NCBI GenBank assembly: GCA_021296345.1
Contig: JAGWAN010000011.1
Location: 1-64,000 of the forward strand
Origin: Acidimicrobiia bacterium
GTDB lineage: Bacteria > Actinomycetota > Acidimicrobiia > Spongiisociales > Spongiisociaceae
DNA length: 64,000 nt
Direction: 5' to 3'
The position numbers and the translations under genes were made by a program. The notes under the pieces are model-generated. The model was not told where the DNA came from, ran no database searches, and saw nothing but the letters and a program-made list of their open reading frames with translations. Positions 1 through 64,000 of this stretch are shown here, piece after piece (the stretch's first letter is position 1; each line of letters opens with the position of its first letter).

Positions 1-1899
1 GTTCGCCGCCCGCTCCGGGGCCGTATCGAACAGGGCGTCCCAGAGAGGGGTGACGTCGGCGCCGGAGCGAACTCGAAGATCCTGGTCCGCGCCTGCGGCC
101 CGGGCGGCGGTGGCGACCGGTTCGGAGGGTGGACCTTGGGGGCCGCCCCGGTTGAGGGAGTTGAGAATCGAGATCGGAGAGTTGGCAGAGGCGATCGGCC
201 CCGCCGGAGTCGGGAACACCAGCACGTTCTCGACTTCGTTCAGTCTCTCACTGGCTGAGACCAGGGCGTTGTGGACCTCTGGTCTGGAGAGGTCATCACC
301 TTCGATCAACACCTGGGTGGATTCCCCGAGACCCCCTCCGAACTCCTCCTGCAGGATCTCCAGCGCCTGGATTCCAGGAGCGTCGCTGGGCAGGAAGTCG
401 GTGAACGAGAAGCGGGTTTCCACTTGGGAGAGTCCCCACACCCCCAGGCCTCCCAACACCATGGCTGCCAGAACCATCACGACGGGTATCTTCTCCGCGA
501 GCACCGAGGTACGGGCTATCAGAGAAGGCAGGAGGCGTTCCGAGTTGGCTTTCATGCCGGCCACGGGCAGGGAGCCCTTGGATTCGATCCGGCGGTCCAC
601 CTTCCGGGCCACGATCAGCAGCCGCACGAAGGCCCAGGAGAGCTTGCCCCGCCGCTCGGTCCGACGATCCAGGATCTTGCGGGCCGCCGGGAAGAAGGTG
701 AGGGTCAGGACGAACGAGGCGATTATTCCGACCGCCGCCAGGATCCCGAAGTCCTTCAGCGCCGGCACCGGGTTGAAGATGTTGGTGAGGAAACCGATGG
801 CGGTGGTGACGGTGGCCAGCACCAGGGCTACACCCACCGTGCCGATGGCGGTGCGGGCGGCGCCGTCCACATCCTGTCCGCGGCCGATCTCCTCGCGGTA
901 GCGGGTGGTGATGTGGATTCCGTAGTCGACCCCCAATCCGATGAGAAGTATGGGGATGATCTGGGTGACATTGTTGAAGGAGGCGATGATCCCTGCTCGT
1001 TCCAGCAGCACTCCGATCCCCTGCATGAAAGTGATGGCGGCGAAGATGGTGAAGAGGGTGAGCAGGGTGTCGGCGAGGGTCCGGCGCCCCGATTGAATGA
1101 GGGCGCCCCGCCCCGGCGGCTTGAGCCAGTACACGAAACAGAGAATGACGAGAATGATCAGTGCGGCCATCCCGAAGAGCCGTCCGATCTCGCTCCCGGC
1201 ATCACCACTATCTTCGAAGAGCAGGGTGAAGCTGAAGGGAATGACCTCCAACCCTTCGGGGGTGGGTATCGCCCGTAGGGCGTCCGCAACCGCCGAATCG
1301 TTCTCGATTGCCTGGTCGAAGGCCTCTTCCTCGAGCCCCACCGGCACCTTGGTGAATATCAGAATCAGACCAGCCTGGGCTGTCGCCGAGGACGGGCCCC
1401 CGTTGCGGCTGACCAGCGACGCGAACTGCGGATTGGCCTCCGGTCCCGTGGTGGCCTGGATGTATAGGTCCTTCACGTCCTGATCACCGGCGACGAGGGC
1501 GCCGTTCTCTGCGGCCATGTCAATGGCCGGGTCTAGGTAGCTGAACGAGGCGCCCCTCCCGGGAACGGACGAGAGCTTGCCGGCTAGGGCCTCGCTAGCG
1601 AGGGCGGTGTTGATGTCGGTGACCACGTCGTAGGCATCCTTGGTGAAGACGTCGCCTCCCTCCTTGCGGACGATCACCTGGATGACGCTCTCCTGGGTGT
1701 CGTCGCTGCCGAACAAGTCGCTGATCCGGTCGGAGGCCAGCAGTTCCGGGTTGTCGGGCGAGAGGCCCTCGTTGCCCTGTCCTATCTCGACCTGGGTGGA
1801 CAAGAAGCCGAAAATCCCGAACAGGACCAGCGTGGTTGTCACTACCGCCCAGGGCGCTCTCGACACCAAGAACGCGAAGGCTCTGACGAACGTCTTCAC
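1..1899 (-). CDS. RND/MMPL-family membrane exporter, 3' end cut off
   Basis: A single frame stays open from a GTG at 1897-1899 to the left edge (633 codons, no stop seen), so the C-terminus is missing. An AGAGG ribosome site lies about 7 nt upstream. The N-terminus reads VKTFVRAFAFLVSRAPWAVV and runs into a membrane helix followed by a periplasmic-loop start (STQVEIGQGNEG). Near residue 320 the helix motif LLIGLGVDYGIHIT is visible; this GxxxDYG signature is typical of MMPL/hopanoid-RND transporters, which export lipids or hydrophobic compounds using the proton gradient. The substrate cannot be told. The assignment to the superfamily is firm; the subfamily is open. Confidence 0.85.
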   Translation of the reverse strand, partial: MKTFVRAFAFLVSRAPWAVVTTTLVLFGIFGFLSTQVEIGQGNEGLSPDNPELLASDRISDLFGSDDTQESVIQVIVRKEGGDVFTKDAYDVVTDINTALASEALAGKLSSVPGRGASFSYLDPAIDMAAENGALVAGDQDVKDLYIQATTGPEANPQFASLVSRNGGPSSATAQAGLILIFTKVPVGLEEEAFDQAIENDSAVADALRAIPTPEGLEVIPFSFTLLFEDSGDAGSEIGRLFGMAALIILVILCFVYWLKPPGRGALIQSGRRTLADTLLTLFTIFAAITFMQGIGVLLERAGIIASFNNVTQIIPILLIGLGVDYGIHITTRYREEIGRGQDVDGAARTAIGTVGVALVLATVTTAIGFLTNIFNPVPALKDFGILAAVGIIASFVLTLTFFPAARKILDRRTERRGKLSWAFVRLLIVARKVDRRIESKGSLPVAGMKANSERLLPSLIARTSVLAEKIPVVMVLAAMVLGGLGVWGLSQVETRFSFTDFLPSDAPGIQALEILQEEFGGGLGESTQVLIEGDDLSRPEVHNALVSASERLNEVENVLVFPTPAGPIASANSPISILNSLNRGGPQGPPSEPVATAARAAGADQDLRVRSGADVTPLWDALFDTAPERAAN

Positions 1900-2224
1900 A
1901 CAGGTTCCTCTCTGGGTCAGGTCGGCGGCGGTGGAGGGGGCATCTGCTACTTCCGCCGGCAGGCTCCTTCCGCCAGGGGGCTACTTGCACCCAGGTTTTA
2001 CAGAGACTCGGTGCAGTCCCGCGGCTAGTTGGTAGTTGGTAGTTGGCGGTCGGGACTGGGGCAGTTGCTCCCACCTGCCGCTTCGCGAGGCTCCTTTGCC
2101 TCGGCGCGATGGAGATCCAGACGGCTTTACTGCCGATGGGATCATCTAATCCAATACGAGCCTATAGCTAACCAGTAAATTGAGTGGTCCTACCAACTAG
2201 CAACTCGTAACTAGCAGCTAGCAG
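1900..2224. other. Gene-free stretch between ligD-like gene and the exporter
   Basis: This 325 bp stretch has no convincing reading frame. Both ends are made of TAGTTG/TAGCTG repeats in opposite orientation (see the family 4 repeat). The middle must hold the promoter of the exporter, which reads leftwards, but I see no clear -35/-10 pair. Confidence 0.5.
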
Positions 2225-2227
2225 CTA
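2025..2227. repeat. Family 4 TAGTTG repeat, long inverted pair
   Basis: The left arm (2025-2050) contains three TAGTTGG units. The right arm (about 2190-2227) contains the complementary CCAACTAGCAACT and several AGCAGCTA units. The outer end of the right arm, read on the minus strand, is the TAG stop codon of the LigD-like gene followed by CTGCTAGCTGCTAGTTACG. The same repeat type occurs at 17366-17437 and 60012-60068. Confidence 0.6.
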
Positions 2228-3223
2228 CTTCCAGTTGGCCTTTACCATCTTGGAGGGCTGCACTCTGGGTGGTTCCCCCGGCATCTTGGGGTAGTTGGGC
2301 GGCCAGGGCGCGTCGCCCACGCCGTCCGCTTCGTCCCTCTCCACCCACTCGAGCAGCTGTTCGATCCGCCCGGGGTGTTCGTCGATCCCGTCGGTCAGGT
2401 CGCCCACCGCCGCGTACCGTCGATGGAAGCGATCCATCGGGAAGTCCTCGATTTCCACATCGGGTAGCTCTTCCCACGTGACAGGGGCTGATACGTATCC
2501 CGTGGGGCGGACCCCGTAGGCCGAGGAAACGGTCTTGTCCCACGCGTTCTGGTTGTAGTCGATGAACACTCCGCGCCGCTCTTCCTTCCACCATCGCGTG
2601 GTGATCAGCTCCGGATGGCGGCGCTCCATCTCGCGACCGAACGCCAGCACCGCCCGGCGGGTCTGGTAGAAGACCCATTCCGGTTCGATGCGCACGTAGA
2701 CATGGATACCACGGCTTCCGGAGGTCTTGGGCCATCCCACCAGGCCGACCTCATCGAGGAGATCCCTGGTTGCGAGCGCGGCGCGCTTGACGTCGGCGAA
2801 CGTGAACCCTTCGGTGGGGTCGAGGTCGAGCCGGAGTTCGTCCGGGTGATCCAGGTCCTCGGCTCGTACCGGCCACGGATGCAGGTCCAGGCAACCAAGC
2901 TGGACGAGCCTCAGGATGTCGGCCTGGGAGCGAGGCACGTTCATCCGGCCGGGCCGCTGGGACGGGAAGCGCATCGGAGCGGTCTCGAAGGGGGTGTTCT
3001 TAGGCGCCCGCTTGTGGTAGATCGGCGCCGTGTCTACGTTCTTCATGTAACGTTTCATCATGGTGGGGCGGCCGAACACGCCGCGCAGACATCCCTCGGC
3101 CACTGTCCGGAAGTAGCGGACCACGTCCAGCTTCGTCCATCCCTGCCGGGAGAAGACCAGCCGATCGGGCGAGGTTATCCGGACTTCCTCACCGGCGACT
3201 CCAACCATGGTGGCGCTTGCCAT
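2225..3223 (-). CDS. LigD-type polymerase/primase domain protein
   Basis: A 332-residue protein matching the LigD polymerase domain (archaeo-eukaryotic primase superfamily), used in bacterial end joining to fill gaps with ribo- or deoxynucleotides. The metal-binding pair is D133/D135 in [10 protein letters not shown], followed by [12 protein letters not shown] (166-177) that binds the nucleotide triphosphate, and FIDYNQN further on. No ligase or nuclease domain is attached and no ku gene lies in the window. The length is that of a stand-alone PolDom protein. The start is the ATG at 3221-3223; the ATG five codons later is also possible. The TAG stop falls in a family 4 repeat. The downstream neighbour is the exporter; the upstream one is etfA, 85 bp away. 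Confidence 0.88.
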
Positions 3224-3308
3224 GCGGTCACGCTACCGGATTGAAACGGGCGTGGGTGCCGTCCGGTGGGTGTTGCACGAGGAGCCCGGAACGGCCCGGC
3301 GACCCTGG

Positions 3309-4259
3309 TCAGTCCCGGCTGCGGAGCGTCTCGGCGAGCCTGGGCAGGACGTGGTGCACATCGCCGACGATCCCGAGGTCGGCAACCGAGAAGATCGGCG
3401 CTTCCGGGTCCTTGTTGATCGCCACGATACGTTTCGAGTCCTTCATCCCTACCAGATGCTGCATGGCGCCCGATACCCCGCAGGCGATGTAGACCTCGGG
3501 CTTCACGGTCTTGCCGGTCTGCCCTACCTGTTTGGCGTAAGGAACCCAGCCGGCGTCCACGATCGCCCGGGTTGCTCCGGTGGCGGCGCCCAACGGCTCG
3601 GCGACGCTCTCGATCAGAGAGTAGGCCTCCGCGCTCCCCAGCCCTCGGCCCCCGCTGATGATGACCTTGGCGCTCCCCAGCTGGGGTCCCTCCGCCTGCT
3701 CGACGGTTGTGTCCACCACCTGAGGTGATCCTGCGTGCCCGGCATCGGGGAGCGGGTATTCCTCGACCCGGCTAACGGTGCCTCCTCGTTCCTCGGCGGA
3801 GAAGGACTTGGGTCGCACCAGCACCAGGTGCGGACCCGGGCCGGTGAAGGCCGTTCGGACCAGCTGCGTGCCCCCGAAGACCTCGGTGGTGACGGTACAG
3901 CCGTCATCGATCGCCACATCCACCGCGTTCGATATCACCGGCCGGTCGATGCGGGCTGCCAGCCGGCCCGCCACGTCCCGCGATGTGTAGGTCTGGGCGA
4001 ATAGCACCGCCCCGGGAGACTCCCGTTCGACCAGCTCGGCCAGGGCCGCCGTGGCGGCCGCCGCGGGGAGGTCGCCGCCCCCGGTCAGGTTGTACACGGT
4101 TGATGCCCCGTGGGCACCGAGGACGGCGAGGGCCTCCCCGGAAGCCTGTCCCAGGTAGACGGCTACCGCTTCACCATGGGAGGCAGCCTTGGACAGCACC
4201 TCCAGGGCGGGCTCGCCCGGCCCGCGTTCGGTAGCTTCCGCGAAAACCCAGACAGCCAT
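3309..4259 (-). CDS. etfA: Electron transfer flavoprotein alpha subunit
   Basis: A 316-residue protein with the ETF-alpha layout: an N-terminal nucleotide-fold domain ([13 protein letters not shown]) and the C-terminal FAD domain with [31 protein letters not shown] and [11 protein letters not shown]. With EtfB it carries electrons from acyl-CoA or other flavin dehydrogenases to the membrane quinone pool. Its ATG (4257-4259) directly abuts the stop of etfB, so the two are translated in series and made in equal amounts. No dehydrogenase or ETF-quinone oxidoreductase gene is adjacent. Confidence 0.95.
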
Positions 4260-5018
4260 CTAGACCACCCTCGCCGCCTCGAGGAACTCCACGATGCGAA
4301 GATGGCCGGTACCGCTGTCCTCCACCACCTCGCCGGCTTGCCGTTCCGGGGCCGGCGCCACCGAGACGACCGTCTGACCAGGGTCGCACGATACGGACAG
4401 GTCGGCCGCGGTCAAGGTATCGACCGGTTTGCTCCGGGCCGCCATGATGCCCCGGAAGGTGGGATAGCGGGGTTCGACGGCCCCGGCGGTGACGGACAGG
4501 ACGGCGGGGAGCGGCGAGAGGACCACATCGAAGCCTGATGCGGTCTGGCGCTCGATGCGCAGGGCGGGTCCGTCCATCTCCACCCGCCGAGCGAAGGTCA
4601 GCGCCGGTACCCCGAGTAGTTCGGCAGTCATCTGGGGCACCACGCCCGAGTAGCCGTCGGTGGACTCGACACCTGTGACGAGAACGTCGAACCCTTCACG
4701 GCGGGCGGCGGCGGCGAGGACCTTGGCAGTGGTCAGGGCGTCGCTGTCCTCCAGGGCGGGGTCGTCGATGAGGACCGCCTTGCCGACCCCCATGGCCAGG
4801 GCTTGGCGGATTCCCTGCATGGTGCCGGTCGGACCCATGGACAGGAGGGTCACCGCGCCCTCCGTCTGTTCGGCCAGCTGGAGACCCACCTCGATCCCGT
4901 ATCGATCCGTGTCGTCCAGCACCTGCTCCGGTGGTCTCACCAGGCGGCTGGTATCCGGATCGAGCGACGAGGGGGAGGCCGGATCCGGTATCTGCTTCAC
5001 GCACACCAGTATCTGCAC
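4260..5018 (-). CDS. etfB: Electron transfer flavoprotein beta subunit
   Basis: A 252-residue ETF-beta protein. It begins MQILVCVKQIPDPASPS, the usual ETF-beta start, and carries the AMP-binding part (DALTTAKVLAAAARREG, LVTGVESTDGYSGVVPQM). It partners EtfA, encoded immediately downstream with no gap. Upstream lies a family 1 repeat element (5146-5250) and then deoA, so the etf pair may either read through from the salvage operon or have its own promoter in 5019-5145. The family call is secure; the physiological electron donor is unknown. Confidence 0.95.
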   Translation of the reverse strand: MQILVCVKQIPDPASPSSLDPDTSRLVRPPEQVLDDTDRYGIEVGLQLAEQTEGAVTLLSMGPTGTMQGIRQALAMGVGKAVLIDDPALEDSDALTTAKVLAAAARREGFDVLVTGVESTDGYSGVVPQMTAELLGVPALTFARRVEMDGPALRIERQTASGFDVVLSPLPAVLSVTAGAVEPRYPTFRGIMAARSKPVDTLTAADLSVSCDPGQTVVSVAPAPERQAGEVVEDSGTGHLRIVEFLEAARVV

Positions 5019-5145
5019 TGCCTATGAACTCCTGACAACCCGACAAACCTGCTGGGACGGGCTGATCCTAGCCGTCTGCGGCGGCATTGAGGCGTGCCGG
5101 CGACGAGCATGGCACGCCTAGCCGGGGTTCAAGCAGCCGGCCCTT

Positions 5146-5250
5146 TAGGAGGGTGCTGAAAAAGACGAGGATGGGTTGGCCCGTGATGTCTCGATCCGGG
5201 GTTCGTTGTGGATTACGGGGCCAACTGGATATTTTTCAGTACCCGCCTAG
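5146..5250. repeat. Family 1 hairpin element, copy A
   Basis: About 105 bp. The ends are inverted repeats (TAGGAGGGTGCTGAAAAA on the left, TTTTTCAGTACCCGCCTAG on the right). A second nested pair follows (GGGTTGGCCCG against CGGGGCCAAC). On the minus strand the first TAG of the element (5247-5249) is the stop codon of deoA. The sequence lies between deoA and etfB. I take this copy as the reference orientation for the family. Confidence 0.85.
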
Positions 5251-6545
5251 CCGACCGTTTCCAGGATGAGGGGTCGCTGATCCGGCTCCAGATCGCCGAT
5301 GACGTAGGCGCGCTCGACGAGACGCGAGGCGCGCGCTGCGAGGCGGGGATCGTTGAAGCGAAGGGTGGCCAGCACGTCGCCCCTCCGCACCTCGTCACCC
5401 ACCTTGGCGGACAGCGTGATGCCCACCCCGTGATCTATCCGATCCTCCATGGTCTCGCGGCCGGCGCCGAGACTCATGGCCGCCAGCCCCATGTCCCGAG
5501 CGTCGATGGAGGTGACGTAGCCTTCTCCGGTTGTCCGGATCCTCCGGGCGTGTGCCGCTCCGGGAAGCCTTTCGGGTTGTTCCACCACTCTCGGATCGCC
5601 CCCCTGGGCCTTGATCATCTCGGCGAGCTTGGCTAGCCCGGCCCCGGACTCCAGACTCCGGTGGATCCGGTCGACGGCGCCATCCACCCCGGCCGCCTCC
5701 AGCATGTGGATACCGAGTGTCTTCACCAGCAGGGCAAGGTCGGCCGGACCCTTACCGCGCAGCACGGCTATCGCCTCGGCGACTTCGTTGGCATTGCCGA
5801 CTTCTCGCCCGAGTGGTTGGTCCATACCGGTCAGGAGCGCCCTGGTGACGACACCATGGGACCTGCCGATCCCGACCATGGTCCTGGCGAGCCTGCGCGC
5901 GTCTTCGACGGTCTCCATGAAGGCGCCAGTCCCCACCTTTATGTCCAGCACCAGCGCATCAAGGCCTTCGACCAGCTTCTTGGACATGATCGAAGAACTG
6001 ATGAGGGGCAACGAGGACACCGTGGCGGTGCTGTCGCGGAGGGCGTACAGGATCCGGTCGGCCGGGACGATCCGGTCGGACTGGCCGGCGATGATCACCC
6101 CGGACCGGGTGGCTATCCGTCCGAACTCCTTGGGGCTGAAGGCGGTTCGCAAGCCCCGGATCGACTCCAGCTTGTCGAGGGTTCCTCCGGTGTGTCCCAG
6201 GCCCCGGCCCGACATCATCGGTACGGTCACGCCACAGGCAGCGACCAGCGGGGCCAGGGAAAGGCTCACCTTGTCGCCCACCCCACCTGTCGAGTGCTTG
6301 TCGACCTTGGGCACGGTGGAGGGAATGCTCAGGCGTTCTCCGGATTCGATCATGGCGGCGGTGAGCGTGGCCAGCTCGGGGTCCGACATCCCGCGGAAGT
6401 AGATGGCCATGAGCATGGCGGCTGCCTGGTAGTCCGGGATCGAGCGGCGTACCACGCCGGTTACGAAGTCCCGGATATCCTCGGTGTCGAGTTCTCCGCC
6501 GTCGCGCTTGTGGCGGATCGCCTCCCGGATACCCCGCCCGCTCAT
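5247..6545 (-). CDS. deoA: Pyrimidine-nucleoside / thymidine phosphorylase
   Basis: A 432-residue protein that cleaves thymidine (or uridine) with phosphate to the free base and (deoxy)ribose-1-phosphate. Visible family motifs are KHSTGGVGDK (residues 83-92, phosphate loop), SGRGLGHTGGTLDKLE (about 113-128) and the C-terminal region of this family. I place the start at the ATG 6543-6545, which overlaps the stop of the upstream atl gene as ATGA. The frame stays open further upstream but that part lies over atl and has no similarity. The length is normal for the family. The TAG stop is the end of a family 1 repeat. Confidence 0.93.
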   Translation of the reverse strand: MSGRGIREAIRHKRDGGELDTEDIRDFVTGVVRRSIPDYQAAAMLMAIYFRGMSDPELATLTAAMIESGERLSIPSTVPKVDKHSTGGVGDKVSLSLAPLVAACGVTVPMMSGRGLGHTGGTLDKLESIRGLRTAFSPKEFGRIATRSGVIIAGQSDRIVPADRILYALRDSTATVSSLPLISSSIMSKKLVEGLDALVLDIKVGTGAFMETVEDARRLARTMVGIGRSHGVVTRALLTGMDQPLGREVGNANEVAEAIAVLRGKGPADLALLVKTLGIHMLEAAGVDGAVDRIHRSLESGAGLAKLAEMIKAQGGDPRVVEQPERLPGAAHARRIRTTGEGYVTSIDARDMGLAAMSLGAGRETMEDRIDHGVGITLSAKVGDEVRRGDVLATLRFNDPRLAARASRLVERAYVIGDLEPDQRPLILETVG

Positions 6546-6853
6546 CCCGGCGTTCCCTCGCGGGCCCGTACCACCCGGTTGTGCCGGATTGCCAGCCCTT
6601 CTCGGGCCAGCCGGAGGGCATGTTCCTCCTCCTGGCCCGGGACGAGCCGGCCGTCTCTTGTGACCACTCGCCACCATGGCAGGCCGTCCGAGTTTGCCAG
6701 AATCCGTCCGACAGCCCGGGCGGCGCCCGCCCGGCCGGCTTCGGCCGCGATCTCGCCGTAGGTGGCTACCTCCCCCTCGGCGAGCCTTTCGACCATGGAA
6801 CACACACGCTCGGCAAATGTCCGCCCGCCCCCGTCGGCGGGAACGGTGCTCAC
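6542..6853 (-). CDS. Alkyltransferase-like (Atl/MGMT-fold) DNA-binding protein
   Basis: A 103-residue protein of the O6-methylguanine-DNA methyltransferase C-terminal fold. It keeps the wing and helix-turn-helix parts (VERLAEGEVATYGEIAAEAGR, GRILANSDGLPWWRVV) but the catalytic PCHRV motif reads PWWRV, so it has no alkyl-acceptor cysteine. Known Atl proteins of this type bind bulky O6-alkylguanine lesions and hand them to nucleotide excision repair. It begins at a GTG (6851-6853) overlapping the upp stop (GTGA) and ends overlapping the deoA start, so it is the middle gene of a tightly coupled operon upp-atl-deoA. Confidence 0.87.
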   Translation of the reverse strand: MSTVPADGGGRTFAERVCSMVERLAEGEVATYGEIAAEAGRAGAARAVGRILANSDGLPWWRVVTRDGRLVPGQEEEHALRLAREGLAIRHNRVVRAREGTPG

Positions 6854-7470
6854 GGTGTGTCGAAGAGCCGGTCGCCCATGTCGCCCAGTCCGGGCACGAT
6901 GAAGAAGTTGTCGTTCAGGCGGGGGTCGATGGCGGCGGTGACCACCTCCACATCGGGATGCTCGCGCTCCATCCGGGCGGCGCCCTCGGGTGTGGCCACC
7001 ACGCAGAGGGCGACTACATGCGTCGCCCCGGCCTCCTTGACCCGCTCCACCGCCCAGCCGAGCGAGCCTCCCGTGGCGAGCATGGGCTCCAGAACCAGGA
7101 CGGTTCGCTCCCGCATCTCGGGGAACTTGGTGTAGTAGGCCATCGGGCGGGCGGTCTCCTCATCCCTCTCGACTCCTGCGTATCCGATCGCCACGTCGGG
7201 CACGAGGTCGACCACCGCATCGACCAATCCCAGTCCGGCCCGGAGTACCGCGACTGCCACGAGCGGCCGGCCGGGTCGGTACCCCGTGGTCGGTGAGAGG
7301 GGCGTTTCCAGGCGGTACTCGGTCTCGGGCAACCTTGATGTGGCTTCCAGGGTGAGGATGTACGAGAGGCGGCGGGTAGCACGGCGGAACTCGGCCGTAC
7401 CGGTGGCCCGGTCGCGGAGAGTGCTCAGGTAGTGGCGGCTCAGCGGGTGGTCTACGACGGTGATTCCCAA
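6850..7470 (-). CDS. upp: Uracil phosphoribosyltransferase
   Basis: A 206-residue enzyme joining uracil and PRPP to give UMP. Motifs visible are YRPGRPLVAVAVLRAGLGL and the PRPP loop VLVLEPMLATGGSL, with the C-terminal IDPRLNDNFFIVPGLGDMGD typical of Upp. The frame is open further upstream, but the start is best placed at the TTG 7468-7470 (MGITVVDHPLSRHYL): it has a GGAGGGG ribosome site 8 nt before it and gives the usual family length. It is the first gene of the upp-atl-deoA salvage unit and is divergent from ffh; both promoters must lie in 7471-7606. Confidence 0.92.
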   Translation of the reverse strand: MGITVVDHPLSRHYLSTLRDRATGTAEFRRATRRLSYILTLEATSRLPETEYRLETPLSPTTGYRPGRPLVAVAVLRAGLGLVDAVVDLVPDVAIGYAGVERDEETARPMAYYTKFPEMRERTVLVLEPMLATGGSLGWAVERVKEAGATHVVALCVVATPEGAARMEREHPDVEVVTAAIDPRLNDNFFIVPGLGDMGDRLFDTP

Positions 7471-7606
7471 ATGGACTTCCCCTCCGTTATGGCGCCGAGG
7501 CAATCTGGGCGCCGCTATCCGGAGGATACCCCCGCCATACCACACCGCCATTCCGCAGACAGACCACTAGTTTGTTTCCAGCAACCCCACGAGGAGTCCT
7601 GTACCG

Positions 7607-9079
7607 GTGTTCGAATCCCTGACAGCCCGCTTCGAGGAGGCGTTCGGTCGTATACGGGGCCGGGGCCGCCTGAGTGAGCGTCAGGTCGACGAAACCCTGC
7701 GCGAGGTGCGCCGGGCACTCCTGGAGGCCGACGTGAACCTGGAGGTCGCCGACCGCCTGCTCGACCGGATCCGGGTCCGGGCGGTCGGCGCTGAGGTGAT
7801 CAAGAGTGTCACGCCAGGCCATCAGGTGGTCAAGATCGTCCACGAGTCCCTCCTCGAGACGTTGGGTACTGAAGCTGTACCCCTGGTACCCACCGATGCA
7901 AAACCCCATACCGCGCTGGTGGTCGGGCTGCAGGGCTCGGGCAAGACCACTACCGCCGCCAAGCTGGCCCACCACTACCGGCGCTCCGGGGAGAGCGTTC
8001 TGATGGTGGCGGCCGATCTGGTGCGTCCCGGAGCGGTGGAGCAGCTGCACCAGCTGGGTGAACGGATCGGCATCCCCGTGTTCGAGGGCGGTCGAAGGAA
8101 CCCGGTATCTGTGGTGAGAAGCGCGCTCCGGCAGGCTGACCGGGAGGGTATCGATGTCGTGGTGGTCGACACCGCCGGCCGTTTCCAGATCGACCGGGCC
8201 CTGATGAACGAGTTGGGCGCCATGGCTCGCATCGCCTCGCCCCACGAGGTGCTGCTGGTGCTGGACGCCATGACCGGGCAGGAATCGGTGGCGGTGGCCA
8301 GAGGCTTCTCGAAGCACATCGATCTGACGGGTGTGGTGCTCTCGAAGCTCGACAGCGATGCCCGGGGCGGTGCGGCTATCTCGGTGAGGGAGGCGACCGG
8401 CTACCCGATCAAGTTGGTGGGTACCGGTGAGGCACCCCGCGATCTGGAAGTGTTCCATCCCGAGCGGATGGCGTCCCGCATACTGGGCATGGGCGACGTG
8501 CTGACCCTTATCGAGAGGGCTGAGGAGGCCGTAGACCAGCAGCAAGCGGCCGACATGGCTCAGCGCCTGCTCCGGGCCGAGTTCACGCTTGACGATTACA
8601 TCGAACAGGTGAAGAGCCTGCGCAGGATGGGGTCGGTGGGGGAGCTACTTGGTATGATCCCCGGTGCGCGTCCCGCTATGGCGGATGCGCAGGCGGTAGA
8701 TCGTGAGGTTGGCCGCTCGGAGGCGATCATCTGCTCGATGACCCCCGCCGAACGGGCTAACCCCAAGGTCATCGACGGCAGTCGCAGGCGCAGGATCGCC
8801 CTGGGTTCGGGAACTTCCGTTCAGGATGTGGTCGGTCTGGTACGGCAGTTCAACCAGATGCGCGGCATGTTCCAGTCGCTGTCCCAGGGCAAGACCAGGA
8901 TAGGTTTGCCCGGCATGCGCGGCGGGTTCCCGGGAATACCGGCCGGCGGCCTGCCGGGCGGTCTAACCGGTCCGGCTATGAAAGGTTCGGCCGGTAGCGG
9001 TCGTCGCCGTCCGGCAGGTAGACCGAAGAAGCAACCAAGAACTCCGAAAAAGCTTCAGAAGAAAAAGAAAAAGAGGTGA
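7607..9079 (+). CDS. ffh: Signal recognition particle GTPase
   Basis: A 490-residue Ffh. It has an N-terminal helical bundle, the G domain with GLQGSGKTTT (107-116), DTAGR (about 188-192), SKLDSDARGG and GTGEAPRDLEVF, then the M domain with its methionine-rich, glycine-rich signal-peptide groove (MRGMFQSL, LPGMRGGFPG). It binds signal sequences at the ribosome and, with SRP RNA and FtsY, targets membrane proteins. The C-terminus is a very lysine-rich tail (KKLQKKKKKR), longer than usual. The start is GTG at 7607. It heads the ffh-rpsP-khpA-rimM operon; rpsP follows after 3 bp. No SRP RNA gene was recognised nearby. Confidence 0.96.
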   Translation: MFESLTARFEEAFGRIRGRGRLSERQVDETLREVRRALLEADVNLEVADRLLDRIRVRAVGAEVIKSVTPGHQVVKIVHESLLETLGTEAVPLVPTDAKPHTALVVGLQGSGKTTTAAKLAHHYRRSGESVLMVAADLVRPGAVEQLHQLGERIGIPVFEGGRRNPVSVVRSALRQADREGIDVVVVDTAGRFQIDRALMNELGAMARIASPHEVLLVLDAMTGQESVAVARGFSKHIDLTGVVLSKLDSDARGGAAISVREATGYPIKLVGTGEAPRDLEVFHPERMASRILGMGDVLTLIERAEEAVDQQQAADMAQRLLRAEFTLDDYIEQVKSLRRMGSVGELLGMIPGARPAMADAQAVDREVGRSEAIICSMTPAERANPKVIDGSRRRRIALGSGTSVQDVVGLVRQFNQMRGMFQSLSQGKTRIGLPGMRGGFPGIPAGGLPGGLTGPAMKGSAGSGRRRPAGRPKKQPRTPKKLQKKKKKR

Positions 9080-9082
9080 CGA

Positions 9083-9505
9083 ATGGCGGTGAGGATCCGC
9101 CTCAGGCGAATGGGTAAGAAGAAGCAGCCGACCTACCGGGTGGTGGTGGCCGATGCGCGATCTCCCAGGGACGGTCGCATCATCGAGTCGATCGGTCGCT
9201 ATGACCCCCGCGGGGAGCCTTCGCTGGTCGAGATCGACAATGACCGGGCCCGGTACTGGCTGGGCACCGGGGCACAACCCACCGAGCGGGTGCAGAAGCT
9301 ACTTGAGATCTCCGGGGCGGTCACGCAACCGAAGGTGTCCAGGGCGGGTGTCTACCGTCTCGACGACCCTCCGCCAAGCCCGCCCCCCGATGCCGACCCC
9401 CCGGAATCGCCGGAGGGTGCCGACGAATCGGCCGCGGAAGAACCGGCCGTCTCTCCGGAGGAAAGTGAACCTGTCGGAGAGGACCAGCAGGAAGGTGGAT
9501 CATGA
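9083..9505 (+). CDS. rpsP: 30S ribosomal protein S16
   Basis: A 140-residue S16. The first 80 residues are the conserved ribosomal domain ([34 protein letters not shown]). The remainder is a proline- and glutamate-rich acidic extension ([30 protein letters not shown]) not needed for the core fold, as seen in some actinobacteria. It follows ffh by 3 bp and overlaps khpA (ATGA), so the four genes are probably one operon. Confidence 0.96.
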
Positions 9506-9750
9506 GCGGCGCGATTGTCGAACGTGTTATCCGGTACGTGGTTACTTCGATCGTTGACGATACGGAGGCCGTCGAGGTCACGATGATCGACCAGGGCGAG
9601 GACAGGATGCTCGCCGAGGTAAAGACGGCTCCCGGCGAGATGGGTCGAGTCATCGGCCGGGGTGGAAGGGTGGCGCGGGCCATCCGGACCGTCGCCCAGG
9701 CAGCCGCCGAGGAGGAAGGCCTCACCGTCGGGGTGGAATTCGTCGATTGA
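9502..9750 (+). CDS. khpA: KH-domain RNA-binding protein KhpA
   Basis: An 82-residue single KH domain with the GxxG loop as [14 protein letters not shown] (residues about 51-64). KhpA proteins bind RNA, usually with KhpB/Jag, and affect cell division and small-RNA stability. Placement between rpsP and rimM is conserved in Gram-positive bacteria and supports the call. The ATG overlaps the rpsP stop by 4 bp. Confidence 0.93.
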
Positions 9751-9835
9751 TCGGCCGGCACGGGTCGGGCGTCAGGAGGCAGCCGCGGTAGGCACGCCTC
9801 CAGCATGCGGCGCCGGGCGACCTGGGGAACCGGTC

Positions 9836-10333
9836 GTGGTCGGGCAGATCGTCAGCCTCCACGGGATGGACGGCGGCGTGCGGGTCCGGGTCGAGTCCGA
9901 CCATCCGCAACGCTTCGTCCCGCCGGCCCGGTTTCGTACCGGGCTACCCGATGCCCCTCTCCTGGTCCTCAGGAGCGTCCGAGCCGGCTCTGGGGACCCG
10001 ATCGCCGAGTTCGCAGGTGTCACCTCCGCAGAGCAGGCGAAGCGCTTGGTCGGTGCGGATCTCCTGATCAATGAGACGGATAGGAGGGCGCTGGAGCCCG
10101 GCGAGTACTGGCCCGATCAGCTGATCGGGCTGAACGTGCGGGTTGGGTCCTCGATCGTCGGCGTGGTGGACGATCTGATCGAGGCCCCACAGGACCGGCT
10201 CGTGGTCAGGTGCCATGACGGCTCCGTGGCAGAGGTCCCCTTCGTGCAGCCCCTCGTGCCGGAGGTCGACTTGGCCGGGGGATGGCTCCGCTTGGACCCT
10301 CCCGAAGGTCTGCTCGGCCCAACCCCCTCCTAA
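9836..10333 (+). CDS. rimM: 16S rRNA maturation factor RimM
   Basis: A 165-residue RimM that assists 30S head assembly by binding S19. The N-terminal barrel begins VVGQIVSLHGMDGGVRVRV; the C-terminal PRC-barrel contains EPGEYWPDQLIGLNV and VPFVQPLVPEVDL. The frame is open from 9662, but that part overlaps khpA and carries no similarity. The best start is the GTG at 9836, giving normal length; the weak TGGGGAA at 9823-9829 may be its ribosome site. It converges on the SulP gene, 29 bp away. Confidence 0.9.
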   Translation: MVGQIVSLHGMDGGVRVRVESDHPQRFVPPARFRTGLPDAPLLVLRSVRAGSGDPIAEFAGVTSAEQAKRLVGADLLINETDRRALEPGEYWPDQLIGLNVRVGSSIVGVVDDLIEAPQDRLVVRCHDGSVAEVPFVQPLVPEVDLAGGWLRLDPPEGLLGPTPS

Positions 10334-10362
10334 CCCCGAATCTTCCGAGTGGCCACTGATTG

Positions 10363-11991
10363 TCACGCCTTGTCGAGCAGGGACTTGGCCAGCTCTCTCG
10401 CCTGATCCAGGTCCTCGGTGTAATGATCCTGCGGGATCCGCCGGAGGACATCGAACGCGTCGAGGCTGGTCTTGGCGTGGCCGTCCATGCCCATCACTAT
10501 GCACTCGGTGCGCTCCGCCAGAGCGGTGTCGATCAACCTTCCCACCACCTGGGCGGCGCTCGGGTCCACGTAGAGGGTCTCGGAGAAGTCGAGGATCACC
10601 ACCTCGTGTTCTCGAATGTCGAGACCGATAGCGGTGGTCATCCGTTTGGCGGAGGCGACAGTGAAGGTCCCTCGCAGTTTGACCAGGCCCACCCGGGCCG
10701 AGAACATGTCGAAGTCATCATCGTCCCCGTCGAGGTCCAGGGCGCCGAGGAAGCTCGTGTCGAGCAGGGGAACGGACACGATGCTCTCAAGCTCCAGCAG
10801 TTCGAACTGCCGGGCGCTGGTGAGGGCAGCCGCGATCAGACCGATCCCGACGGCCGTCACCAGGTCCACAAAGACAGCGAACACCACCGTGATCAGCATG
10901 ACCAGAAAGTGATGGCGCTGGATGAAACGGAAGCGGACAAAGAAGCGCCAGTCGATGATGTCGAAGCCCACCTTTGCCAGGATGCCGGCCAGAACGGCGT
11001 GGGGAATCCGGTCGATGTATCGCCCCAGGCCCAGGACGAGGGCCAGGATGATGGTGGCGCACATCACACCCGAGACCCGGGTACGGCCACCGGCGCGGAT
11101 GTTGGCCGCGGTGCCCGTCGTGGCGCCGGCGCCGGGGATGGCGCCGATCAATCCGGCGACGACGTTACCCATGCCCACCCCGATCAGTTCCCGGTTGGGG
11201 TTGTGGTCGTCGCCCGTCATCGAGTCCGCCACGAGAGCGGTGAGGAGGCTGTTGATCGATGCGATCAGGGCGATCGTCAGAGCCGGGAGGGCCGAATCGG
11301 CGAGGGTGGCGAGGGTCAGCGAAGGCAGGGTGATCCCGGGGAGCCCGGTCGGCACCGTGCCGATGCTGGGAGCATCGGTGAAGACCGTCATACCCAGCAC
11401 GGTCCCCACTACCAGAGCCACCACGGAGGTCGGCAGGATCGTCCGGAGCCGTTGAGGCCAGATGATGCTGACCCCGATGGCGGTGGCACCCACAGCGACG
11501 GCACCCAGGTTGATGTTGGCGAGCGCGTCGGGCCATCCTCGCACGGCCGCCAGCGCGCCCCCCAACGCGTGCGGCGCGCCTAGCAGCGGCAACGTGGTCA
11601 CGAACAGGATGATGCCGCCAACCCCGGTGGTGAACCCGGACACAACCGGGTAAGGGGTGTAGGCCACGTAGCTACCGAGCCGCCACGCACCGATGAGAAT
11701 CTGGAAGATGCCCGCCAGAACAGCCACCGTGAGGGTCTGGGTCAGGCTCTCGCCGGTGGAGATGAACACGACGGAGATGGCCACGGCCAGCGGCGCGGTC
11801 GGGCCCGAGATCTGGGTGTTGGTACCTCCGAATAGGGCGGCGAAGAAGCCGACCGCGATGGCGCCGTACAATCCGGCGATGGCTCCCAGGCCCGATGCCA
11901 CCCCGAAGGCCAGCGACAACGGCAGAGCAACCACCGCCGCAGTGATGCCTCCGAACGCATCATCCCGGAAGTTGCTCAGGTTGTATTCCAC
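10363..11991 (-). CDS. SulP-family anion transporter with STAS domain
   Basis: A 542-residue SLC26/SulP permease. The N-terminal membrane region contains GGITAAVVALPLSLAFGVAS and the family's FGGTNTQISGPTAPLAV substrate-site helix; about 400 residues of helices are followed by a cytoplasmic STAS domain (VVILDFSETLYVDPSAAQVV). Members carry sulfate, bicarbonate or dicarboxylates; the sequence alone does not settle which. It stands alone between convergent rimM and divergent cofG, so genomic context gives no substrate clue. Confidence 0.92.
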   Translation of the reverse strand: MEYNLSNFRDDAFGGITAAVVALPLSLAFGVASGLGAIAGLYGAIAVGFFAALFGGTNTQISGPTAPLAVAISVVFISTGESLTQTLTVAVLAGIFQILIGAWRLGSYVAYTPYPVVSGFTTGVGGIILFVTTLPLLGAPHALGGALAAVRGWPDALANINLGAVAVGATAIGVSIIWPQRLRTILPTSVVALVVGTVLGMTVFTDAPSIGTVPTGLPGITLPSLTLATLADSALPALTIALIASINSLLTALVADSMTGDDHNPNRELIGVGMGNVVAGLIGAIPGAGATTGTAANIRAGGRTRVSGVMCATIILALVLGLGRYIDRIPHAVLAGILAKVGFDIIDWRFFVRFRFIQRHHFLVMLITVVFAVFVDLVTAVGIGLIAAALTSARQFELLELESIVSVPLLDTSFLGALDLDGDDDDFDMFSARVGLVKLRGTFTVASAKRMTTAIGLDIREHEVVILDFSETLYVDPSAAQVVGRLIDTALAERTECIVMGMDGHAKTSLDAFDVLRRIPQDHYTEDLDQARELAKSLLDKA

Positions 11992-12066
11992 GCGCCGTCT
12001 ACTTTACCCCGGTCTGCCACGCGCGTACCGAGCCGCCCGCGTACCGCTCTAAGATCCGTAGCTCGA

Positions 12067-13212
12067 ATGGGCAACCCACCTCCCGACCACCAGCTTGCTG
12101 TCGACTACATAGACGGGAAGCTGGATACGAAACCGCTGTTCGAGCTCGCGGGCCGGATGCGGGACGAGGGGCGGGGACGCACGATCACCTACAGCCCCAA
12201 GGTGTTCGTTCCGATCACCACCCTCTGCCGGGACGTCTGCACCTACTGCACCTTCGCCAAGCCACCCGGAGCAGGAGGCGAGTATTTGACGCCCGATGAT
12301 GTGCTGGCAATCGCCGAGGCCGGTGATGCGGCCGGGTGTTTCGAGGCGCTCCTCACGCTGGGGGACCGTCCCGAGGAACGCTGGCCCCAGGCCCGAGAGT
12401 TCCTTCGCTCCCAGGGTCACGACACCACGATCGGCTACGTCCGGGCGATGAGCGAGCTGATCGTGGAGAGTACGGGTCTGTTCCCCCATGCGAATCCCGG
12501 GATCATGACCATCCACGATATCGAGGCATTGCGTTCTACCAACGTGTCGATGGGCCTGATGCTCGAGAACATCTCTCCCCGGCTGATGGAGCCCGGGATG
12601 CCGCACTACAACTGCCCCGACAAGGATCCGGCCGTTCGGATGAGGACGATCGAGAACGCCGGTGCGGCCCGCGTTCCGTTCACAACCGGGATCCTGGTGG
12701 GGATCGGCGAGACCACGCCCGAGATCGTCGACAGCCTGTTCGCCATCCGGGAGGTCCATGCCCGCTGGGGCCACATACAGGAGGTCATCATCCAGAATTT
12801 CCGGGCCAAGGCCGACACCCTCATGCGCAGGTCGGCCGAGCCCATCCCGGCGTGGTTCGCTCGGGTGGTGGCGGTGGCTCGCTGGATCTTCGGACCGGAG
12901 ATGAACCTTCAGGTGCCCCCCAACCTCACCGAGCGGTACGAGATCTACCTGGACGCCGGCATCAACGATTGGGGTGGCGTGTCACCGCTCACGATAGATT
13001 GGGTGAACCCGGAGGCGCCCTGGCCCCACTTGGACGAGCTGCGGGCCCGGACCGAGGGCCGTGGATTCGAGCTCATGTCTCGCCTGCCCGTCTATCCGGA
13101 GTTCATCACCGAGGCGTGGATAGACCCCGGCCTTATCGGACGGGCGAGCGGTGCGACCGATGACCACGGGTACGTTAGGAGTGTGCAGGACAATGCCCAG
13201 TTGGCCGGATAG
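12067..13212 (+). CDS. cofG: FO synthase subunit 1 (CofG, radical SAM)
   Basis: A 381-residue radical-SAM enzyme that, with CofH, builds the deazaflavin FO of coenzyme F420. The cluster motif is CRDVCTYCTF (CxxxCxxC, about residues 58-65). Further family segments are YLTPDDVLAIAEAGDAAGC, ANPGIMTIHDIEALR and DAGINDWGGVSPLTIDWVNP. The last 11 residues (RSVQDNAQLAG) are encoded inside a family 1 repeat element that starts at 13176, and the stop codon lies within the repeat; the native C-terminus probably ended near DDHGYV. It reads toward cofH, 87 bp downstream. Confidence 0.94.
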   Translation: MGNPPPDHQLAVDYIDGKLDTKPLFELAGRMRDEGRGRTITYSPKVFVPITTLCRDVCTYCTFAKPPGAGGEYLTPDDVLAIAEAGDAAGCFEALLTLGDRPEERWPQAREFLRSQGHDTTIGYVRAMSELIVESTGLFPHANPGIMTIHDIEALRSTNVSMGLMLENISPRLMEPGMPHYNCPDKDPAVRMRTIENAGAARVPFTTGILVGIGETTPEIVDSLFAIREVHARWGHIQEVIIQNFRAKADTLMRRSAEPIPAWFARVVAVARWIFGPEMNLQVPPNLTERYEIYLDAGINDWGGVSPLTIDWVNPEAPWPHLDELRARTEGRGFELMSRLPVYPEFITEAWIDPGLIGRASGATDDHGYVRSVQDNAQLAG

Positions 13213-13281
13213 TCGGCAACGTAACCTTCGGTCAACCAGCGGCGGGCCAACCCGTCCTCGTCCTTTTCAGTACCCTCCCAG
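13176..13281. repeat. Family 1 hairpin element, copy B (inside the 3' end of cofG)
   Basis: About 106 bp, reverse orientation relative to copy A. It starts TAGGAGTGTGCAGGACAAT and ends CTTTTCAGTACCCTCCCAG. The inner stem is CCAGTTGGCCGG against CGGGCCAACC. Its leading TAG is out of frame with cofG, so cofG reads 11 codons into the element and stops at an internal TAG (13210-13212). The cofH start follows 18 bp after the right end, so the element fills the cofG-cofH gap. Confidence 0.85.
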
Positions 13282-13299
13282 TCACCTGGAGGCATCCGT

Positions 13300-15189
13300 A
13301 TGAAAATATGGGCCCACACCGACATCACGTTCTGCCGCCTTCGGCCGGCCCACCGGGTCACGGAGGCGACGGCAGCCACGCGCCGCGCCGAAGGCACCAC
13401 CACCCTTGAACTGCCAAGCCCGGACGACCGGTCCGTAACCGCCTGCATGTCCGGAGGATTGCTTCCGGTGTCCGTAGGTGTAGCCGATGGAGAGGTCATC
13501 TCCTGGGTGGTCCCACCGGATGAGGCTCTGGATCTGTCGGGTCGAGGGGTTGGCGGCTGGCGACTCACGGTGGTCCACGCGGACAACCGGTCCGAGGTGA
13601 TCGACGCCCTGGCAAGAACAGGAGCCGCTTTCCTGCGAACCAGGCGGAGCCGGGTGGGCGAAGCCGCGGACATCTGCGGCCTTCCTGCCATCGCCGCGCG
13701 ACCCTCGGTGTTTGCCGACTCGGTAGGGGAAGCCGTCACCGCGGTCGATGAAGGCGCCCGCGACCTCCTGCTGCGTGATTGGGATACTGAGCGGATCGGC
13801 GAACTCAGGGTGGCGCTGGGAGGCCGGTTGGTCGAACGGGTGGCCGTGCCCGGCGGGATCACAGTGGACGCGGCCCGGGACGCGCTGGCCCGCGATCTGT
13901 ACAAGGTGTACCTGGACCTGGTCGACGGGAGCGGGTATGCCCGGCCTCGGTACGCATGGGCGCCCGGTATGGCGGCCTCGCCTCCTCTCAGCCAGCGGAG
14001 GATCTCGGCGGCCTGGCCGGATGCTCTGTGGACGGACGGAGCCTGGCCCGGGATGGCCCAGGCATCGCCGGAGGTTCGGGCCATACTCGATCGGTCGATC
14101 GAGGCGACGCCGCCCACGGTGCCGGAGATCGTCACGCTCCTGTCGGCTCGCGGCGATGACGTGGACGCCATAGCCGCCGTGGCGGACGTCCTCCGGAGGG
14201 AACGGGTGGGAGAGACCGTTACCTACGTGGTGAACCGCAACATCAACTACACCAACGTATGTTACTTCCGATGCGGCTTCTGCGCCTTCTCGAAGGGTCC
14301 CCGTAGCCTGAACCTGCGCGGTGACCCCTATCTCATGTCCATCGAGGAGGTGGTGAATCGCACCACCGAGGCTGCGGAGCGAGGCGCTACCGAGGTATGC
14401 CTCCAAGGGGGGATACACCCTGAGTTCACCGGCCGGTTCTACGTGGACGTGTTGTCGTCGATCAAGGCGGCGGCACCGGAGATGCACGTCCACGGCTTCA
14501 CCCCGCTGGAGGTGTGGCAGGGGGCGGAGACCCTCGGCATGTCGATCCGGGCATTCCTGGAGATGCTCAAGGAGGCCGGTCTCGGCACCTTGCCCGGGAC
14601 TGCGGCGGAGATTCTCGATGATCGGATCCGCAAGCACCTCTGCCCCGACAAGATCCGCACGTCGCAGTGGGCCGAGGTAATGCTCACCGCCCATGAGTTG
14701 GGTCTCAGGTCGACCTCCACCATCATGTTCGGACACATCGACGACCACCTGGCATGGGCCAACCACCTGGAGGTGATCCGGGAGATCCAGCGCCGTACGG
14801 GCGGCTTCACCGAGTTGGTGCCGCTTCCGTTCGTCCACATGGGAGCTCCTATCTACCTCAGGGGCCGGGCGCGGCCCGGCCCCACCTGGGATGAGGTGGT
14901 CCTGGTTCATGCGGTTGCTCGCTTGGCCCTGGACGGTCTGGTTCCCAACATCCAGGGGTCGTGGGTGAAGCTGGGCCTGGACGGTGCCGCCCGGCTCCTG
15001 TCGGCCGGATGCAATGACCTGGGAGGCACTTTGATGAACGAGACGATCTCGCGTGCGGCGGGGGCGTCACACGGCCAGGAGGTCCATGCGGCGGAACTCG
15101 ATGCGACCATCGTGGGAGCGGGGCGTATCCCGGCCCGGCGCAATACGCTGTACGAGGTGGTCGGGGGCCGGGTCAGCCCTCTTATCTGA
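13300..15189 (+). CDS. cofH: FO synthase subunit 2 (CofH) with a novel N-terminal domain
   Basis: A 629-residue protein. The C-terminal 370 residues are CofH, the radical-SAM enzyme that couples tyrosine to 5-amino-6-ribitylaminouracil: VVNRNINYTNVCYFRCGFCA holds the CxxxCxxC motif (about residues 323-330), followed by EVCLQGGIHPEF and HGFTPLEVWQGAETL. Residues 1-250 match nothing I recognise; they are not CofG, which is the separate gene upstream. This part has no cysteine cluster and contains ARTGAAFLRTRRSRVGEA and VAVPGGITVDAARDAL. A GGAGG ribosome site 7 nt before the ATG (CACCTGGAGGCATCCGTATG) supports the long form. An internal ATG near 14054 would give CofH alone. Confidence 0.9.
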   Translation: MKIWAHTDITFCRLRPAHRVTEATAATRRAEGTTTLELPSPDDRSVTACMSGGLLPVSVGVADGEVISWVVPPDEALDLSGRGVGGWRLTVVHADNRSEVIDALARTGAAFLRTRRSRVGEAADICGLPAIAARPSVFADSVGEAVTAVDEGARDLLLRDWDTERIGELRVALGGRLVERVAVPGGITVDAARDALARDLYKVYLDLVDGSGYARPRYAWAPGMAASPPLSQRRISAAWPDALWTDGAWPGMAQASPEVRAILDRSIEATPPTVPEIVTLLSARGDDVDAIAAVADVLRRERVGETVTYVVNRNINYTNVCYFRCGFCAFSKGPRSLNLRGDPYLMSIEEVVNRTTEAAERGATEVCLQGGIHPEFTGRFYVDVLSSIKAAAPEMHVHGFTPLEVWQGAETLGMSIRAFLEMLKEAGLGTLPGTAAEILDDRIRKHLCPDKIRTSQWAEVMLTAHELGLRSTSTIMFGHIDDHLAWANHLEVIREIQRRTGGFTELVPLPFVHMGAPIYLRGRARPGPTWDEVVLVHAVARLALDGLVPNIQGSWVKLGLDGAARLLSAGCNDLGGTLMNETISRAAGASHGQEVHAAELDATIVGAGRIPARRNTLYEVVGGRVSPLI

Positions 15190-15213
15190 GGGTGGGCGGT
15201 CGCCTGCGCGGTA

Positions 15214-15315
15214 TAGCGGAGGGTACTAAAAGTGTCTGGTTGGCCCAACAGTCGACAACCCCAGGTCCAGATGTCGCGGGCCAACCTATCCCCGCCTTTT
15301 TCAGCACCCTCCTCG
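15214..15315. repeat. Family 1 hairpin element, copy C
   Basis: About 102 bp, reverse orientation relative to copy A: starts TAGCGGAGGGTACTAAAAG, ends CTTTTTCAGCACCCTCCTCG, with the inner pair TGGTTGGCCC and GCGGGCCAACC. It lies between the cofH stop (15187-15189) and the trmD start (15342). The trmD frame is open through it. Confidence 0.85.
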
Positions 15316-15341
15316 GGGATCGAGGCAGGAGGGCCGGATCC

Positions 15342-16007
15342 ATGATCGACGTGGCAGTCATCACCCTGTTCCCCGGGTTCTTCACCGGTCCGACCGGGGT
15401 GGGAGTGGTCGCGAAAGCCCTGCGAACCGGAGCTATGGATCTGAGTTTCATCAACCTCAGGGAGTACGGGATCGGCGTTCATCGCCAGGTCGACGATGCC
15501 CCCTTCGGAGGTGGCGCGGGGATGGTGCTGATGCCCGGGCCGCTCGCTGATGCCATCGAGAGCCGACTCCATTCCCACAAGGTGCTGTTGACACCGGCCG
15601 GACAGCCTCTCCACCAGACCACGCTGGACCGGCTGGCCCGGTGCGAGGCGCTGACCCTGGTATGCGGCCGGTACGAGGGCCTGGACGAGCGATTCGTAGA
15701 GGAATTCATTGACGAGGAGGTCTCGCTGGGCGACTTCGTCCTAGCCGGAGGAGACGCCGCCGCGCTGGCCGTCATAGAAGGGGTGGCCCGCCTGCTCCCC
15801 AGCGTGCTCGGTAACCCTCGATCGCTGGAGAGCGAGTCGTTCCGCAACGGCCTGCTCGAGGAGCCGCAGTACACCCGTCCAGCCGTGTTCAGGGGTCGAT
15901 CCGTGCCTGAAATCCTGGTGTCGGGGGATCACGGCCGGATCGAGGTCTGGAGAGAGGCCCAACGGGTGAGACGAACTCGGGAGCGACGCCCCGACCTGAT
16001 CGAATAG
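15342..16007 (+). CDS. trmD: tRNA (guanine-37-N1)-methyltransferase
   Basis: A 221-residue SPOUT methyltransferase that methylates G37 of tRNAs and prevents +1 frameshifting. It begins MIDVAVITLFPGFFTG and shows DDAPFGGGAGMVLMPGPLADAI, LVCGRYEGLDERF, SLGDFVLAGGDAAALAVIEG and the LLEEPQYTRP tail that forms the knot. The frame is open from 15192 through repeat copy C, but the ATG at 15342 fits the family start and has GGAGGG upstream. The TAG stop (16005-16007) is the first base triplet of repeat copy D. rplS follows, as in most bacteria. Confidence 0.96.
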   Translation: MIDVAVITLFPGFFTGPTGVGVVAKALRTGAMDLSFINLREYGIGVHRQVDDAPFGGGAGMVLMPGPLADAIESRLHSHKVLLTPAGQPLHQTTLDRLARCEALTLVCGRYEGLDERFVEEFIDEEVSLGDFVLAGGDAAALAVIEGVARLLPSVLGNPRSLESESFRNGLLEEPQYTRPAVFRGRSVPEILVSGDHGRIEVWREAQRVRRTRERRPDLIE

Positions 16008-16111
16008 GAGGATGCCGAGAAGGACGGGGATGGGTTGGTTCCGCGATGTGTCGGCCACGGGGTTTCGTTGTCGACTATCGGGCCAGTTGGGCACTTTCAG
16101 TACCCTCCTAG
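16005..16111. repeat. Family 1 hairpin element, copy D
   Basis: About 107 bp in the orientation of copy A: TAGGAGGATGCCGAGAAGG to CTTTCAGTACCCTCCTAG, with inner GGGATGGGTTGG against CGGGCCAGTT. The leading TAG is the stop codon of trmD. It fills most of the gap to the rplS promoter region. Confidence 0.87.
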
Positions 16112-16256
16112 TTGCCGGTTCCAGCCGGTTCTCGTTGGAATCGGCCCTCGGAACGGGGTAGACTGCCTGCGCTGCTTACCCTGTCCGGCAGACCCACGAT
16201 CTCTCGAAGCAGCCGGATCGCGGGACCGGCAGGATCGCAATCGTGAGGAGACCTCG

Positions 16257-16598
16257 ATGAACGACCTCCAGCATGTTGAGCGCGCCCATCTGCGCGAGGA
16301 AGTGCCTGAGTTCCGTCCCGGCGACACCGTCAAGGTACATGTTCGCGTGGTCGAGGGCGGTCGGGAGCGTATCCAGATGTTCGAAGGAGTGGTGATCGCC
16401 CGGGACGGAGGCGGCCTTTCCGAGACCTTCACCGTCCGGAAGATCAGCTTCGGTATCGGAGTGGAGCGCATCTTTCCGGTTCATGCCCCGATCGTCCAGA
16501 AGATCGAGGTGACCCGCCGCGGCCAGGTCCGCCGCGCCAAGCTCTATTACCTGAGGGGGCGGGTCGGTAAGGCGGCCCGCATCAAGGAACGGCGCTAG
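16257..16598 (+). CDS. rplS: 50S ribosomal protein L19
   Basis: A 113-residue L19, located at the 30S-50S interface. Conserved segments: [53 protein letters not shown] and [20 protein letters not shown]. The ATG at 16257 follows GTGAGGAG with good spacing; the longer open frame upstream crosses repeat D and is not coding. The standard trmD-rplS-lepB order is kept. Confidence 0.97.
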
Positions 16599-16664
16599 CC
16601 CCGGGCGGGTGACAAAGAACTCCTCTGTCAGCGGACATCCGGCCGGCGCGTTGATCGGCCACGG

Positions 16665-17354
16665 GTGAACGACCTGCCGCCTCCCCCCCAAGCCGGTCCG
16701 GCCCGGTCCGGTACGGAAGCTGTCCAGTCACAGGCGCACGCCGCGGCGCCACTCCCAACAGGTCGTCGCCCCGGCGCCCGGTTCGCGCGAGAGGCGATCG
16801 GCGTGCTGCTCCTGGCCTTGCTGGTGGCGATACTTGTCAAGGTCTTTCTCGTCCAGGCCTTCTTTATCCCTTCCGAGTCGATGGTTCCCACGTTGGAGAT
16901 CGATGATCGGGTGTTGGTGAGCAGGATCGCTTACCTTCTCGATGATCCGGACCGGGGTGAGGTGATCGTCTTCGACATGCCGATGGAGTACGAGGATCCC
17001 CCCGAGCCGATCTGGGAGAGCATGGTTCGCCACGTTGTCGAGGCGGTCGGTATCCGGGTGGCCCGAGTCGAGGATCTGATCAAGCGGGTCATTGCGGTGG
17101 GTGGAGACAAGCTCGAGGTCCGGAATAACCGGGTGATGGTCAACGGCGTTGTACTGGATGAGCCCTACGTGCCGCCCGGAGCGCGGATGGCCGACCTCGG
17201 CCCGATCTATATACCCGACGGGCATGTGTGGGTGATGGGTGACAACCGTGACAACAGCCGCGACAGCCGGAGTTTCGGGCCGGTTCCTGCCGACACCATC
17301 GTGGGACGTGCCTTCATCCGGTTCTGGCCCCTGTCTCGCCTGGACGGGCTGTAG
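16665..17354 (+). CDS. lepB: Signal peptidase I
   Basis: A 229-residue type I signal peptidase. A proline-rich cytoplasmic N-terminus is followed by one membrane anchor (IGVLLLALLVAILVKVFLVQ). The catalytic serine is in PSESMVPTL and the general-base lysine in DLIKRVIAVGGDKLEV; the C-terminal box is VWVMGDNRDNSRDSRSFGPV. It removes signal peptides on the outer face of the membrane. The start is a GTG (16665-16667). The extra loop EDPPEPIWESMVRHVVEAVG between the boxes is longer than in the smallest family members. Confidence 0.95.
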   Translation: MNDLPPPPQAGPARSGTEAVQSQAHAAAPLPTGRRPGARFAREAIGVLLLALLVAILVKVFLVQAFFIPSESMVPTLEIDDRVLVSRIAYLLDDPDRGEVIVFDMPMEYEDPPEPIWESMVRHVVEAVGIRVARVEDLIKRVIAVGGDKLEVRNNRVMVNGVVLDEPYVPPGARMADLGPIYIPDGHVWVMGDNRDNSRDSRSFGPVPADTIVGRAFIRFWPLSRLDGL

Positions 17355-17365
17355 CCACGACTCTT

Positions 17366-17437
17366 CTAGATGCTAGTTTATAGTTGCTTATTGCAGCTTA
17401 TATTGACAACTACTGACTACCGACTACTAATTACTGA
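17366..17437. repeat. Family 4 repeat between lepB and yraN
   Basis: An AT-richer stretch than its surroundings. The left arm has TAGTTTATAGTTG units and the right arm has ACTACTGACTACCGACTACT. The centre is TTGACAACT, the same core as in the copy at 60012-60068. Confidence 0.6.
17403..17430 (+). promoter_or_regulatory. Possible sigma-70 type promoter inside the repeat
   Basis: A perfect TTGACA (17403-17408) is followed after 16 bp by TACTAA (17425-17430). It would transcribe yraN and sits inside the family 4 repeat. The hexamers may be a by-product of the repeat sequence rather than a working promoter. Confidence 0.35.
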
Positions 17438-17520
17438 CATGTCACAGACGGGCCGTAGGTTGGGTGGAGCGGCCGGCTCACCGGGGCGGCCTGTACCGCA
17501 GACCAGGAGGCCCGATTGAT

Positions 17521-17868
17521 ATGCCGGAGAGGGAGTTCAGTGCCCACCGGCGCCACCTGGGCGCGTTCGGGGAGCGGGTGGCGGCCTCGTTCCTGGAACG
17601 GAACGGGGTCCGGGTGCTCGGGAGGAACATCCGGATCGGCAGGGGAGAGCTCGACCTGATCGCAGTGGACCGGGCAGGCCGGTTCGTTGTGGAGGTGAAG
17701 AGCGGTACGGAGACGTTGGACGAGCACCCCCGGTGGAACTTCACGGACCGCAAGGCGCGGCAGGTGGTGCGGATGGCTCGGTCTCTGGGAATCCGCCGGG
17801 TCGATCTGGTCACTGTCGTGGTCGGCGAGGACGGCGTAGAGATCGAGTGGTACCCACGGGTCGCGTAG
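17521..17868 (+). CDS. yraN: YraN-family (UPF0102) endonuclease-like protein
   Basis: A 115-residue protein of the restriction-endonuclease-like UPF0102 family. The N-terminus has GAFGERVAASFLERNGVRVL, then the likely metal site GELDLIAVDRAGRFVVEVK, which matches the D...ExK pattern. Its cellular job is unsettled; it is often found near rnhB, comM and dprA, as here. I choose the ATG at 17521, preceded by AGGAGGC; the frame is open back to 17464 without similarity. The TAG stop (17866-17868) is the first triplet of repeat copy E. Confidence 0.88.
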   Translation: MPEREFSAHRRHLGAFGERVAASFLERNGVRVLGRNIRIGRGELDLIAVDRAGRFVVEVKSGTETLDEHPRWNFTDRKARQVVRMARSLGIRRVDLVTVVVGEDGVEIEWYPRVA

Positions 17869-17972
17869 GAGGGCACTGACGACCTTCTGGGTGGCCCCAG
17901 GGCCGGCAACGAAACCCCAGGTCGAGGTGTAGCGGGCCAACCTGTCCCCGTCTATTCTTGGCTCCTGTCTAG
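17866..17972. repeat. Family 1 hairpin element, copy E
   Basis: About 107 bp, reverse orientation relative to copy A: TAGGAGGGCACTGACGACC to CTTGGCTCCTGTCTAG, with inner GGGTGGCCCC and GCGGGCCAACC. Its left TAG is the stop of yraN on the plus strand. Its right end is read by the small zinc protein gene on the minus strand, which takes its last six residues from the element. Confidence 0.83.
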
Positions 17973-18179
17973 CCGGACCCGCCGACCTCCAACCCGCCGT
18001 CGCTCCTTGTTCCAGCATCCCTTGTGCCAGTGTCGGCGCAGGTCCGGGTCCTCGTGGGGTACCACCACGAGGTGATACCGCCCCTTCGGGATGGTTTGCC
18101 CGCAACCTCCGCATTCGTAGGCCTTGAGAGCCGAGGAGGGCTGGACCGGACGGACGCTCAGCTGCCCAGGAAGGCCCAT
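17952..18179 (-). CDS. Small zinc-ribbon-like conserved actinobacterial protein
   Basis: A 75-residue protein with likely zinc ligands CGGCGQTIPKGRYH ... RRHWHKGCW (two CxxC-type cysteines, then histidines and a final cysteine). I recognise this pattern as a conserved hypothetical protein of actinobacteria, often mislabelled ATP/GTP-binding; its function is unknown. The last residues LDRSQE and the stop come from repeat copy E. It begins inside the 3' end of the upstream 37-residue membrane-protein gene (22 bp overlap), suggesting coupled translation. Confidence 0.68.
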   Translation of the reverse strand: MGLPGQLSVRPVQPSSALKAYECGGCGQTIPKGRYHLVVVPHEDPDLRRHWHKGCWNKERRRVGGRRVRLDRSQE

Positions 18180-18271
18180 GCCACCAGGGCGGCTGTCACG
18201 GCGATCGCTCCCACCACCATTGCCAGATCGGCTGCCCGGCGCTCCTGCTTTCGGAAGGGGTTGAATCCCAT
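18158..18271 (-). CDS. 37-residue single-span membrane protein
   Basis: A short frame from ATG 18269-18271 to TGA 18158-18160. It starts MGFNPFRKQERRAADLAMV, a basic cytoplasmic end, and continues with one hydrophobic helix (VVGAIAVTAALVAWAFLG). The MGFNPFRK start followed by a single helix is a recurring small-protein type in actinobacteria, so I believe it is real despite its size. The function is unknown. It overlaps the zinc-protein gene downstream and is divergent from comM. Confidence 0.62.
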   Translation of the reverse strand: MGFNPFRKQERRAADLAMVVGAIAVTAALVAWAFLGS

Positions 18272-18376
18272 GTGCCGATGTTATCTCGCACTCGCCCGAG
18301 GTTGGTCCCCGTAGCCATCACGGGAACTTTCGCGTTCTCGAGGATCGTGTCACATCCCCTCTCCATGCTTGAGGTC

Positions 18377-19849
18377 ATGTTCGCATCAACCAACTCCGTA
18401 GCCCTGGTCGGCGTAGAGGCGCGCGCCGTGAGGGTGGAGGCTCATGTAGGAGGAGGAGAGAAAGGCCGTCTGAACGTGGTGGGCTTGCCCGATACCGCGG
18501 TTCGGGAGGCCAAGGACCGGGTCATGGCGGCCATGTCGGTGGCGGGCTACCGATTCCCCGCCAGAACGGTGACGGTGAATCTGGCGCCGGCAGACCTTCC
18601 CAAGTCGGGGAGTGCGTACGACCTTCCCATCGCCATGGCGTTGCTGGCCGCGGCCGGCGAGATCCCGAAGAGCGCCTGCCAGGTGGTCGCCCTGGGTGAG
18701 TTGGCTCTCGACGGGAGCATCCGGCCCGCCCGGGGCGGGCTCGGAGCGGCCATCGTGGCGTCGGATATGGGACTCCCATGCCTCCTGCCCCCGGGAGCCG
18801 CCGAGGAGGCGGGCATCGTCTCGTCAGCCAAGGTGCAGATGGCGGGATCGCTGGGTGCCGCGATAGCGGCCGCACTGGGAGAGGGTGACTTTCGGCCACT
18901 GCCACCGGTCGAGCCGCCCACCGTGTCCATGCCCGACCTCTCGGAGGTGAGAGGCCAGCCACTCGCGAAGCGGGCGCTCGAAGTGGCAGCCGCCGGCGGG
19001 CATCACCTGCTCCTGGCGGGAGCGCCGGGATCAGGCAAGACGATGCTGGCTCGATGCATGCCGGGCGTACTGCCACCACTTGACGAGAAGGCCGCTCTGG
19101 AGGTGGCGCAGGTCTGGTCGTCAGCAGGGCGGCCCAGACCCTCGTTGTTCCAGCCTCCCATCCGATCGCCGCACCACACGGCCACCACGGCAGCCGTAAT
19201 CGGCGGGGGATCGGGCATGCCTGTACCGGGCGAGCTCAGCATGGCGCACCGCGGCGTGCTCTTCCTGGATGAGCTCGGGGAGTACCCACCGAGCCTGCTG
19301 GACGGACTCCGCCAGCCGCTGGAAGAGGGTCAGGTGACCATCGCGCGTAAGGGTATATCGGTCACGTTCCCGGCCATGGTCCAGCTGGTGGCGGCCACCA
19401 ATCCGTGCCCCTGTGGATACCACGGTGACAACCGGCATCCGTGCTCCTGTTCGGACCGCATGAAGCAGCGCTACAAGCGGCGCCTGTCTGGGCCCCTCAT
19501 GGACCGCTTCGATATCAGGGTCAAGGTTGCCAGGGTGGATCCGGACGCGATGATCGGCCCGCCCGAGGAGCCTTCGATCGAGGTGGCAAAGCGGATAGCA
19601 GCGGCACGTGAGGCACAGGAGCTACGCGGGGCTCGCAACCGCGAGTTGAGCCGGACCCAACTCGATTCCATGGAGGCGGCCCTGGGCGCCCGGCGGTTGG
19701 TCGAGGGCGCCCTCCGGCATGGCAGCCTCACCGGACGGGGCTTCGACCGGGTCCGCCGGTTGTCCCGCACCATCGCCGATCTCGATGGGTCAATCGCGGT
19801 CGAAGAACCTCACGCCGCCGAGGCACTGGCCCTGAGGGGGTTGGTATGA
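18377..19849 (+). CDS. comM: ComM/YifB-type Mg-chelatase-like AAA+ ATPase
   Basis: A 490-residue protein with an N-terminal Lon-protease-like domain (RLNVVGLPDTAVREAKDRV, LPKSGSAYDLPIAMALL), an AAA+ core with GAPGSGKTMLARCMPG and GVLFLDELGEYP, and a C-terminal Mg-chelatase part with NPCPCGYHGD. ComM hexamers are helicases that extend branch migration during natural transformation. It overlaps dprA by 4 bp. The start is uncertain: ATG 18377 (MFASTNSVALVGVEA) fits the family; an ATG four codons earlier is possible. Confidence 0.93.
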   Translation: MFASTNSVALVGVEARAVRVEAHVGGGEKGRLNVVGLPDTAVREAKDRVMAAMSVAGYRFPARTVTVNLAPADLPKSGSAYDLPIAMALLAAAGEIPKSACQVVALGELALDGSIRPARGGLGAAIVASDMGLPCLLPPGAAEEAGIVSSAKVQMAGSLGAAIAAALGEGDFRPLPPVEPPTVSMPDLSEVRGQPLAKRALEVAAAGGHHLLLAGAPGSGKTMLARCMPGVLPPLDEKAALEVAQVWSSAGRPRPSLFQPPIRSPHHTATTAAVIGGGSGMPVPGELSMAHRGVLFLDELGEYPPSLLDGLRQPLEEGQVTIARKGISVTFPAMVQLVAATNPCPCGYHGDNRHPCSCSDRMKQRYKRRLSGPLMDRFDIRVKVARVDPDAMIGPPEEPSIEVAKRIAAAREAQELRGARNRELSRTQLDSMEAALGARRLVEGALRHGSLTGRGFDRVRRLSRTIADLDGSIAVEEPHAAEALALRGLV

Positions 19850-20898
19850 CCTACGACCCTGACGCTCTCATCAGGTTGGCCCATGTGGGGATGCACCCGG
19901 ATCGGCTCCGCAACCTCGTAAGGAAAGCCGGAACCCCTACGCGGGTCCTGAGGAAGATCGAGATCGGCAAGCTGTCGGTCCCGGCTCTCGCTCGGGAAGC
20001 GGCCGCTGTCCCCGCTGACGAGCGCAGGGAGCAGCTCAGCCGAGCCGGGATCGACTTTCTGGTTGGAGGCGAGGCAGGTTTTCCAGGCCGGCTCGGCGAC
20101 CTGGATGACGCCCCGCTGTTCCTGTTCCAGAAGGGAGGGCCGTTCCAGGGTAGGGCGGTGGCGATCGTGGGTACCCGCGCCTGCACCACCTACGGGAGAC
20201 GCTTGGCTGAAAGATACGGAGAGGCCGTGTCGCGAGCCGGCTGGTGGGTGGTGAGCGGGCTGGCCAAGGGCATCGATGGCGCCGCCCACCGCGGTTCGTT
20301 GCGTGGTCCCACACCGGGTATTGCCGTGCTGGGTTCCGGGGTGGACGTGTGGTACCCGAGCCGGCACCGCGAACTCGGGATGTCACTCCTGGAGATGGGC
20401 GGTGCTGTGTGGAGCGAGGCCCCTCCCGGGGCCCGCCCGCTCGGCTGGCGCTTCCCGCCCAGGAACCGGCTCATATCAGGAGTCGCCCATGCCGTGGTCG
20501 TAGTGGAGGCCGGCGCCAAGGGAGGCGCGCTGGTGACCGCCAGGATGGCCCTTGAGCAGGGCCGCGATATCTTCGCAACTCCTGGTGACGTAGGCAGACC
20601 CAGCTCGGTGGGGTGCAACTTCTTGATCCGGGACGGCGCCTTTCCTGTCCTGGATGCCGACGACCTGCTGGAAAGCCTGGAGCTGGCCATGGGACCGTCT
20701 CCCGGCGCCACACCGTCCGAGGCATCCGCGGCAGCGGGCGATCCGGGCCTTCCTGTGGCGGAATTCCTTGCGACTCTGGGCGAAGGCCCTGTTTCGGGGA
20801 TGGCCGAGCTGGGGCGCTTGATGGCTCAGGGGGCGGTGACGATCGACGGTGACGGAATGGTGGTGGCCCTTCCCGGCGCCCCGGTCCCGCGCGACTGA
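19846..20898 (+). CDS. dprA: DNA processing protein DprA
   Basis: A 350-residue DprA/Smf. The Rossmann-like domain shows AVAIVGTRACTTYGRRLAERY, VVSGLAKGIDGAAHRGSL, GIAVLGSGVDVWYP and FPPRNRLISGVAHAVVVVEA, followed by GALVTARMALEQGRDIFATPG. A variable C-terminal part ends in a short winged-helix-like region. DprA protects incoming single-stranded DNA and loads RecA. Together with comM, comEA and comEC in this window it shows the core of a natural-transformation pathway. Confidence 0.95.
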   Translation: MTYDPDALIRLAHVGMHPDRLRNLVRKAGTPTRVLRKIEIGKLSVPALAREAAAVPADERREQLSRAGIDFLVGGEAGFPGRLGDLDDAPLFLFQKGGPFQGRAVAIVGTRACTTYGRRLAERYGEAVSRAGWWVVSGLAKGIDGAAHRGSLRGPTPGIAVLGSGVDVWYPSRHRELGMSLLEMGGAVWSEAPPGARPLGWRFPPRNRLISGVAHAVVVVEAGAKGGALVTARMALEQGRDIFATPGDVGRPSSVGCNFLIRDGAFPVLDADDLLESLELAMGPSPGATPSEASAAAGDPGLPVAEFLATLGEGPVSGMAELGRLMAQGAVTIDGDGMVVALPGAPVPRD

Positions 20899-20991
20899 CC
20901 ATGAGCGGTCTGTCTGCGAAATGAGTTGGTGTGTTCTGGCTGTCATCCCACACCACCGTTCCGCATACAGATCACTGGCTACGCTGGCGCC

Positions 20992-21735
20992 ATGCAATTG
21001 ACGGTGCTGGGCGCCAACGGCACTTATCCGACCACCGGACGCCCCGCCTCCGGATACCTGGTTTCCGACGGCGAGACGAACCTCTGGATGGACGCGGGGC
21101 CGGGCACATACCTGGCTCTGTGCAACGAGTTGGACCCGATGGAGATCGATGCTGTGTTCCTATCCCATCGGCATCCCGACCACTGCTCCGACATCTTCGC
21201 CCTGTATCACTCGGTCGCCTACGGGCGGGGCCGCCGGGGCCGGATCCCGGTCGTCTGTCCGGAAGGCCTTGCCGAAGCGCTCGCTGCGTTCTTGCAGCAC
21301 CCGGCGGCACTCGACAGCGCATTCGAGTTCGTCACCGCGGGCGACGGTGATTCGCTCCGGTTGGGGTCGATGGACGTCTCGATGGTGAGGACCAACCATC
21401 CTCCGCCCACCCTTGCCCCGCGCCTATCGGCGGGGGAGCGCTCGGTCACCTACACCGCCGACACCGGTCCGAGCGACGCGGTCGCATCGCATGCGGCGGG
21501 ATCGGACTTGCTGCTGGCCGAGGCGAGCATGTCCGGCAGGAGGGGTCCTGACTCCTATCCCCACCACATGACCGGCGCCGACGCCGGAACCATGGCCGCC
21601 AAGGCTGGCGTCGGGCGTCTTGTGCTGACCCACATCCCAGCCCATGTGGATCCCGGCCGGATCGTGGCGGAAGCGGAGTCCGAGTTTGATGGCCAGGTCG
21701 CGCTGGCCGTACCCGGCGCTCGCCTGACGGTGTAA
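20992..21735 (+). CDS. Metallo-beta-lactamase-fold hydrolase
   Basis: A 247-residue MBL-fold protein. It begins MQLTVLGANGTYPTTGRPAS and has the zinc motif LSHRHPDHCSD (HxHxDH), a later VSMVRTNHPPP, YTADTGPSD, and HMTGADAG / LTHIPAH near the end. This layout is that of the RNase Z/ElaC-like small hydrolases, but the flexible arm for tRNA binding is not obvious. The substrate is unknown. The start is ATG 20992; the open frame further upstream lies in the dprA-MBL gap. It sits directly before rph, as in many actinobacteria. Confidence 0.88.
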   Translation: MQLTVLGANGTYPTTGRPASGYLVSDGETNLWMDAGPGTYLALCNELDPMEIDAVFLSHRHPDHCSDIFALYHSVAYGRGRRGRIPVVCPEGLAEALAAFLQHPAALDSAFEFVTAGDGDSLRLGSMDVSMVRTNHPPPTLAPRLSAGERSVTYTADTGPSDAVASHAAGSDLLLAEASMSGRRGPDSYPHHMTGADAGTMAAKAGVGRLVLTHIPAHVDPGRIVAEAESEFDGQVALAVPGARLTV

Positions 21736-21754
21736 CGAGAGAGGTGGTGCGCAT

Positions 21755-22465
21755 ATGAGTTTTTCGAGGGAGAGACCTGCCGACGAGTTGAGGCCGATCA
21801 GGATCACCCAGGGCTATACCGAGATGACGCCCGGCTCGGTGTTGATCGAGATGGGTCGTACCGTGGTGCTGGCCACCGCTTCGGTCGCGGATACGGTGCC
21901 GCATTGGATGCGGAATACCAAGCGGGGATGGGTGAAGGCCGAGTACGCCATGCTCCCGGGATCGGGCAACCAGCGTATCTCACGGGGTGCCTACACATCG
22001 GGGCGTCCCAAGGAGATTTCCAGGCTCATCGGTCGCTCCCTTCGCTCGGTGGTGGCCCTGGAGAAGATGCCCGACGCGATGGTCACTGTGGATTGTGATG
22101 TGATCCAGGCCGACGGAGGAACGCGCACAGCGTCGGTTAACGCGGGATGGATCGCCCTTCACGACGCCCTGGAGTGGGCGGTGGGCGAGGGGCTTGTGGC
22201 GAAGAACCCGCTGCTCGACAGGGTGGCCGCCATCTCGGTGGGGTTGGTTGGAGGCATGGCAGTGCTCGACCTGGAATACGTGGACGACGTGGCGGCGTCG
22301 GTGGATTTGAACGTGGTCATGACCGGGCGCGGCTTGCTGGTGGAGGTCCAGGGCACCGCCGAAAAGCTCCCGTTCAGCCGGGCGGAGCTGGATGAACTTC
22401 TTGACCTGGCCGCGGGCGGGATCGCCCGGATCGCAGAGCTCCAGGGGGAGTTGGTGGCCGGGTGA
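21755..22465 (+). CDS. rph: Ribonuclease PH
   Basis: A 236-residue phosphorolytic 3'-5' exoribonuclease that trims tRNA 3' ends. The sequence shows RPADELRPIRITQGYTEMTP, WVKAEYAMLPGSGNQR, SRLIGRSLRSVVAL, TVDCDVIQADGGTRTASVNA and VEVQGTAEKLPFSRAELDEL. Full length for the family. GAGAGGTGG lies upstream of the ATG. It overlaps rdgB by 4 bp (GTGA). Confidence 0.96.
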   Translation: MSFSRERPADELRPIRITQGYTEMTPGSVLIEMGRTVVLATASVADTVPHWMRNTKRGWVKAEYAMLPGSGNQRISRGAYTSGRPKEISRLIGRSLRSVVALEKMPDAMVTVDCDVIQADGGTRTASVNAGWIALHDALEWAVGEGLVAKNPLLDRVAAISVGLVGGMAVLDLEYVDDVAASVDLNVVMTGRGLLVEVQGTAEKLPFSRAELDELLDLAAGGIARIAELQGELVAG

Positions 22466-23082
22466 GCCATACGGTCATCGGCCGCGCCGTGGTGGCCTCC
22501 AAGAACCCGGACAAGATCGCCGAGCTCGAAACGTTGCTGACCCGCCATGGGTTGGTCGCCGACTTGGTCCGTGGGATGGATTGGCCCGATGTGGTGGAGG
22601 ACGCCCCCACGCTGGAGGGCAACGCCCTCCTCAAGGCCCGCCAGGTGGCGCGCAGCACCGGCTTGCCCTCGATCGCCGACGATACCGGTCTGGAAGTGGA
22701 AGCACTGGGAGGAGCACCGGGAGTCCACACAGCCCGCTACTCGGGTCCGGACGCCACCTACCGGTCGAACGTTGACGCTCTGCTGGAGGCCCTCCGGGGC
22801 GTCGAGGATCGGAGGGGCCGTTTCCGGACCGTGGTGGTTGCAATCCTGGCGGACGGCACAGAAGTGGTAGCGGAAGCAGAGTTGGTCGGAGAGATCACGT
22901 TGGAGCGGCGCGGATCCTCCGGATTCGGATACGACCCGGTCTTCGCGGTGGATGGCCGCACTCTGGCGGAGATGGAGCCGCAGGAGAAGGACCTGATCAG
23001 CCACCGGGCTCGTGCCATCCGTGCGCTGGCGCATGCGCTGACCGCCAGAACACGCCTGGTTGTTTCACCGCCGGCCCACTAG
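22462..23082 (+). CDS. rdgB: dITP/XTP pyrophosphatase (RdgB/HAM1)
   Basis: A 206-residue house-cleaning enzyme that hydrolyses dITP, ITP and XTP. Motifs: VVASKNPDKIAELETLL at the N-terminus, EGNALLKARQVARSTGLPSIADDTGLEVEAL and GSSGFGYDPVFAV. GTG start (22462) overlapping the rph stop. The rph-rdgB pairing is widespread. Confidence 0.95.
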   Translation: MSHTVIGRAVVASKNPDKIAELETLLTRHGLVADLVRGMDWPDVVEDAPTLEGNALLKARQVARSTGLPSIADDTGLEVEALGGAPGVHTARYSGPDATYRSNVDALLEALRGVEDRRGRFRTVVVAILADGTEVVAEAELVGEITLERRGSSGFGYDPVFAVDGRTLAEMEPQEKDLISHRARAIRALAHALTARTRLVVSPPAH

Positions 23083-23085
23083 AAT
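23060..23085 (+). promoter_or_regulatory. Probable tRNA-Lys promoter
   Basis: TAGAAT (23080-23085) ends 7 bp before the mature 5' end of tRNA-Lys, the expected place for a -10 box. A weak -35 (TGGTTG, with 17 bp spacing) precedes it inside the rdgB 3' end. Confidence 0.4.
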
Positions 23086-23092
23086 GTTCTGT

Positions 23093-23166
23093 GGGTCGCT
23101 AGCTCAATCTGGCAGAGCAACGGACTCTTAATCCGCAGGTTCCGGGTTCGAGTCCCGGGCGACCCA
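23093..23166 (+). tRNA. tRNA-Lys (CUU)
   Basis: A 74-nt cloverleaf. The acceptor arms GGGTCGC and GCGACCC pair fully with discriminator A. The anticodon loop is CTCTTAA, giving CTT. The T arm is CCGGGTTCGAGTCCCGG. No CCA is encoded. Confidence 0.96.
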
Positions 23167-23207
23167 CTCCCGGGACGGTTCCGCAGCGGTCAACAGCGTC
23201 CCTCGTC

Positions 23208-23289
23208 GCGGGTGTGGCGGAACGGTAGACGCGCCAGGTTTAGGTCCTGGTGGGCAATGCCCGTGGGGGTTCGAGTCCCTCCACCCGCA
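23208..23289 (+). tRNA. tRNA-Leu (UAG)
   Basis: An 82-nt class II tRNA with a long variable arm (TGGGCAATGCCCG). The acceptor is GCGGGTG with CACCCGC; the anticodon loop TTTAGGT gives TAG. It lies 41 bp after tRNA-Lys, probably in the same transcript. Confidence 0.95.
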
Positions 23290-23293
23290 CTGT

Positions 23294-23422
23294 TAGTGGC
23301 CAGTGGCCGGTTTCAAGTGGCCACTGGTGGCCGGGAAGCAAACAAGTTCCTTTGCGCCCTTGAGCCTGTTGGGTTGGAAGCTGTCGTTCCCGGGTAACGG
23401 TTCACTGACCACTGACTACTGG
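23294..23422. repeat. Family 3 repeat, copy 1
   Basis: Starts TAGTGGCCAGTGGCCGG just after tRNA-Leu. It has a core with CAAGTTCC and TGTTGGGTTG, and ends CTGACCACTGACTACTGG. The same layout recurs at 42409-42557. On the minus strand the end gives the TAG stop codon of the anchored protein gene, read as CAG TAG TCAGTGG. Confidence 0.65.
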
Positions 23423-25080
23423 AAGGACACGAATACCGGCAGGGGGGTGAGCTCCAGCACCTGTTCGGGTGTGGCGGTGGGGGAATCCTCATCGTAGAAG
23501 TTCTTCCAACCCCACCAGAACCGGCCGGCGTCGGGTTCGCGGGTCAGGGCGTTCCAGGTGCTGTACTTGGCCGCCAGACTTCCCTGCCCGTCCATCTGGA
23601 TCAGCACTGCCAGCTCGGGCGGCGTCTCGATCAGGCTGCGGTTCGTGATCATGGAAAACCGGAACTGGTGGACGATGAAAAGCTTCTGGGGGAGCGCTTC
23701 CTCGCGGACGATGGCCGCAAGCCATTCGACCACCCGGTTGATCTCCGCCGCGTCGACCGTACCGATCTGGCGCAGATGGACCTGATCGGGCTTCAGCCTC
23801 CACTCAGGATCGAGGGCCAGGCCGACATGGGGTAGGCGCAGGAACTCCTCGTATATCTTCGCCTGGGTCAGGAAGTCGGTACGTCCCGGCTGCAGGTCCA
23901 GGACCACGTAGACATCGTTGGCGGCTGCGATCTCGATCCACGGCCGGATCACATCCCGGGCCGTTTCGGACGAGTAGTCGCCGTCCCCGCCGGCTCCGGC
24001 CGAGGCAACAGTGGCGATTATCTCGAACGTGGGAACTACGCTCAAGCCGTCCGCGCCGTAGCCCTCCATTATCGATCGGAGCCGGTTGACGGCTTCCTCG
24101 GGGCCTTGCTCGCCCAGCACTCCGAGGGCGGATGTCACCGGATGGCCGTAAACGGCCACGAGGCGGCGCCCGTCGCCCTCTCCGAACATGATGAGGCCGC
24201 CCCCGGGGATCTCGTCGTTCCGCCGTACCACCTCCAGCTGCCAGGCAGCATCCTCCTCGAAATCGGAAAGCAGGTCCACCCTGGTAGCACCGGCAATCAT
24301 CTCCCGGGCATAGGCCGGAAGGGCTCGGATGTCCCCCTCCACGGCAACCACGCCGACACCGATCTGGATGCCGAGGGCCATCAGCGAGGCGGGTGTCTGG
24401 GCCGGGTCCACCAGCCAGACGCGGTCAGGAGCCATCGGATTGGACGGGAATGCCGCTCCCCAATCGACCGCCATCGGCTCAACGGTGAATCCGGCGAGCG
24501 CGTCGCGGAGTATCCCCTCGTCAAAGCCGGCGGCCACGATCCGTTCCGGCGCCAGCCGGTGAAGCTCGGTTATCAAGCGATCGTCGAACCACCCTCCGAC
24601 GAGGAGCAAGGGCCCTCGAATACCGCTCGCCGCCATCGTGGTTATGGCCGGCGGATGGGTGGCGAAGGCCAGACCGACTTCGTGAGCACACGCAAAAGCG
24701 GCCTGCGAGATCTCGACGCTGGCCGGACCGGGCGCGGTCTCGGTGAGGCGGAAATCCGCCGGGATACGAGGTGAGCAGTGCCTCTCCGCCGGGGATGGTG
24801 TGGAGGCCGCCTGGGAGGAGGCCTCTTCGGATCGATCCCCCAGCTGGGTGACTTGACCGGTATCGGCAGAGGCCGTATCTGCGGCGAGTTCCCCGACGGG
24901 CGTTGCCGGATCGGCCGGTGGGGGGTCCTCCACAGTGCCCGACGGTGGGGCTTGCTCCGTCGACTCTCCGTCCGATGGCCAGTACAGGGCGATGGCAGCC
25001 AGGAGGGCGACTGCCGCAGTCAGACCTGCCGCGAAACGGAGAACCCGGTTCCCACGTGTGCTCGTAGGGTTAGAATCCAT
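23416..25080 (-). CDS. Anchored/secreted conserved actinobacterial protein
   Basis: A 554-residue protein starting MDSNPTSTRGNRVLRFAAG, with one N-terminal membrane helix (LTAAVALLAAIALYW) and a long Pro/Ala/Asp-rich linker, so it is probably surface-anchored. The middle (ISQAAFACAHEVGLAFA, RIVAAGFD) resembles cell-wall-binding repeat 2 segments. The C-terminal 250 residues (GYGADGLSVVPTFEIIATVAS, VVLDLQPGRTDFLTQAK, GLALDPEWRL, QKLFIVHQFR) form a conserved actinobacterial domain that looks like a TIM-barrel hydrolase; no function is established to my knowledge. The frame is open to 25287 but that part is antisense to tRNA-Pro. It is the only protein gene in the tRNA cluster. Confidence 0.75.
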   Translation of the reverse strand: MDSNPTSTRGNRVLRFAAGLTAAVALLAAIALYWPSDGESTEQAPPSGTVEDPPPADPATPVGELAADTASADTGQVTQLGDRSEEASSQAASTPSPAERHCSPRIPADFRLTETAPGPASVEISQAAFACAHEVGLAFATHPPAITTMAASGIRGPLLLVGGWFDDRLITELHRLAPERIVAAGFDEGILRDALAGFTVEPMAVDWGAAFPSNPMAPDRVWLVDPAQTPASLMALGIQIGVGVVAVEGDIRALPAYAREMIAGATRVDLLSDFEEDAAWQLEVVRRNDEIPGGGLIMFGEGDGRRLVAVYGHPVTSALGVLGEQGPEEAVNRLRSIMEGYGADGLSVVPTFEIIATVASAGAGGDGDYSSETARDVIRPWIEIAAANDVYVVLDLQPGRTDFLTQAKIYEEFLRLPHVGLALDPEWRLKPDQVHLRQIGTVDAAEINRVVEWLAAIVREEALPQKLFIVHQFRFSMITNRSLIETPPELAVLIQMDGQGSLAAKYSTWNALTREPDAGRFWWGWKNFYDEDSPTATPEQVLELTPLPVFVSFQ

Positions 25081-25110
25081 GTTCAACGAGCGCTCCTGAG
25101 GGTGCTCGAC

Positions 25111-25184
25111 CGGGCTGTGGCGCAGCTTGGCAGCGCGCCTGCTTTGGGAGCAGGAGGTCGTCGGTTCGAATCCGACCAGCCCGA
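25111..25184 (+). tRNA. tRNA-Pro (UGG)
   Basis: 74 nt. Acceptor CGGGCTG with CAGCCCG and discriminator A; anticodon loop TTTGGGA gives TGG; T arm GTCGGTTCGAATCCGAC. It is divergent from the anchored-protein gene, whose start lies 30 bp to the left. Confidence 0.95.
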
Positions 25185-25288
25185 CCTGAACTTCCCGGTA
25201 GCAGGCGGTGTGAAGGCTAGCCGTTCGCTCCTCGTTTTTCGCGGACCTGTCCGGCAAGGGCGCGCCCTTGCCGAGTCGACATGGCATG

Positions 25289-25294
25289 TATTAT
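25289..25294 (+). promoter_or_regulatory. Possible -10 box for tRNA-Gly
   Basis: TATTAT lies 11 bp before the tRNA-Gly gene; the nearest -35-like TTGCCG is 15 bp upstream, slightly short spacing. Confidence 0.3.
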
Positions 25295-25305
25295 GGAGAG
25301 GACCG

Positions 25306-25378
<73 letters not shown>

Positions 25379-25425
25379 GACGGATGAGTCCTGGACCGGG
25401 CTGCTGGAGCGTAGGGCTGTGATTA

Positions 25426-25498
25426 GCCCCCGTAGCTCAGTGGACAGAGCAGGAGCCTTCTAAGCTCTTGGTCGGAGGTTCGAATCCTTCCGGGGGCG
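25426..25498 (+). tRNA. tRNA-Arg (UCU)
   Basis: 73 nt. Acceptor GCCCCCG with CGGGGGC and discriminator G; anticodon loop CTTCTAA gives TCT; T arm CGGAGGTTCGAATCCTTCC. Confidence 0.95.
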
Positions 25499-25571
25499 CG
25501 CCACGATCGGTACTGATCCGGATATGGCGGGTCCGAGACAAAAAGGAGCCGGGTGTAGCGCCCGGCGCATG

Positions 25572-25646
25572 GTGGCCGTAGCTCAGCCTGGTTAGAGCGC
25601 CTGGTTGTGGTCCAGGAGGTCGGGGGTTCGAGTCCCCTCGGTCACC
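25572..25646 (+). tRNA. tRNA-His (GUG)
   Basis: 75 nt. Acceptor GTGGCCG with CGGTCAC and discriminator C, with an encoded G at -1 as required for His identity. Anticodon loop TTGTGGT gives GTG. It ends 47 bp before the tig start. Confidence 0.95.
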
Positions 25647-25693
25647 CCGGTGTGAGTCGTTCGACCGCGCCTTGCCGGACTCCTGGGAGTGTC

Positions 25694-27055
25694 GTGTCAT
25701 TCACCGTTGCTGAAGTGAGCGCGTTCGAGCGCCGTGTCACCCTTCTGATCGACAGCAATCGCCTCGAGGCGGCCCACTCGCGCGCCGCCCGGAGGCTGGC
25801 GCGCGACATCCATGTGAACGGTTTCCGCCGCGGCAAGGCGCCCCGCCGCATGGTGGAGCGGGTGGTCGGCAAGGAGCGGGTCCGCAACGAGGCCATCGAG
25901 GACCTGCTCACGGACCGTCTCCCCGAGGTATGGGAAGGCACCGGCCTGACGCCGGCGGTCTCGCCGGTGGTGGATGGCATCAGGGAGGTCGCCAAGGGTG
26001 TCGAGGTGGACCTCTTCGTGAGCCTCTGGCCTACGCTGACCACTCCGCCTGTCTACGAGGGACGGACGGTGGAGCTCGAAGTTCCTGAAGAGATCGGTGA
26101 GGAAGCCGTCGAGCGATACTTGGATCGCCACAGAGAACAGTTTGCCGAGCTGGAGACCGTAGAGCGGCCCTGCCGAGCGGGCGACTATGTGGCCATCGAC
26201 CTCCGATCCTCGTATGACGGGCACCCCCTGGAGGCGCCGTCGGCTACCGGATTCCTGTACGAGCTGGGCGTCGAGGCGCCCGTCGAGGACTTGACCGACC
26301 ACCTGCTGGGCTGCGAGGCCGGCGCTGTAGTCGAGTTCGAGGCGCCGCTGCGCATCGCGGTCGGAGACCTGACCGAAGGTACGGTGATCGGGGTAACGGT
26401 GATCCTCGAGGAGGTCCGGGAAAAGCTCCTTCCCGATCTGGACGATGAGTGGGTATCGGATTTCACCGACTTCGACAGCTTGATCGAACTGCGGGAACAG
26501 GTGTTCAAGGACCTGGAGGGAGAGCGCCTCAACTCGTTGCGGAGCCAGCTGCGCGGGGCAGTCCTGACGGAGCTCGCCGAGGAGATGGCGCTCGATATCC
26601 CGGCAGCCGTGGTCGACGCATCCTCGATGCGCATGTTCGAGGAGTTCCGTGGACGCCTCGATGAGCAGGGGTCGACAGTCGACGAGTACCTGGAGGCAAC
26701 GGGCCAGGACATCGAAGCCTTCTTCGGACAACTCCGTGACCGAGCCACGGCGCAGATACAAGTCGGAGCGTTGCTGGATTCGGTTGCCGAGCACACGGGA
26801 ATGGAGGTCAGGGAAGAGGAACTCCTCGATGCCTACCAGGCCGTCGCCGCGCGAACGGAGCGGTCGGCCGAGACCATTGCCGAGGAGATGGCGGGCAGTG
26901 CGCTAGAAAGCAGCGTGCGCGGTGATATCCTGCGGACCCGGGCGCTGGACACACTCATGAGAGGTGTCGTGGCTACGGACGGTGAAGGGGCTGTGATCGA
27001 CCTCAGGCTCGATCCACCCGATGACCCGGAGAGCGTCGAAGACGAGATCGAGTGA
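25694..27055 (+). CDS. tig: Trigger factor chaperone
   Basis: A 453-residue trigger factor. The N-terminal ribosome-binding signature is [17 protein letters not shown]. It is followed by a PPIase-like domain ([17 protein letters not shown]) and a long helical C-terminal chaperone domain. It holds nascent chains at the exit tunnel. The frame opens at 25607 inside tRNA-His; the true start is the GTG at 25694 with GGGAG upstream. The signature motif is somewhat diverged (GFRRGKAP for GFRPGKVP). It overlaps or abuts clpP, as is common. Confidence 0.94.
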
Positions 27056-27063
27056 GGAAAGCA

Positions 27064-27729
27064 GTGAGCGACATCATGCCGCCGGTCGGCGCCGTCACGG
27101 ATCCTCCGGCCACGGGCTACCTGGTGCCGACTGTCGTAGAGTCCACCAGCCGGGGGGAGCGGGCCTTCGACATCTATTCCCGCCTGCTCAAGGACCGGAT
27201 CATCTTCCTCGGCACACCGATCGACGACGCAGTGGCCAACCTGGTCATGGCGCAATTGCTCCACCTCGAGTCTGAGGACCCCGACCGTGATGTCAACCTC
27301 TATATCAACTCCCCGGGTGGTTCCATCACCAGCCTGTTCGCCATCTATGACACGATCCAGTACATCAAGCCGGACGTCAGCACCGTGTGCATGGGGATGG
27401 CCGCCTCGGCCGCGGCGGTGATCCTGGCCGGCGGCGCCCAGGGGAAGCGGTTCGCCCTGCCGCACGCCCGGGTGATGCTGCACCAGCCCCAGGGAGGGGC
27501 GAGCGGACAAGCCACGGATATCGAGATACAGGCCCGCTTGATCGTCCAGATGCGAGAACAACTCAACCGGATCCTGGCCCTTCACACCGGCGAGAAGTAC
27601 GAGAAACTGGCACAAGACACCGACCGCGACTTCTGGATGCTTGCCGAGGAGGCCAGAGACTACGGGGAGCATGGAATCGTGGACGCGGTGCTGACCAGTC
27701 GCGAGTTGGTGGCGGTCGAGGACCTCTGA
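27064..27729 (+). CDS. clpP: ATP-dependent Clp protease proteolytic subunit
   Basis: A 221-residue serine peptidase. The catalytic serine is in [14 protein letters not shown], histidine in [14 protein letters not shown] and aspartate in the QDTDRDFWM segment. It forms the 14-mer proteolytic chamber used by ClpX. The start is GTG 27064 (MSDIMPPVG), which has GAGGAAA upstream; an in-frame GTG at 27052 overlaps the tig stop and is the alternative. A single clpP is seen here, while many actinobacteria have two adjacent copies. Confidence 0.95.
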
Positions 27730-27732
27730 GGC

Positions 27733-28998
27733 GTGGCTACCAAGTACGGGGACGGGAGCGATCTGCTCAAATGTAGTTTCTGCGGCCATTCGCAGAAGCA
27801 GGTCAAGAAGCTCATTGCCGGGCCTGGGGTCTACATCTGTGACGAGTGCGTCCTGCTCTGCACAGAGATCCTCGACGACGACCTCTCCACCAAGGAGTCC
27901 GAGCACGACGGGGAGTTGCCCAGGCCGTCCGAGGTTTACGACTTCCTGGAGGGCTACGTTATCGGGCAGGAGCGCGCCAAGAAGACCCTGGCCGTGGCGG
28001 TGTATAACCACTACAAGCGGGTGCGAGCCGGAACACCCCGCAAGGAAGAGGTGGAGCTCTCCAAGTCCAACATCCTGTTGATCGGCCCCACCGGATGCGG
28101 CAAGACGCTGCTGGCCCAAACCCTGGCGCGCATGCTCAACGTGCCCTTCGCCATTGCCGACGCAACCGCGCTCACCGAGGCGGGCTACGTGGGAGAGGAT
28201 GTGGAGAACATCCTGCTCAAGCTGTTGCAAGCCGCCGACTACGACATCAAGCGAGCCGAGCAGGGCATCATATACATCGACGAGGTCGACAAGATCGCCC
28301 GCAAGGCCGAGAACCCTTCCATCACGAGGGACGTGTCCGGGGAAGGTGTGCAGCAGGCCCTCCTGAAGATACTGGAGGGCACCGTGGCCTCGGTGCCTCC
28401 TCAGGGTGGCCGCAAGCACCCTCATCAAGAGTTCATCCAGATCGACACCACCGACGTGCTGTTCATATCGGGTGGGGCGTTCGCAGGACTCGAGGAGGTG
28501 ATCTCCCGCCGGATCGGCAACAAGGTGGTCGGGTTCGGCGCAGATCTCCGATCCAGTCCCGACCGGCCCCAAGAGGAGCTGCTCTCGGAGGTTATGCCGG
28601 AGGACCTGATCAGGTTCGGCCTGATCCCGGAGTTCATCGGGCGGCTTCCCATGGTGGCCACCGTGAACGCGCTGGACAAGGACGCGCTGATCCGGATCCT
28701 CCAGGAGCCTCGCAACGCCCTCGTCAAGCAGTACGCACGGATATTCGAGCTCGACAACGTGGAGTTGGTGTTCGAGGACGATGCTCTCGATGCGATTGCC
28801 GACCTGGCGATGCTACGGGGCACCGGCGCCCGTGGTCTGCGGGCCATCTTGGAGGAGGTCCTCCTCGACACCATGTACGAACTTCCCTCCCGTCCGGACA
28901 TCGGCCGGGTAGTGATCGACCGGAAGGTGGTCGAGAAGAGGATGAACCCGACCCTTTTGGCCATCAGTGACATCGAGCGCCACGAGAGGAGCGCGTAG
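27733..28998 (+). CDS. clpX: Clp protease ATP-binding subunit ClpX
   Basis: A 421-residue AAA+ unfoldase. The N-terminal zinc domain has C14, C17, C36 and C39 (CSFCGHS, CDECV). The AAA+ part shows [30 protein letters not shown] and sensor motifs around [10 protein letters not shown]. It recognises and threads substrates into ClpP, encoded 3 bp upstream. Start GTG at 27733. Confidence 0.97.
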
Positions 28999-29042
28999 CC
29001 GCCGGCCGTGGCCGGGTTAGCGCGGCCGATTCCGTCTCCGCA

Positions 29043-31679
29043 ATGACTACCAGGCCCCCAGATCCCCTTCAGGGAAGCTACGACCCCCGGAGCGTGGAAG
29101 CGCGCTGGTATCCGATCTGGGAAGGGTCGGGCGCCTTCCGCCCCGAAGTCAACCCGGACGGCGAGCCGTTCTGCATCGTCATACCGCCCCCCAACGTGAC
29201 CGGCGTGCTCCACATCGGACATGCCCTGGACCACTCGATCCAGGACGCCATCATCCGGCGGAAGCGCATGCAGGGCTACGCGACGCTCTGGCTACCCGGC
29301 ACCGACCATGCCGGCATCGCCACCCAGATGGTCGTGGAGCGGGAACTCGCCCTCGAGGGCCTCAGCCGGCACTCCATGGGTCGGAAGGCTTTCGTCGAGC
29401 AGGTCTGGCAGTGGAAGCGACAATCGGGTGGCACCATCACCGCGCAGATGCGAGCCCTCGGGGACTCGTGCGACTGGACAAGGGAGCGCTTCACCCTCGA
29501 TGAGGGTCTTTCGGCTGCGGTGAGCGAGGTGTTCGTGCGCCTGCACGAGAAGGGCCTCATCTACCGGGGGCAGCGGATCATCAACTGGTCGCCCGGGCTC
29601 ATGACCGCCATCTCGGACATCGAGGTGGAGTACCGGGAGGTTGACGGCCGGCTCGTCCACATCACCTACCCGTTCGCGGACGGGGATGGGGAGGGCATAA
29701 CCGTTGCCACCACCCGGGCGGAAACGATGCTGGGCGATACGGGCGTGGCCGTCCACCCCGGCGACGATCGCTACCGGCATCTGGTCGGTCGGACGGTGCG
29801 CCTCCCGCTCATGGGGCGAGACATCCCGGTGGTGGCCGACGAAGCGGTCGAGCCGGACTTCGGGACGGGAGCGGTCAAGGTCACGCCTGCCCACGATCCG
29901 CTCGATTTCGATATCTCGCTCCGAGCCGGACTGGTCCCGGTGCAGGTGATCGGTGAGGACGGAAGGATGACGGCCGCCGCCGGTGATTTCGCGGGGCTGG
30001 ACCGGTTCGAAGCCCGTGCGCAGGTGGTCGAAGCCCTCCGGGCCGGCGGGTACCTCGAAGGCATCGAGAAGCACCGCCATACGGTGGGCCACTGCTCCCG
30101 CAGCGGCGTGCCCATCGAGCCGCTCCTTTCCAACCAATGGTTCGTGCGGGTGGCGGAGTTGGTCCGCCCGGCGGTGGAGGTGGTGCAGGAAGACCTGGCC
30201 AGGTTCGTTCCCAAGCGTTGGGAACGGAACTACTTCCGCTGGATGGAGAACCTCGAGGACTGGTGCATCAGCCGACAGCTCTGGTGGGGTCATCGGATTC
30301 CGGCCTGGTACTGCGAAGCCGATGGCGAGGTGATGGTGGCGGCGTCCCGACCGCGTGCTTGCGTGGAATGCGGCTCGGCGCAGCTACGGCCGGAAGAGGA
30401 CGTGCTGGACACCTGGTTCAGCTCGGCTCTGTGGCCTTTCAGCACGCTTGGATGGCCGGAGGAAACGGCCGACCTGCAACGGTTCTATCCGACGGATGTG
30501 CTGGTGACCGGTTACGACATCATTTTCTTCTGGGTGGCCCGCATGCTGAAGATGGGCGTGCAGTTCACGGGCGATGTCCCGTTCCGCGAGATCGTCATCC
30601 ACGGATTGGTCCGGGCATCCGATGGCCGGAAGATGTCGAAGTCGCTCAACAACATCGTGGATCCTCTCGAGATGATCGAGCACTACGGCGCCGACGCCCT
30701 CCGGCTCAGCCTGCTGCAGTCGGCCTCCCCGGGCCACGACGTGCCATTCGATGTCAGCTGGGTGGATGCAGCCCGGCGTTTCGGCAACAAGCTGTGGAAC
30801 GCCACCAGGTTTGCCCTCATCCACCTCCCGCCCCGCTCGCTGCCGGCAGCCGGAGGCTATCCGGAGGCCCCGGGGCCTGTCGACCGATGGATACTCGCCC
30901 GATTGGGAGAGGTGGCGGAGCGGTTCGACGAGCTGTCCGACGCCCACCGCCTGTCGGATGCCTTCTCGCTGATGTACTCGTTCGCCTGGTCGGAGGTGTT
31001 CGACTGGTACCTGGAGATGTCGAAGCCGGCGCTGTCGGCCGGAGGGCCCGAGGCAGGGCCCGCTCGGCAGACCTTGGGAGTGGTCATGCGTGACCTGCTC
31101 AAGTTCTTCCATCCGGCCATTCCTTTCGTGACCGAGGAGCTCTATAGCCACTTGGTGGCCGAAGAACTATTGATCGTCTCGTCGTGGCCCGAAGTGCCTC
31201 GGTACGCGGCGCCCGACGGGATGGAGACCCTCCAAGACCTGATCACCGCCCTGAGGGGGTCCCGGTCCGACCACGGGTGGACTGCTGGTGAAGCGCTCAA
31301 AGCGGTTATCCATGATCCGCACCGCAGTTGGCGTGACTGGTGGGCGCCCCAGCTGGCCTCGTTGGCGGGGATCGAGGCGAGGGTGGGCGCGCCTCCGGAA
31401 AGCTCCGGCTACCTGCGGGTGGCGGCGGGCCCGGTGGAGGCTTACGTGGAGGTCCACGGTGTCATCGACATCGAGGCCGAGCAGGAGCGGTTGGGACGCC
31501 GCCTCGGGAAGGCCCGCGCCGCGCTGCAACAGTCGGAAACCAAGCTGTCCAACCCGGCCTTCCGCACCCGTGCGCCTGGGGAGGTAGTGGCCAAGGAAGA
31601 GCAGAAGGCGGTGGCGTCGCGAGCCCTGGTCGATAAGTTGGTCTCTCAACTCGAGGCGCTCGGAGACGTGGTTGGTTAG
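29043..31679 (+). CDS. valS: Valyl-tRNA synthetase
   Basis: An 878-residue class I synthetase. The HIGH motif is at 57-60 (VLHIGHALD) and KMSKS at 530-534 ([10 protein letters not shown]). The editing domain lies between them ([34 protein letters not shown]). A C-terminal coiled coil ([21 protein letters not shown]) is the ValS tRNA-binding arm. It follows clpX and precedes folC, the usual actinobacterial order. Confidence 0.97.
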
Positions 31680-31717
31680 CCGGGGCGCCGGTCCGCATCC
31701 GACCAAGCGTTGAGCAT

Positions 31718-33007
31718 ATGAACTACGACCAAGCAGTCGCATATCTGGATCGGCACATCGAACTGGGGTGGAAACCGGGGCTCGAGCGGATCCACCGGCT
31801 GCTCGACCTGATGGGGTCTCCACACCTTCGTAGCCCGGCCATCCACATCACGGGAACCAACGGCAAGACGACGGTCACCACCGTGGCCGCCTCGGTGCTG
31901 GATGCGATGGGTCTCAAGTCGGGCACGTTCACGTCCCCGCATCTCGAGCGAGTGGAAGAACGGTTCAAGGTGGCGGGCGAGATGGCGACGCCGGAACAGT
32001 TCGCGCGGGCCGTTGCGGATGTCGCGCCTTTCGTGGATCTGCTGGAGGCCGAGACGGGGGAGCGCGCCACCTACTTCGAGTTGACCACTGCCGCGGCCTT
32101 CGCCTTCTTCGCGAATGAGGCCGTGGATGTGGCGGTGGTCGAGGTGGGGATGGGTGGTCGCCTCGACGCCACCAACGTGTTGGAGAGCCAGGTGGCGGTG
32201 CTGACGGGTGTTGCGATCGATCACGCCGAGTACCTGGGGACCACCGAGGTCGAGATCGCGGGCGAGAAGCTGGCCATACTCAAGACGGGCGGGGTGTTGG
32301 TGACTGGAGACCTGTCCGATGAGGTGGGCCCGGCGGCCGCTCGGAGAGCGGAAGACGTAGGCGCTGTCCGCCGGACGGTGGGCCGCGACTTCCGGGTCGA
32401 GGACCTGCGCATGTCGGTGGGGGGCTGGTCATTCGATCTCGACGGGATCTACGAGCAATACGACGACCTGTACGTCCCACTTCACGGTCGCCACCAGGCA
32501 GCCAACGCAGCCGTGGCCGTGGCGGCGGTCGAGGAACTGTTCGGGCGGGCCTTGCCGCCTAAGGCCGTCCGGGACGGCCTGGCCGGGACCAGGGTTCCGG
32601 CCAGGGTAGAGGTGGTGGGAAGGGCCCCTCTGGTGGTGCTGGACGGTGCCCACAACCCGCAGGCCACCGATGCGCTGGCTCGGACGCTGAGCGAGGAGAT
32701 GCCGGCAGCAGGTTGGACCCTGGTGGTCGGCGCCTTTCGCGACAAGGACATCTACTCCATGCTGGCGCCGTTCGCCGGGCTGGTGGACCAGGCCATCGCC
32801 ACGGCGGCGGATCATGAGCGAGCCGCCGAACCCAGCGATCTGTTGATGGCTCTGGAGCGGGTGCTACCCGGCATCCCGGTCACGTGGGTGACGCCCGTCC
32901 GCGCTGCCGTCGACCTGGCCAAGGAGTGGAGTCAGGCCGAGGGCGCCGTTCTGGTGACCGGCTCCTTCTATGTCGCAGGTGAGGCTCGCACCGCGCTCCT
33001 CCGGTAG
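31718..33007 (+). CDS. folC: Folylpolyglutamate / dihydrofolate synthase
   Basis: A 429-residue Mur-ligase-fold enzyme that adds glutamate to folates. ATP site HITGTNGKTTVTTVAASVL (residues about 43-61), then TSPHLERVEERF, VVEVGMGGRLDATNVL and VLDGAHNPQATDALARTL in the C-terminal domain. The order valS-folC is conserved. The TAG stop is followed at once by a family 2 repeat. Confidence 0.96.
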   Translation: MNYDQAVAYLDRHIELGWKPGLERIHRLLDLMGSPHLRSPAIHITGTNGKTTVTTVAASVLDAMGLKSGTFTSPHLERVEERFKVAGEMATPEQFARAVADVAPFVDLLEAETGERATYFELTTAAAFAFFANEAVDVAVVEVGMGGRLDATNVLESQVAVLTGVAIDHAEYLGTTEVEIAGEKLAILKTGGVLVTGDLSDEVGPAAARRAEDVGAVRRTVGRDFRVEDLRMSVGGWSFDLDGIYEQYDDLYVPLHGRHQAANAAVAVAAVEELFGRALPPKAVRDGLAGTRVPARVEVVGRAPLVVLDGAHNPQATDALARTLSEEMPAAGWTLVVGAFRDKDIYSMLAPFAGLVDQAIATAADHERAAEPSDLLMALERVLPGIPVTWVTPVRAAVDLAKEWSQAEGAVLVTGSFYVAGEARTALLR

Positions 33008-33224
33008 CCCTGACTATTCATGTTCCCAGCACACCGATGCGCATCAGGCCGCTTCAACCGCATCATTGCGGAGCGGACACCCCTCGCCCTGGCGGTGAAT
33101 GCACCTCACTACGGAGGCGGTGCTGTCAAATGGTCGTAACCCAGGTCAGGCAACCCGAACCACCGCTCCTTCTCCCCTTCAAAACCCCTATCCATGAATG
33201 ATTGGGGCGAGGAGGGTTTTGAAG
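33008..33224 (+). repeat. Family 2 repeat, copy 1 (after folC)
   Basis: About 205 bp that matches, in reverse orientation, 35097-35299 between mreB and mreC. Shared blocks include TTCATG, CACCGATGCG, CTTCAACC.CATCAT, CGCGGAGCGG (GCGGAGCGG here), CTGTCAAATG, CAGGCAACCCGAA and CCATGAATGAT. The end forms a hairpin with the 11-bp stem CTTCAAAACCC (33177-33187) against GGGTTTTGAAG (33214-33224), which could terminate folC transcription although no T-run follows. Confidence 0.72.
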
Positions 33225-33424
33225 TAGTCCGTACGAAGGAGTTTGCGCGCCGGACCTATCATCGGGCCATGTAGTGTGCCGACCTGCGAATCCCCGCAAG
33301 AGTCACTCTTATGTACCTCCTAGAATCGTTCCCCCGACCGCAAACGTTTCTCGGGCCACGGGGTGGCGCGACTCGATCAGGCCGGATCCGGATCCTCTGC
33401 TCGGTATGAAAGGCAGGCATAGCG
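33225..33424. other. Rest of the folC-ndk gap
   Basis: About 200 bp without a convincing gene. It ends with the ndk ribosome site (AAAGGCAG). A CCTCCTAG at 33316-33323 resembles the end of a family 1 element, but the rest does not align well. Confidence 0.4.
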
Positions 33425-33829
33425 ATGGCCCAGGAAGACACCTTCATAATGGTGAAGCCGGACGGGGTGAGGCGCCGCCTGGTGGGCGAGGTGATCTCCC
33501 GGTTCGAAGCCAAGGGGCTCGACCTTCAACGCCTCGAGATGGTCCTGCCCGATAAGGCCGTCGCGGCCGCCCACTATGCGGAGCACGAGGGGAAGCCCTT
33601 CTACGACGACCTCATCGACTTCGTAACTTCCGGTCCGGTGGTCGCCATGCACTGGTCGGGCGAATCGGCGATCACGGTGGCTCGATCCATGATGGGGGTT
33701 ACCGATCCCGCGGCGGCCCTTCCTGGCACCATCCGGGGTGACTTCGGCCTCGAGGTCGGGGAGAACATCGTTCATGGATCCGATAGTCCCGAGAGTGCAG
33801 CACGCGAGCTGGCCCTCTGGTTCACCTGA
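33425..33829 (+). CDS. ndk: Nucleoside diphosphate kinase
   Basis: A 134-residue NDK that balances nucleoside triphosphates. It begins MAQEDTFIMVKPDGVRR; the phospho-accepting histidine is in GENIVHGSDSPESAARE. Normal length. Single gene between two family 2 repeats and next to mreB. Confidence 0.97.
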   Translation: MAQEDTFIMVKPDGVRRRLVGEVISRFEAKGLDLQRLEMVLPDKAVAAAHYAEHEGKPFYDDLIDFVTSGPVVAMHWSGESAITVARSMMGVTDPAAALPGTIRGDFGLEVGENIVHGSDSPESAARELALWFT

Positions 33830-33919
33830 TGGCAACAGGACGCAGAACCGGCCGGCTATCCGTTGAGCCAATATGTAGGGTAGAGTTGGCCGGAGAGCTG
33901 CGACAGGGACGTTTCACCT

Positions 33920-34951
33920 ATGCCAGATAACCCGTTCGTCGTTGCCGGCCAGGACATGGCGGTCGATCTGGGTACAGCCAATACCCTCGTGTACGTCCGT
34001 AACCAGGGTGTCCTGCTCAACGAGCCTTCGGTGGTGGCCATCAACACCAACACCAACGAGGCGCTGGCCGTGGGTATGGACGCCAAGCGCATGATCGGGC
34101 GCACTCCCTCGCACGTCAAGGCGATCAGGCCTCTCCGGGATGGGGTCATCGCCGACTTCGACATCACCGAGCGCATGCTCCGTTACTTCATCAAGAAGGT
34201 CCACCGCCGCCGCTGGGCTAAGCCGAGGATCGTGATCTGCGTCCCATCCGGCATCACCGGGGTGGAACGGAGGGCCGTGGAAGAGGCGGCCTACCACGCC
34301 GGCGCCCGCAACGCCTTCACCATCGATGAGCCGATGGCGGCGGCCATCGGATGCGGATTGCCCGTCAACGAACCCACCGGGTCGATGGTGGTGGATATCG
34401 GGGGCGGTACCACCGAGGTGGCGGTCATCGCGATGGGCGGCATCGTGGTGTCGAAGAGCGTCCGCGTGGGTGGCGACGATATGGATGAGCGGATCGTCGA
34501 ATGGGTTAAGAAGGAGCACAACCTCCTGCTCGGCCTGCGGACAGCGGAGCAGATCAAGATGGCGATCGGATCGGCATATCCGTATCAGAACGAGCCGAGC
34601 GCCGAGGTGAAGGGTCGGGATCTGGTGGCCGGCCTGCCCAAGACCATCCTGCTCACCGCTTCCGAAGTCAGGGCAGCTATCCAGGAGCCACTATCGATGA
34701 TGATCGATGCAGTCCGGTACACCCTGGACAACACCCCGCCCGAGTTGGCCGCCGACCTGATGAACGTGGGAATCGTGATCACGGGCGGGGGCTCCTTGCT
34801 CAAGGTTATGCATCACCGGCTGGCGTTCGAGACCGGCTTGCGAGTTGAGGTCGCGGAGCGGCCGCTCCAGTCGGTGGTGGTCGGATCCGGTAGGTGCCTG
34901 GAACAGTTCGACGTCTTGCAGGGAGTCCTTGAGTCATCCGGCCGGTTCTAG
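33920..34951 (+). CDS. mreB: Rod-shape determining protein MreB
   Basis: A 343-residue bacterial actin. Nucleotide-binding segments: MAVDLGTANTLVYV, VVDIGGGTTEVAVIAMGG and ITGGGSLLKVMHHRL. It forms filaments that guide lateral wall synthesis, so a rod or elongated cell shape is expected. The TAG stop (34949-34951) is the first triplet of repeat copy F. The rest of the mre operon starts 500 bp further on, an unusually wide gap. Confidence 0.97.
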   Translation: MPDNPFVVAGQDMAVDLGTANTLVYVRNQGVLLNEPSVVAINTNTNEALAVGMDAKRMIGRTPSHVKAIRPLRDGVIADFDITERMLRYFIKKVHRRRWAKPRIVICVPSGITGVERRAVEEAAYHAGARNAFTIDEPMAAAIGCGLPVNEPTGSMVVDIGGGTTEVAVIAMGGIVVSKSVRVGGDDMDERIVEWVKKEHNLLLGLRTAEQIKMAIGSAYPYQNEPSAEVKGRDLVAGLPKTILLTASEVRAAIQEPLSMMIDAVRYTLDNTPPELAADLMNVGIVITGGGSLLKVMHHRLAFETGLRVEVAERPLQSVVVGSGRCLEQFDVLQGVLESSGRF

Positions 34952-35054
34952 GAGGATGCCCAAAAAGGCCAGTTGGCCCGGTATCCGGCAACAAAGCCCC
35001 GGTTCAAGAAGTCGCGGGCCAAACCATCCCTCGTCTTCTCCGGCACCCTTCTAG
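34949..35054. repeat. Family 1 hairpin element, copy F
   Basis: About 106 bp, reverse orientation relative to copy A: TAGGAGGATGCCCAAAAAG to CTTCTCCGGCACCCTTCTAG, with inner CCAGTTGGCCCGG against GCGGGCCAAACC. The leading TAG is the stop codon of mreB. Confidence 0.86.
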
Positions 35055-35450
35055 GAGTCGTTCCAAGTCCGAGAGCCGGATCCGCCGGATGATGAATCCC
35101 GATCATTCATGGTCGGGGCTTGAAAGGGTGACGGAGCGGGCGCTTCGGGTTGCCTGGCCTGGGGTTATGTTCATTTGACAGGCCCTCTTCATCCGGGCGT
35201 GGCACTCACCGTCCAGGTGAGGGACAGCCGCTCCGCGATGATGAGGTTGAAGTGGCCGGATTCGCATCGGTGTCCTGGGCACATGAACAATCAGGGTTAA
35301 TGAAGGGCCAGGGAAATCTCCGCTCCGCCAAGACTCTCGAATGCCGGTAGACGGGGGCTGCGGCGCGCCCGAGGCACGGGGAGGAGGGGTGCTCCGACCG
35401 ATCGGTCCGCCTACGTTGCCATCGGCCTCCTCGTAATCTCACTCACCCTC
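34952..35450. other. Gene-free 500 bp between mreB and mreC
   Basis: Most of this gap is repeat: copy F of family 1, then copy 2 of family 2. The last 150 bp are coding-like in the mreC frame (see mreC) and include its likely N-terminus. Confidence 0.6.
35097..35299 (-). repeat. Family 2 repeat, copy 2 (between mreB and mreC)
   Basis: The inverted partner of 33008-33212. The small internal hairpin around CCATGAATGAT changes on both sides between copies (CCCCTAT with ATTGGGG, CCCCGA with TCGGGA), which suggests that base pairing is kept. No gene is recognised in it. Confidence 0.72.
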
Positions 35451-36311
35451 ATGACCCTCGACATCCGTGCGTCGCGAGGTGGTCTCGGGGCCGACCTTCG
35501 CAACACCGCACAGGTGGTGGTAGCGCCTCTCCAGGCGGCTGTGAACGCGGTGGTGACTCCCGTCGTGAGCTTTTCCGACGGCCTGTCCAACCTGGCCGGG
35601 CTCCGCGAGGAGAACCAGCGGCTCCGGAACCGGATCGAGTCCCTGGAACGGGAAGCTGCTCAGGTCGGTCACCTGGAGGCCCAGGTGTCCGAGTTGGAGA
35701 CGCTGCTGGCGCTGCGGCTTGGCGAGGATCTGTACCAGCTAGCGGTCTCGGCCGAGGTCACGGCTCGGGGAGGAACCCTCGACCCGACCCTGACCATCAA
35801 TCGCGGTACCGGCGACGGGGTTCATCCCGGTCAACCGGTAGTGGACGGCCAGGGGGCGCTGATAGGTCTGGTATCCGAAGCGAGCGAGGCGGGGGCGAAC
35901 GTCATTCCGATCACGTCGCGCCGGGCACCGGCGGTCACGGTGCGCTTACCCGATGGACAGCGCGGGGTGGTAACGGGACAGGGCGCCGGAGCGTTGGAGC
36001 TCTCCATTCTGGAAGCGTCGGATCCCGTGGAGGGAGGCGAGTTGCTGGTGACCTACGGGCCTTACGGAGACTCCAACGCCTACCCGAAGGACCTGGATGT
36101 CGGCATCGTGGCAGAGGCAGCGGTTCCACAGTTCGGGATCATCAGTGTACGGGTGGAACCCATGGGGGATCTCGAACGCCTGGAATACGTGGCGGTAATC
36201 CCCTGGCCGTCAGCTCCCTCGCCACAACTCGGAGATGGTGAGTTCCCCGGGCTATCGGAGGTGGGGGCCGGCTCCGCCGACCGGGGTGGCGAGACGGATG
36301 CGGGAACGTAA
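35451..36311 (+). CDS. mreC: Rod-shape determining protein MreC
   Basis: From the first ATG (35451) a 286-residue product: coiled coil (GLREENQRLRNRIESLERE) and the beta-rich periplasmic domain (GVHPGQPVVDGQGALIGLVS, LLVTYGPYGDSNAYPKDLDV). MreC links MreB to the elongasome. The ATG cannot be the true start: the same frame continues upstream with a basic segment and a membrane helix (RSAYVAIGLLVISLTLMTLD, from 35403), as MreC requires, and is open back to 35304 with no ATG, GTG or TTG. CTG 35358 is the best candidate, or there is an indel near 35385. Confidence 0.88.
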   Translation: MTLDIRASRGGLGADLRNTAQVVVAPLQAAVNAVVTPVVSFSDGLSNLAGLREENQRLRNRIESLEREAAQVGHLEAQVSELETLLALRLGEDLYQLAVSAEVTARGGTLDPTLTINRGTGDGVHPGQPVVDGQGALIGLVSEASEAGANVIPITSRRAPAVTVRLPDGQRGVVTGQGAGALELSILEASDPVEGGELLVTYGPYGDSNAYPKDLDVGIVAEAAVPQFGIISVRVEPMGDLERLEYVAVIPWPSAPSPQLGDGEFPGLSEVGAGSADRGGETDAGT

Positions 36312-36833
36312 ATGGCGAGCCTGCGGTTCCTGCTCTCCCTGGTGTTGGTCATGGTGGCGGCTCTCGTTCAGACCAGCGTGTTCCACAGCATCAGGCCCTT
36401 TGGCGCAAGCCCCGATGTAGTCCTGTTGATGGTGGTGGTCGGTGCGATCTGGCTCAAGCCCGAAGTGGCCGTGTTGCTGGGTTTCCTGGGCGGGCTGCTG
36501 CTCGACATGCTCGGATCGGCGCCGCTGGGTCTGAGTGGGCTGGCGTTCACAGTCGGCGCCTACGTCACGGTGCGGAGCCGCGATCGGTTCAACTACGGGC
36601 TCCCGGTCGGTGTGATGACTGTGGGAGGTATCACGTTGGTCATGCTGGTGACCAACGCCCTGATCGGGACCCTGTTCGGTGAGGGCACGCTAGGCAATCC
36701 CGACATCATCAGGACGTTGCTACTGGTGCCGATGTACAACATGGTGCTCGCGCTGGGCTTTCTCCCGCTGGCCGACTGGCTGTTCTCGTCGGTGGCCGGT
36801 CCGCGCCACACCTGGAGCCGGAGCCGGTTGTGA
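36312..36833 (+). CDS. mreD: Rod-shape determining protein MreD
   Basis: A 173-residue integral membrane protein with about five helices (FLLSLVLVMVAALVQTSVF, VVLLMVVVGAIWL, GLLLDMLGSAPLGLSGLAF). The LDMLGSAPLGLSGL segment is the conserved MreD signature. It directly follows mreC with no gap and overlaps mrdA by 4 bp, so mreCD-mrdA-rodA form an operon. Confidence 0.93.
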   Translation: MASLRFLLSLVLVMVAALVQTSVFHSIRPFGASPDVVLLMVVVGAIWLKPEVAVLLGFLGGLLLDMLGSAPLGLSGLAFTVGAYVTVRSRDRFNYGLPVGVMTVGGITLVMLVTNALIGTLFGEGTLGNPDIIRTLLLVPMYNMVLALGFLPLADWLFSSVAGPRHTWSRSRL

Positions 36834-38812
36834 GCGACAGGAAGCGGCTCGACCGTAGGGAACAGGCCACGAACAGCTGGCGTTTGGGTGTCCTGGCCCT
36901 GCTGTTCACGGGCGCGTTGTCGATCCTGTTCTTCCGGTTGTGGTTCGTGCAGCTCGCGGCCGGCCCGGAGTGGCTTGAGGAAGCCGACCAGAACATCGTC
37001 AGCAGCCAGGCGATCGCGTCGCCGCGGGGTGACATAGTTGATCGGAACGGCATCGTGCTGGCCACTTCCGTACCCGATCTCGTCATCGAGATCGATCGGT
37101 CTCTCCTCCCGATCGAGGTGGAGGACGACGTACTGCAGCGGCTGGCGGCCATCCTTGGCCTGTCGCCGGTCGAAGTGCGCGAGGCCGTAGAGCGAACCAG
37201 ATCGGGAGAGGTCGCCACCCTGACGGAGTTCGAGATCGATGCCGACACGGCCTACTTGATAATGGAGCAGCGAGCCACCCTGCCGGGTGTCACGGTGCGA
37301 GCCCTGCCCGTGCGCGGGTACACGCAAGGGTCGTTGATGGGTCATGTGTTGGGTCACATGGGGCTTCCGTCGCCGGGCGATCTCGAGCGACTACCCACAA
37401 CCGATACCATCACGCCGATCGGAAAGCTCGGGGTGGAGCGGGAGTACGACGAGTTCCTGCAAGGGACGCCTGGGAAACATGTGTACCGGATCAACCCCGA
37501 AGGCGCCATCCTGGAGGAGATCGGGACCGTGGATCCGGTCCCCGGCGCCACGGTCCGGCTGACCCTCGATGTCGAGGTCCAGGCGGAGGTCGAGAGGATT
37601 CTGGTCGAGGCCATAGACCTGTCCAACGCGCTGAAGGAAACCCAGGACGAGATTGATCCGGACCGGACTCCACCACCGACCGAGCGAGCCACTGCCGTGG
37701 TGATGGAGGTGAACACGGGCGCCATCCTGGCCATGGCCTCCTACCCGACTTTCGAGCCGCAGGTGTTCGTTGGCGGCATCGATGTCGACTCTTTCGAGGA
37801 ACTGTCAGAGCGTCAGGCTTTCAACAACCTGGCTATCCAGGGTGTGAAGCCGCCCGCATCCACGTTCAAGGTGATCACCTACGTAACGGCTGTAGAAGAG
37901 AACATCTTCCCGGAGGGGGTGTCTACACCGGAGGAGACCATCGAATGCTCACCGCAGCTGGCGCACCGGTTCGAGGACGACTCGCAGCTGCTGTGGAGGA
38001 ACTGGACCTATCCGGAGTCAGACGGGCGGCAGAATCTCCATGATGCCCTCCGGCGATCCTGCAACATCTACTTCTGGGAGGTGGCGCTGTCCATCTGGAG
38101 AGCGTACGCACGGACCGACCGGGAGGGGATGGTGCAGGAATGGGCGCGGGCGGTCGGTGTGGGTCGCCCCACCCAGGTCGACCTTCCGTTCGAGCACGAC
38201 GGAATACTGGGTGATCGCCAGCTCTTCGAAGAGTGGCAGGAACGGCAGCCGTGGCGGGTCCGGGCGGAGGGCTGGCTCGGTGGCGACCTCATGAACCTAG
38301 TGGTCGGCCAGGGACCGATCGTAACCACGCCGCTCCAGATGGCGGTCGCCTACGCCTCGATACTCAACGGGGGAACCGTATACCAACCCCGGGTGGCGGA
38401 GGCAATAGAGACAGCCGACGGGGAGCGGTTACGAACCCTCGAGCCCCGCGTGCTCAGGTCGGTGGACATCAGTCCGCAAACCGTGGCGTCGTTGAGAACA
38501 GATCTGACCTCCGTGGTCCGTTCCGGTACGGCTCGGCGGGCATTCGAGGATCTGGGCGGGCTGGTCGAGTTGGTGGGAGGCAAGACCGGGACCGCCCAGT
38601 CGTTCACCGACCAGGAAGGGGTCTTCCACGACTCGACGGCGTGGTTCGTCGGTGTGGCGCCGATCGATGCTCCGCGGTGGGTTGTCGCGGTGATGGTGGA
38701 CGAGGGCGGTTCGGGAGGCGCGGTGGCAGCGCCGGCGGCACGGGCCATCTTCCAGTACCTGCTCGGCACCGAGGTCACGCCGTTGGTCGCGGGTGAGGAC
38801 ACGGAGCGGTAG
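36830..38812 (+). CDS. mrdA: Penicillin-binding protein 2 (elongation transpeptidase)
   Basis: A 660-residue class B PBP. One N-terminal helix (LGVLALLFTGALSILFFRLW), the dimerisation/pedestal region (SPRGDIVDRNGIVLATSVPD), then the transpeptidase with SxxK as PPASTFK, SxN as RRSCN and KTG as GGKTGTAQS. It crosslinks new lateral-wall peptidoglycan with RodA. GTG start overlapping mreD; rodA begins 3 bp after its stop. Confidence 0.95.
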   Translation: MSDRKRLDRREQATNSWRLGVLALLFTGALSILFFRLWFVQLAAGPEWLEEADQNIVSSQAIASPRGDIVDRNGIVLATSVPDLVIEIDRSLLPIEVEDDVLQRLAAILGLSPVEVREAVERTRSGEVATLTEFEIDADTAYLIMEQRATLPGVTVRALPVRGYTQGSLMGHVLGHMGLPSPGDLERLPTTDTITPIGKLGVEREYDEFLQGTPGKHVYRINPEGAILEEIGTVDPVPGATVRLTLDVEVQAEVERILVEAIDLSNALKETQDEIDPDRTPPPTERATAVVMEVNTGAILAMASYPTFEPQVFVGGIDVDSFEELSERQAFNNLAIQGVKPPASTFKVITYVTAVEENIFPEGVSTPEETIECSPQLAHRFEDDSQLLWRNWTYPESDGRQNLHDALRRSCNIYFWEVALSIWRAYARTDREGMVQEWARAVGVGRPTQVDLPFEHDGILGDRQLFEEWQERQPWRVRAEGWLGGDLMNLVVGQGPIVTTPLQMAVAYASILNGGTVYQPRVAEAIETADGERLRTLEPRVLRSVDISPQTVASLRTDLTSVVRSGTARRAFEDLGGLVELVGGKTGTAQSFTDQEGVFHDSTAWFVGVAPIDAPRWVVAVMVDEGGSGGAVAAPAARAIFQYLLGTEVTPLVAGEDTER

Positions 38813-38815
38813 CGC

Positions 38816-39991
38816 ATGGCGGTGCTGGACCGTACCTTGGAGGGTGTGGGCGGGATATTCGAGGACCGCCCCAGGCCTACCCCCGACCTAATAGTGTTCG
38901 TATTGATGGCAGCCCTCATGGCCCTGGGCAGCGTGATGGTCTACTCGTCGACGTTCGTCCGGCTGGAGGAGGAAACGGGAGATCCCACGTCGGCCATGCG
39001 GAGGCAGATGATCTTTGCAGGCGTGGCGCTGGTCACCTATGTGGCGACCTCGATGATCGACTATCGCTGGTACCGGCGCTTTCCGGGTCTCATTTACGGC
39101 GTCACGATGGTTGCCCTGATCGGCGTCCTGTTCGCCGCGCCGCAGAAGGGCGCCACCCGCTGGATCCCCGTGGGCACCTTCCAGTTCCAACCGTCGGAAT
39201 TCGCCAAGGTGGCCCTGATAGTCGCCCTGGCGAGCCTGCTGACCAGGGAGGCCAGCCGGCGCATGTCGTGGAAGACCCTTGGGACGGCCCTCCTGATGGC
39301 GGCCGCGCCCAGCTTCCTCATCTTCCTGCAGCCCGACCTCGGCACCATGCTGGTGGTGGGTTTCATCACAGTAGGCATGCTCTTCGTAGCCGGCTCCAGC
39401 ATTCGCCAGGTCCTGGTCCTGGGAGCTTCCGGGATCGCGGGTGCGATAGCGGTGTTCCAACTCGATATCCTCAAGTCCTACCAGACAGCCCGGCTCGCCG
39501 GGTTCCTCGATCAGACCTCCGACTTGCAGGGAGTCAACTGGAATCTCTACCAGAGCCAGATCGCTATCGGCTCCGGCCAACTCGTCGGAAGGGGATTGCT
39601 CCAGGGCACGCAGACTCGTCTCAGCTTCATCCCCTCCCAGACCACGGACTTCATCTTCACGGCGGTGGGGGAGCAGTTCGGGTTTATCGGCGGCTCAGCG
39701 GTAATCCTCGCCTACGCCATCCTGATATGGCGGTTGCTGATCGTGGCGGCGGGAGCGCCCAACGGGTTCGGGTCCATGATCTCGGTGGGTATGGCTGCGC
39801 TCCTGTCCTTCCATGTATTCGTCAACATCGGCATGACCGTGGGCCTGGTACCGGTGACCGGACTTCCCCTGCCCTTCATGAGCGCCGGTGGTTCAGCCAT
39901 GATCGCCATGGCGGGCGGGATGGGGATAGTGAACTCGGTCTGGCGATCGAGGTCGCCGGTCAGCGACCGGCCCGAGGCGCGCGATCTCTGA
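38816..39991 (+). CDS. rodA: Peptidoglycan glycosyltransferase RodA
   Basis: A 391-residue SEDS protein with ten predicted helices. Signatures: GATRWIPVGTFQFQPSEFAKVALI, LQPDLGTMLVVGFI, FIPSQTTDFIFTAVGEQFGF and GLPLPFMSAGGSAMIAMAGG. It polymerises glycan strands with PBP2. Normal length. Confidence 0.95.
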   Translation: MAVLDRTLEGVGGIFEDRPRPTPDLIVFVLMAALMALGSVMVYSSTFVRLEEETGDPTSAMRRQMIFAGVALVTYVATSMIDYRWYRRFPGLIYGVTMVALIGVLFAAPQKGATRWIPVGTFQFQPSEFAKVALIVALASLLTREASRRMSWKTLGTALLMAAAPSFLIFLQPDLGTMLVVGFITVGMLFVAGSSIRQVLVLGASGIAGAIAVFQLDILKSYQTARLAGFLDQTSDLQGVNWNLYQSQIAIGSGQLVGRGLLQGTQTRLSFIPSQTTDFIFTAVGEQFGFIGGSAVILAYAILIWRLLIVAAGAPNGFGSMISVGMAALLSFHVFVNIGMTVGLVPVTGLPLPFMSAGGSAMIAMAGGMGIVNSVWRSRSPVSDRPEARDL

Positions 39992-40468
39992 ATCGGCTGT
40001 TAAGATCATCTGCGGTGGGTGGCTGTTCGACCAAGCCTGACGTCCAGTCGCCCCCTACCTACCAAGTCCGTCTCGGAGGGCCGTTCCTCGTGGGAGTCAT
40101 CCGCTCCGGGACGACTGGGAAGTCGCAATGGCATGGGAACTTGTGAACCTTCGATCAGGTGTATCCGGCGCGAGCGCCAAAGTCGCTCGCCCTCGACTGG
40201 TTCGGCAAGTACGGAACGAACGAGGCGTCGCCGCCATGGGAATCGTTGCCTCCCGCGCCGGCTGGCGGTCGGCGGGGCGAACCCACGCAGGCCAAGGCCC
40301 ACCAGCATACGTCGAAGCAGTAGCCGCACCGGCAGGAGAAGGGACCTGAGACCGTGACAGAGCAGCAGACCAGAGTCTCTGCCCGTCCTGGTTGCCCCGT
40401 AGTCCGATCGATATTGGTCCCTGCCCTTGCAGTCGCGTGCGTCATTTCAGATCAAGGAGACATCAGTA
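39992..40468. other. 477 bp leader region before rne
   Basis: No convincing protein or RNA gene. Short open frames here have no family features. TTAAGATCAT at about 40000 could hold a -10 box. RNase E mRNAs often have long, self-regulating leaders, so most of this may be untranslated rne leader; this is inference. Confidence 0.4.
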
Positions 40469-42025
40469 ATGCCTTTCTTTCGGCGCAAGACAGCCGAAAT
40501 AGTTCGCCGCGGAGTCGGCGACGAGTCGACCGAAGAACGAACAACCAGAAAAATCAGCGGTAAGACCGTCAAGGTCCGGCGCGTACGAGAGCTGCCGAAA
40601 AAGCCGAAGCATGCGGCCACCAAGGCCGTCTCCAAACGGAAGAAGAAGCAGCCCAAGCACGGGTCGGCCCGGTCCGGGAGCCGTCAACGCGGTCGTACCC
40701 ACCCCCACGCGGAGGGGACGGTTCCGCTTCCGGCGGCCGGACGCCGCCAGATGCTGGTCCGGGTGCTGCCCCACCAGACTCAGATCGTGGTGCTGGAGGG
40801 GTCGCTGCTGGTGGAGCACTACGTGCACCGGTCCGATCAGGAGTCGCTGGTCGGCAACATCTACGACGGTGTCGTCCGCAGCGTGCTCCCGGGCTTGGAG
40901 GCCGCTTTCGTGGACATCGGTACGGAGAAGAATGGCGTCATATACGCGGGGGATCTCAATTCGACCCGGCGTACCCACGGCCGGGGACCACGCATCGAGC
41001 GCCAACTCAAGCAGGGTGACCACCTCATGGTCCAGGTCGACAAGGACCCGATGGGCAGCAAGGGACCGCGGCTCACCAGCCAGATGACCCTGCCCGGCCG
41101 GCACCTGGTGCTGTCTCCCAAGAACTCGATGCTAGGTATATCCCGTCGCCTGCCCGAGGCGGAGCGCAACCGGCTGCGACTGCTACTCCAGGCGGAACGC
41201 CCACCCGGCTACGGCCTCATCGTGCGTACGGCGGCGGCCGGTTCTTCGAGGCGGGAGATCGTGGCTGACATTGCCCGTCTCAAGGCCAAGTGGGCGGAGA
41301 TCGAGGGCGCCGCTAAGGGCGGGTCCGCGCCTCGGGTAATCCACGAGGAGCCCAGCCTCCTGATCCGGGTGATCCGTGAGCACTTCACGCGGGACTTCCG
41401 GCGCCTGCTGATAGATGATCGCCGGGCTCACGAGGCGGTTCTTAAGTATCTGAAGGAGGTCTCCCCGGATCTGGTCGACCGGGTGCATCTCAGCCAAGAC
41501 CGGCATCAGAACCTGTTTGCCCGCTTCCGGGTGGACGACCAGCTCCGCCGGGCGCTGGACCGCAAGGTATGGCTGCCTTCAGGCGGACACCTGGTGATCG
41601 ACCGGACCGAGGCGCTGACGGTAGTGGACGTGAACACCGGTAAGTACGTGGGGAAGGCGAACCTCGAGGACACTGTCCTTCACAACAACCTTGAGGCCGC
41701 CGAGGAGATCGGGCGCCAGCTTCGCCTGCGAGACATCGGTGGGATCATCGTTATTGATTTCATCGACATGGAGATCAAGAAGAACCGTGAGGCGGTTCTG
41801 GAGCGGCTCCGGGCGGCGCTCGCCTCCGACAAGACCACCACCCAGGTGCACTCTGTATCGAGTCTCGGTCTCGTCGAGATGACGCGCAAGAACGTGTCCA
41901 GTGGTCTGATAGAATCCTTCTCCGAGCCTTGTCCAACCTGCGACGGGCGCGGTCTCGTGCTCCACGAGAAAGCGGCTACCTCGGGGGTTCCGATCAATCC
42001 GGTGGGCGACAAGGTGGCGATGTGA
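40469..42025 (+). CDS. rne: Ribonuclease E/G family protein
   Basis: A 518-residue RNase E/G. A basic, low-complexity N-terminus (KKPKHAATKAVSKRKKKQPK) is followed by the S1 domain (GNIYDGVVRSVLPGLEAAFVDIG), the 5'-sensor/RNase-H-like part and the DNase-I-like catalytic site (ALTVVDVNTGKYVG, GGIIVIDFIDM). The zinc-link is PCPTCDGRG. It starts rRNA processing and mRNA decay. It lacks the long C-terminal scaffold of E. coli RNase E; the basic extension is at the N-terminus instead. ATG 40469 has AAGGAGA upstream. Confidence 0.94.
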   Translation: MPFFRRKTAEIVRRGVGDESTEERTTRKISGKTVKVRRVRELPKKPKHAATKAVSKRKKKQPKHGSARSGSRQRGRTHPHAEGTVPLPAAGRRQMLVRVLPHQTQIVVLEGSLLVEHYVHRSDQESLVGNIYDGVVRSVLPGLEAAFVDIGTEKNGVIYAGDLNSTRRTHGRGPRIERQLKQGDHLMVQVDKDPMGSKGPRLTSQMTLPGRHLVLSPKNSMLGISRRLPEAERNRLRLLLQAERPPGYGLIVRTAAAGSSRREIVADIARLKAKWAEIEGAAKGGSAPRVIHEEPSLLIRVIREHFTRDFRRLLIDDRRAHEAVLKYLKEVSPDLVDRVHLSQDRHQNLFARFRVDDQLRRALDRKVWLPSGGHLVIDRTEALTVVDVNTGKYVGKANLEDTVLHNNLEAAEEIGRQLRLRDIGGIIVIDFIDMEIKKNREAVLERLRAALASDKTTTQVHSVSSLGLVEMTRKNVSSGLIESFSEPCPTCDGRGLVLHEKAATSGVPINPVGDKVAM

Positions 42026-42087
42026 ACCGTGGGTCGGGCGGTGGAGCGCACCCGGCTGGGTTACGGTCGAAAGGTTGTATTTCCGAC

Positions 42088-42402
42088 ATGTACGCGATCA
42101 TCCGCTCGGGTGGCAAGCAGACCAGGGTGTCCAAGGGCTACGTCATCGACGTGGAGTTACTGAAGGATGCCGGGGATGAGGTGACCTTCACACCGTTGCT
42201 GGTAGTCAGCGATGACGGCAGCGTGATCACCAGCCGGGAGGAACTCGCAGGGATGCAAGTCAAGGCCCGGGTGCTCGGTGACGTCAAGGGTAAGAAGGTC
42301 GAGGTGTTCAAGTACAAGAACAAGTCGGGCTACCGGCGCCGGAAGGGCCATCGCCAGCGCCACACCCGCCTCGAGATAACCCATGTGGGCGCCATCGGTT
42401 AA
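42088..42402 (+). CDS. rplU: 50S ribosomal protein L21
   Basis: A 104-residue L21: MYAIIRSGGKQTRVSKG at the start and KYKNKSGYRRRKGHRQRHT at the end are conserved. The ATG at 42088 fits the family; the frame is open upstream into rne only by chance. The rne-rplU-rpmA-obgE order is standard for actinobacteria. Confidence 0.97.
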   Translation: MYAIIRSGGKQTRVSKGYVIDVELLKDAGDEVTFTPLLVVSDDGSVITSREELAGMQVKARVLGDVKGKKVEVFKYKNKSGYRRRKGHRQRHTRLEITHVGAIG

Positions 42403-42408
42403 CCCTGA

Positions 42409-42557
42409 TAGTGGCCAGTGGCCGGTTCCCAGTGGCCAGTGGCGACCCGGAGGTAATCAAGTTCCGTTAGGCCCGTAGGTATGTTGGGTTGTACGTGTCT
42501 TCCGAGTTACAACACTTGCCGACACTGACCACTGACCACTGACCACTGACCGACTAG
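42409..42557. repeat. Family 3 repeat, copy 2 (between rplU and rpmA)
   Basis: Starts TAGTGGCCAGTGGCCGG 6 bp after the rplU stop, has CAAGTTCCGTTAGGCCC and ATGTTGGGTTG in the core, and ends in four tandem ACTGACC units. It separates L21 from L27, which are normally a few bases apart. Confidence 0.68.
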
Positions 42558-42558
42558 G

Positions 42559-42564
42559 TATAAT
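42559..42564 (+). promoter_or_regulatory. Perfect -10 box at the end of the repeat, before rpmA
   Basis: TATAAT at 42559-42564, immediately after the ACTGACC units. CTGACC units upstream resemble TTGACA but none is exactly 17 bp away. A working promoter for rpmA-obgE-proB is plausible. Confidence 0.4.
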
Positions 42565-42645
42565 CGCAGGTCAGGAGCCATGACTCCTGCTCTATTCACC
42601 GTACGAAACCCGATCCGTGAGAAGTCGGCGCCAGAGGAGGCCTGT

Positions 42646-42903
42646 ATGTCCAAGACCAAAGGTGGAGGGTCCACCAAGAACGGCCGTGATTCGCACGCCA
42701 AGCGGCTCGGCCCGAAGGTTTTCGATGGTCAGGAGATCAAGGCAGGGACGATCCTGGTTCGCCAGAGGGGCACCCGCATCCATCCGGGAGTCAATGTACG
42801 TCGCGGTGGAGACGACACGCTCTTCGCGGTCGCTCCTGGCACGGTGAAATACCACCGTCAGGGGGGTCGCCGCCGGGTGAGCATCCTGACCGACTCTCAC
42901 TGA
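42646..42903 (+). CDS. rpmA: 50S ribosomal protein L27
   Basis: An 85-residue L27: [20 protein letters not shown], then [18 protein letters not shown]. It starts without the cleavable extension found in firmicutes. GAGGAGG lies just upstream of the ATG 42646. Confidence 0.97.
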
Positions 42904-42951
42904 TCGTCAGGACGCCCGTACGGGACATCCCTGACCGCCGGACGGTGGATC

Positions 42952-44211
42952 GTGTTCATCGACCAGGTCCGCGTCCATCTTCGATCCGGTAACGGCGGGG
43001 CCGGCGCGGTGTCGTTCCGTCGGGTCGGTCGCCGTCCCCGGGGAAAACCGGCCGGCGGATCGGGCGGGCGGGGCGGAAGCGTGGTCGTCGCCGTAGACGA
43101 GGGGATGTCCACCCTGGTGGACTTCCGCAGGCGTCCCCATCGCGCAGCAGGTAGCGGAAGCCATGGGGCATCCGACCTTCGTCATGGGCGTCAGGGCGAT
43201 GACCTGATGGTGCCTGTACCTGCCGGCACCATGGTGATCGATGACGAGGAACGGCTGGTTGCCGACCTGGTATCCGCGGGCCAGCAGGTCACGGTCCTGG
43301 AAGGCGGCCGGGGAGGCCGCGGCAACGCTGCGCTGGTCTCGGTCGCCAACCGGGCGCCGTCCTTTTGCGAGCAGGGGGAGTACGGCACGGAGGCCTGGTT
43401 CACCCTGGAGATGAAGCTGGTTGCCGATGCGGCGTTGATCGGTTTCCCCAACGCCGGCAAGTCGACCCTGATCTCGCGGGTATCGGCGGCTCGGCCCAAG
43501 ATCGCCGACTACCCATTCACCACGCTGGTCCCCAACCTTGGAGTGGTGATGATCGACGACCGGTCCTTCGTCATGGCCGATGTGCCCGGCCTGGTGGAGG
43601 GGGCTGCCGAGGGCAGGGGACTCGGACACGAGTTTCTCCGTCATTGCGAGCGAGCCCGGGTGCTGGTGTTCCTTCTCGACCCGTCACTGTTGCAAGAGCT
43701 TTCCCCGGAACGCCAGTACGAGGTACTCGAGCGCGAGCTTCGCCACCACGACCCGGATCTGGCCGACCGCCCGCGGGTGGTGGCCGTCACCAAACGCGAC
43801 CTCTCCGTCGAGAGCCCGGTGACGACTGCCCTCCTCGAGGTAGCCCCGGACCTGATCGAGATCAGCTCCGTGGCCGGGCAGGGACTGGACGATCTCGTCC
43901 ATCGGATCGCCGACGCCGTTGACCGGGCCGAGAGGACGACCGAGCAGGGTAAGGGCTATGTCCTGCACCGTCCGCTCGGCCCCACCTTCGAGGTGGACCG
44001 CGTGGATGGTGTCTGGGTGGTGAACGGCCGCGCTGCGGAACGGGCGGTAGCTCTCAACGACCTGACCCAGTCCGACGCCGCCCTGCTCGCTTCCCGTAGG
44101 CTCTCCCGCCTCGGGGTGGATGACTCCCTGCGCCGCGCAGGCGCCCGGGAGGGTGACGAGGTCCGGATCGGCGACTTGGTCTTCGAGTATTCGGAGCCCG
44201 ACGTTGGATGA
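42952..44211 (+). CDS. obgE: GTPase Obg
   Basis: A 419-residue Obg. Glycine-rich OBG fold (VRVHLRSGNGGAGAVSFRR, GGSGGRGGSVVVAVDE), G domain with GFPNAGKSTLISRVSAA, DVPGLVEGAAEGRGLGHEF and VTKRDL, and a C-terminal OCT domain (FEVDRVDGVWVVNG). It acts in 50S assembly and stress control. GTG start. The end overlaps proB. Confidence 0.96.
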   Translation: MFIDQVRVHLRSGNGGAGAVSFRRVGRRPRGKPAGGSGGRGGSVVVAVDEGMSTLVDFRRRPHRAAGSGSHGASDLRHGRQGDDLMVPVPAGTMVIDDEERLVADLVSAGQQVTVLEGGRGGRGNAALVSVANRAPSFCEQGEYGTEAWFTLEMKLVADAALIGFPNAGKSTLISRVSAARPKIADYPFTTLVPNLGVVMIDDRSFVMADVPGLVEGAAEGRGLGHEFLRHCERARVLVFLLDPSLLQELSPERQYEVLERELRHHDPDLADRPRVVAVTKRDLSVESPVTTALLEVAPDLIEISSVAGQGLDDLVHRIADAVDRAERTTEQGKGYVLHRPLGPTFEVDRVDGVWVVNGRAAERAVALNDLTQSDAALLASRRLSRLGVDDSLRRAGAREGDEVRIGDLVFEYSEPDVG

Positions 44212-45325
44212 GGGTGTGGGCGGGCGTCGCGAGCCCCCGCCACCGGGGAGCCCTTTAGTCCTGAAGGTCGGCTCGTCGAGCCTCACTCGTGCGGACGGCG
44301 CGGTGGACGAACGGGCCATCGAACGGGTGATGTTGCAGGTGAGCGCCTTCTGGGAAGCCGGCCACCCGGCTGTTCTGGTCTCTTCAGGTGCGATAGCGGC
44401 CGGATCGCCGGCCGTAGGTGGGCGTCCTTCCGACATTACGGGTCTGCAGGTGGCGGCCGCGGTCGGCCAGACGTTGCTGATGTCGCACTACAGCCGGGTG
44501 TTTTCGACCATTGGCCGAACGGTTGGCCAGGTGTTGCTGACCGTGGACGTGCTCCAGATGAGAGCCCAGTATCTCCACGCTCGGGGAACCCTTACCCGTA
44601 TGCTGGAGCGGGGCATAGTCCCGATCGTCAACGAGAACGATACGGTGGCCATCCACGGCTGGAAGATGGGCGACAACGACCGGCTCGCCGCCATCGTGTC
44701 GCACCTGGTGAGTGCGGGGATGCTGGTGCTCCTGACCGACACGGACGGTCTCTACTCGGCCGATCCCCGCTCGGGAGAGGGTGAGCCGATCCTGACCATA
44801 CGGCACCGGGATCCCATCCTGGACCGGGTGGCCACGGGAGCCCCTGGGCCGGTTGGATCGGGAGGGGTGAGGACCAAGGTGGCGGCGGTACGGATGGCGG
44901 CCTGGTCAGGTATCCCCACGGTGATCGCCAGGTCAGATCGTCCGGGTGTCATAGACACCATCATCCAGGGCGGGGAGGCCGGCACCTACGTGGTGCCCGG
45001 CGACACCAAGCTGTCGGCATGGAAGCTGTGGTTGGCGTTTGGGCAGCAACCCGGCGGCACTCTCCGGATCGATGACGGTGCCGTGCGGGCGCTGGCGCGC
45101 CGGGGCGGCTCGCTATTGCCGGTGGGTGTCACCGGGGTGGACGGCGAGTTCCCGGCGGGAGCGTCGGTTGACGTCCGGAGCCCTACCGGTGTCCTGGTGG
45201 GGAAGGGGCTGGTGACATCCGATTCGGATCAGATCCGGGATCGGATGGGTAAGCGCACCACGGACACCGGAATCCCCTCCGAGGTGATCCATCGCGATCG
45301 CTTGGTGGTCCTGCTGGACGGTTGA
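44204..45325 (+). CDS. proB: Glutamate 5-kinase
   Basis: A 373-residue enzyme for the first step of proline synthesis. Amino-acid kinase domain (LVLKVGSSSLTRADGAVDE, LVSSGAIAAGSPAVGG, IVNENDTVAIHGWKMGDNDR) and a C-terminal PUA domain (GTLRIDDGAVRALARRGGSL). The frame is open from 44120 within obgE. I choose TTG 44204 (GGAG 7 nt upstream); GTG 44216 is almost as good. proA is not in the window. Confidence 0.93.
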   Translation: MDEGVGGRREPPPPGSPLVLKVGSSSLTRADGAVDERAIERVMLQVSAFWEAGHPAVLVSSGAIAAGSPAVGGRPSDITGLQVAAAVGQTLLMSHYSRVFSTIGRTVGQVLLTVDVLQMRAQYLHARGTLTRMLERGIVPIVNENDTVAIHGWKMGDNDRLAAIVSHLVSAGMLVLLTDTDGLYSADPRSGEGEPILTIRHRDPILDRVATGAPGPVGSGGVRTKVAAVRMAAWSGIPTVIARSDRPGVIDTIIQGGEAGTYVVPGDTKLSAWKLWLAFGQQPGGTLRIDDGAVRALARRGGSLLPVGVTGVDGEFPAGASVDVRSPTGVLVGKGLVTSDSDQIRDRMGKRTTDTGIPSEVIHRDRLVVLLDG

Positions 45326-45353
45326 GTCCCCGGTCCCGCCGCGGACGGCCGGC

Positions 45354-46853
45354 TCACCGGCGCCAGAGCGATCGGGTGAACAGCAGGAGCACCGGGAAGA
45401 GTTCAAGGCGGCCGGCGATCATCAACAGCGAGAGCAACCACTTGCCCGGCCACGTCAGGGCGGAGTAGTTACCGGTCGGCCCCATCTCGCCCAGCGCCGG
45501 ACCGATGTTCGCGAGCGCGCTGGCGGTGGCCGATGCCGCCTCCACGAGACCGAGTTCAGGTCCGAACACGGCGCCGAGGAAGCCCAGCAGGAATGTACCG
45601 GTCATGAACAGGAACATGAAGAAGAGGAAGAACGACTGGACACTCTCCACGACGGGCTCGTTCACCCGCTTCGAGCCGAACCTGATCAGGAATATCCCTC
45701 GAGGGTGGATGAGGCGTCTCAGGTCGGCCGCGGCCGCTTTGACCAACACGCCGATGCGGTAGATCTTTATACCGCCGGCGGTCGATCCCGCCATGCCGCC
45801 GACGAACATCAGGCCGACCACGAACAGCTGCAGGGCCGGGATCCATGCGCCGAAGTCGGCGGTGGCGTATCCGGTGCCGGTGACCAGGGCCAGGGCCGTG
45901 AAAACAGAGTCGCGAATGACGTCGGATGCCGGTTCCTGCCCCCACAGGCTCAACGCCATGACCAGGGTGGCGACCGCCACGATGCCCGCAAATAGCCGGA
46001 ACTCGGTGTTCTTGAGATACCGACCGGGATCCCGCAAGGCTCGGAAGTGGAGCGCGAACGAGGTTCCGGCAATGAACATGAAGACGATCACCATCCACTG
46101 CGCGTACGGGCTGAAGCCGTCAATGGAGGTGGCTTCGGTGCTGAAACCGCCGGTGGCCATGGTGGTGAAGGCGTGATTGATGGCCTGGAAGAGGGTCATG
46201 TCCCCCGCCCACAGTGCCAGGACCTCCGCCAGGGTTAACAGGGCATAGACATACCAGAGCCGTTTGGCGGTCTCACGGAAGCGAGGCGTGAGGCGATCGG
46301 GTTCGGGCCCGGGTGACTCGGCCCGAGCCAGCTGGACGCCGCCGGTGCCGAGCAGGGGAAGGATGGCCAGCGAGAGAACGATTACCCCCATCCCGCCCAG
46401 CCACTGGGTGGTGGATCTCCACATGAGTATGCCGCGTGGCAGCGCAGCCGGATCGGGTACCACGGAGGCGCCCGTAGTGGTGAACCCGGAAGCGGTCTCG
46501 AAGAAGGCGTTGGTCAGGTTGTCGATGGCGCCGGTCAGCAAGTACGGGAGTACCCCGAAGCAGGCCATGGCGAACCAGGCCAAACCCACCGAGGCGAAGC
46601 CCACCTTGGTGGTAAGCGTCCCGGGGCGACCCATAACCCGCCATCCGAATAGCCCGGCCAGGATGGTGAGCAGCGCGGACAGGGTGATCCAGCCGGCAAC
46701 TTCCTGTTCCCGGTAGATGAGTGAGGTGACAGCAGCCGGAAGCATGGCCACTCCGGCCGCGACTACCACCGCTCCGATTACGTAGGACAGGCGCCGGAAG
46801 ATGGGTCCAGGGCGGCTAAACCCGAACGATCGTCCGGATGAGGTCATGTCCAC
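45354..46853 (-). CDS. trkH: Trk-type potassium uptake channel subunit TrkH
   Basis: A 499-residue membrane protein with the four pore loops of the Trk/Ktr family (TGASVV / TTMATGGFSTEATSIDGF / VTGTGYATADFG / SALANIGPALG segments). It brings in K+ under control of TrkA, encoded 37 bp upstream. Its 3' end meets proB, 28 bp away. Confidence 0.94.
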   Translation of the reverse strand: MDMTSSGRSFGFSRPGPIFRRLSYVIGAVVVAAGVAMLPAAVTSLIYREQEVAGWITLSALLTILAGLFGWRVMGRPGTLTTKVGFASVGLAWFAMACFGVLPYLLTGAIDNLTNAFFETASGFTTTGASVVPDPAALPRGILMWRSTTQWLGGMGVIVLSLAILPLLGTGGVQLARAESPGPEPDRLTPRFRETAKRLWYVYALLTLAEVLALWAGDMTLFQAINHAFTTMATGGFSTEATSIDGFSPYAQWMVIVFMFIAGTSFALHFRALRDPGRYLKNTEFRLFAGIVAVATLVMALSLWGQEPASDVIRDSVFTALALVTGTGYATADFGAWIPALQLFVVGLMFVGGMAGSTAGGIKIYRIGVLVKAAAADLRRLIHPRGIFLIRFGSKRVNEPVVESVQSFFLFFMFLFMTGTFLLGFLGAVFGPELGLVEAASATASALANIGPALGEMGPTGNYSALTWPGKWLLSLLMIAGRLELFPVLLLFTRSLWRR

Positions 46854-46890
46854 CGATGGTTGTGGCCTGGTGAAGGGCCGCCGGCGCCGC

Positions 46891-48219
46891 TCACACCGAG
46901 AACATCGACTCGACGGCTGCCATGGCGTCGGGTACGGAGAAGATGATCAGGTGATCGTGCTCCTCGATGGTGGTGGCGCCGGAGGGGACGAAGGCGATGT
47001 CGCCGCGCACCATCCCTCCGATCACCATTCCACGGGGCAGGGTCAGTTCGAGGAGCGAGTTTCCCACTGCCTCGGCTCCGGGAACTGCTTCCAACTCGAG
47101 CACCTCGGCGTCTGTGTCGGAGAAGGTCGCTACCGAATAGACGGTGCCCCGCCGCACGAACCGGAGAATCGAGGCGGCGGCAGTCAGCCGGGTGGACACC
47201 GTGGTGTCGACGCCGATACCTGCCAGCAGACCTACGTAGCTCATGCGCGTCACCCGGCTGATGGTGGTGGCAGCACCCATAGCCTTGGCGACCAGGCAGG
47301 GGATCAGATTCATGGAATCGACCCCGGTGAGGGCGACCACGGAGTCGTGAAGGTTGGTGTCGAGCTCTCCAAACACGATGGGGTCGGTGGGATCGGCGGC
47401 GATGACGAGCGCGGATGGGATCTCCTCGGCCACTGCGCCGCATCGGGCTTCGTCGGGATCGATCACCACGACCTCCATGCCAGCTTTGACCATCAGGTCG
47501 GTGGTGAGCCGGGCCACCCGGGTTGTTCCGATGATCAATACTCGCCGGATGTCACGGTCATGGATGCCGATCATCGACCTGGCCCGATCGACGTTCTTGC
47601 TCTTGACCATCAGCAGCAGGTGGTCACCTTCCAGCACCGTCGTGTCGCCATGGGCCACGATGGTGATGCCGTTGCGGACCGCGGCGATGGCCAGCCAGTT
47701 GAAGCTCTCGCTGCGGGGAACATCCTTCAGCGGTACTCCGACGAGCGGCGAGCCGGCGGTGACGGTACCTCCTACTAGTGCCAACTGCCCTTCACCGAAC
47801 TCGATGAGCTCGGTAAGCCCGGACTCGACGACCAGCGCGGCGATTTCCTCGGCCGCCGCCTCGACCGGATCGATGACCACATCGACAGCGATGCCGTCGA
47901 GGCCGTCCCTGAGATCCGGATCCTGTACCCGGGCGATGGTGCGTTGCACGCCCATCTTCTTGGCGGTGTGGCAGGCGAGGATGTTGGCGCCGTCGCTGGC
48001 GGTAACCGCGAGGAGTATCTCGGCCTGACCGACTCCGGCTTGTTCGAGTGTGGCGGCGCTGGCGCCGTTACCGGTGATGACCAGAGCGTCCAGCCGGTCC
48101 CTGATCTCGGCGGCCCGGCGAGAATCGATGTCGATCACGACCACGTCCTGGCCCTCTAGGGATAGGCGTTCGGCGATGTAGCCCCCTACCGCTCCCGCAC
48201 CCACCACCACGATGCGCAT
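46891..48219 (-). CDS. trkA: Trk potassium transport regulator TrkA
   Basis: A 442-residue protein with two RCK modules. The first NAD-binding site is MRIVVVGAGAVGGYIAERL; the second begins RRVLIIGTTRVARLTTDL at about residue 230. Each is followed by an RCK-C domain. It is the cytoplasmic regulator of TrkH and heads the two-gene operon. Confidence 0.95.
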   Translation of the reverse strand: MRIVVVGAGAVGGYIAERLSLEGQDVVVIDIDSRRAAEIRDRLDALVITGNGASAATLEQAGVGQAEILLAVTASDGANILACHTAKKMGVQRTIARVQDPDLRDGLDGIAVDVVIDPVEAAAEEIAALVVESGLTELIEFGEGQLALVGGTVTAGSPLVGVPLKDVPRSESFNWLAIAAVRNGITIVAHGDTTVLEGDHLLLMVKSKNVDRARSMIGIHDRDIRRVLIIGTTRVARLTTDLMVKAGMEVVVIDPDEARCGAVAEEIPSALVIAADPTDPIVFGELDTNLHDSVVALTGVDSMNLIPCLVAKAMGAATTISRVTRMSYVGLLAGIGVDTTVSTRLTAAASILRFVRRGTVYSVATFSDTDAEVLELEAVPGAEAVGNSLLELTLPRGMVIGGMVRGDIAFVPSGATTIEEHDHLIIFSVPDAMAAVESMFSV

Positions 48220-48538
48220 CTACAGCCGTACTCTTCCCATCGGTCGGCGCCCCATTGTAGGAGGCTGTTGAGAGATTCCACCCAAAGGGTTCGCGCGGTA
48301 ACCGGCAATCCTCATGCCGAGTAGTTTGCCACGGTGGGAACCCCTTCGGATTCGTTCCCGGCGCCCTCCCTCGGATGTAACCGGCCTGATTGCCCGGCCC
48401 GGTCGGGTGAAGGTCTTGTAACGGGCTCCACATCGGGGTACGTTCCGATCTGGTGGGGACGCTCGACCGTGCGCGCAGGCTCGGGCAGCCCACCAGGCGC
48501 CGTAGGCCGGAGCGCGACGGGGGGCAGGAAGTCCTACT
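48220..48538. other. Divergent region between trkA and the M23-like gene
   Basis: 319 bp holding promoters for both directions. A GGGAACCCCTTCGGATTCGTTCCC-type inverted repeat (arms about 48333-48358) is visible, and TAGGAGGCTGTTGAGAG at 48257 resembles a family 1 end. I see no reading frame that looks real and no riboswitch that I can name. Confidence 0.4.
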
Positions 48539-49045
48539 GTGATTGCTGTTCGCCCGTCCATGGTGTTGATCGCCGCCGCGTCGCTACTTCTTCCGGCCGC
48601 GGTAGCCCGGAGTGCCCCTGCGGAGGGTCGGTCGTGTGTGGGTCTGAGCCCGCCCGTCGACGGGATCGTCACCACCGACTTCGATCCCGGACCGGGTTAT
48701 GAGGGCCACTGGGGGGTTGACTACGAGGGAGACCACGACGGCCTGGTTCAGGCGGCAGCCGGAGGAACCGTCATCTTCTCCGGCCGGGTGGTACATAACC
48801 CGGTGGTCACAATCGACCACGGGGGAGGGTTATGGACCAGCTACTCCTACCTGGGACACCTCACCGTGCTGAGCGGCGAGGAGGTCGAACGTGGAACGGT
48901 GGTCGGTACGGTCGGAGCCGATACCGGCCATGGCGACGTCCATCTGTCGGTCCGGATCGATGGCGAGTACATCGATCCCCTGCGGGTAGTGGGTTGCCTG
49001 GCCAGGGCGCCGTCCGCCGGCCTCCGCCTGGTGGAGGTGCGGTGA
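48539..49045 (+). CDS. Secreted M23-like (LytM) protein, probably not catalytic
   Basis: A 168-residue protein with a signal peptide (VLIAAASLLLPAAVARSAPA) and a LytM/M23 fold. The first zinc-ligand pair is present (GHWGVDYEGD, HxxxD), as is the YLGHL histidine. The final HxH reads HLS (GDVHLSVRI), so one zinc-binding histidine is missing. It may bind peptidoglycan or activate an amidase rather than cut. Start GTG 48539. Confidence 0.78.
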   Translation: MIAVRPSMVLIAAASLLLPAAVARSAPAEGRSCVGLSPPVDGIVTTDFDPGPGYEGHWGVDYEGDHDGLVQAAAGGTVIFSGRVVHNPVVTIDHGGGLWTSYSYLGHLTVLSGEEVERGTVVGTVGADTGHGDVHLSVRIDGEYIDPLRVVGCLARAPSAGLRLVEVR

Positions 49046-49338
49046 CCCCGCCCGGCGGCCCCTTGCATGCAGGTCCCCCGAGAACACGGAAGTGGGTAGC
49101 CTCACGGGATGCTCATCGGCCTCCTAGGCGGTACCTTCGATCCTCCGCACATCGCTCATATGGCGGTGGCCGAGGCGGCCTTCCGGCAATTGTGCCTGGA
49201 TGCGATCTGGCTGGTACCGGCGGGATCGCCCTGGCAGAAGGAGGGATCGGTGATCACGCCGGCCGAGCACCGGTGGGCCATGACCGTTGCGGCGGTGGAG
49301 GGGATTCCCTACATGGCGGCCGACGACCGCGAGGTGGT

Positions 49339-49416
49339 GCGCCGCGGCCCGACCTACACCTTCGATACCGTGTCGGGCCTCACCGATCACGATGTGACCC
49401 TGATCCTGGGGGCGGA
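49339..49416 (+). repeat. First copy of the duplicated nadD segment
   Basis: 78 bp beginning TGCGCCGCGGCCCGACC, in frame within nadD. Pairs with 49499-49576. Confidence 0.9.
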
Positions 49417-49498
49417 CGCCGCCTCCCGCATCGACTCATGGCACCGGAGCACCGAACTTCAGGAAATGGTCAGCATCGCGGTGGCGCCCCGTCCCGGC

Positions 49499-49576
49499 TG
49501 CGCCGCGGCCCGACCAACACCTTCGATACCGTGTCGGGCCTCTCCGATCACGAAGTGACCCTGATCGTGGGGGCGG
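49499..49576 (+). repeat. Second copy of the duplicated nadD segment
   Basis: Matches the first copy except at four sites, which are T to A, A to T, T to A and C to G. In its own frame the changes would be Y to N, T to S, D to E and L to V. Confidence 0.9.
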
Positions 49577-49690
49577 GCGGGGGCAGGTCGGAGCCTGCGC
49601 TTCCTGGTGCCGGAGGGCGTGTGGCGCTATATCGAAACCAGCGGCCTCTACCGCTGAAACACCGAAGTCCCCTCCGGGCTATGATCCGGG

Positions 49691-50116
49691 TTGACCCAAG
49701 GAGGTGACGCCAATCCGGGAAGGCCGGCCATCGAGGACCAGCTAGCAACAGGTATAGAGCTCACCGCGGTAGAACTTGCCGCCGTCGCGGCTCAAGCCAT
49801 CGATGCCAAGCAGGGAAGCGAGGTAGTGATCCTCGACATGGGCGATCTGCTGGGAATCGTGGATGTCTTCGTGATCGCCTCCGGTACCTCGAAGCGTCAG
49901 GTCCGCACCATGATCGAGGAGGTCAATCTGCGTCTGGGCCGGTGCGGTCGTAAACCGCTGCGCACCGAAGGTCTGGACACCGGTGAGTGGGTCCTGGCGG
50001 ACTATGGCGACCTGGTGGTCCACGTCTTCCAGACGGGCTCACGGGATTTCTATGCCCTGGACCGGCTGTGGGGTGATGCGCCGCGCCTCGGCTGGGCGCC
50101 GGACTCACCGGATTGA
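49691..50116 (+). CDS. rsfS: Ribosome silencing factor RsfS
   Basis: A protein of the RsfS/Iojap family, which binds L14 and blocks subunit joining in starvation: VVILDMGDLLGIVDVFVIAS, GTSKRQVRTMIEEV, TGEWVLADYGDLVVHVF, YALDRLWGDAP. The frame begins at TTG 49691 (141 residues). A perfect AAGGAGGTGA (49698-49707) lies just after that TTG, but no start codon follows it in frame, so the true start is unclear. The nadD-rsfS order is conserved. Confidence 0.9.
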   Translation: MTQGGDANPGRPAIEDQLATGIELTAVELAAVAAQAIDAKQGSEVVILDMGDLLGIVDVFVIASGTSKRQVRTMIEEVNLRLGRCGRKPLRTEGLDTGEWVLADYGDLVVHVFQTGSRDFYALDRLWGDAPRLGWAPDSPD

Positions 50117-50192
50117 TCGTCGCCATAAAGTCTGCCTGCCGAAACTTGGTAAGCTGGTGGGCGGTCCTCCACCGGTCGAGGGGACCGACCAC

Positions 50193-50265
50193 GGGGCTGT
50201 AGCTCAGCTGGCAGAGCGCTTGCATGGCATGCAAGAGGTCACGGGTTCAAATCCCGTCAGCTCCA
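50193..50265 (+). tRNA. tRNA-Ala (GGC)
   Basis: 73 nt. Acceptor GGGGCTG with CAGCTCC (one G-T pair) and discriminator A; anticodon loop ATGGCAT gives GGC; T arm ACGGGTTCAAATCCCGT. Confidence 0.95.
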
Positions 50266-50344
50266 CCCATCCACACTCAGCGATCCCGCCGACGGGCCGG
50301 GATCGCCGCAGTTCAATGCGGCCGGCCCTCTCCGCGAGGAGTAT

Positions 50345-50368
50345 TAGAAGGGTGCCGAAACCCTTCTA
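50345..50368 (+). terminator. Short hairpin before leuS, possible remnant of family 1
   Basis: TAGAAGGGT (50345-50353) and ACCCTTCTA (50360-50368) form a perfect 9-bp stem with a 6-nt loop. It looks like the two ends of a family 1 element joined after loss of the middle. It may terminate tRNA-Ala transcription. Confidence 0.5.
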
Positions 50369-50379
50369 GAATCACCGGC

Positions 50380-53130
<2,751 letters not shown>

Positions 53131-53161
53131 GAGGGTTCCCAGGCCGGCGGGTGCGCTGGTC

Positions 53162-54367
53162 TCAGAACTCGGCGGAGCGGTAGGCCTGCCGGGCCTTGAC
53201 CCGGGTGCGGTAGTTGAACACTCCGCCGGCGTATACCCTCCCCGCTGCCCTGATCAGCAGGATGATGAAGCCGACCATGATAAGGAACGCGGTCACTTGC
53301 TCCCATGGGGCCACCGAGTCGGACACGGCTCGAACCGGGAGCACGAAGGGGGCGGTCACCGGGACCAGCGTGAGAATGGTCGACCAAACCGTGTCCGGAT
53401 TGCCGGAGACGTAGATGATGCCGATCATGTAGCCGGCCACGGTGACGATCATCAAGGGGAAGGCAGCGTTCTGGGCGTCCTCAGGACGGTGGGCAATGGC
53501 CCCCACCGCCGCATAGCCGGTGGCGTAGACGACGTAGCCGAGCACGAACCAGATCAACGAGATGACCAGGAAGCCGGCATCGACTTCGGGCAGTGTGACA
53601 TCGAGGACCAGGCGAACGGCGACTATCAGGCTTGCGGCGATCGACCCGAACTGCAACAAGCCGAGCAGTCCCACCCCGATGATCTTGCCCGCCAGGAGCT
53701 GCCATGGACGTAGGGAGGAGAGCAACACTTCCGACACTCGGTTGGTCTTCTCCTCGGTGACACCCAGCAGCACCCACGATCCGGTAGTCATGACGGCCAT
53801 GAACAGGAGCACCAGCGCCACCTGAGCGATCAGGAATTGCCGAGCCTCGGCATCGGCATCGGCATCGGGTTCGGCGGTCACGGTCGTCACCCTCTCGCCA
53901 CCCATGATCGCCACTGCCTGCTCGGAAACTTCGCCGGACGCCACCATGCGCTGCACCTGGTAGGAGAGGGCGGCTTGTCTCAGCGCGGCCTCGAGTTCCC
54001 TGGGCGTGTCCTTGCCCACCAGTACCTTCACCGTGTTCCCCCCGACCAGGGCGGCATCCACCTCTCCGTCCACCACCGCCGCTGCGGCCCCGGTGCTGTC
54101 CGAGGATGGGGTGAGTTCGATCCGGTAGGAGCCCGGTTCTTTCGGCGCCATCTCCTTCGCGAGCTCTCCCGAGCCCGCGCTCTCGACGCCGACGGTGGCG
54201 ACCCGGTAGGTGCGGATGGATCCGTCATCCCCGAAGAACCCCGGGATGGCTATGCCTGCGCCGACGAGGATGGCCAGAAAGAGCCAGCTCAGCGCATAGG
54301 ACTTGCTCAGGCCGCGTTCCAGGAGTTCGCGCCACGTCACGAGGCCGACGGCCCTGTAGGCGGTCAC
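53162..54367 (-). CDS. ABC-2 type exporter permease (NatB-like)
   Basis: A 401-residue permease. One N-terminal helix (LSWLFLAILVGAGIAIPGFF), a large extracellular loop (about 55-180), then five or six helices (LIAQVALVLLFMAVMTTGSW, IIGVGLLGLLQFGSIAASLI). The EEKTNRVSEVLLSSLRPWQL segment is typical of the NatB/ABC-2 family. Works with the ATPase encoded upstream, whose stop it overlaps by 4 bp. Substrate unknown; sodium and small molecules are the guesses for NatAB relatives. Confidence 0.88.
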   Translation of the reverse strand: MTAYRAVGLVTWRELLERGLSKSYALSWLFLAILVGAGIAIPGFFGDDGSIRTYRVATVGVESAGSGELAKEMAPKEPGSYRIELTPSSDSTGAAAAVVDGEVDAALVGGNTVKVLVGKDTPRELEAALRQAALSYQVQRMVASGEVSEQAVAIMGGERVTTVTAEPDADADAEARQFLIAQVALVLLFMAVMTTGSWVLLGVTEEKTNRVSEVLLSSLRPWQLLAGKIIGVGLLGLLQFGSIAASLIVAVRLVLDVTLPEVDAGFLVISLIWFVLGYVVYATGYAAVGAIAHRPEDAQNAAFPLMIVTVAGYMIGIIYVSGNPDTVWSTILTLVPVTAPFVLPVRAVSDSVAPWEQVTAFLIMVGFIILLIRAAGRVYAGGVFNYRTRVKARQAYRSAEF

Positions 54368-55257
54368 GATGCCACCGCTTCCCTGAAGAGGTCCGACAGG
54401 CTCGGCGGACCGTAGGAGAACTCCCGGATTCTCCGGCCGTCCGTAAGCGCGGTCATGATCTCGTCCATGCCGACCTCGGCGGGCACCCTGAGAATGTGAC
54501 GGGTACCTAGCGACTCCACCAGCCGGAAACCGGGAATGGTGAGGGTGAGCGCGAGCGACGAGTCCAAATCCACCTCGACTCTCCGGTGGGTCGCTCGGTC
54601 CTTCAGCGTCCTGACCGGGCCCGACAGCGCCACCCGGCCCTGGTTGATGATGGCAACGTCATCACATAGGTGCTCGACGAGATCCAGCTGATGGCTCGAG
54701 AAGAGCACCGCCGATCCTTGTTCCGCCCGCTCTCGCAGTATCCGGGACATCTCCTCGACGCCGAGCGGATCCAGGCCGCTGAAGGGTTCATCCAGTACCA
54801 GGAGTTCGGGGTCGTGGACCAGCGCGGTAACGAGTTGCACCCGTTGCTGGTTTCCGTGAGAAAGGTCGTCCACCCGTGAGTCTGCCCGTTCTTCGAGCCC
54901 GATCCGGGCGATCCACCGGTCGGCGGCTGCGGCGGCGGCCGCCTTGCCCAGCCCGTGGAGGCGACCGAAGTAGATCACCTGGCGGCGCACCGGCATGCGG
55001 GGGTACAGGCCGCGCATCTCCGGCATGTATCCGAATCGCCGGCGAGCGTTGTGGGTGACGGATCGACCCATCCAGGTCACGGTGCCCTCATCGAGGCGCA
55101 GCAGGCCGAAGATGGCCCGCATGGCGCTGGTCTTGCCGGCGCCGTTGGGTCCCAGGAACCCGACTATCCGGCCTGGTCTGACGGAGAAACCGCAGCCATC
55201 CAGGGCAACCACCTCGCCGTAGCGCTTGGTCAAGCCGTCAAGTTCGAGCACGGGCAC
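54364..55257 (-). CDS. ABC transporter ATP-binding protein (NatA-like)
   Basis: A 297-residue ATPase. Walker A GPNGAGKTSAM, signature LSHGNQQRVQLVTAL (LSHGN in place of LSGGQ), Walker B LLVLDEPFSGLDP and switch HQLDLVEHL. A C-terminal domain of about 80 residues (VEVDLDSSLALTLTIPGFRL) is found in exporters of this type. First gene of the pair; divergent from comEA. Confidence 0.93.
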   Translation of the reverse strand: MPVLELDGLTKRYGEVVALDGCGFSVRPGRIVGFLGPNGAGKTSAMRAIFGLLRLDEGTVTWMGRSVTHNARRRFGYMPEMRGLYPRMPVRRQVIYFGRLHGLGKAAAAAAADRWIARIGLEERADSRVDDLSHGNQQRVQLVTALVHDPELLVLDEPFSGLDPLGVEEMSRILRERAEQGSAVLFSSHQLDLVEHLCDDVAIINQGRVALSGPVRTLKDRATHRRVEVDLDSSLALTLTIPGFRLVESLGTRHILRVPAEVGMDEIMTALTDGRRIREFSYGPPSLSDLFREAVAS

Positions 55258-55396
55258 CTGTCATGAGACCGTAGGGAGGGTAACCGTCCTCGGGTTGCAA
55301 CGCTCCGCGCCCACACGCCCCGGAGGGCAGGGGGCTTCTCAATCACCTTCCATGCCGGTACAAGTACAGCGGCGTTGTGGATGAAGGAGGCTGTGC

Positions 55397-56017
55397 ATGT
55401 CCGACCCGCCGTCCGGCCGCGGAATGCCCGCCGGGGCGCCGGGCGGCGCCCTGCTGGTCCTGGGGGGCGCGCGGGCGGTCATGATCAGGTCTGCCCTCTG
55501 GAACCGACCCCAGGCCGCTCCGGCGGAGCCTCGACCCTCCCCAGAGGTAGTGGTGGTACCTGTGTCCGCTATCGGGACCGCTCCGGCTCTGGTGACGGTT
55601 CACGTTTCGGGTGCGGTCGCGACGCCCGGTTTGGTGGTGTTGCCGGACGGAAGCCGGGTCGCCGACGCGGTAGCGGGGGTAGGTGGCGCGCTGCCCGGTT
55701 CGGAACTCCGCCTGGTCAACCTGGCGGCGCCGGTAACGGACGGCATGCATCTCGACATCCCGTGGGCCGGCGACAGGCCGGGCGCGGTGGTCTCGGCTTC
55801 GTCCGGCGCTGGGTCGAGCTACCCGATCGATCTGAACCGGGCGGATCATCAAGCCCTTACGGGCATCCCCGGGGTGGGGGAGGTGCTGGCGCTGCGCATC
55901 GTCGCTCACCGGGAGGCCCATGGCCCCTTCATGACGACTGAGGATCTGCTTGACGTCCCGGGTATCGGCGAGGGCAGGCTGGCCGGAATGCGCGACTACG
56001 TCGAGGTGGGTCGATAG
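55397..56017 (+). CDS. comEA: Competence protein ComEA
   Basis: A 206-residue protein with an N-terminal membrane segment, a SLBB domain (VTVHVSGAVATPGLVVLPDG) and a C-terminal helix-hairpin-helix pair (IDLNRADHQALTGIPGVGEV, LLDVPGIGEGRLAGM). It binds incoming double-stranded DNA outside the membrane for natural transformation. The TAG stop overlaps the upstream end of the comEC frame. Confidence 0.92.
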   Translation: MSDPPSGRGMPAGAPGGALLVLGGARAVMIRSALWNRPQAAPAEPRPSPEVVVVPVSAIGTAPALVTVHVSGAVATPGLVVLPDGSRVADAVAGVGGALPGSELRLVNLAAPVTDGMHLDIPWAGDRPGAVVSASSGAGSSYPIDLNRADHQALTGIPGVGEVLALRIVAHREAHGPFMTTEDLLDVPGIGEGRLAGMRDYVEVGR

Positions 56018-56091
56018 ACCGCCTGCCCGACCCACGAGCCAGATGGTTTCTGGCCGGCGCAGCCGCAATCTGGATCGGAATAGTCGCCGGG

Positions 56092-58167
56092 ATGGAGGTC
56101 CCGTGGCTCGCGGTCCTGGCCTTGGTGGCCGCGGGTGTGGCCGGTGTCGTGCGCAGGTGGGGCGCCGCCCTGGTGGCGGGCCTGGTGGCCCTGGGGGCGC
56201 TCGGCGGCCTGTTCCTGGGCGCTCGCCAGGAGGAGATGGTGAACACCGTGCTTCCCCCGGGAGAGGTAACCGTACTGGTCGAGGCTCTGGCCGATGCCTC
56301 GGGTCGCCCCGGCCAGGATCGGGTGCTCGTACGAGTCCGGTCTATCGAGGGACCAGCAGGGCCGGTCTCATGGGATGGTCCGGCCGGACGGCTCCGGGGT
56401 GACGTAGCCGGCTGGACACGGGCCGGCCGGTGGTGGGTCGAGACGACGATGTACCCAGGCGCCGATCCGGCCGCCGGGAGCAGAGGCAGAGATCCCGTGG
56501 TCTGGCAGGGCCGGGTGGTCCGCGCTCGTCCCGCTCCTGAACGGGTCGGATGGGCGGCCGAACAGGCCGCCCGGGTTCGCTCCCTCATCCTCGATCGTCT
56601 CCGACCGGACGCCGACCGGGGAAGAGCGCTCCTGGCCGGATTCTTGCTCGGGGACGTCTCACACATGCGCAAGTGGGAGGAGGAGACGATGCGCCGCGCC
56701 GGGTTGTCGCACTTCGTGGCGGTGTCGGGAAGCAACGTGGCGCTGTTTCTGGGGGCCATGTTCCTGGTGGCGGGTCCACTGGGCTGGAGTTCTGTCCGTC
56801 GAGCAGTCCTGGGCCTGGCCGGCCTGGTGTTCTTCGTTCTCCTCATCGGGCCGGACCCGTCGGTGGTGCGGGCCGCAACCATGGCGGGGCTGGTGCTGCT
56901 TGCCCGACCTTTCGGCCTGCGCCCCGACATCTGGAGGGTGATCGGGGTCGGGGTGGGGCTGCTCCTCCTGGTTTCTCCGGAGTTGGCCTACAGCCTCGGA
57001 TTCCAGCTCTCGGTCGCTGCCACGGCCGGTGTGGTGGTCGGAACCGGGTGGTTCCACAACCTTCGCCCCCGGTGGCTGGCCACGTCGCTGGGAGCTGCCT
57101 GCGGGGCACAACTGGCGGTGGCCCCGATCCTCCTGCTCGCGATCGGGCAGCTTCCCCTATGGTCTCCGGTCGCCAACGTAGCGGCTGCGCCGCTCGTGGT
57201 GGCGGCAACCGGGTTGGGAGGAGCGGGGGCCGTCGTGGGCATGGAGGGGTTGGTGGAGGCAGGGGCCCTGGTGGCTCGCGCGGTGCTGGGGATTGCCGAT
57301 CTGTCGTCAACCCTTCCGCAGATCGGCTGGACGGCCGCACTGCCGCTCGCCGGGTGCGGGTTGGTGGCGATTTCTCGCCGGTTCCGCCCGGTGGCGGTGC
57401 TGGCCGGAAGCATGCTCGCGTGCCTTCTCACGGTCTTCGCCGCTCCGCACACGTTCGTGGGTGCCCCGGTCAGGCCCGCCTTCGTGGCTCTCGATGTGGG
57501 CCAGGGCGACGCGCTGCTGCTCCTGGGCGAGGCTGGTGAGACCGTGCTGGTCGACGGAGGAAGCGACGGCGCCAAGGTCCGGGCCGGGTTGTCCCGGTTC
57601 GGCGTGAGAGGCGTTGACCTGCTGGTCGTGTCTCATGCCCATCACGACCACTATGGCGGCCTGGTGGATGTTATCGGGGCTCTTCCGGTCGGCCAGATGT
57701 GGTACGCGCCGTTCCCCGGCCAGGCGGAGGCGTACTTGAGCCTGGTAGAGGCTGCTGAGCAGGTGACGCGGGTCACGATCCCGAGCCTGGGCGTTCATCA
57801 GATCGGTTCCATCCGGCTTGAAGTGCTGGGTCCGGCCCGTAGGTATGCCTCTCTCAACGACCAGTCGATAGCCATCCGGGCGACGCTCGGTGGTGAAACG
57901 GTCCTGCTGTCCGGTGACATGGAACGTGTCTCCCAGTCCGAACTCGAACCTCCGCGGGTTGATGTGCTGAAGGTTCCCCACCAGGGCGCCGCGACCTCCG
58001 ATCCCGAGTGGTTGGTAGCAACGGGCGCCTCCGTGGCCGTGGTCAGCGTCGGACCCAACCGGTTCGGCCATCCTTCCGAGCAATTGCTGGCCGCGCTCGA
58101 GCAAGCTGGTATGGACGTGCGGCGAACCGACCGCGAGGGAGACGTGGTGATCGGCTTCGGGTCCTGA
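56092..58167 (+). CDS. comEC: DNA uptake channel ComEC
   Basis: From ATG 56092, a 691-residue protein: membrane helices, the competence domain (LLAGFLLGDVSHMRKWEEET, HFVAVSGSNVALFLGAMFLV) and a C-terminal MBL-fold nuclease (FVALDVGQGDALLLLGEAGE, VSHAHHDHYGG). It forms the channel for single-stranded DNA. The frame continues upstream with RLPDPRARWFLAGAAAIWIG, which looks like the real N-terminus, up to an ATA at 56014 that overlaps the comEA stop (ATAG). No ATG, GTG or TTG is available there, so the start is in doubt. Confidence 0.92.
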   Translation: MEVPWLAVLALVAAGVAGVVRRWGAALVAGLVALGALGGLFLGARQEEMVNTVLPPGEVTVLVEALADASGRPGQDRVLVRVRSIEGPAGPVSWDGPAGRLRGDVAGWTRAGRWWVETTMYPGADPAAGSRGRDPVVWQGRVVRARPAPERVGWAAEQAARVRSLILDRLRPDADRGRALLAGFLLGDVSHMRKWEEETMRRAGLSHFVAVSGSNVALFLGAMFLVAGPLGWSSVRRAVLGLAGLVFFVLLIGPDPSVVRAATMAGLVLLARPFGLRPDIWRVIGVGVGLLLLVSPELAYSLGFQLSVAATAGVVVGTGWFHNLRPRWLATSLGAACGAQLAVAPILLLAIGQLPLWSPVANVAAAPLVVAATGLGGAGAVVGMEGLVEAGALVARAVLGIADLSSTLPQIGWTAALPLAGCGLVAISRRFRPVAVLAGSMLACLLTVFAAPHTFVGAPVRPAFVALDVGQGDALLLLGEAGETVLVDGGSDGAKVRAGLSRFGVRGVDLLVVSHAHHDHYGGLVDVIGALPVGQMWYAPFPGQAEAYLSLVEAAEQVTRVTIPSLGVHQIGSIRLEVLGPARRYASLNDQSIAIRATLGGETVLLSGDMERVSQSELEPPRVDVLKVPHQGAATSDPEWLVATGASVAVVSVGPNRFGHPSEQLLAALEQAGMDVRRTDREGDVVIGFGS

Positions 58168-58214
58168 CGGTACGGCTCGGGTCGAACATGCCTCCACCGC
58201 TACGATCCGGTCCG

Positions 58215-58964
58215 ATGGCGATGATCAATCAGTCCAAGCGGATCCTGATCACCGGGGCCGGCAGATGGTGCGAAGGGGGCGAGGGGGGTCTGGGGGCGGC
58301 GCTGGCGATCCGGCTCGCCGGCCAAGGACACACCGTCGTCATTAACCACCGCTCCAGCGATGAGGCGGCCGAGCGCCTGGTCGAGGCGATCCGGAATGGG
58401 CCGGGAAGGGCGCTGGCCGTCCGGGCGGACGTTACCGACCCGGACGATGTCGCGAGGATGGCGAGGACCGTCCGCCAGGAGCTCGGAGGGCTCGACGTGT
58501 TGATCAACAACGCCGGCCGTTTCCTGCTCAAAGACTATGAAGATCTGACGCCCGTCGAGTGGGAGTCCCAGATAGCGTCGACCGCCACCGCCACCTACTA
58601 CGTGTCCACGACCCTGCTACCCCTTTTGCGCGAGCAGCGGGGCAGGATCATCAACATCTCCGACGCGGGCGCCGATCGGATCACCTCCCGGCCCCGAACC
58701 CTTCCGTACCACATCGGCAAGATGGGAGTGCTGATGATCACCCGGACCATGGCCAGGGCGGAAGCCGGCTACGGCGTAACCGTCAACGCCATCATGCCCG
58801 GGGTGCTGGAGAACTCCGAACCCCTGCCGGATCGGACCCGCATACCGGCAGGACGCCACGGCACCGCGGACGACGTCCTGGAGGCGGTCACTTTCCTGAT
58901 GAGAGAGAAGGCAGGCTACATAACCGGCGCCTTCATCCAGGTCGGCGGGGGTTGGAACCTGTAG
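58215..58964 (+). CDS. Short-chain dehydrogenase/reductase
   Basis: A 249-residue classical SDR. The cofactor site is unusual and long, ITGAGRWCEGGEGGLGAA, then NNAG (LINNAGRFLLKDYED), serine in INISDAGAD and the YxxxK motif YHIGKMG. The arginine and histidine-rich switch around NHRSSD suggests NADPH. It resembles FolM-like/pteridine or 3-oxoacyl reductases; the substrate is unknown. Start at ATG 58215; a second ATG lies two codons on. Confidence 0.85.
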   Translation: MAMINQSKRILITGAGRWCEGGEGGLGAALAIRLAGQGHTVVINHRSSDEAAERLVEAIRNGPGRALAVRADVTDPDDVARMARTVRQELGGLDVLINNAGRFLLKDYEDLTPVEWESQIASTATATYYVSTTLLPLLREQRGRIINISDAGADRITSRPRTLPYHIGKMGVLMITRTMARAEAGYGVTVNAIMPGVLENSEPLPDRTRIPAGRHGTADDVLEAVTFLMREKAGYITGAFIQVGGGWNL

Positions 58965-59021
58965 TGGCGGCCGGATCGCGCCTGGCCATTTGGCAGACCG
59001 ACCGCTAGTCCGGCTCTACCC

Positions 59022-60014
59022 GTGAGTACCCTCACCCATCTCAAGGGTCCTCCCAATCCCGGTCCCGGCGACCGGCGGGCCCTGCTCGACCGGGCCGGCG
59101 AGTTGCTTGCCGACGCCGGGATCGAATCCTCCGACGTCATCCGGATCGACGTACCGGGCCGGGGCCAGTCGGTGGGGGGAGAGGGACTGCTGCGTCCCGA
59201 GGTCGAACCGATCGTGCCTGCCCTGCAGTCCGGGTCCTTGTTCGGCGGGCGTACGGGCGTCATGCTGATGGATGCTCATCGACTCCAAGCCGACGAGGCC
59301 GCCGTCGTGGCCGATCTCCTCGCTCAGGATGCTGGTGCGAGCCGGCCGGTCGTACTGATTACGAGCGGAAAGCTCCCGTTGCCGCTCACTGCCCACGTGA
59401 AGAAGAACGCCAAGGTGATATCCGTTCGAAAGCTGGCCGACCGCGATGTGGCCCAGTGGGTACACGGCGCCGCTCGCCGACGCGGGCTACGCCTCGGTTC
59501 GGACGCCATCCAAGCTCTCATCCGACGCTTCGGGTCCGATCTGGGCGCTATCGACCAGGCTCTCGACCAACTGAGCGTTTCGGACGGTCCGGTAACCGAC
59601 CAGATCATCCTGGAACGCTTCCGTAACCGGCCGGATCAGCCCCTCTGGAAGCTGACTGATGCCTTGGGCAAGGGAGAAGCGGACGACGCCATCCGCCGCC
59701 TGCATGAGCTTCTCACACACGGGCACCCCCTCGTCCTCGTGGCAGCTGTCGAGAATGATCTCCGGAGAAAGGCTCTGGCGGCGGCTGCGCCGGACATCGC
59801 CACCTTCGCGAAGTGGATCGACGCCAAGCCCGGCGCCTACCCGACCCGGAAGGCGTGGCAGGCGGGGCGGGCCATGTCGAGGGAGGATCTGAATAGAGCC
59901 ATAGACGCCGTTCGCAGGGCCGATGCCACGCTGAAAGGTATGCCGGAGGAGACCCACCTACCGACCCTGGAGCGCTTGGTGGCCGCGCTCTGTCACTGGT
60001 ACCAAGGCAATTAG
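59022..60014 (+). CDS. holA: DNA polymerase III delta subunit
   Basis: A 330-residue clamp-loader subunit. N-terminal ATPase-like fold (GSLFGGRTGVMLMDAHRL, PVVLITSGKLPLP), middle lid (FGSDLGAIDQALDQLSVSDG) and the C-terminal collar (PLWKLTDALGKGEADDAIRR). The comEA-comEC-holA-rpsT order is common. Start GTG 59022. The TAG stop (60012-60014) is the first triplet of a family 4 repeat. Confidence 0.93.
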   Translation: MSTLTHLKGPPNPGPGDRRALLDRAGELLADAGIESSDVIRIDVPGRGQSVGGEGLLRPEVEPIVPALQSGSLFGGRTGVMLMDAHRLQADEAAVVADLLAQDAGASRPVVLITSGKLPLPLTAHVKKNAKVISVRKLADRDVAQWVHGAARRRGLRLGSDAIQALIRRFGSDLGAIDQALDQLSVSDGPVTDQIILERFRNRPDQPLWKLTDALGKGEADDAIRRLHELLTHGHPLVLVAAVENDLRRKALAAAAPDIATFAKWIDAKPGAYPTRKAWQAGRAMSREDLNRAIDAVRRADATLKGMPEETHLPTLERLVAALCHWYQGN

Positions 60015-60068
60015 TTGTTAGTTGTAAGTTGTTAGTTTGACAACGTAACTAACAACTAGGAACTAGAA
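60012..60068. repeat. Family 4 repeat between convergent holA and rpsT
   Basis: An inverted repeat: TAGTTGTTAGTTGTAAG on the left, TAACTAACAACTAGGAAC on the right, with TTGACAAC in the middle. Both flanking genes end in it: holA with the left TAG and rpsT, on the minus strand, with the right one. It could act as a two-way terminator. Confidence 0.68.
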
Positions 60069-60316
60069 ACCAGGTGCGCCAGCCTGGCCTTCCGCCGGGC
60101 CGCGGTGTTCTTCTTTAGAACACCCTTCGCAACAGCCTGATCGATGCGCTTCTGGGCGATTCGCAAAGCCTGCTCGGCAGCCTCGCGGTCGCCGCCCCCG
60201 GCAGCTTCCTCCACCTGCCGCGACCTGGTCTTCAGTTCGGAGCGGATAGCCCGGTTGCGGGCCCTGTTGGCAATAGCCTGCCTATCGCGCTTCTCCTGGG
60301 ACTTGGTGTGGGGCAT
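60056..60316 (-). CDS. rpsT: 30S ribosomal protein S20
   Basis: An 86-residue S20: MPHTKSQEKRDRQAIANRAR start and KRIDQAVAKGVLKKNTAARR toward the end. The ATG at 60314-60316 fits the family; the frame is open upstream without meaning. The last residues VSSS and the TAG stop are encoded by the family 4 repeat and are atypical for S20. Convergent with holA and divergent from hrcA. Confidence 0.95.
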   Translation of the reverse strand: MPHTKSQEKRDRQAIANRARNRAIRSELKTRSRQVEEAAGGGDREAAEQALRIAQKRIDQAVAKGVLKKNTAARRKARLAHLVSSS

Positions 60317-60494
60317 CTCTGGACTCACCGTATTCGGTCGCTTGCCGGACAGGCTCGGGTTTGTCGAGCCGTCTTCGCAGGGTGGGGTATGCGAGAGCCG
60401 CAAGGCTAGCAGGCCTGACCGGCCGGTCCAACGGAACCGTCGCCCTGCAATCGTACCCTGGCACCGCCTGCGGGTATGGGTATCATATCCGGCC

Positions 60495-61502
60495 ATGTTG
60501 GACGGTCGGCGGGCTCGGATCCTGCGCACCATGATCGAGGAGCACATCCGCACGGGTGGACCGGTCAGTTCCCGCGCCATCCTCGAGGCCGGCAACCTGG
60601 CCGTTTCCAGCGCTACGATCCGGACCGAGCTGGTCGCTCTCGAGGCTGCCGGGTACGCGTTCCAGCCTCACACCTCTGCCGGGCGGATCCCGACGCCGCA
60701 CGCTTACCGCTACTACGTGGACAGCCTGATGCGTCCGCGCGAGACACCGGTCGCCTCCGCCAGAGTGGCCGAATTCTTCGCTTCCGTCCAGACGGAGTTG
60801 GGCCGCCTGCTCAAGGCTACGTCGACCCTGCTCAGCGAGATCACCAATTTCCCGTCGGTGGTCACCGGCCCGAGCATGGTCAACGAGGTCATCCGGGCGG
60901 TCCACCTGGTTCGCACCACCGCCGATACGGTCCTCATGGTGGTCGTGACGCTCGCCGGACGGGTGTCCCAGTTGCTCGTGCATCTGCCCGAACCCGTGGA
61001 CGGATCCGAGGTACAGGAGGCCGAGAAGCTGATCCGTCGCTTCCAGGTCGGCAACTCGATGTCCGAAGGACTCGAGCTGGAGGCGATGTCCCTGGCCAAC
61101 CCGCCCGAGGGGGTAGCGTCCATCGTCCGCCACGCTGCGGCCGCATTCGAGAACGCGGGCGCATCGGAACACGAGTTGTACCTGGGTTCGGCTTCCTACT
61201 TGACGGCTGCCTGGGGAGAACTCTCCAAGGTTCAAGGCGTCCTCGATGTCCTGGAGCGGGAAGCGTCCCTGCTCGAGGTACTGGGCCACCTTCCGGCCGG
61301 TACCGAGGTGCGGATCGGCTCCGAGTTGGGCATCGACACCGCCACGGATATCTCCCTCGTGACCACCACCTACGGCGAGGAGTCGTCCGGTCCCGGTGGC
61401 CGGCTCGGAGTGCTGGGACCGATGAGGATGGACTATGGCCGGACCATCCGGGTCCTGGAGGAGATCGGCGTCGGCCTCGACGAGAGCCTCGGCGAGAGCT
61501 GA
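60495..61502 (+). CDS. hrcA: Heat-inducible transcription repressor HrcA
   Basis: A 335-residue repressor of chaperone genes. N-terminal winged helix ([37 protein letters not shown]), then [20 protein letters not shown] and a GAF-like domain. It normally binds CIRCE operators; I see no CIRCE inverted repeat directly upstream. Followed by dnaJ, the usual arrangement. Confidence 0.94.
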
Positions 61503-61527
61503 CAGGCACCGACAGCAGAGAGGCGCA

Positions 61528-62586
61528 ATGGCCGACTACTACCGCACCCTGGATGTTGAGCGCGACGCGTCCCGAGACGAGATCAAGCGGGCCTTCCGGC
61601 GACTGGCCAGGGAATCCCACCCCGACGCCAATCCCGATGATCCCACGGCCGAGGCTCGCTTCCGCGAGGTTGCGGAGGCATACGAAGTCCTGTCCGATCC
61701 CGAGCGGCGAGCCCGGTACGATCGTGGAGAGACGCTCGACCCGGGCAGCTTCTTCCACGGCACGGGTTCGCTGGACGACCTGATGCGCTCGGTATTCGGG
61801 AGTAGCAGCATCTTCGGAACGGGTACTCGGGAACCACGGGTCAATCGAGGGCGGGACGTACGGGTAGAGGTGGTGCTCACTCTGGAAGAGGCGGCGTTCG
61901 GGGTGGAGAAAGCAGTCGTGTTCCGGACCGCCCTGACCTGCGAACCGTGTGCAGGCTCGGGCTCCGGAGACGGCGCCGGTCTTCGGGCGTGCCGGATTTG
62001 CGGAGGGAGCGGCCAGGTGAGGATGGCGCGGCGTAGCGTGTTCGGCTCGCTGATGACTCTGACGACCTGCCGGGCTTGCCGGGGTGACGGGTCGGTCTTG
62101 GCCGATCCCTGCGCGACGTGCGGTGGAGAGGGAATCCGGGAGGGTGAGAAGACCGTTCAGGTCGACATTCCCGCCGGCGTGGAGGCAGGTAACCGGCTCC
62201 GTCTCCCGACTAGAGGGGAAGCCGGTCGCCGCGGGGCCCTCGCCGGCGACCTCTACCTCGATCTGGTCATTGATCCGCATCCGGTCTTCGAGCGCGACGG
62301 GAACGACCTGATCAGCGAAGTCAAGGTGGGTATGGTCGCCGCAGCGCTGGGCACCGCGGTGGACGTACCCCTCCTCGATGGCGGGACCCACCGGATCAGG
62401 GTGTCGGCCGGGTCCCAGCATGGAGAAGTCATCCGGGTGCCCGGCAAGGGGATCACGCGGCTCCGCACATCGCGTCGAGGCGATCTCTTCCTGCGCATCA
62501 AGGTGATCGTGCCCACCAGACTCAGCCGGGCCCAGCGTAAGCTCCTGCGCCAGTTCGCCGATGCCGGCGGTGAAGAATTCCCGTGA
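61528..62586 (+). CDS. dnaJ: Chaperone protein DnaJ
   Basis: A 352-residue DnaJ. J domain with HPD ([11 protein letters not shown]), a short Gly/Ser/Phe linker, then four zinc repeats [32 protein letters not shown] and the C-terminal substrate domains. It stimulates DnaK. Start ATG 61528, 25 bp after hrcA. The G/F linker is shorter than in DnaJ1 types, as in actinobacterial DnaJ2. Confidence 0.95.
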
Positions 62587-62852
62587 GCAGTGGGCAGTTG
62601 GTCAGCAGGCAGTGGCCAGTGGTAAGTAGTTGGCTATGTCAGTAATAGTGAGGGTTCTCCTACTGTCAACCAGCAACAGCAACCAGGTGTCAGTGGGCAG
62701 GGGCAGCCATGCTTGGCCCCAGGCCACTGGCCACCGGCCACCGGCCACTAGATCCTTGGAACTCCTCATCTAGGGCGTTTCGTAGGTAGTCCAGCCATTC
62801 GTGGTATCCTGACCGGGCCTTTGGAGCCCCGCACCATCGCCCTGTCGCGTTA
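62587..62852. repeat. Family 3 type repeat region between dnaJ and phoH
   Basis: Immediately after the dnaJ TGA stop are CAGTGGGCAGTTGGTCAGC units; near 62720-62751 the complementary CCACTGGCCACCGGCCACC occurs, ending CACTAG. The two arms can pair over 160 bp. The last 100 bp before phoH hold no repeat and must contain its promoter. Confidence 0.55.
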
Positions 62853-63830
62853 ATGCTTCCTGTCGCGCCGCCTGCCCTCACCGTGCATGTCCCCGGGATC
62901 AGCTTGATGCTGGACCTGCTCGGCGAGCGAGATTCCCACCTACGGATCGTGGAGTCGGCATACCCCGAAGCCGTGATCGTGGCGCGTGGTGACGAGATCG
63001 TGTTCCAAGGCGAGGAGCGGGCGGCCCGCCGCGCCCACAAAGTGGTGGAGGAGTTGCTGATGCTGGTACAGCGGGGTATGAGTCTGGAGCCGGAAGGTGT
63101 GCGTCGGGTGATCAAGATGGTCAATGACTCGGTGTCCTCTCCTAGTGGTGTCCTGGGAGAAACCATCGAGGTAGCCCGCGGCAAGATCATCCGACCCAAG
63201 ACGGTGGGGCAGTTCCGCTACGTCGAGGCGATCCGCCGATCGACCCTCGTCTTCGGGATCGGCCCGGCCGGGACCGGCAAGACCTATCTGGCCATGGCAG
63301 CCGCGACCGAGGCCCTCATCACGCGAAAGGTCAAGCGGATAGTTCTCACCAGACCAGCGGTAGAGGCCGGAGAGAGGCTCGGCTTCTTGCCCGGCGATCT
63401 GGAGGCGAAGTTCAACCCCTACCTCCGACCGCTGTACGACGCCCTGTACGAGATGCTGGGGCACGACGATGTCATGGGATACATGGAGAGAGGGACGATC
63501 GAGATTGCCCCGCTGGCCTACATGCGGGGCCGTACCCTCAACGATTCGATCGTGGTGCTGGACGAGGCGCAGAACACGTCCCGGGCACAGATGAAGATGT
63601 TCCTCACCCGGCTGGGGTTCAACTCGAAGATGATCATCACCGGCGATGCCACCCAGGTCGATCTGCCACGGGATCGCCTGTCAGGATTGGTTCACGCCCG
63701 GTCCATCCTGGATGACGTGAGGGACGTGGCGGTGGTCCACCTGGGCGCCGCTGATGTGGTTCGCCACCGTCTGGTGGCGGAGATCGTGGAAGCCTATGAG
63801 GCGGCGGACAACCGGGCGCCCGACGGATGA
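62853..63830 (+). CDS. phoH: PhoH-family ATPase
   Basis: A 325-residue protein with an N-terminal KH-like region (LRIVESAYPEAVIVARGDE) and the PhoH ATPase domain: GPAGTGKTYLAMAAATEAL (Walker A), VVLDEAQNTSRAQMKMFLTR (DEAQN Walker B) and GDATQVDLPR. PhoH/YbeZ proteins are linked with rRNA processing, usually beside ybeY. It overlaps the next gene by 4 bp. Confidence 0.94.
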   Translation: MLPVAPPALTVHVPGISLMLDLLGERDSHLRIVESAYPEAVIVARGDEIVFQGEERAARRAHKVVEELLMLVQRGMSLEPEGVRRVIKMVNDSVSSPSGVLGETIEVARGKIIRPKTVGQFRYVEAIRRSTLVFGIGPAGTGKTYLAMAAATEALITRKVKRIVLTRPAVEAGERLGFLPGDLEAKFNPYLRPLYDALYEMLGHDDVMGYMERGTIEIAPLAYMRGRTLNDSIVVLDEAQNTSRAQMKMFLTRLGFNSKMIITGDATQVDLPRDRLSGLVHARSILDDVRDVAVVHLGAADVVRHRLVAEIVEAYEAADNRAPDG

Positions 63831-64000
63831 CAGTTCGCGTCAAGGCCATCATCACCGGGTTGATCCTGGTGGCGACAGTGACCCTCTCCTGGGCCGGCAT
63901 GCTGATCGAGCAGCAGTTCGCCACGGTCCAGGTGATGGTGGGGGAGCCGGCGCCTCAGGCCTTCGTCGCCGAGGACGCGATCGAGATCCAGGACACTGCT
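63827..64000 (+). CDS. Start of a PgpH-like 7TM-HD family protein
   Basis: 58 codons before the window ends: MTVRVKAIITGLILVATVTL gives one membrane helix, followed by the extracellular start VMVGEPAPQAFVAEDAIEI, which matches the VGxxAPxxxxA motif of 7TMR-HDED/PgpH c-di-AMP phosphodiesterases. The order phoH-pgpH-ybeY is frequent. The HD domain itself is beyond the window. Confidence 0.7.
   Translation, partial: MTVRVKAIITGLILVATVTLSWAGMLIEQQFATVQVMVGEPAPQAFVAEDAIEIQDTA

Follow-up and report, generated by a model that had tools for sequence, protein, structure and literature searches.

The nadD gene of this acidimicrobial draft genome contains an internal repeat and two premature stops, raising the question of whether the gene is broken in the organism or only in the record from which it is read. 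The window, by which we mean the whole 64,000-nucleotide stretch of DNA that was analysed, lies on a contig of 88,062 bases in a draft genome of 2.83 Mb (2,826,246 bases in 82 contigs) that is 94.95% complete and 1.18% contaminated and that was assembled from mixed DNA. The nearest-relative Acidimicrobiia MAGs are, to judge by their isolate names, presumably of marine sponge origin. The repeat is real in the record; most likely the gene is an ordinary nadD bearing an assembly or strain-chimera scar, or else a single recent mutation, and a new biological system is less likely than either.

Structure of the interrupted nadD gene

The gene extends from the ATG at 49109 to the TGA at 49657, a distance of 549 nt or 183 codons (Table 1). 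It resembles nicotinate-nucleotide adenylyltransferase (NadD, TIGR00482) in its GGTFDPPH start, the nucleotide-binding motif present at the N-terminus, in its conserved core up to PRPG, in its native in-frame C-terminus, and in having rsfS and leuS downstream; it differs in that the SSTxIR-type segment is replaced and the frame is interrupted by two TGAs. The first 108 residues share 82-87% protein identity with the NadDs of eight of the nine other genomes of the genus and 71% with that of the ninth. When compared with nadD of these nine genomes, the window tracks them to PRPG (49495), continues into the second copy of the repeat, and rejoins them at GRAGAGRSLRFLVP (approximately 49571). Missing from the window are some 105 nt of native sequence, the SGTDLR motif among them, with 87 nt, nearly all of it copy 2, in their stead. 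Because this native sequence is gone, the event is a replacement and not merely an added copy, a point that the initial annotation had missed. The lost motif, of the SSTxIR type, reads SGTDLR in most genus relatives and SGT[DEY]LR in all nine; its absence from the window's nadD had been correctly noted.

Table 1. Positions of nadD segments, repeat copies, stop codons and the adjoining gene in the window.
Feature	Position	Strand	Basis
First 129 codons of nadD, native sequence as far as PRPG	49109..49495	+	NadD equivalog models match
Copy 1 of the repeat, native position (VRRGPTYTFDTVSGLTDHDVTLILGAD)	49338..49418	+	Self-comparison; alignment with genus nadD
Copy 2, displaced and out of frame, in place of native sequence; 76/81 identical; last bases overlap native GGGCGG	49499..49579	+	
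Two in-frame TGA stops made by copy 2	49556-49558, 49562-49564	+	
Native 3′ end of nadD (GRAGAGRSLRFLVPEGVWRYIETSGLYR, stop), ATG frame	49571..49657	+	
rsfS (ribosome silencing factor), intact, next gene	49691..50116	+	TIGR00090, 99.3 bits vs cut-off 56.9

The initial annotation had also described nadD as frameshifted, with its C-terminus in another frame. The gene measures 549 nt here versus 567 nt in eight of the nine genus relatives, and because the net change is −18 nt the C-terminus (SLRFLVPEGVWRYIETSGLYR) reads in the original frame, that of the ATG; only the interior of copy 2 is out of frame. What breaks nadD is the pair of in-frame TGAs together with the missing motif, not a lasting frameshift. 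In place of a single open frame of approximately 188-190 codons, TGA is met at 49556 and again at 49562. The resulting 149-aa product scores 107 bits against TIGR00482, under the cut-off of 112.45, and the gene with read-through scores 112.5, barely at the cut-off. Recoding of TGA was ruled out, as read-through would still miss the SSTxIR-type motif.

The two copies form a direct repeat inside nadD, matching at 76 of 81 bases. In 200 codon shuffles of the 549 bp, the best 81-nt self-match was 45 and the mean 39.4, so the repeat is not a product of chance. The internal duplication reported in the initial annotation is therefore upheld, with its offset of 160 corrected to 161, which is still no multiple of 3. 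Internally, 4 of 78 bases differ between the copies (copy 1/copy 2: T/A, A/T, T/A and C/G), and all four are complement-type transversions, as had been claimed for the mismatches as a whole; a fifth mismatch, A/G, is additional and lies at the right edge of the repeat, the point where native sequence restarts. Translated as copy 1 is, the four changes are Y83N, T92S, D95E and L100V. Their earlier description as mostly conservative suits T to S, D to E and L to V, but had omitted Y to N, which is non-conservative. A multi-copy or mobile repeat was ruled out, with 49000-49800 matching a single place in the genome.

Gene neighbourhood and the need for NadD

The genes for an M23-like peptidase, NadD, RsfS and LeuS, the last identified by its sequence without a family match, are found together in this contig and also in the genus relatives as far as their contigs extend, and an rsfS homologue adjoins nadD in the relatives too. 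An intact nadD is present in all nine other genus genomes, each of which gave one match in a search with the window's NadD. More broadly, 88 of the 99 genomes searched, this one included, have a nadD match. Of 73 genomes rated at 90% completeness or more and 5% contamination or less, five had no nadD match at E 0.001.

A review on mycobacteria assigns the last two shared steps in those bacteria to NadD and NadE (PMC7873932). In the draft genome nadE is present and pncB, encoding nicotinate phosphoribosyltransferase, scores 531 bits; nadA has no match, and the sole match for nadC is weak and is the nicotinate phosphoribosyltransferase already scored. With pncB and nadE in place, and with nadA and nadC not found, the step from NaMN to NaAD should have NadD as its sole bridge in this genome. 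The search for nadA was likewise negative in all ten genus genomes searched, this one included, and with no true nadC in this genome and with pncB and nadE kept, dependence of the lineage on nicotinate salvage appears likely. From this gene content, and with no other adenylyltransferase of its kind found, NadD looks indispensable here. Automatic annotation of the draft genome would report a missing NAD-synthesis step, and caution is warranted on that account. The literature matches listed included none on a disrupted nadD in these organisms, which does not imply that such a paper is absent from the literature.

Origin of the replaced segment

At codon 79 the two copies alike have R, against P in every one of the nine relatives (P79R), and because this shared residue is found in no relative, the donor of copy 2 was this same lineage. 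The initial annotation had proposed a different nadD allele as the source, a view that gains from codon 95, which is E in copy 2 as in eight of the nine genus relatives and D in copy 1, and that loses from N83 and V100 of copy 2, each found in none of the nine, and from the shared R at codon 79. Outside the lesion, nadD has no further stop or frameshift. Private changes in the first 129 codons, counted with rsfS and L089 left out, number 5 nonsynonymous and 4 synonymous here versus totals of 15 and 23 for the other eight taxa in the count, a slight nonsynonymous excess in numbers too small for a conclusion. Pairwise dN/dS of nadD against eight close relatives is 0.165-0.297, slightly above most neighbouring genes and within the ranges of the M23 gene (0.175-0.314) and of the gene at 53162-54367 (0.182-0.317, five relatives); this comparison omits rsfS for six relatives and proB for L089, whose rows were spoiled, probably by stop signs lost in the alignment. 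By these measures the remainder of nadD appears to be without clear decay.

The lesion is probably an artefact, either a local draft-assembly error or a chimera of strain variants; we infer that it is not in the cells, and most likely the organism has an intact nadD of approximately 188 codons at this locus. Of the causes suggested initially, a strain chimera in the assembly is the one preferred here, and recombination between alleles may yet apply. An artefact is favoured because NadD looks indispensable, all nine relatives are intact and the remainder of nadD shows no clear decay, and because 4 of 78 bases differ between the copies, yet elsewhere the supposedly dead gene has neither a stop nor a frameshift. 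A further point in favour is the nature of the assembly, a scaffolded draft in which N runs occur; five of these, of 12-238 bases, were found in approximately 527 kb sampled outside the window, some N runs in the genomes examined possibly being masking and not gaps. In such an artefact, about 105 nt of nadD would have been replaced in the contig by a slightly different second copy of the upstream 78-nt stretch by means of two template or path switches, the first backward by 161 nt after 49495-49498 and the second forward at GGGCGG (49571-49576), a short string common to copy 2 and the native sequence. The route may have been through chimeric reads, the filling of a gap or the joining of variant contigs. 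Many putative bacterial pseudogenes are described as assembly errors by Cooley and Wright 2024 (PMC11017572), and the window's nadD resembles these in being an expected gene with internal stops in one draft assembly; however, its lesion is a templated replacement and not a single-base error.

Next, behind an assembly or strain-chimera scar, comes a real recent mutation inactivating nadD in the strain or in part of its population, created by a short-range template switch or by a 161-nt tandem duplication followed by a deletion at GGGCGG, which we regard as rather unlikely. The 6 nt of GGGCGG shared at the right junction are in its favour, although these bases fit a chimeric read as well as they fit template switching within the cell, as are the lineage's own P79R carried by copy 2, the absence of any N run within the window, and the clustering of mismatches near the switch points, which would suit error-prone synthesis; a remainder of the gene without clear decay also fits a very recent event. 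However, the only NadD found would then be lost with no visible bypass, and 4 mismatches in 78 bases without other damage would require that the copying was mutagenic or that the donor had diverged. The short-range template-switch mutations described in PMC7954356 are similar in that a nearby stretch is copied over native sequence with short shared sequence at the junction, but they come from great-ape genomes, whereas here there is one candidate case, in direct orientation, in a draft genome. Should reads confirm the lesion, nadD would supply a compact and clear-cut example of templated replacement within a gene that looks indispensable, and would point towards a bypass of NadD as yet unknown.

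A real and tolerated loss, with NAD or a later precursor supplied by the host or neighbours and nadD decaying, is improbable. A genus without detectable nadA (0/10 genomes) may already rely on salvage, which would make such a loss easier to accept, but pncB and nadE are kept and would be pointless without NadD, NadD is kept in all nine relatives, and nonsynonymous change is without clear excess. The search for an NTT-type carrier (PF03219) gave no match, the controls were likewise without a match, and the result is uninformative. Slightly more doubtful is a salvage-dependent acidimicrobial lineage truly without NadD, with pncB and nadE kept and with another NaMN adenylyltransferase or uptake of NaAD or NAD making good the step. 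The least probable of the explanations weighed here is a second intact NadD or NadM, either situated in the missing ~5% of the genome, as a completeness of 94.95% would permit, or too divergent for detection. Matches to CTP_transf_like (PF01467) in the draft genome are limited to the window's nadD and two others, CoaD and RibF, so that no second NadD or NadM was found in the 94.95% recovered, and the single match per genome obtained with the window's NadD in the nine genus relatives argues in the same direction; the true loss with a second NadD elsewhere that had been suggested initially finds no backing in this search.

Comparable repeats in this and related assemblies

Several features of the sequence sit less easily with an artefact. 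The window has no N run, duplicated flanks are absent from all five of the genome's sampled N gaps, a plain unmerged overlap of two contigs was ruled out because the right flank of copy 2 differs from that of copy 1, and the four complement-type internal mismatches would not be predicted by ordinary sequencing error. A filter for scars (minimum score 70 bits, minimum identity 88%, copies within 400 nt of each other and not overlapping) passed three short-range repeats in 590,853 of the 2,826,246 bases of the genome, and only that of nadD lies in a recognisable conserved gene, no second such lesion being found in those bases. The same filter gave seven matches in 598,984 bases of the relatives.

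In a same-genus assembly, G008 (L139 2275-2484, G008:C5), an exact 55-nt duplication flanks exactly 100 Ns and splits an ORF. This duplication is a plain scaffolding scar, and it follows from this case that scaffolding makes short in-gene duplications in such data.

The other two repeats of the genome's own sequence that passed the filter, L095 6538-6729 and L120 6510-6630, lie outside recognised conserved genes and come just after ORFs ending at L095:6507 and L120:6418. The repeats at L095 6474-7481 and L120 6510-6630 share a CCTTAGGTT/CCTAAGGTT-like element, which may represent an intergenic repeat family of this genome.
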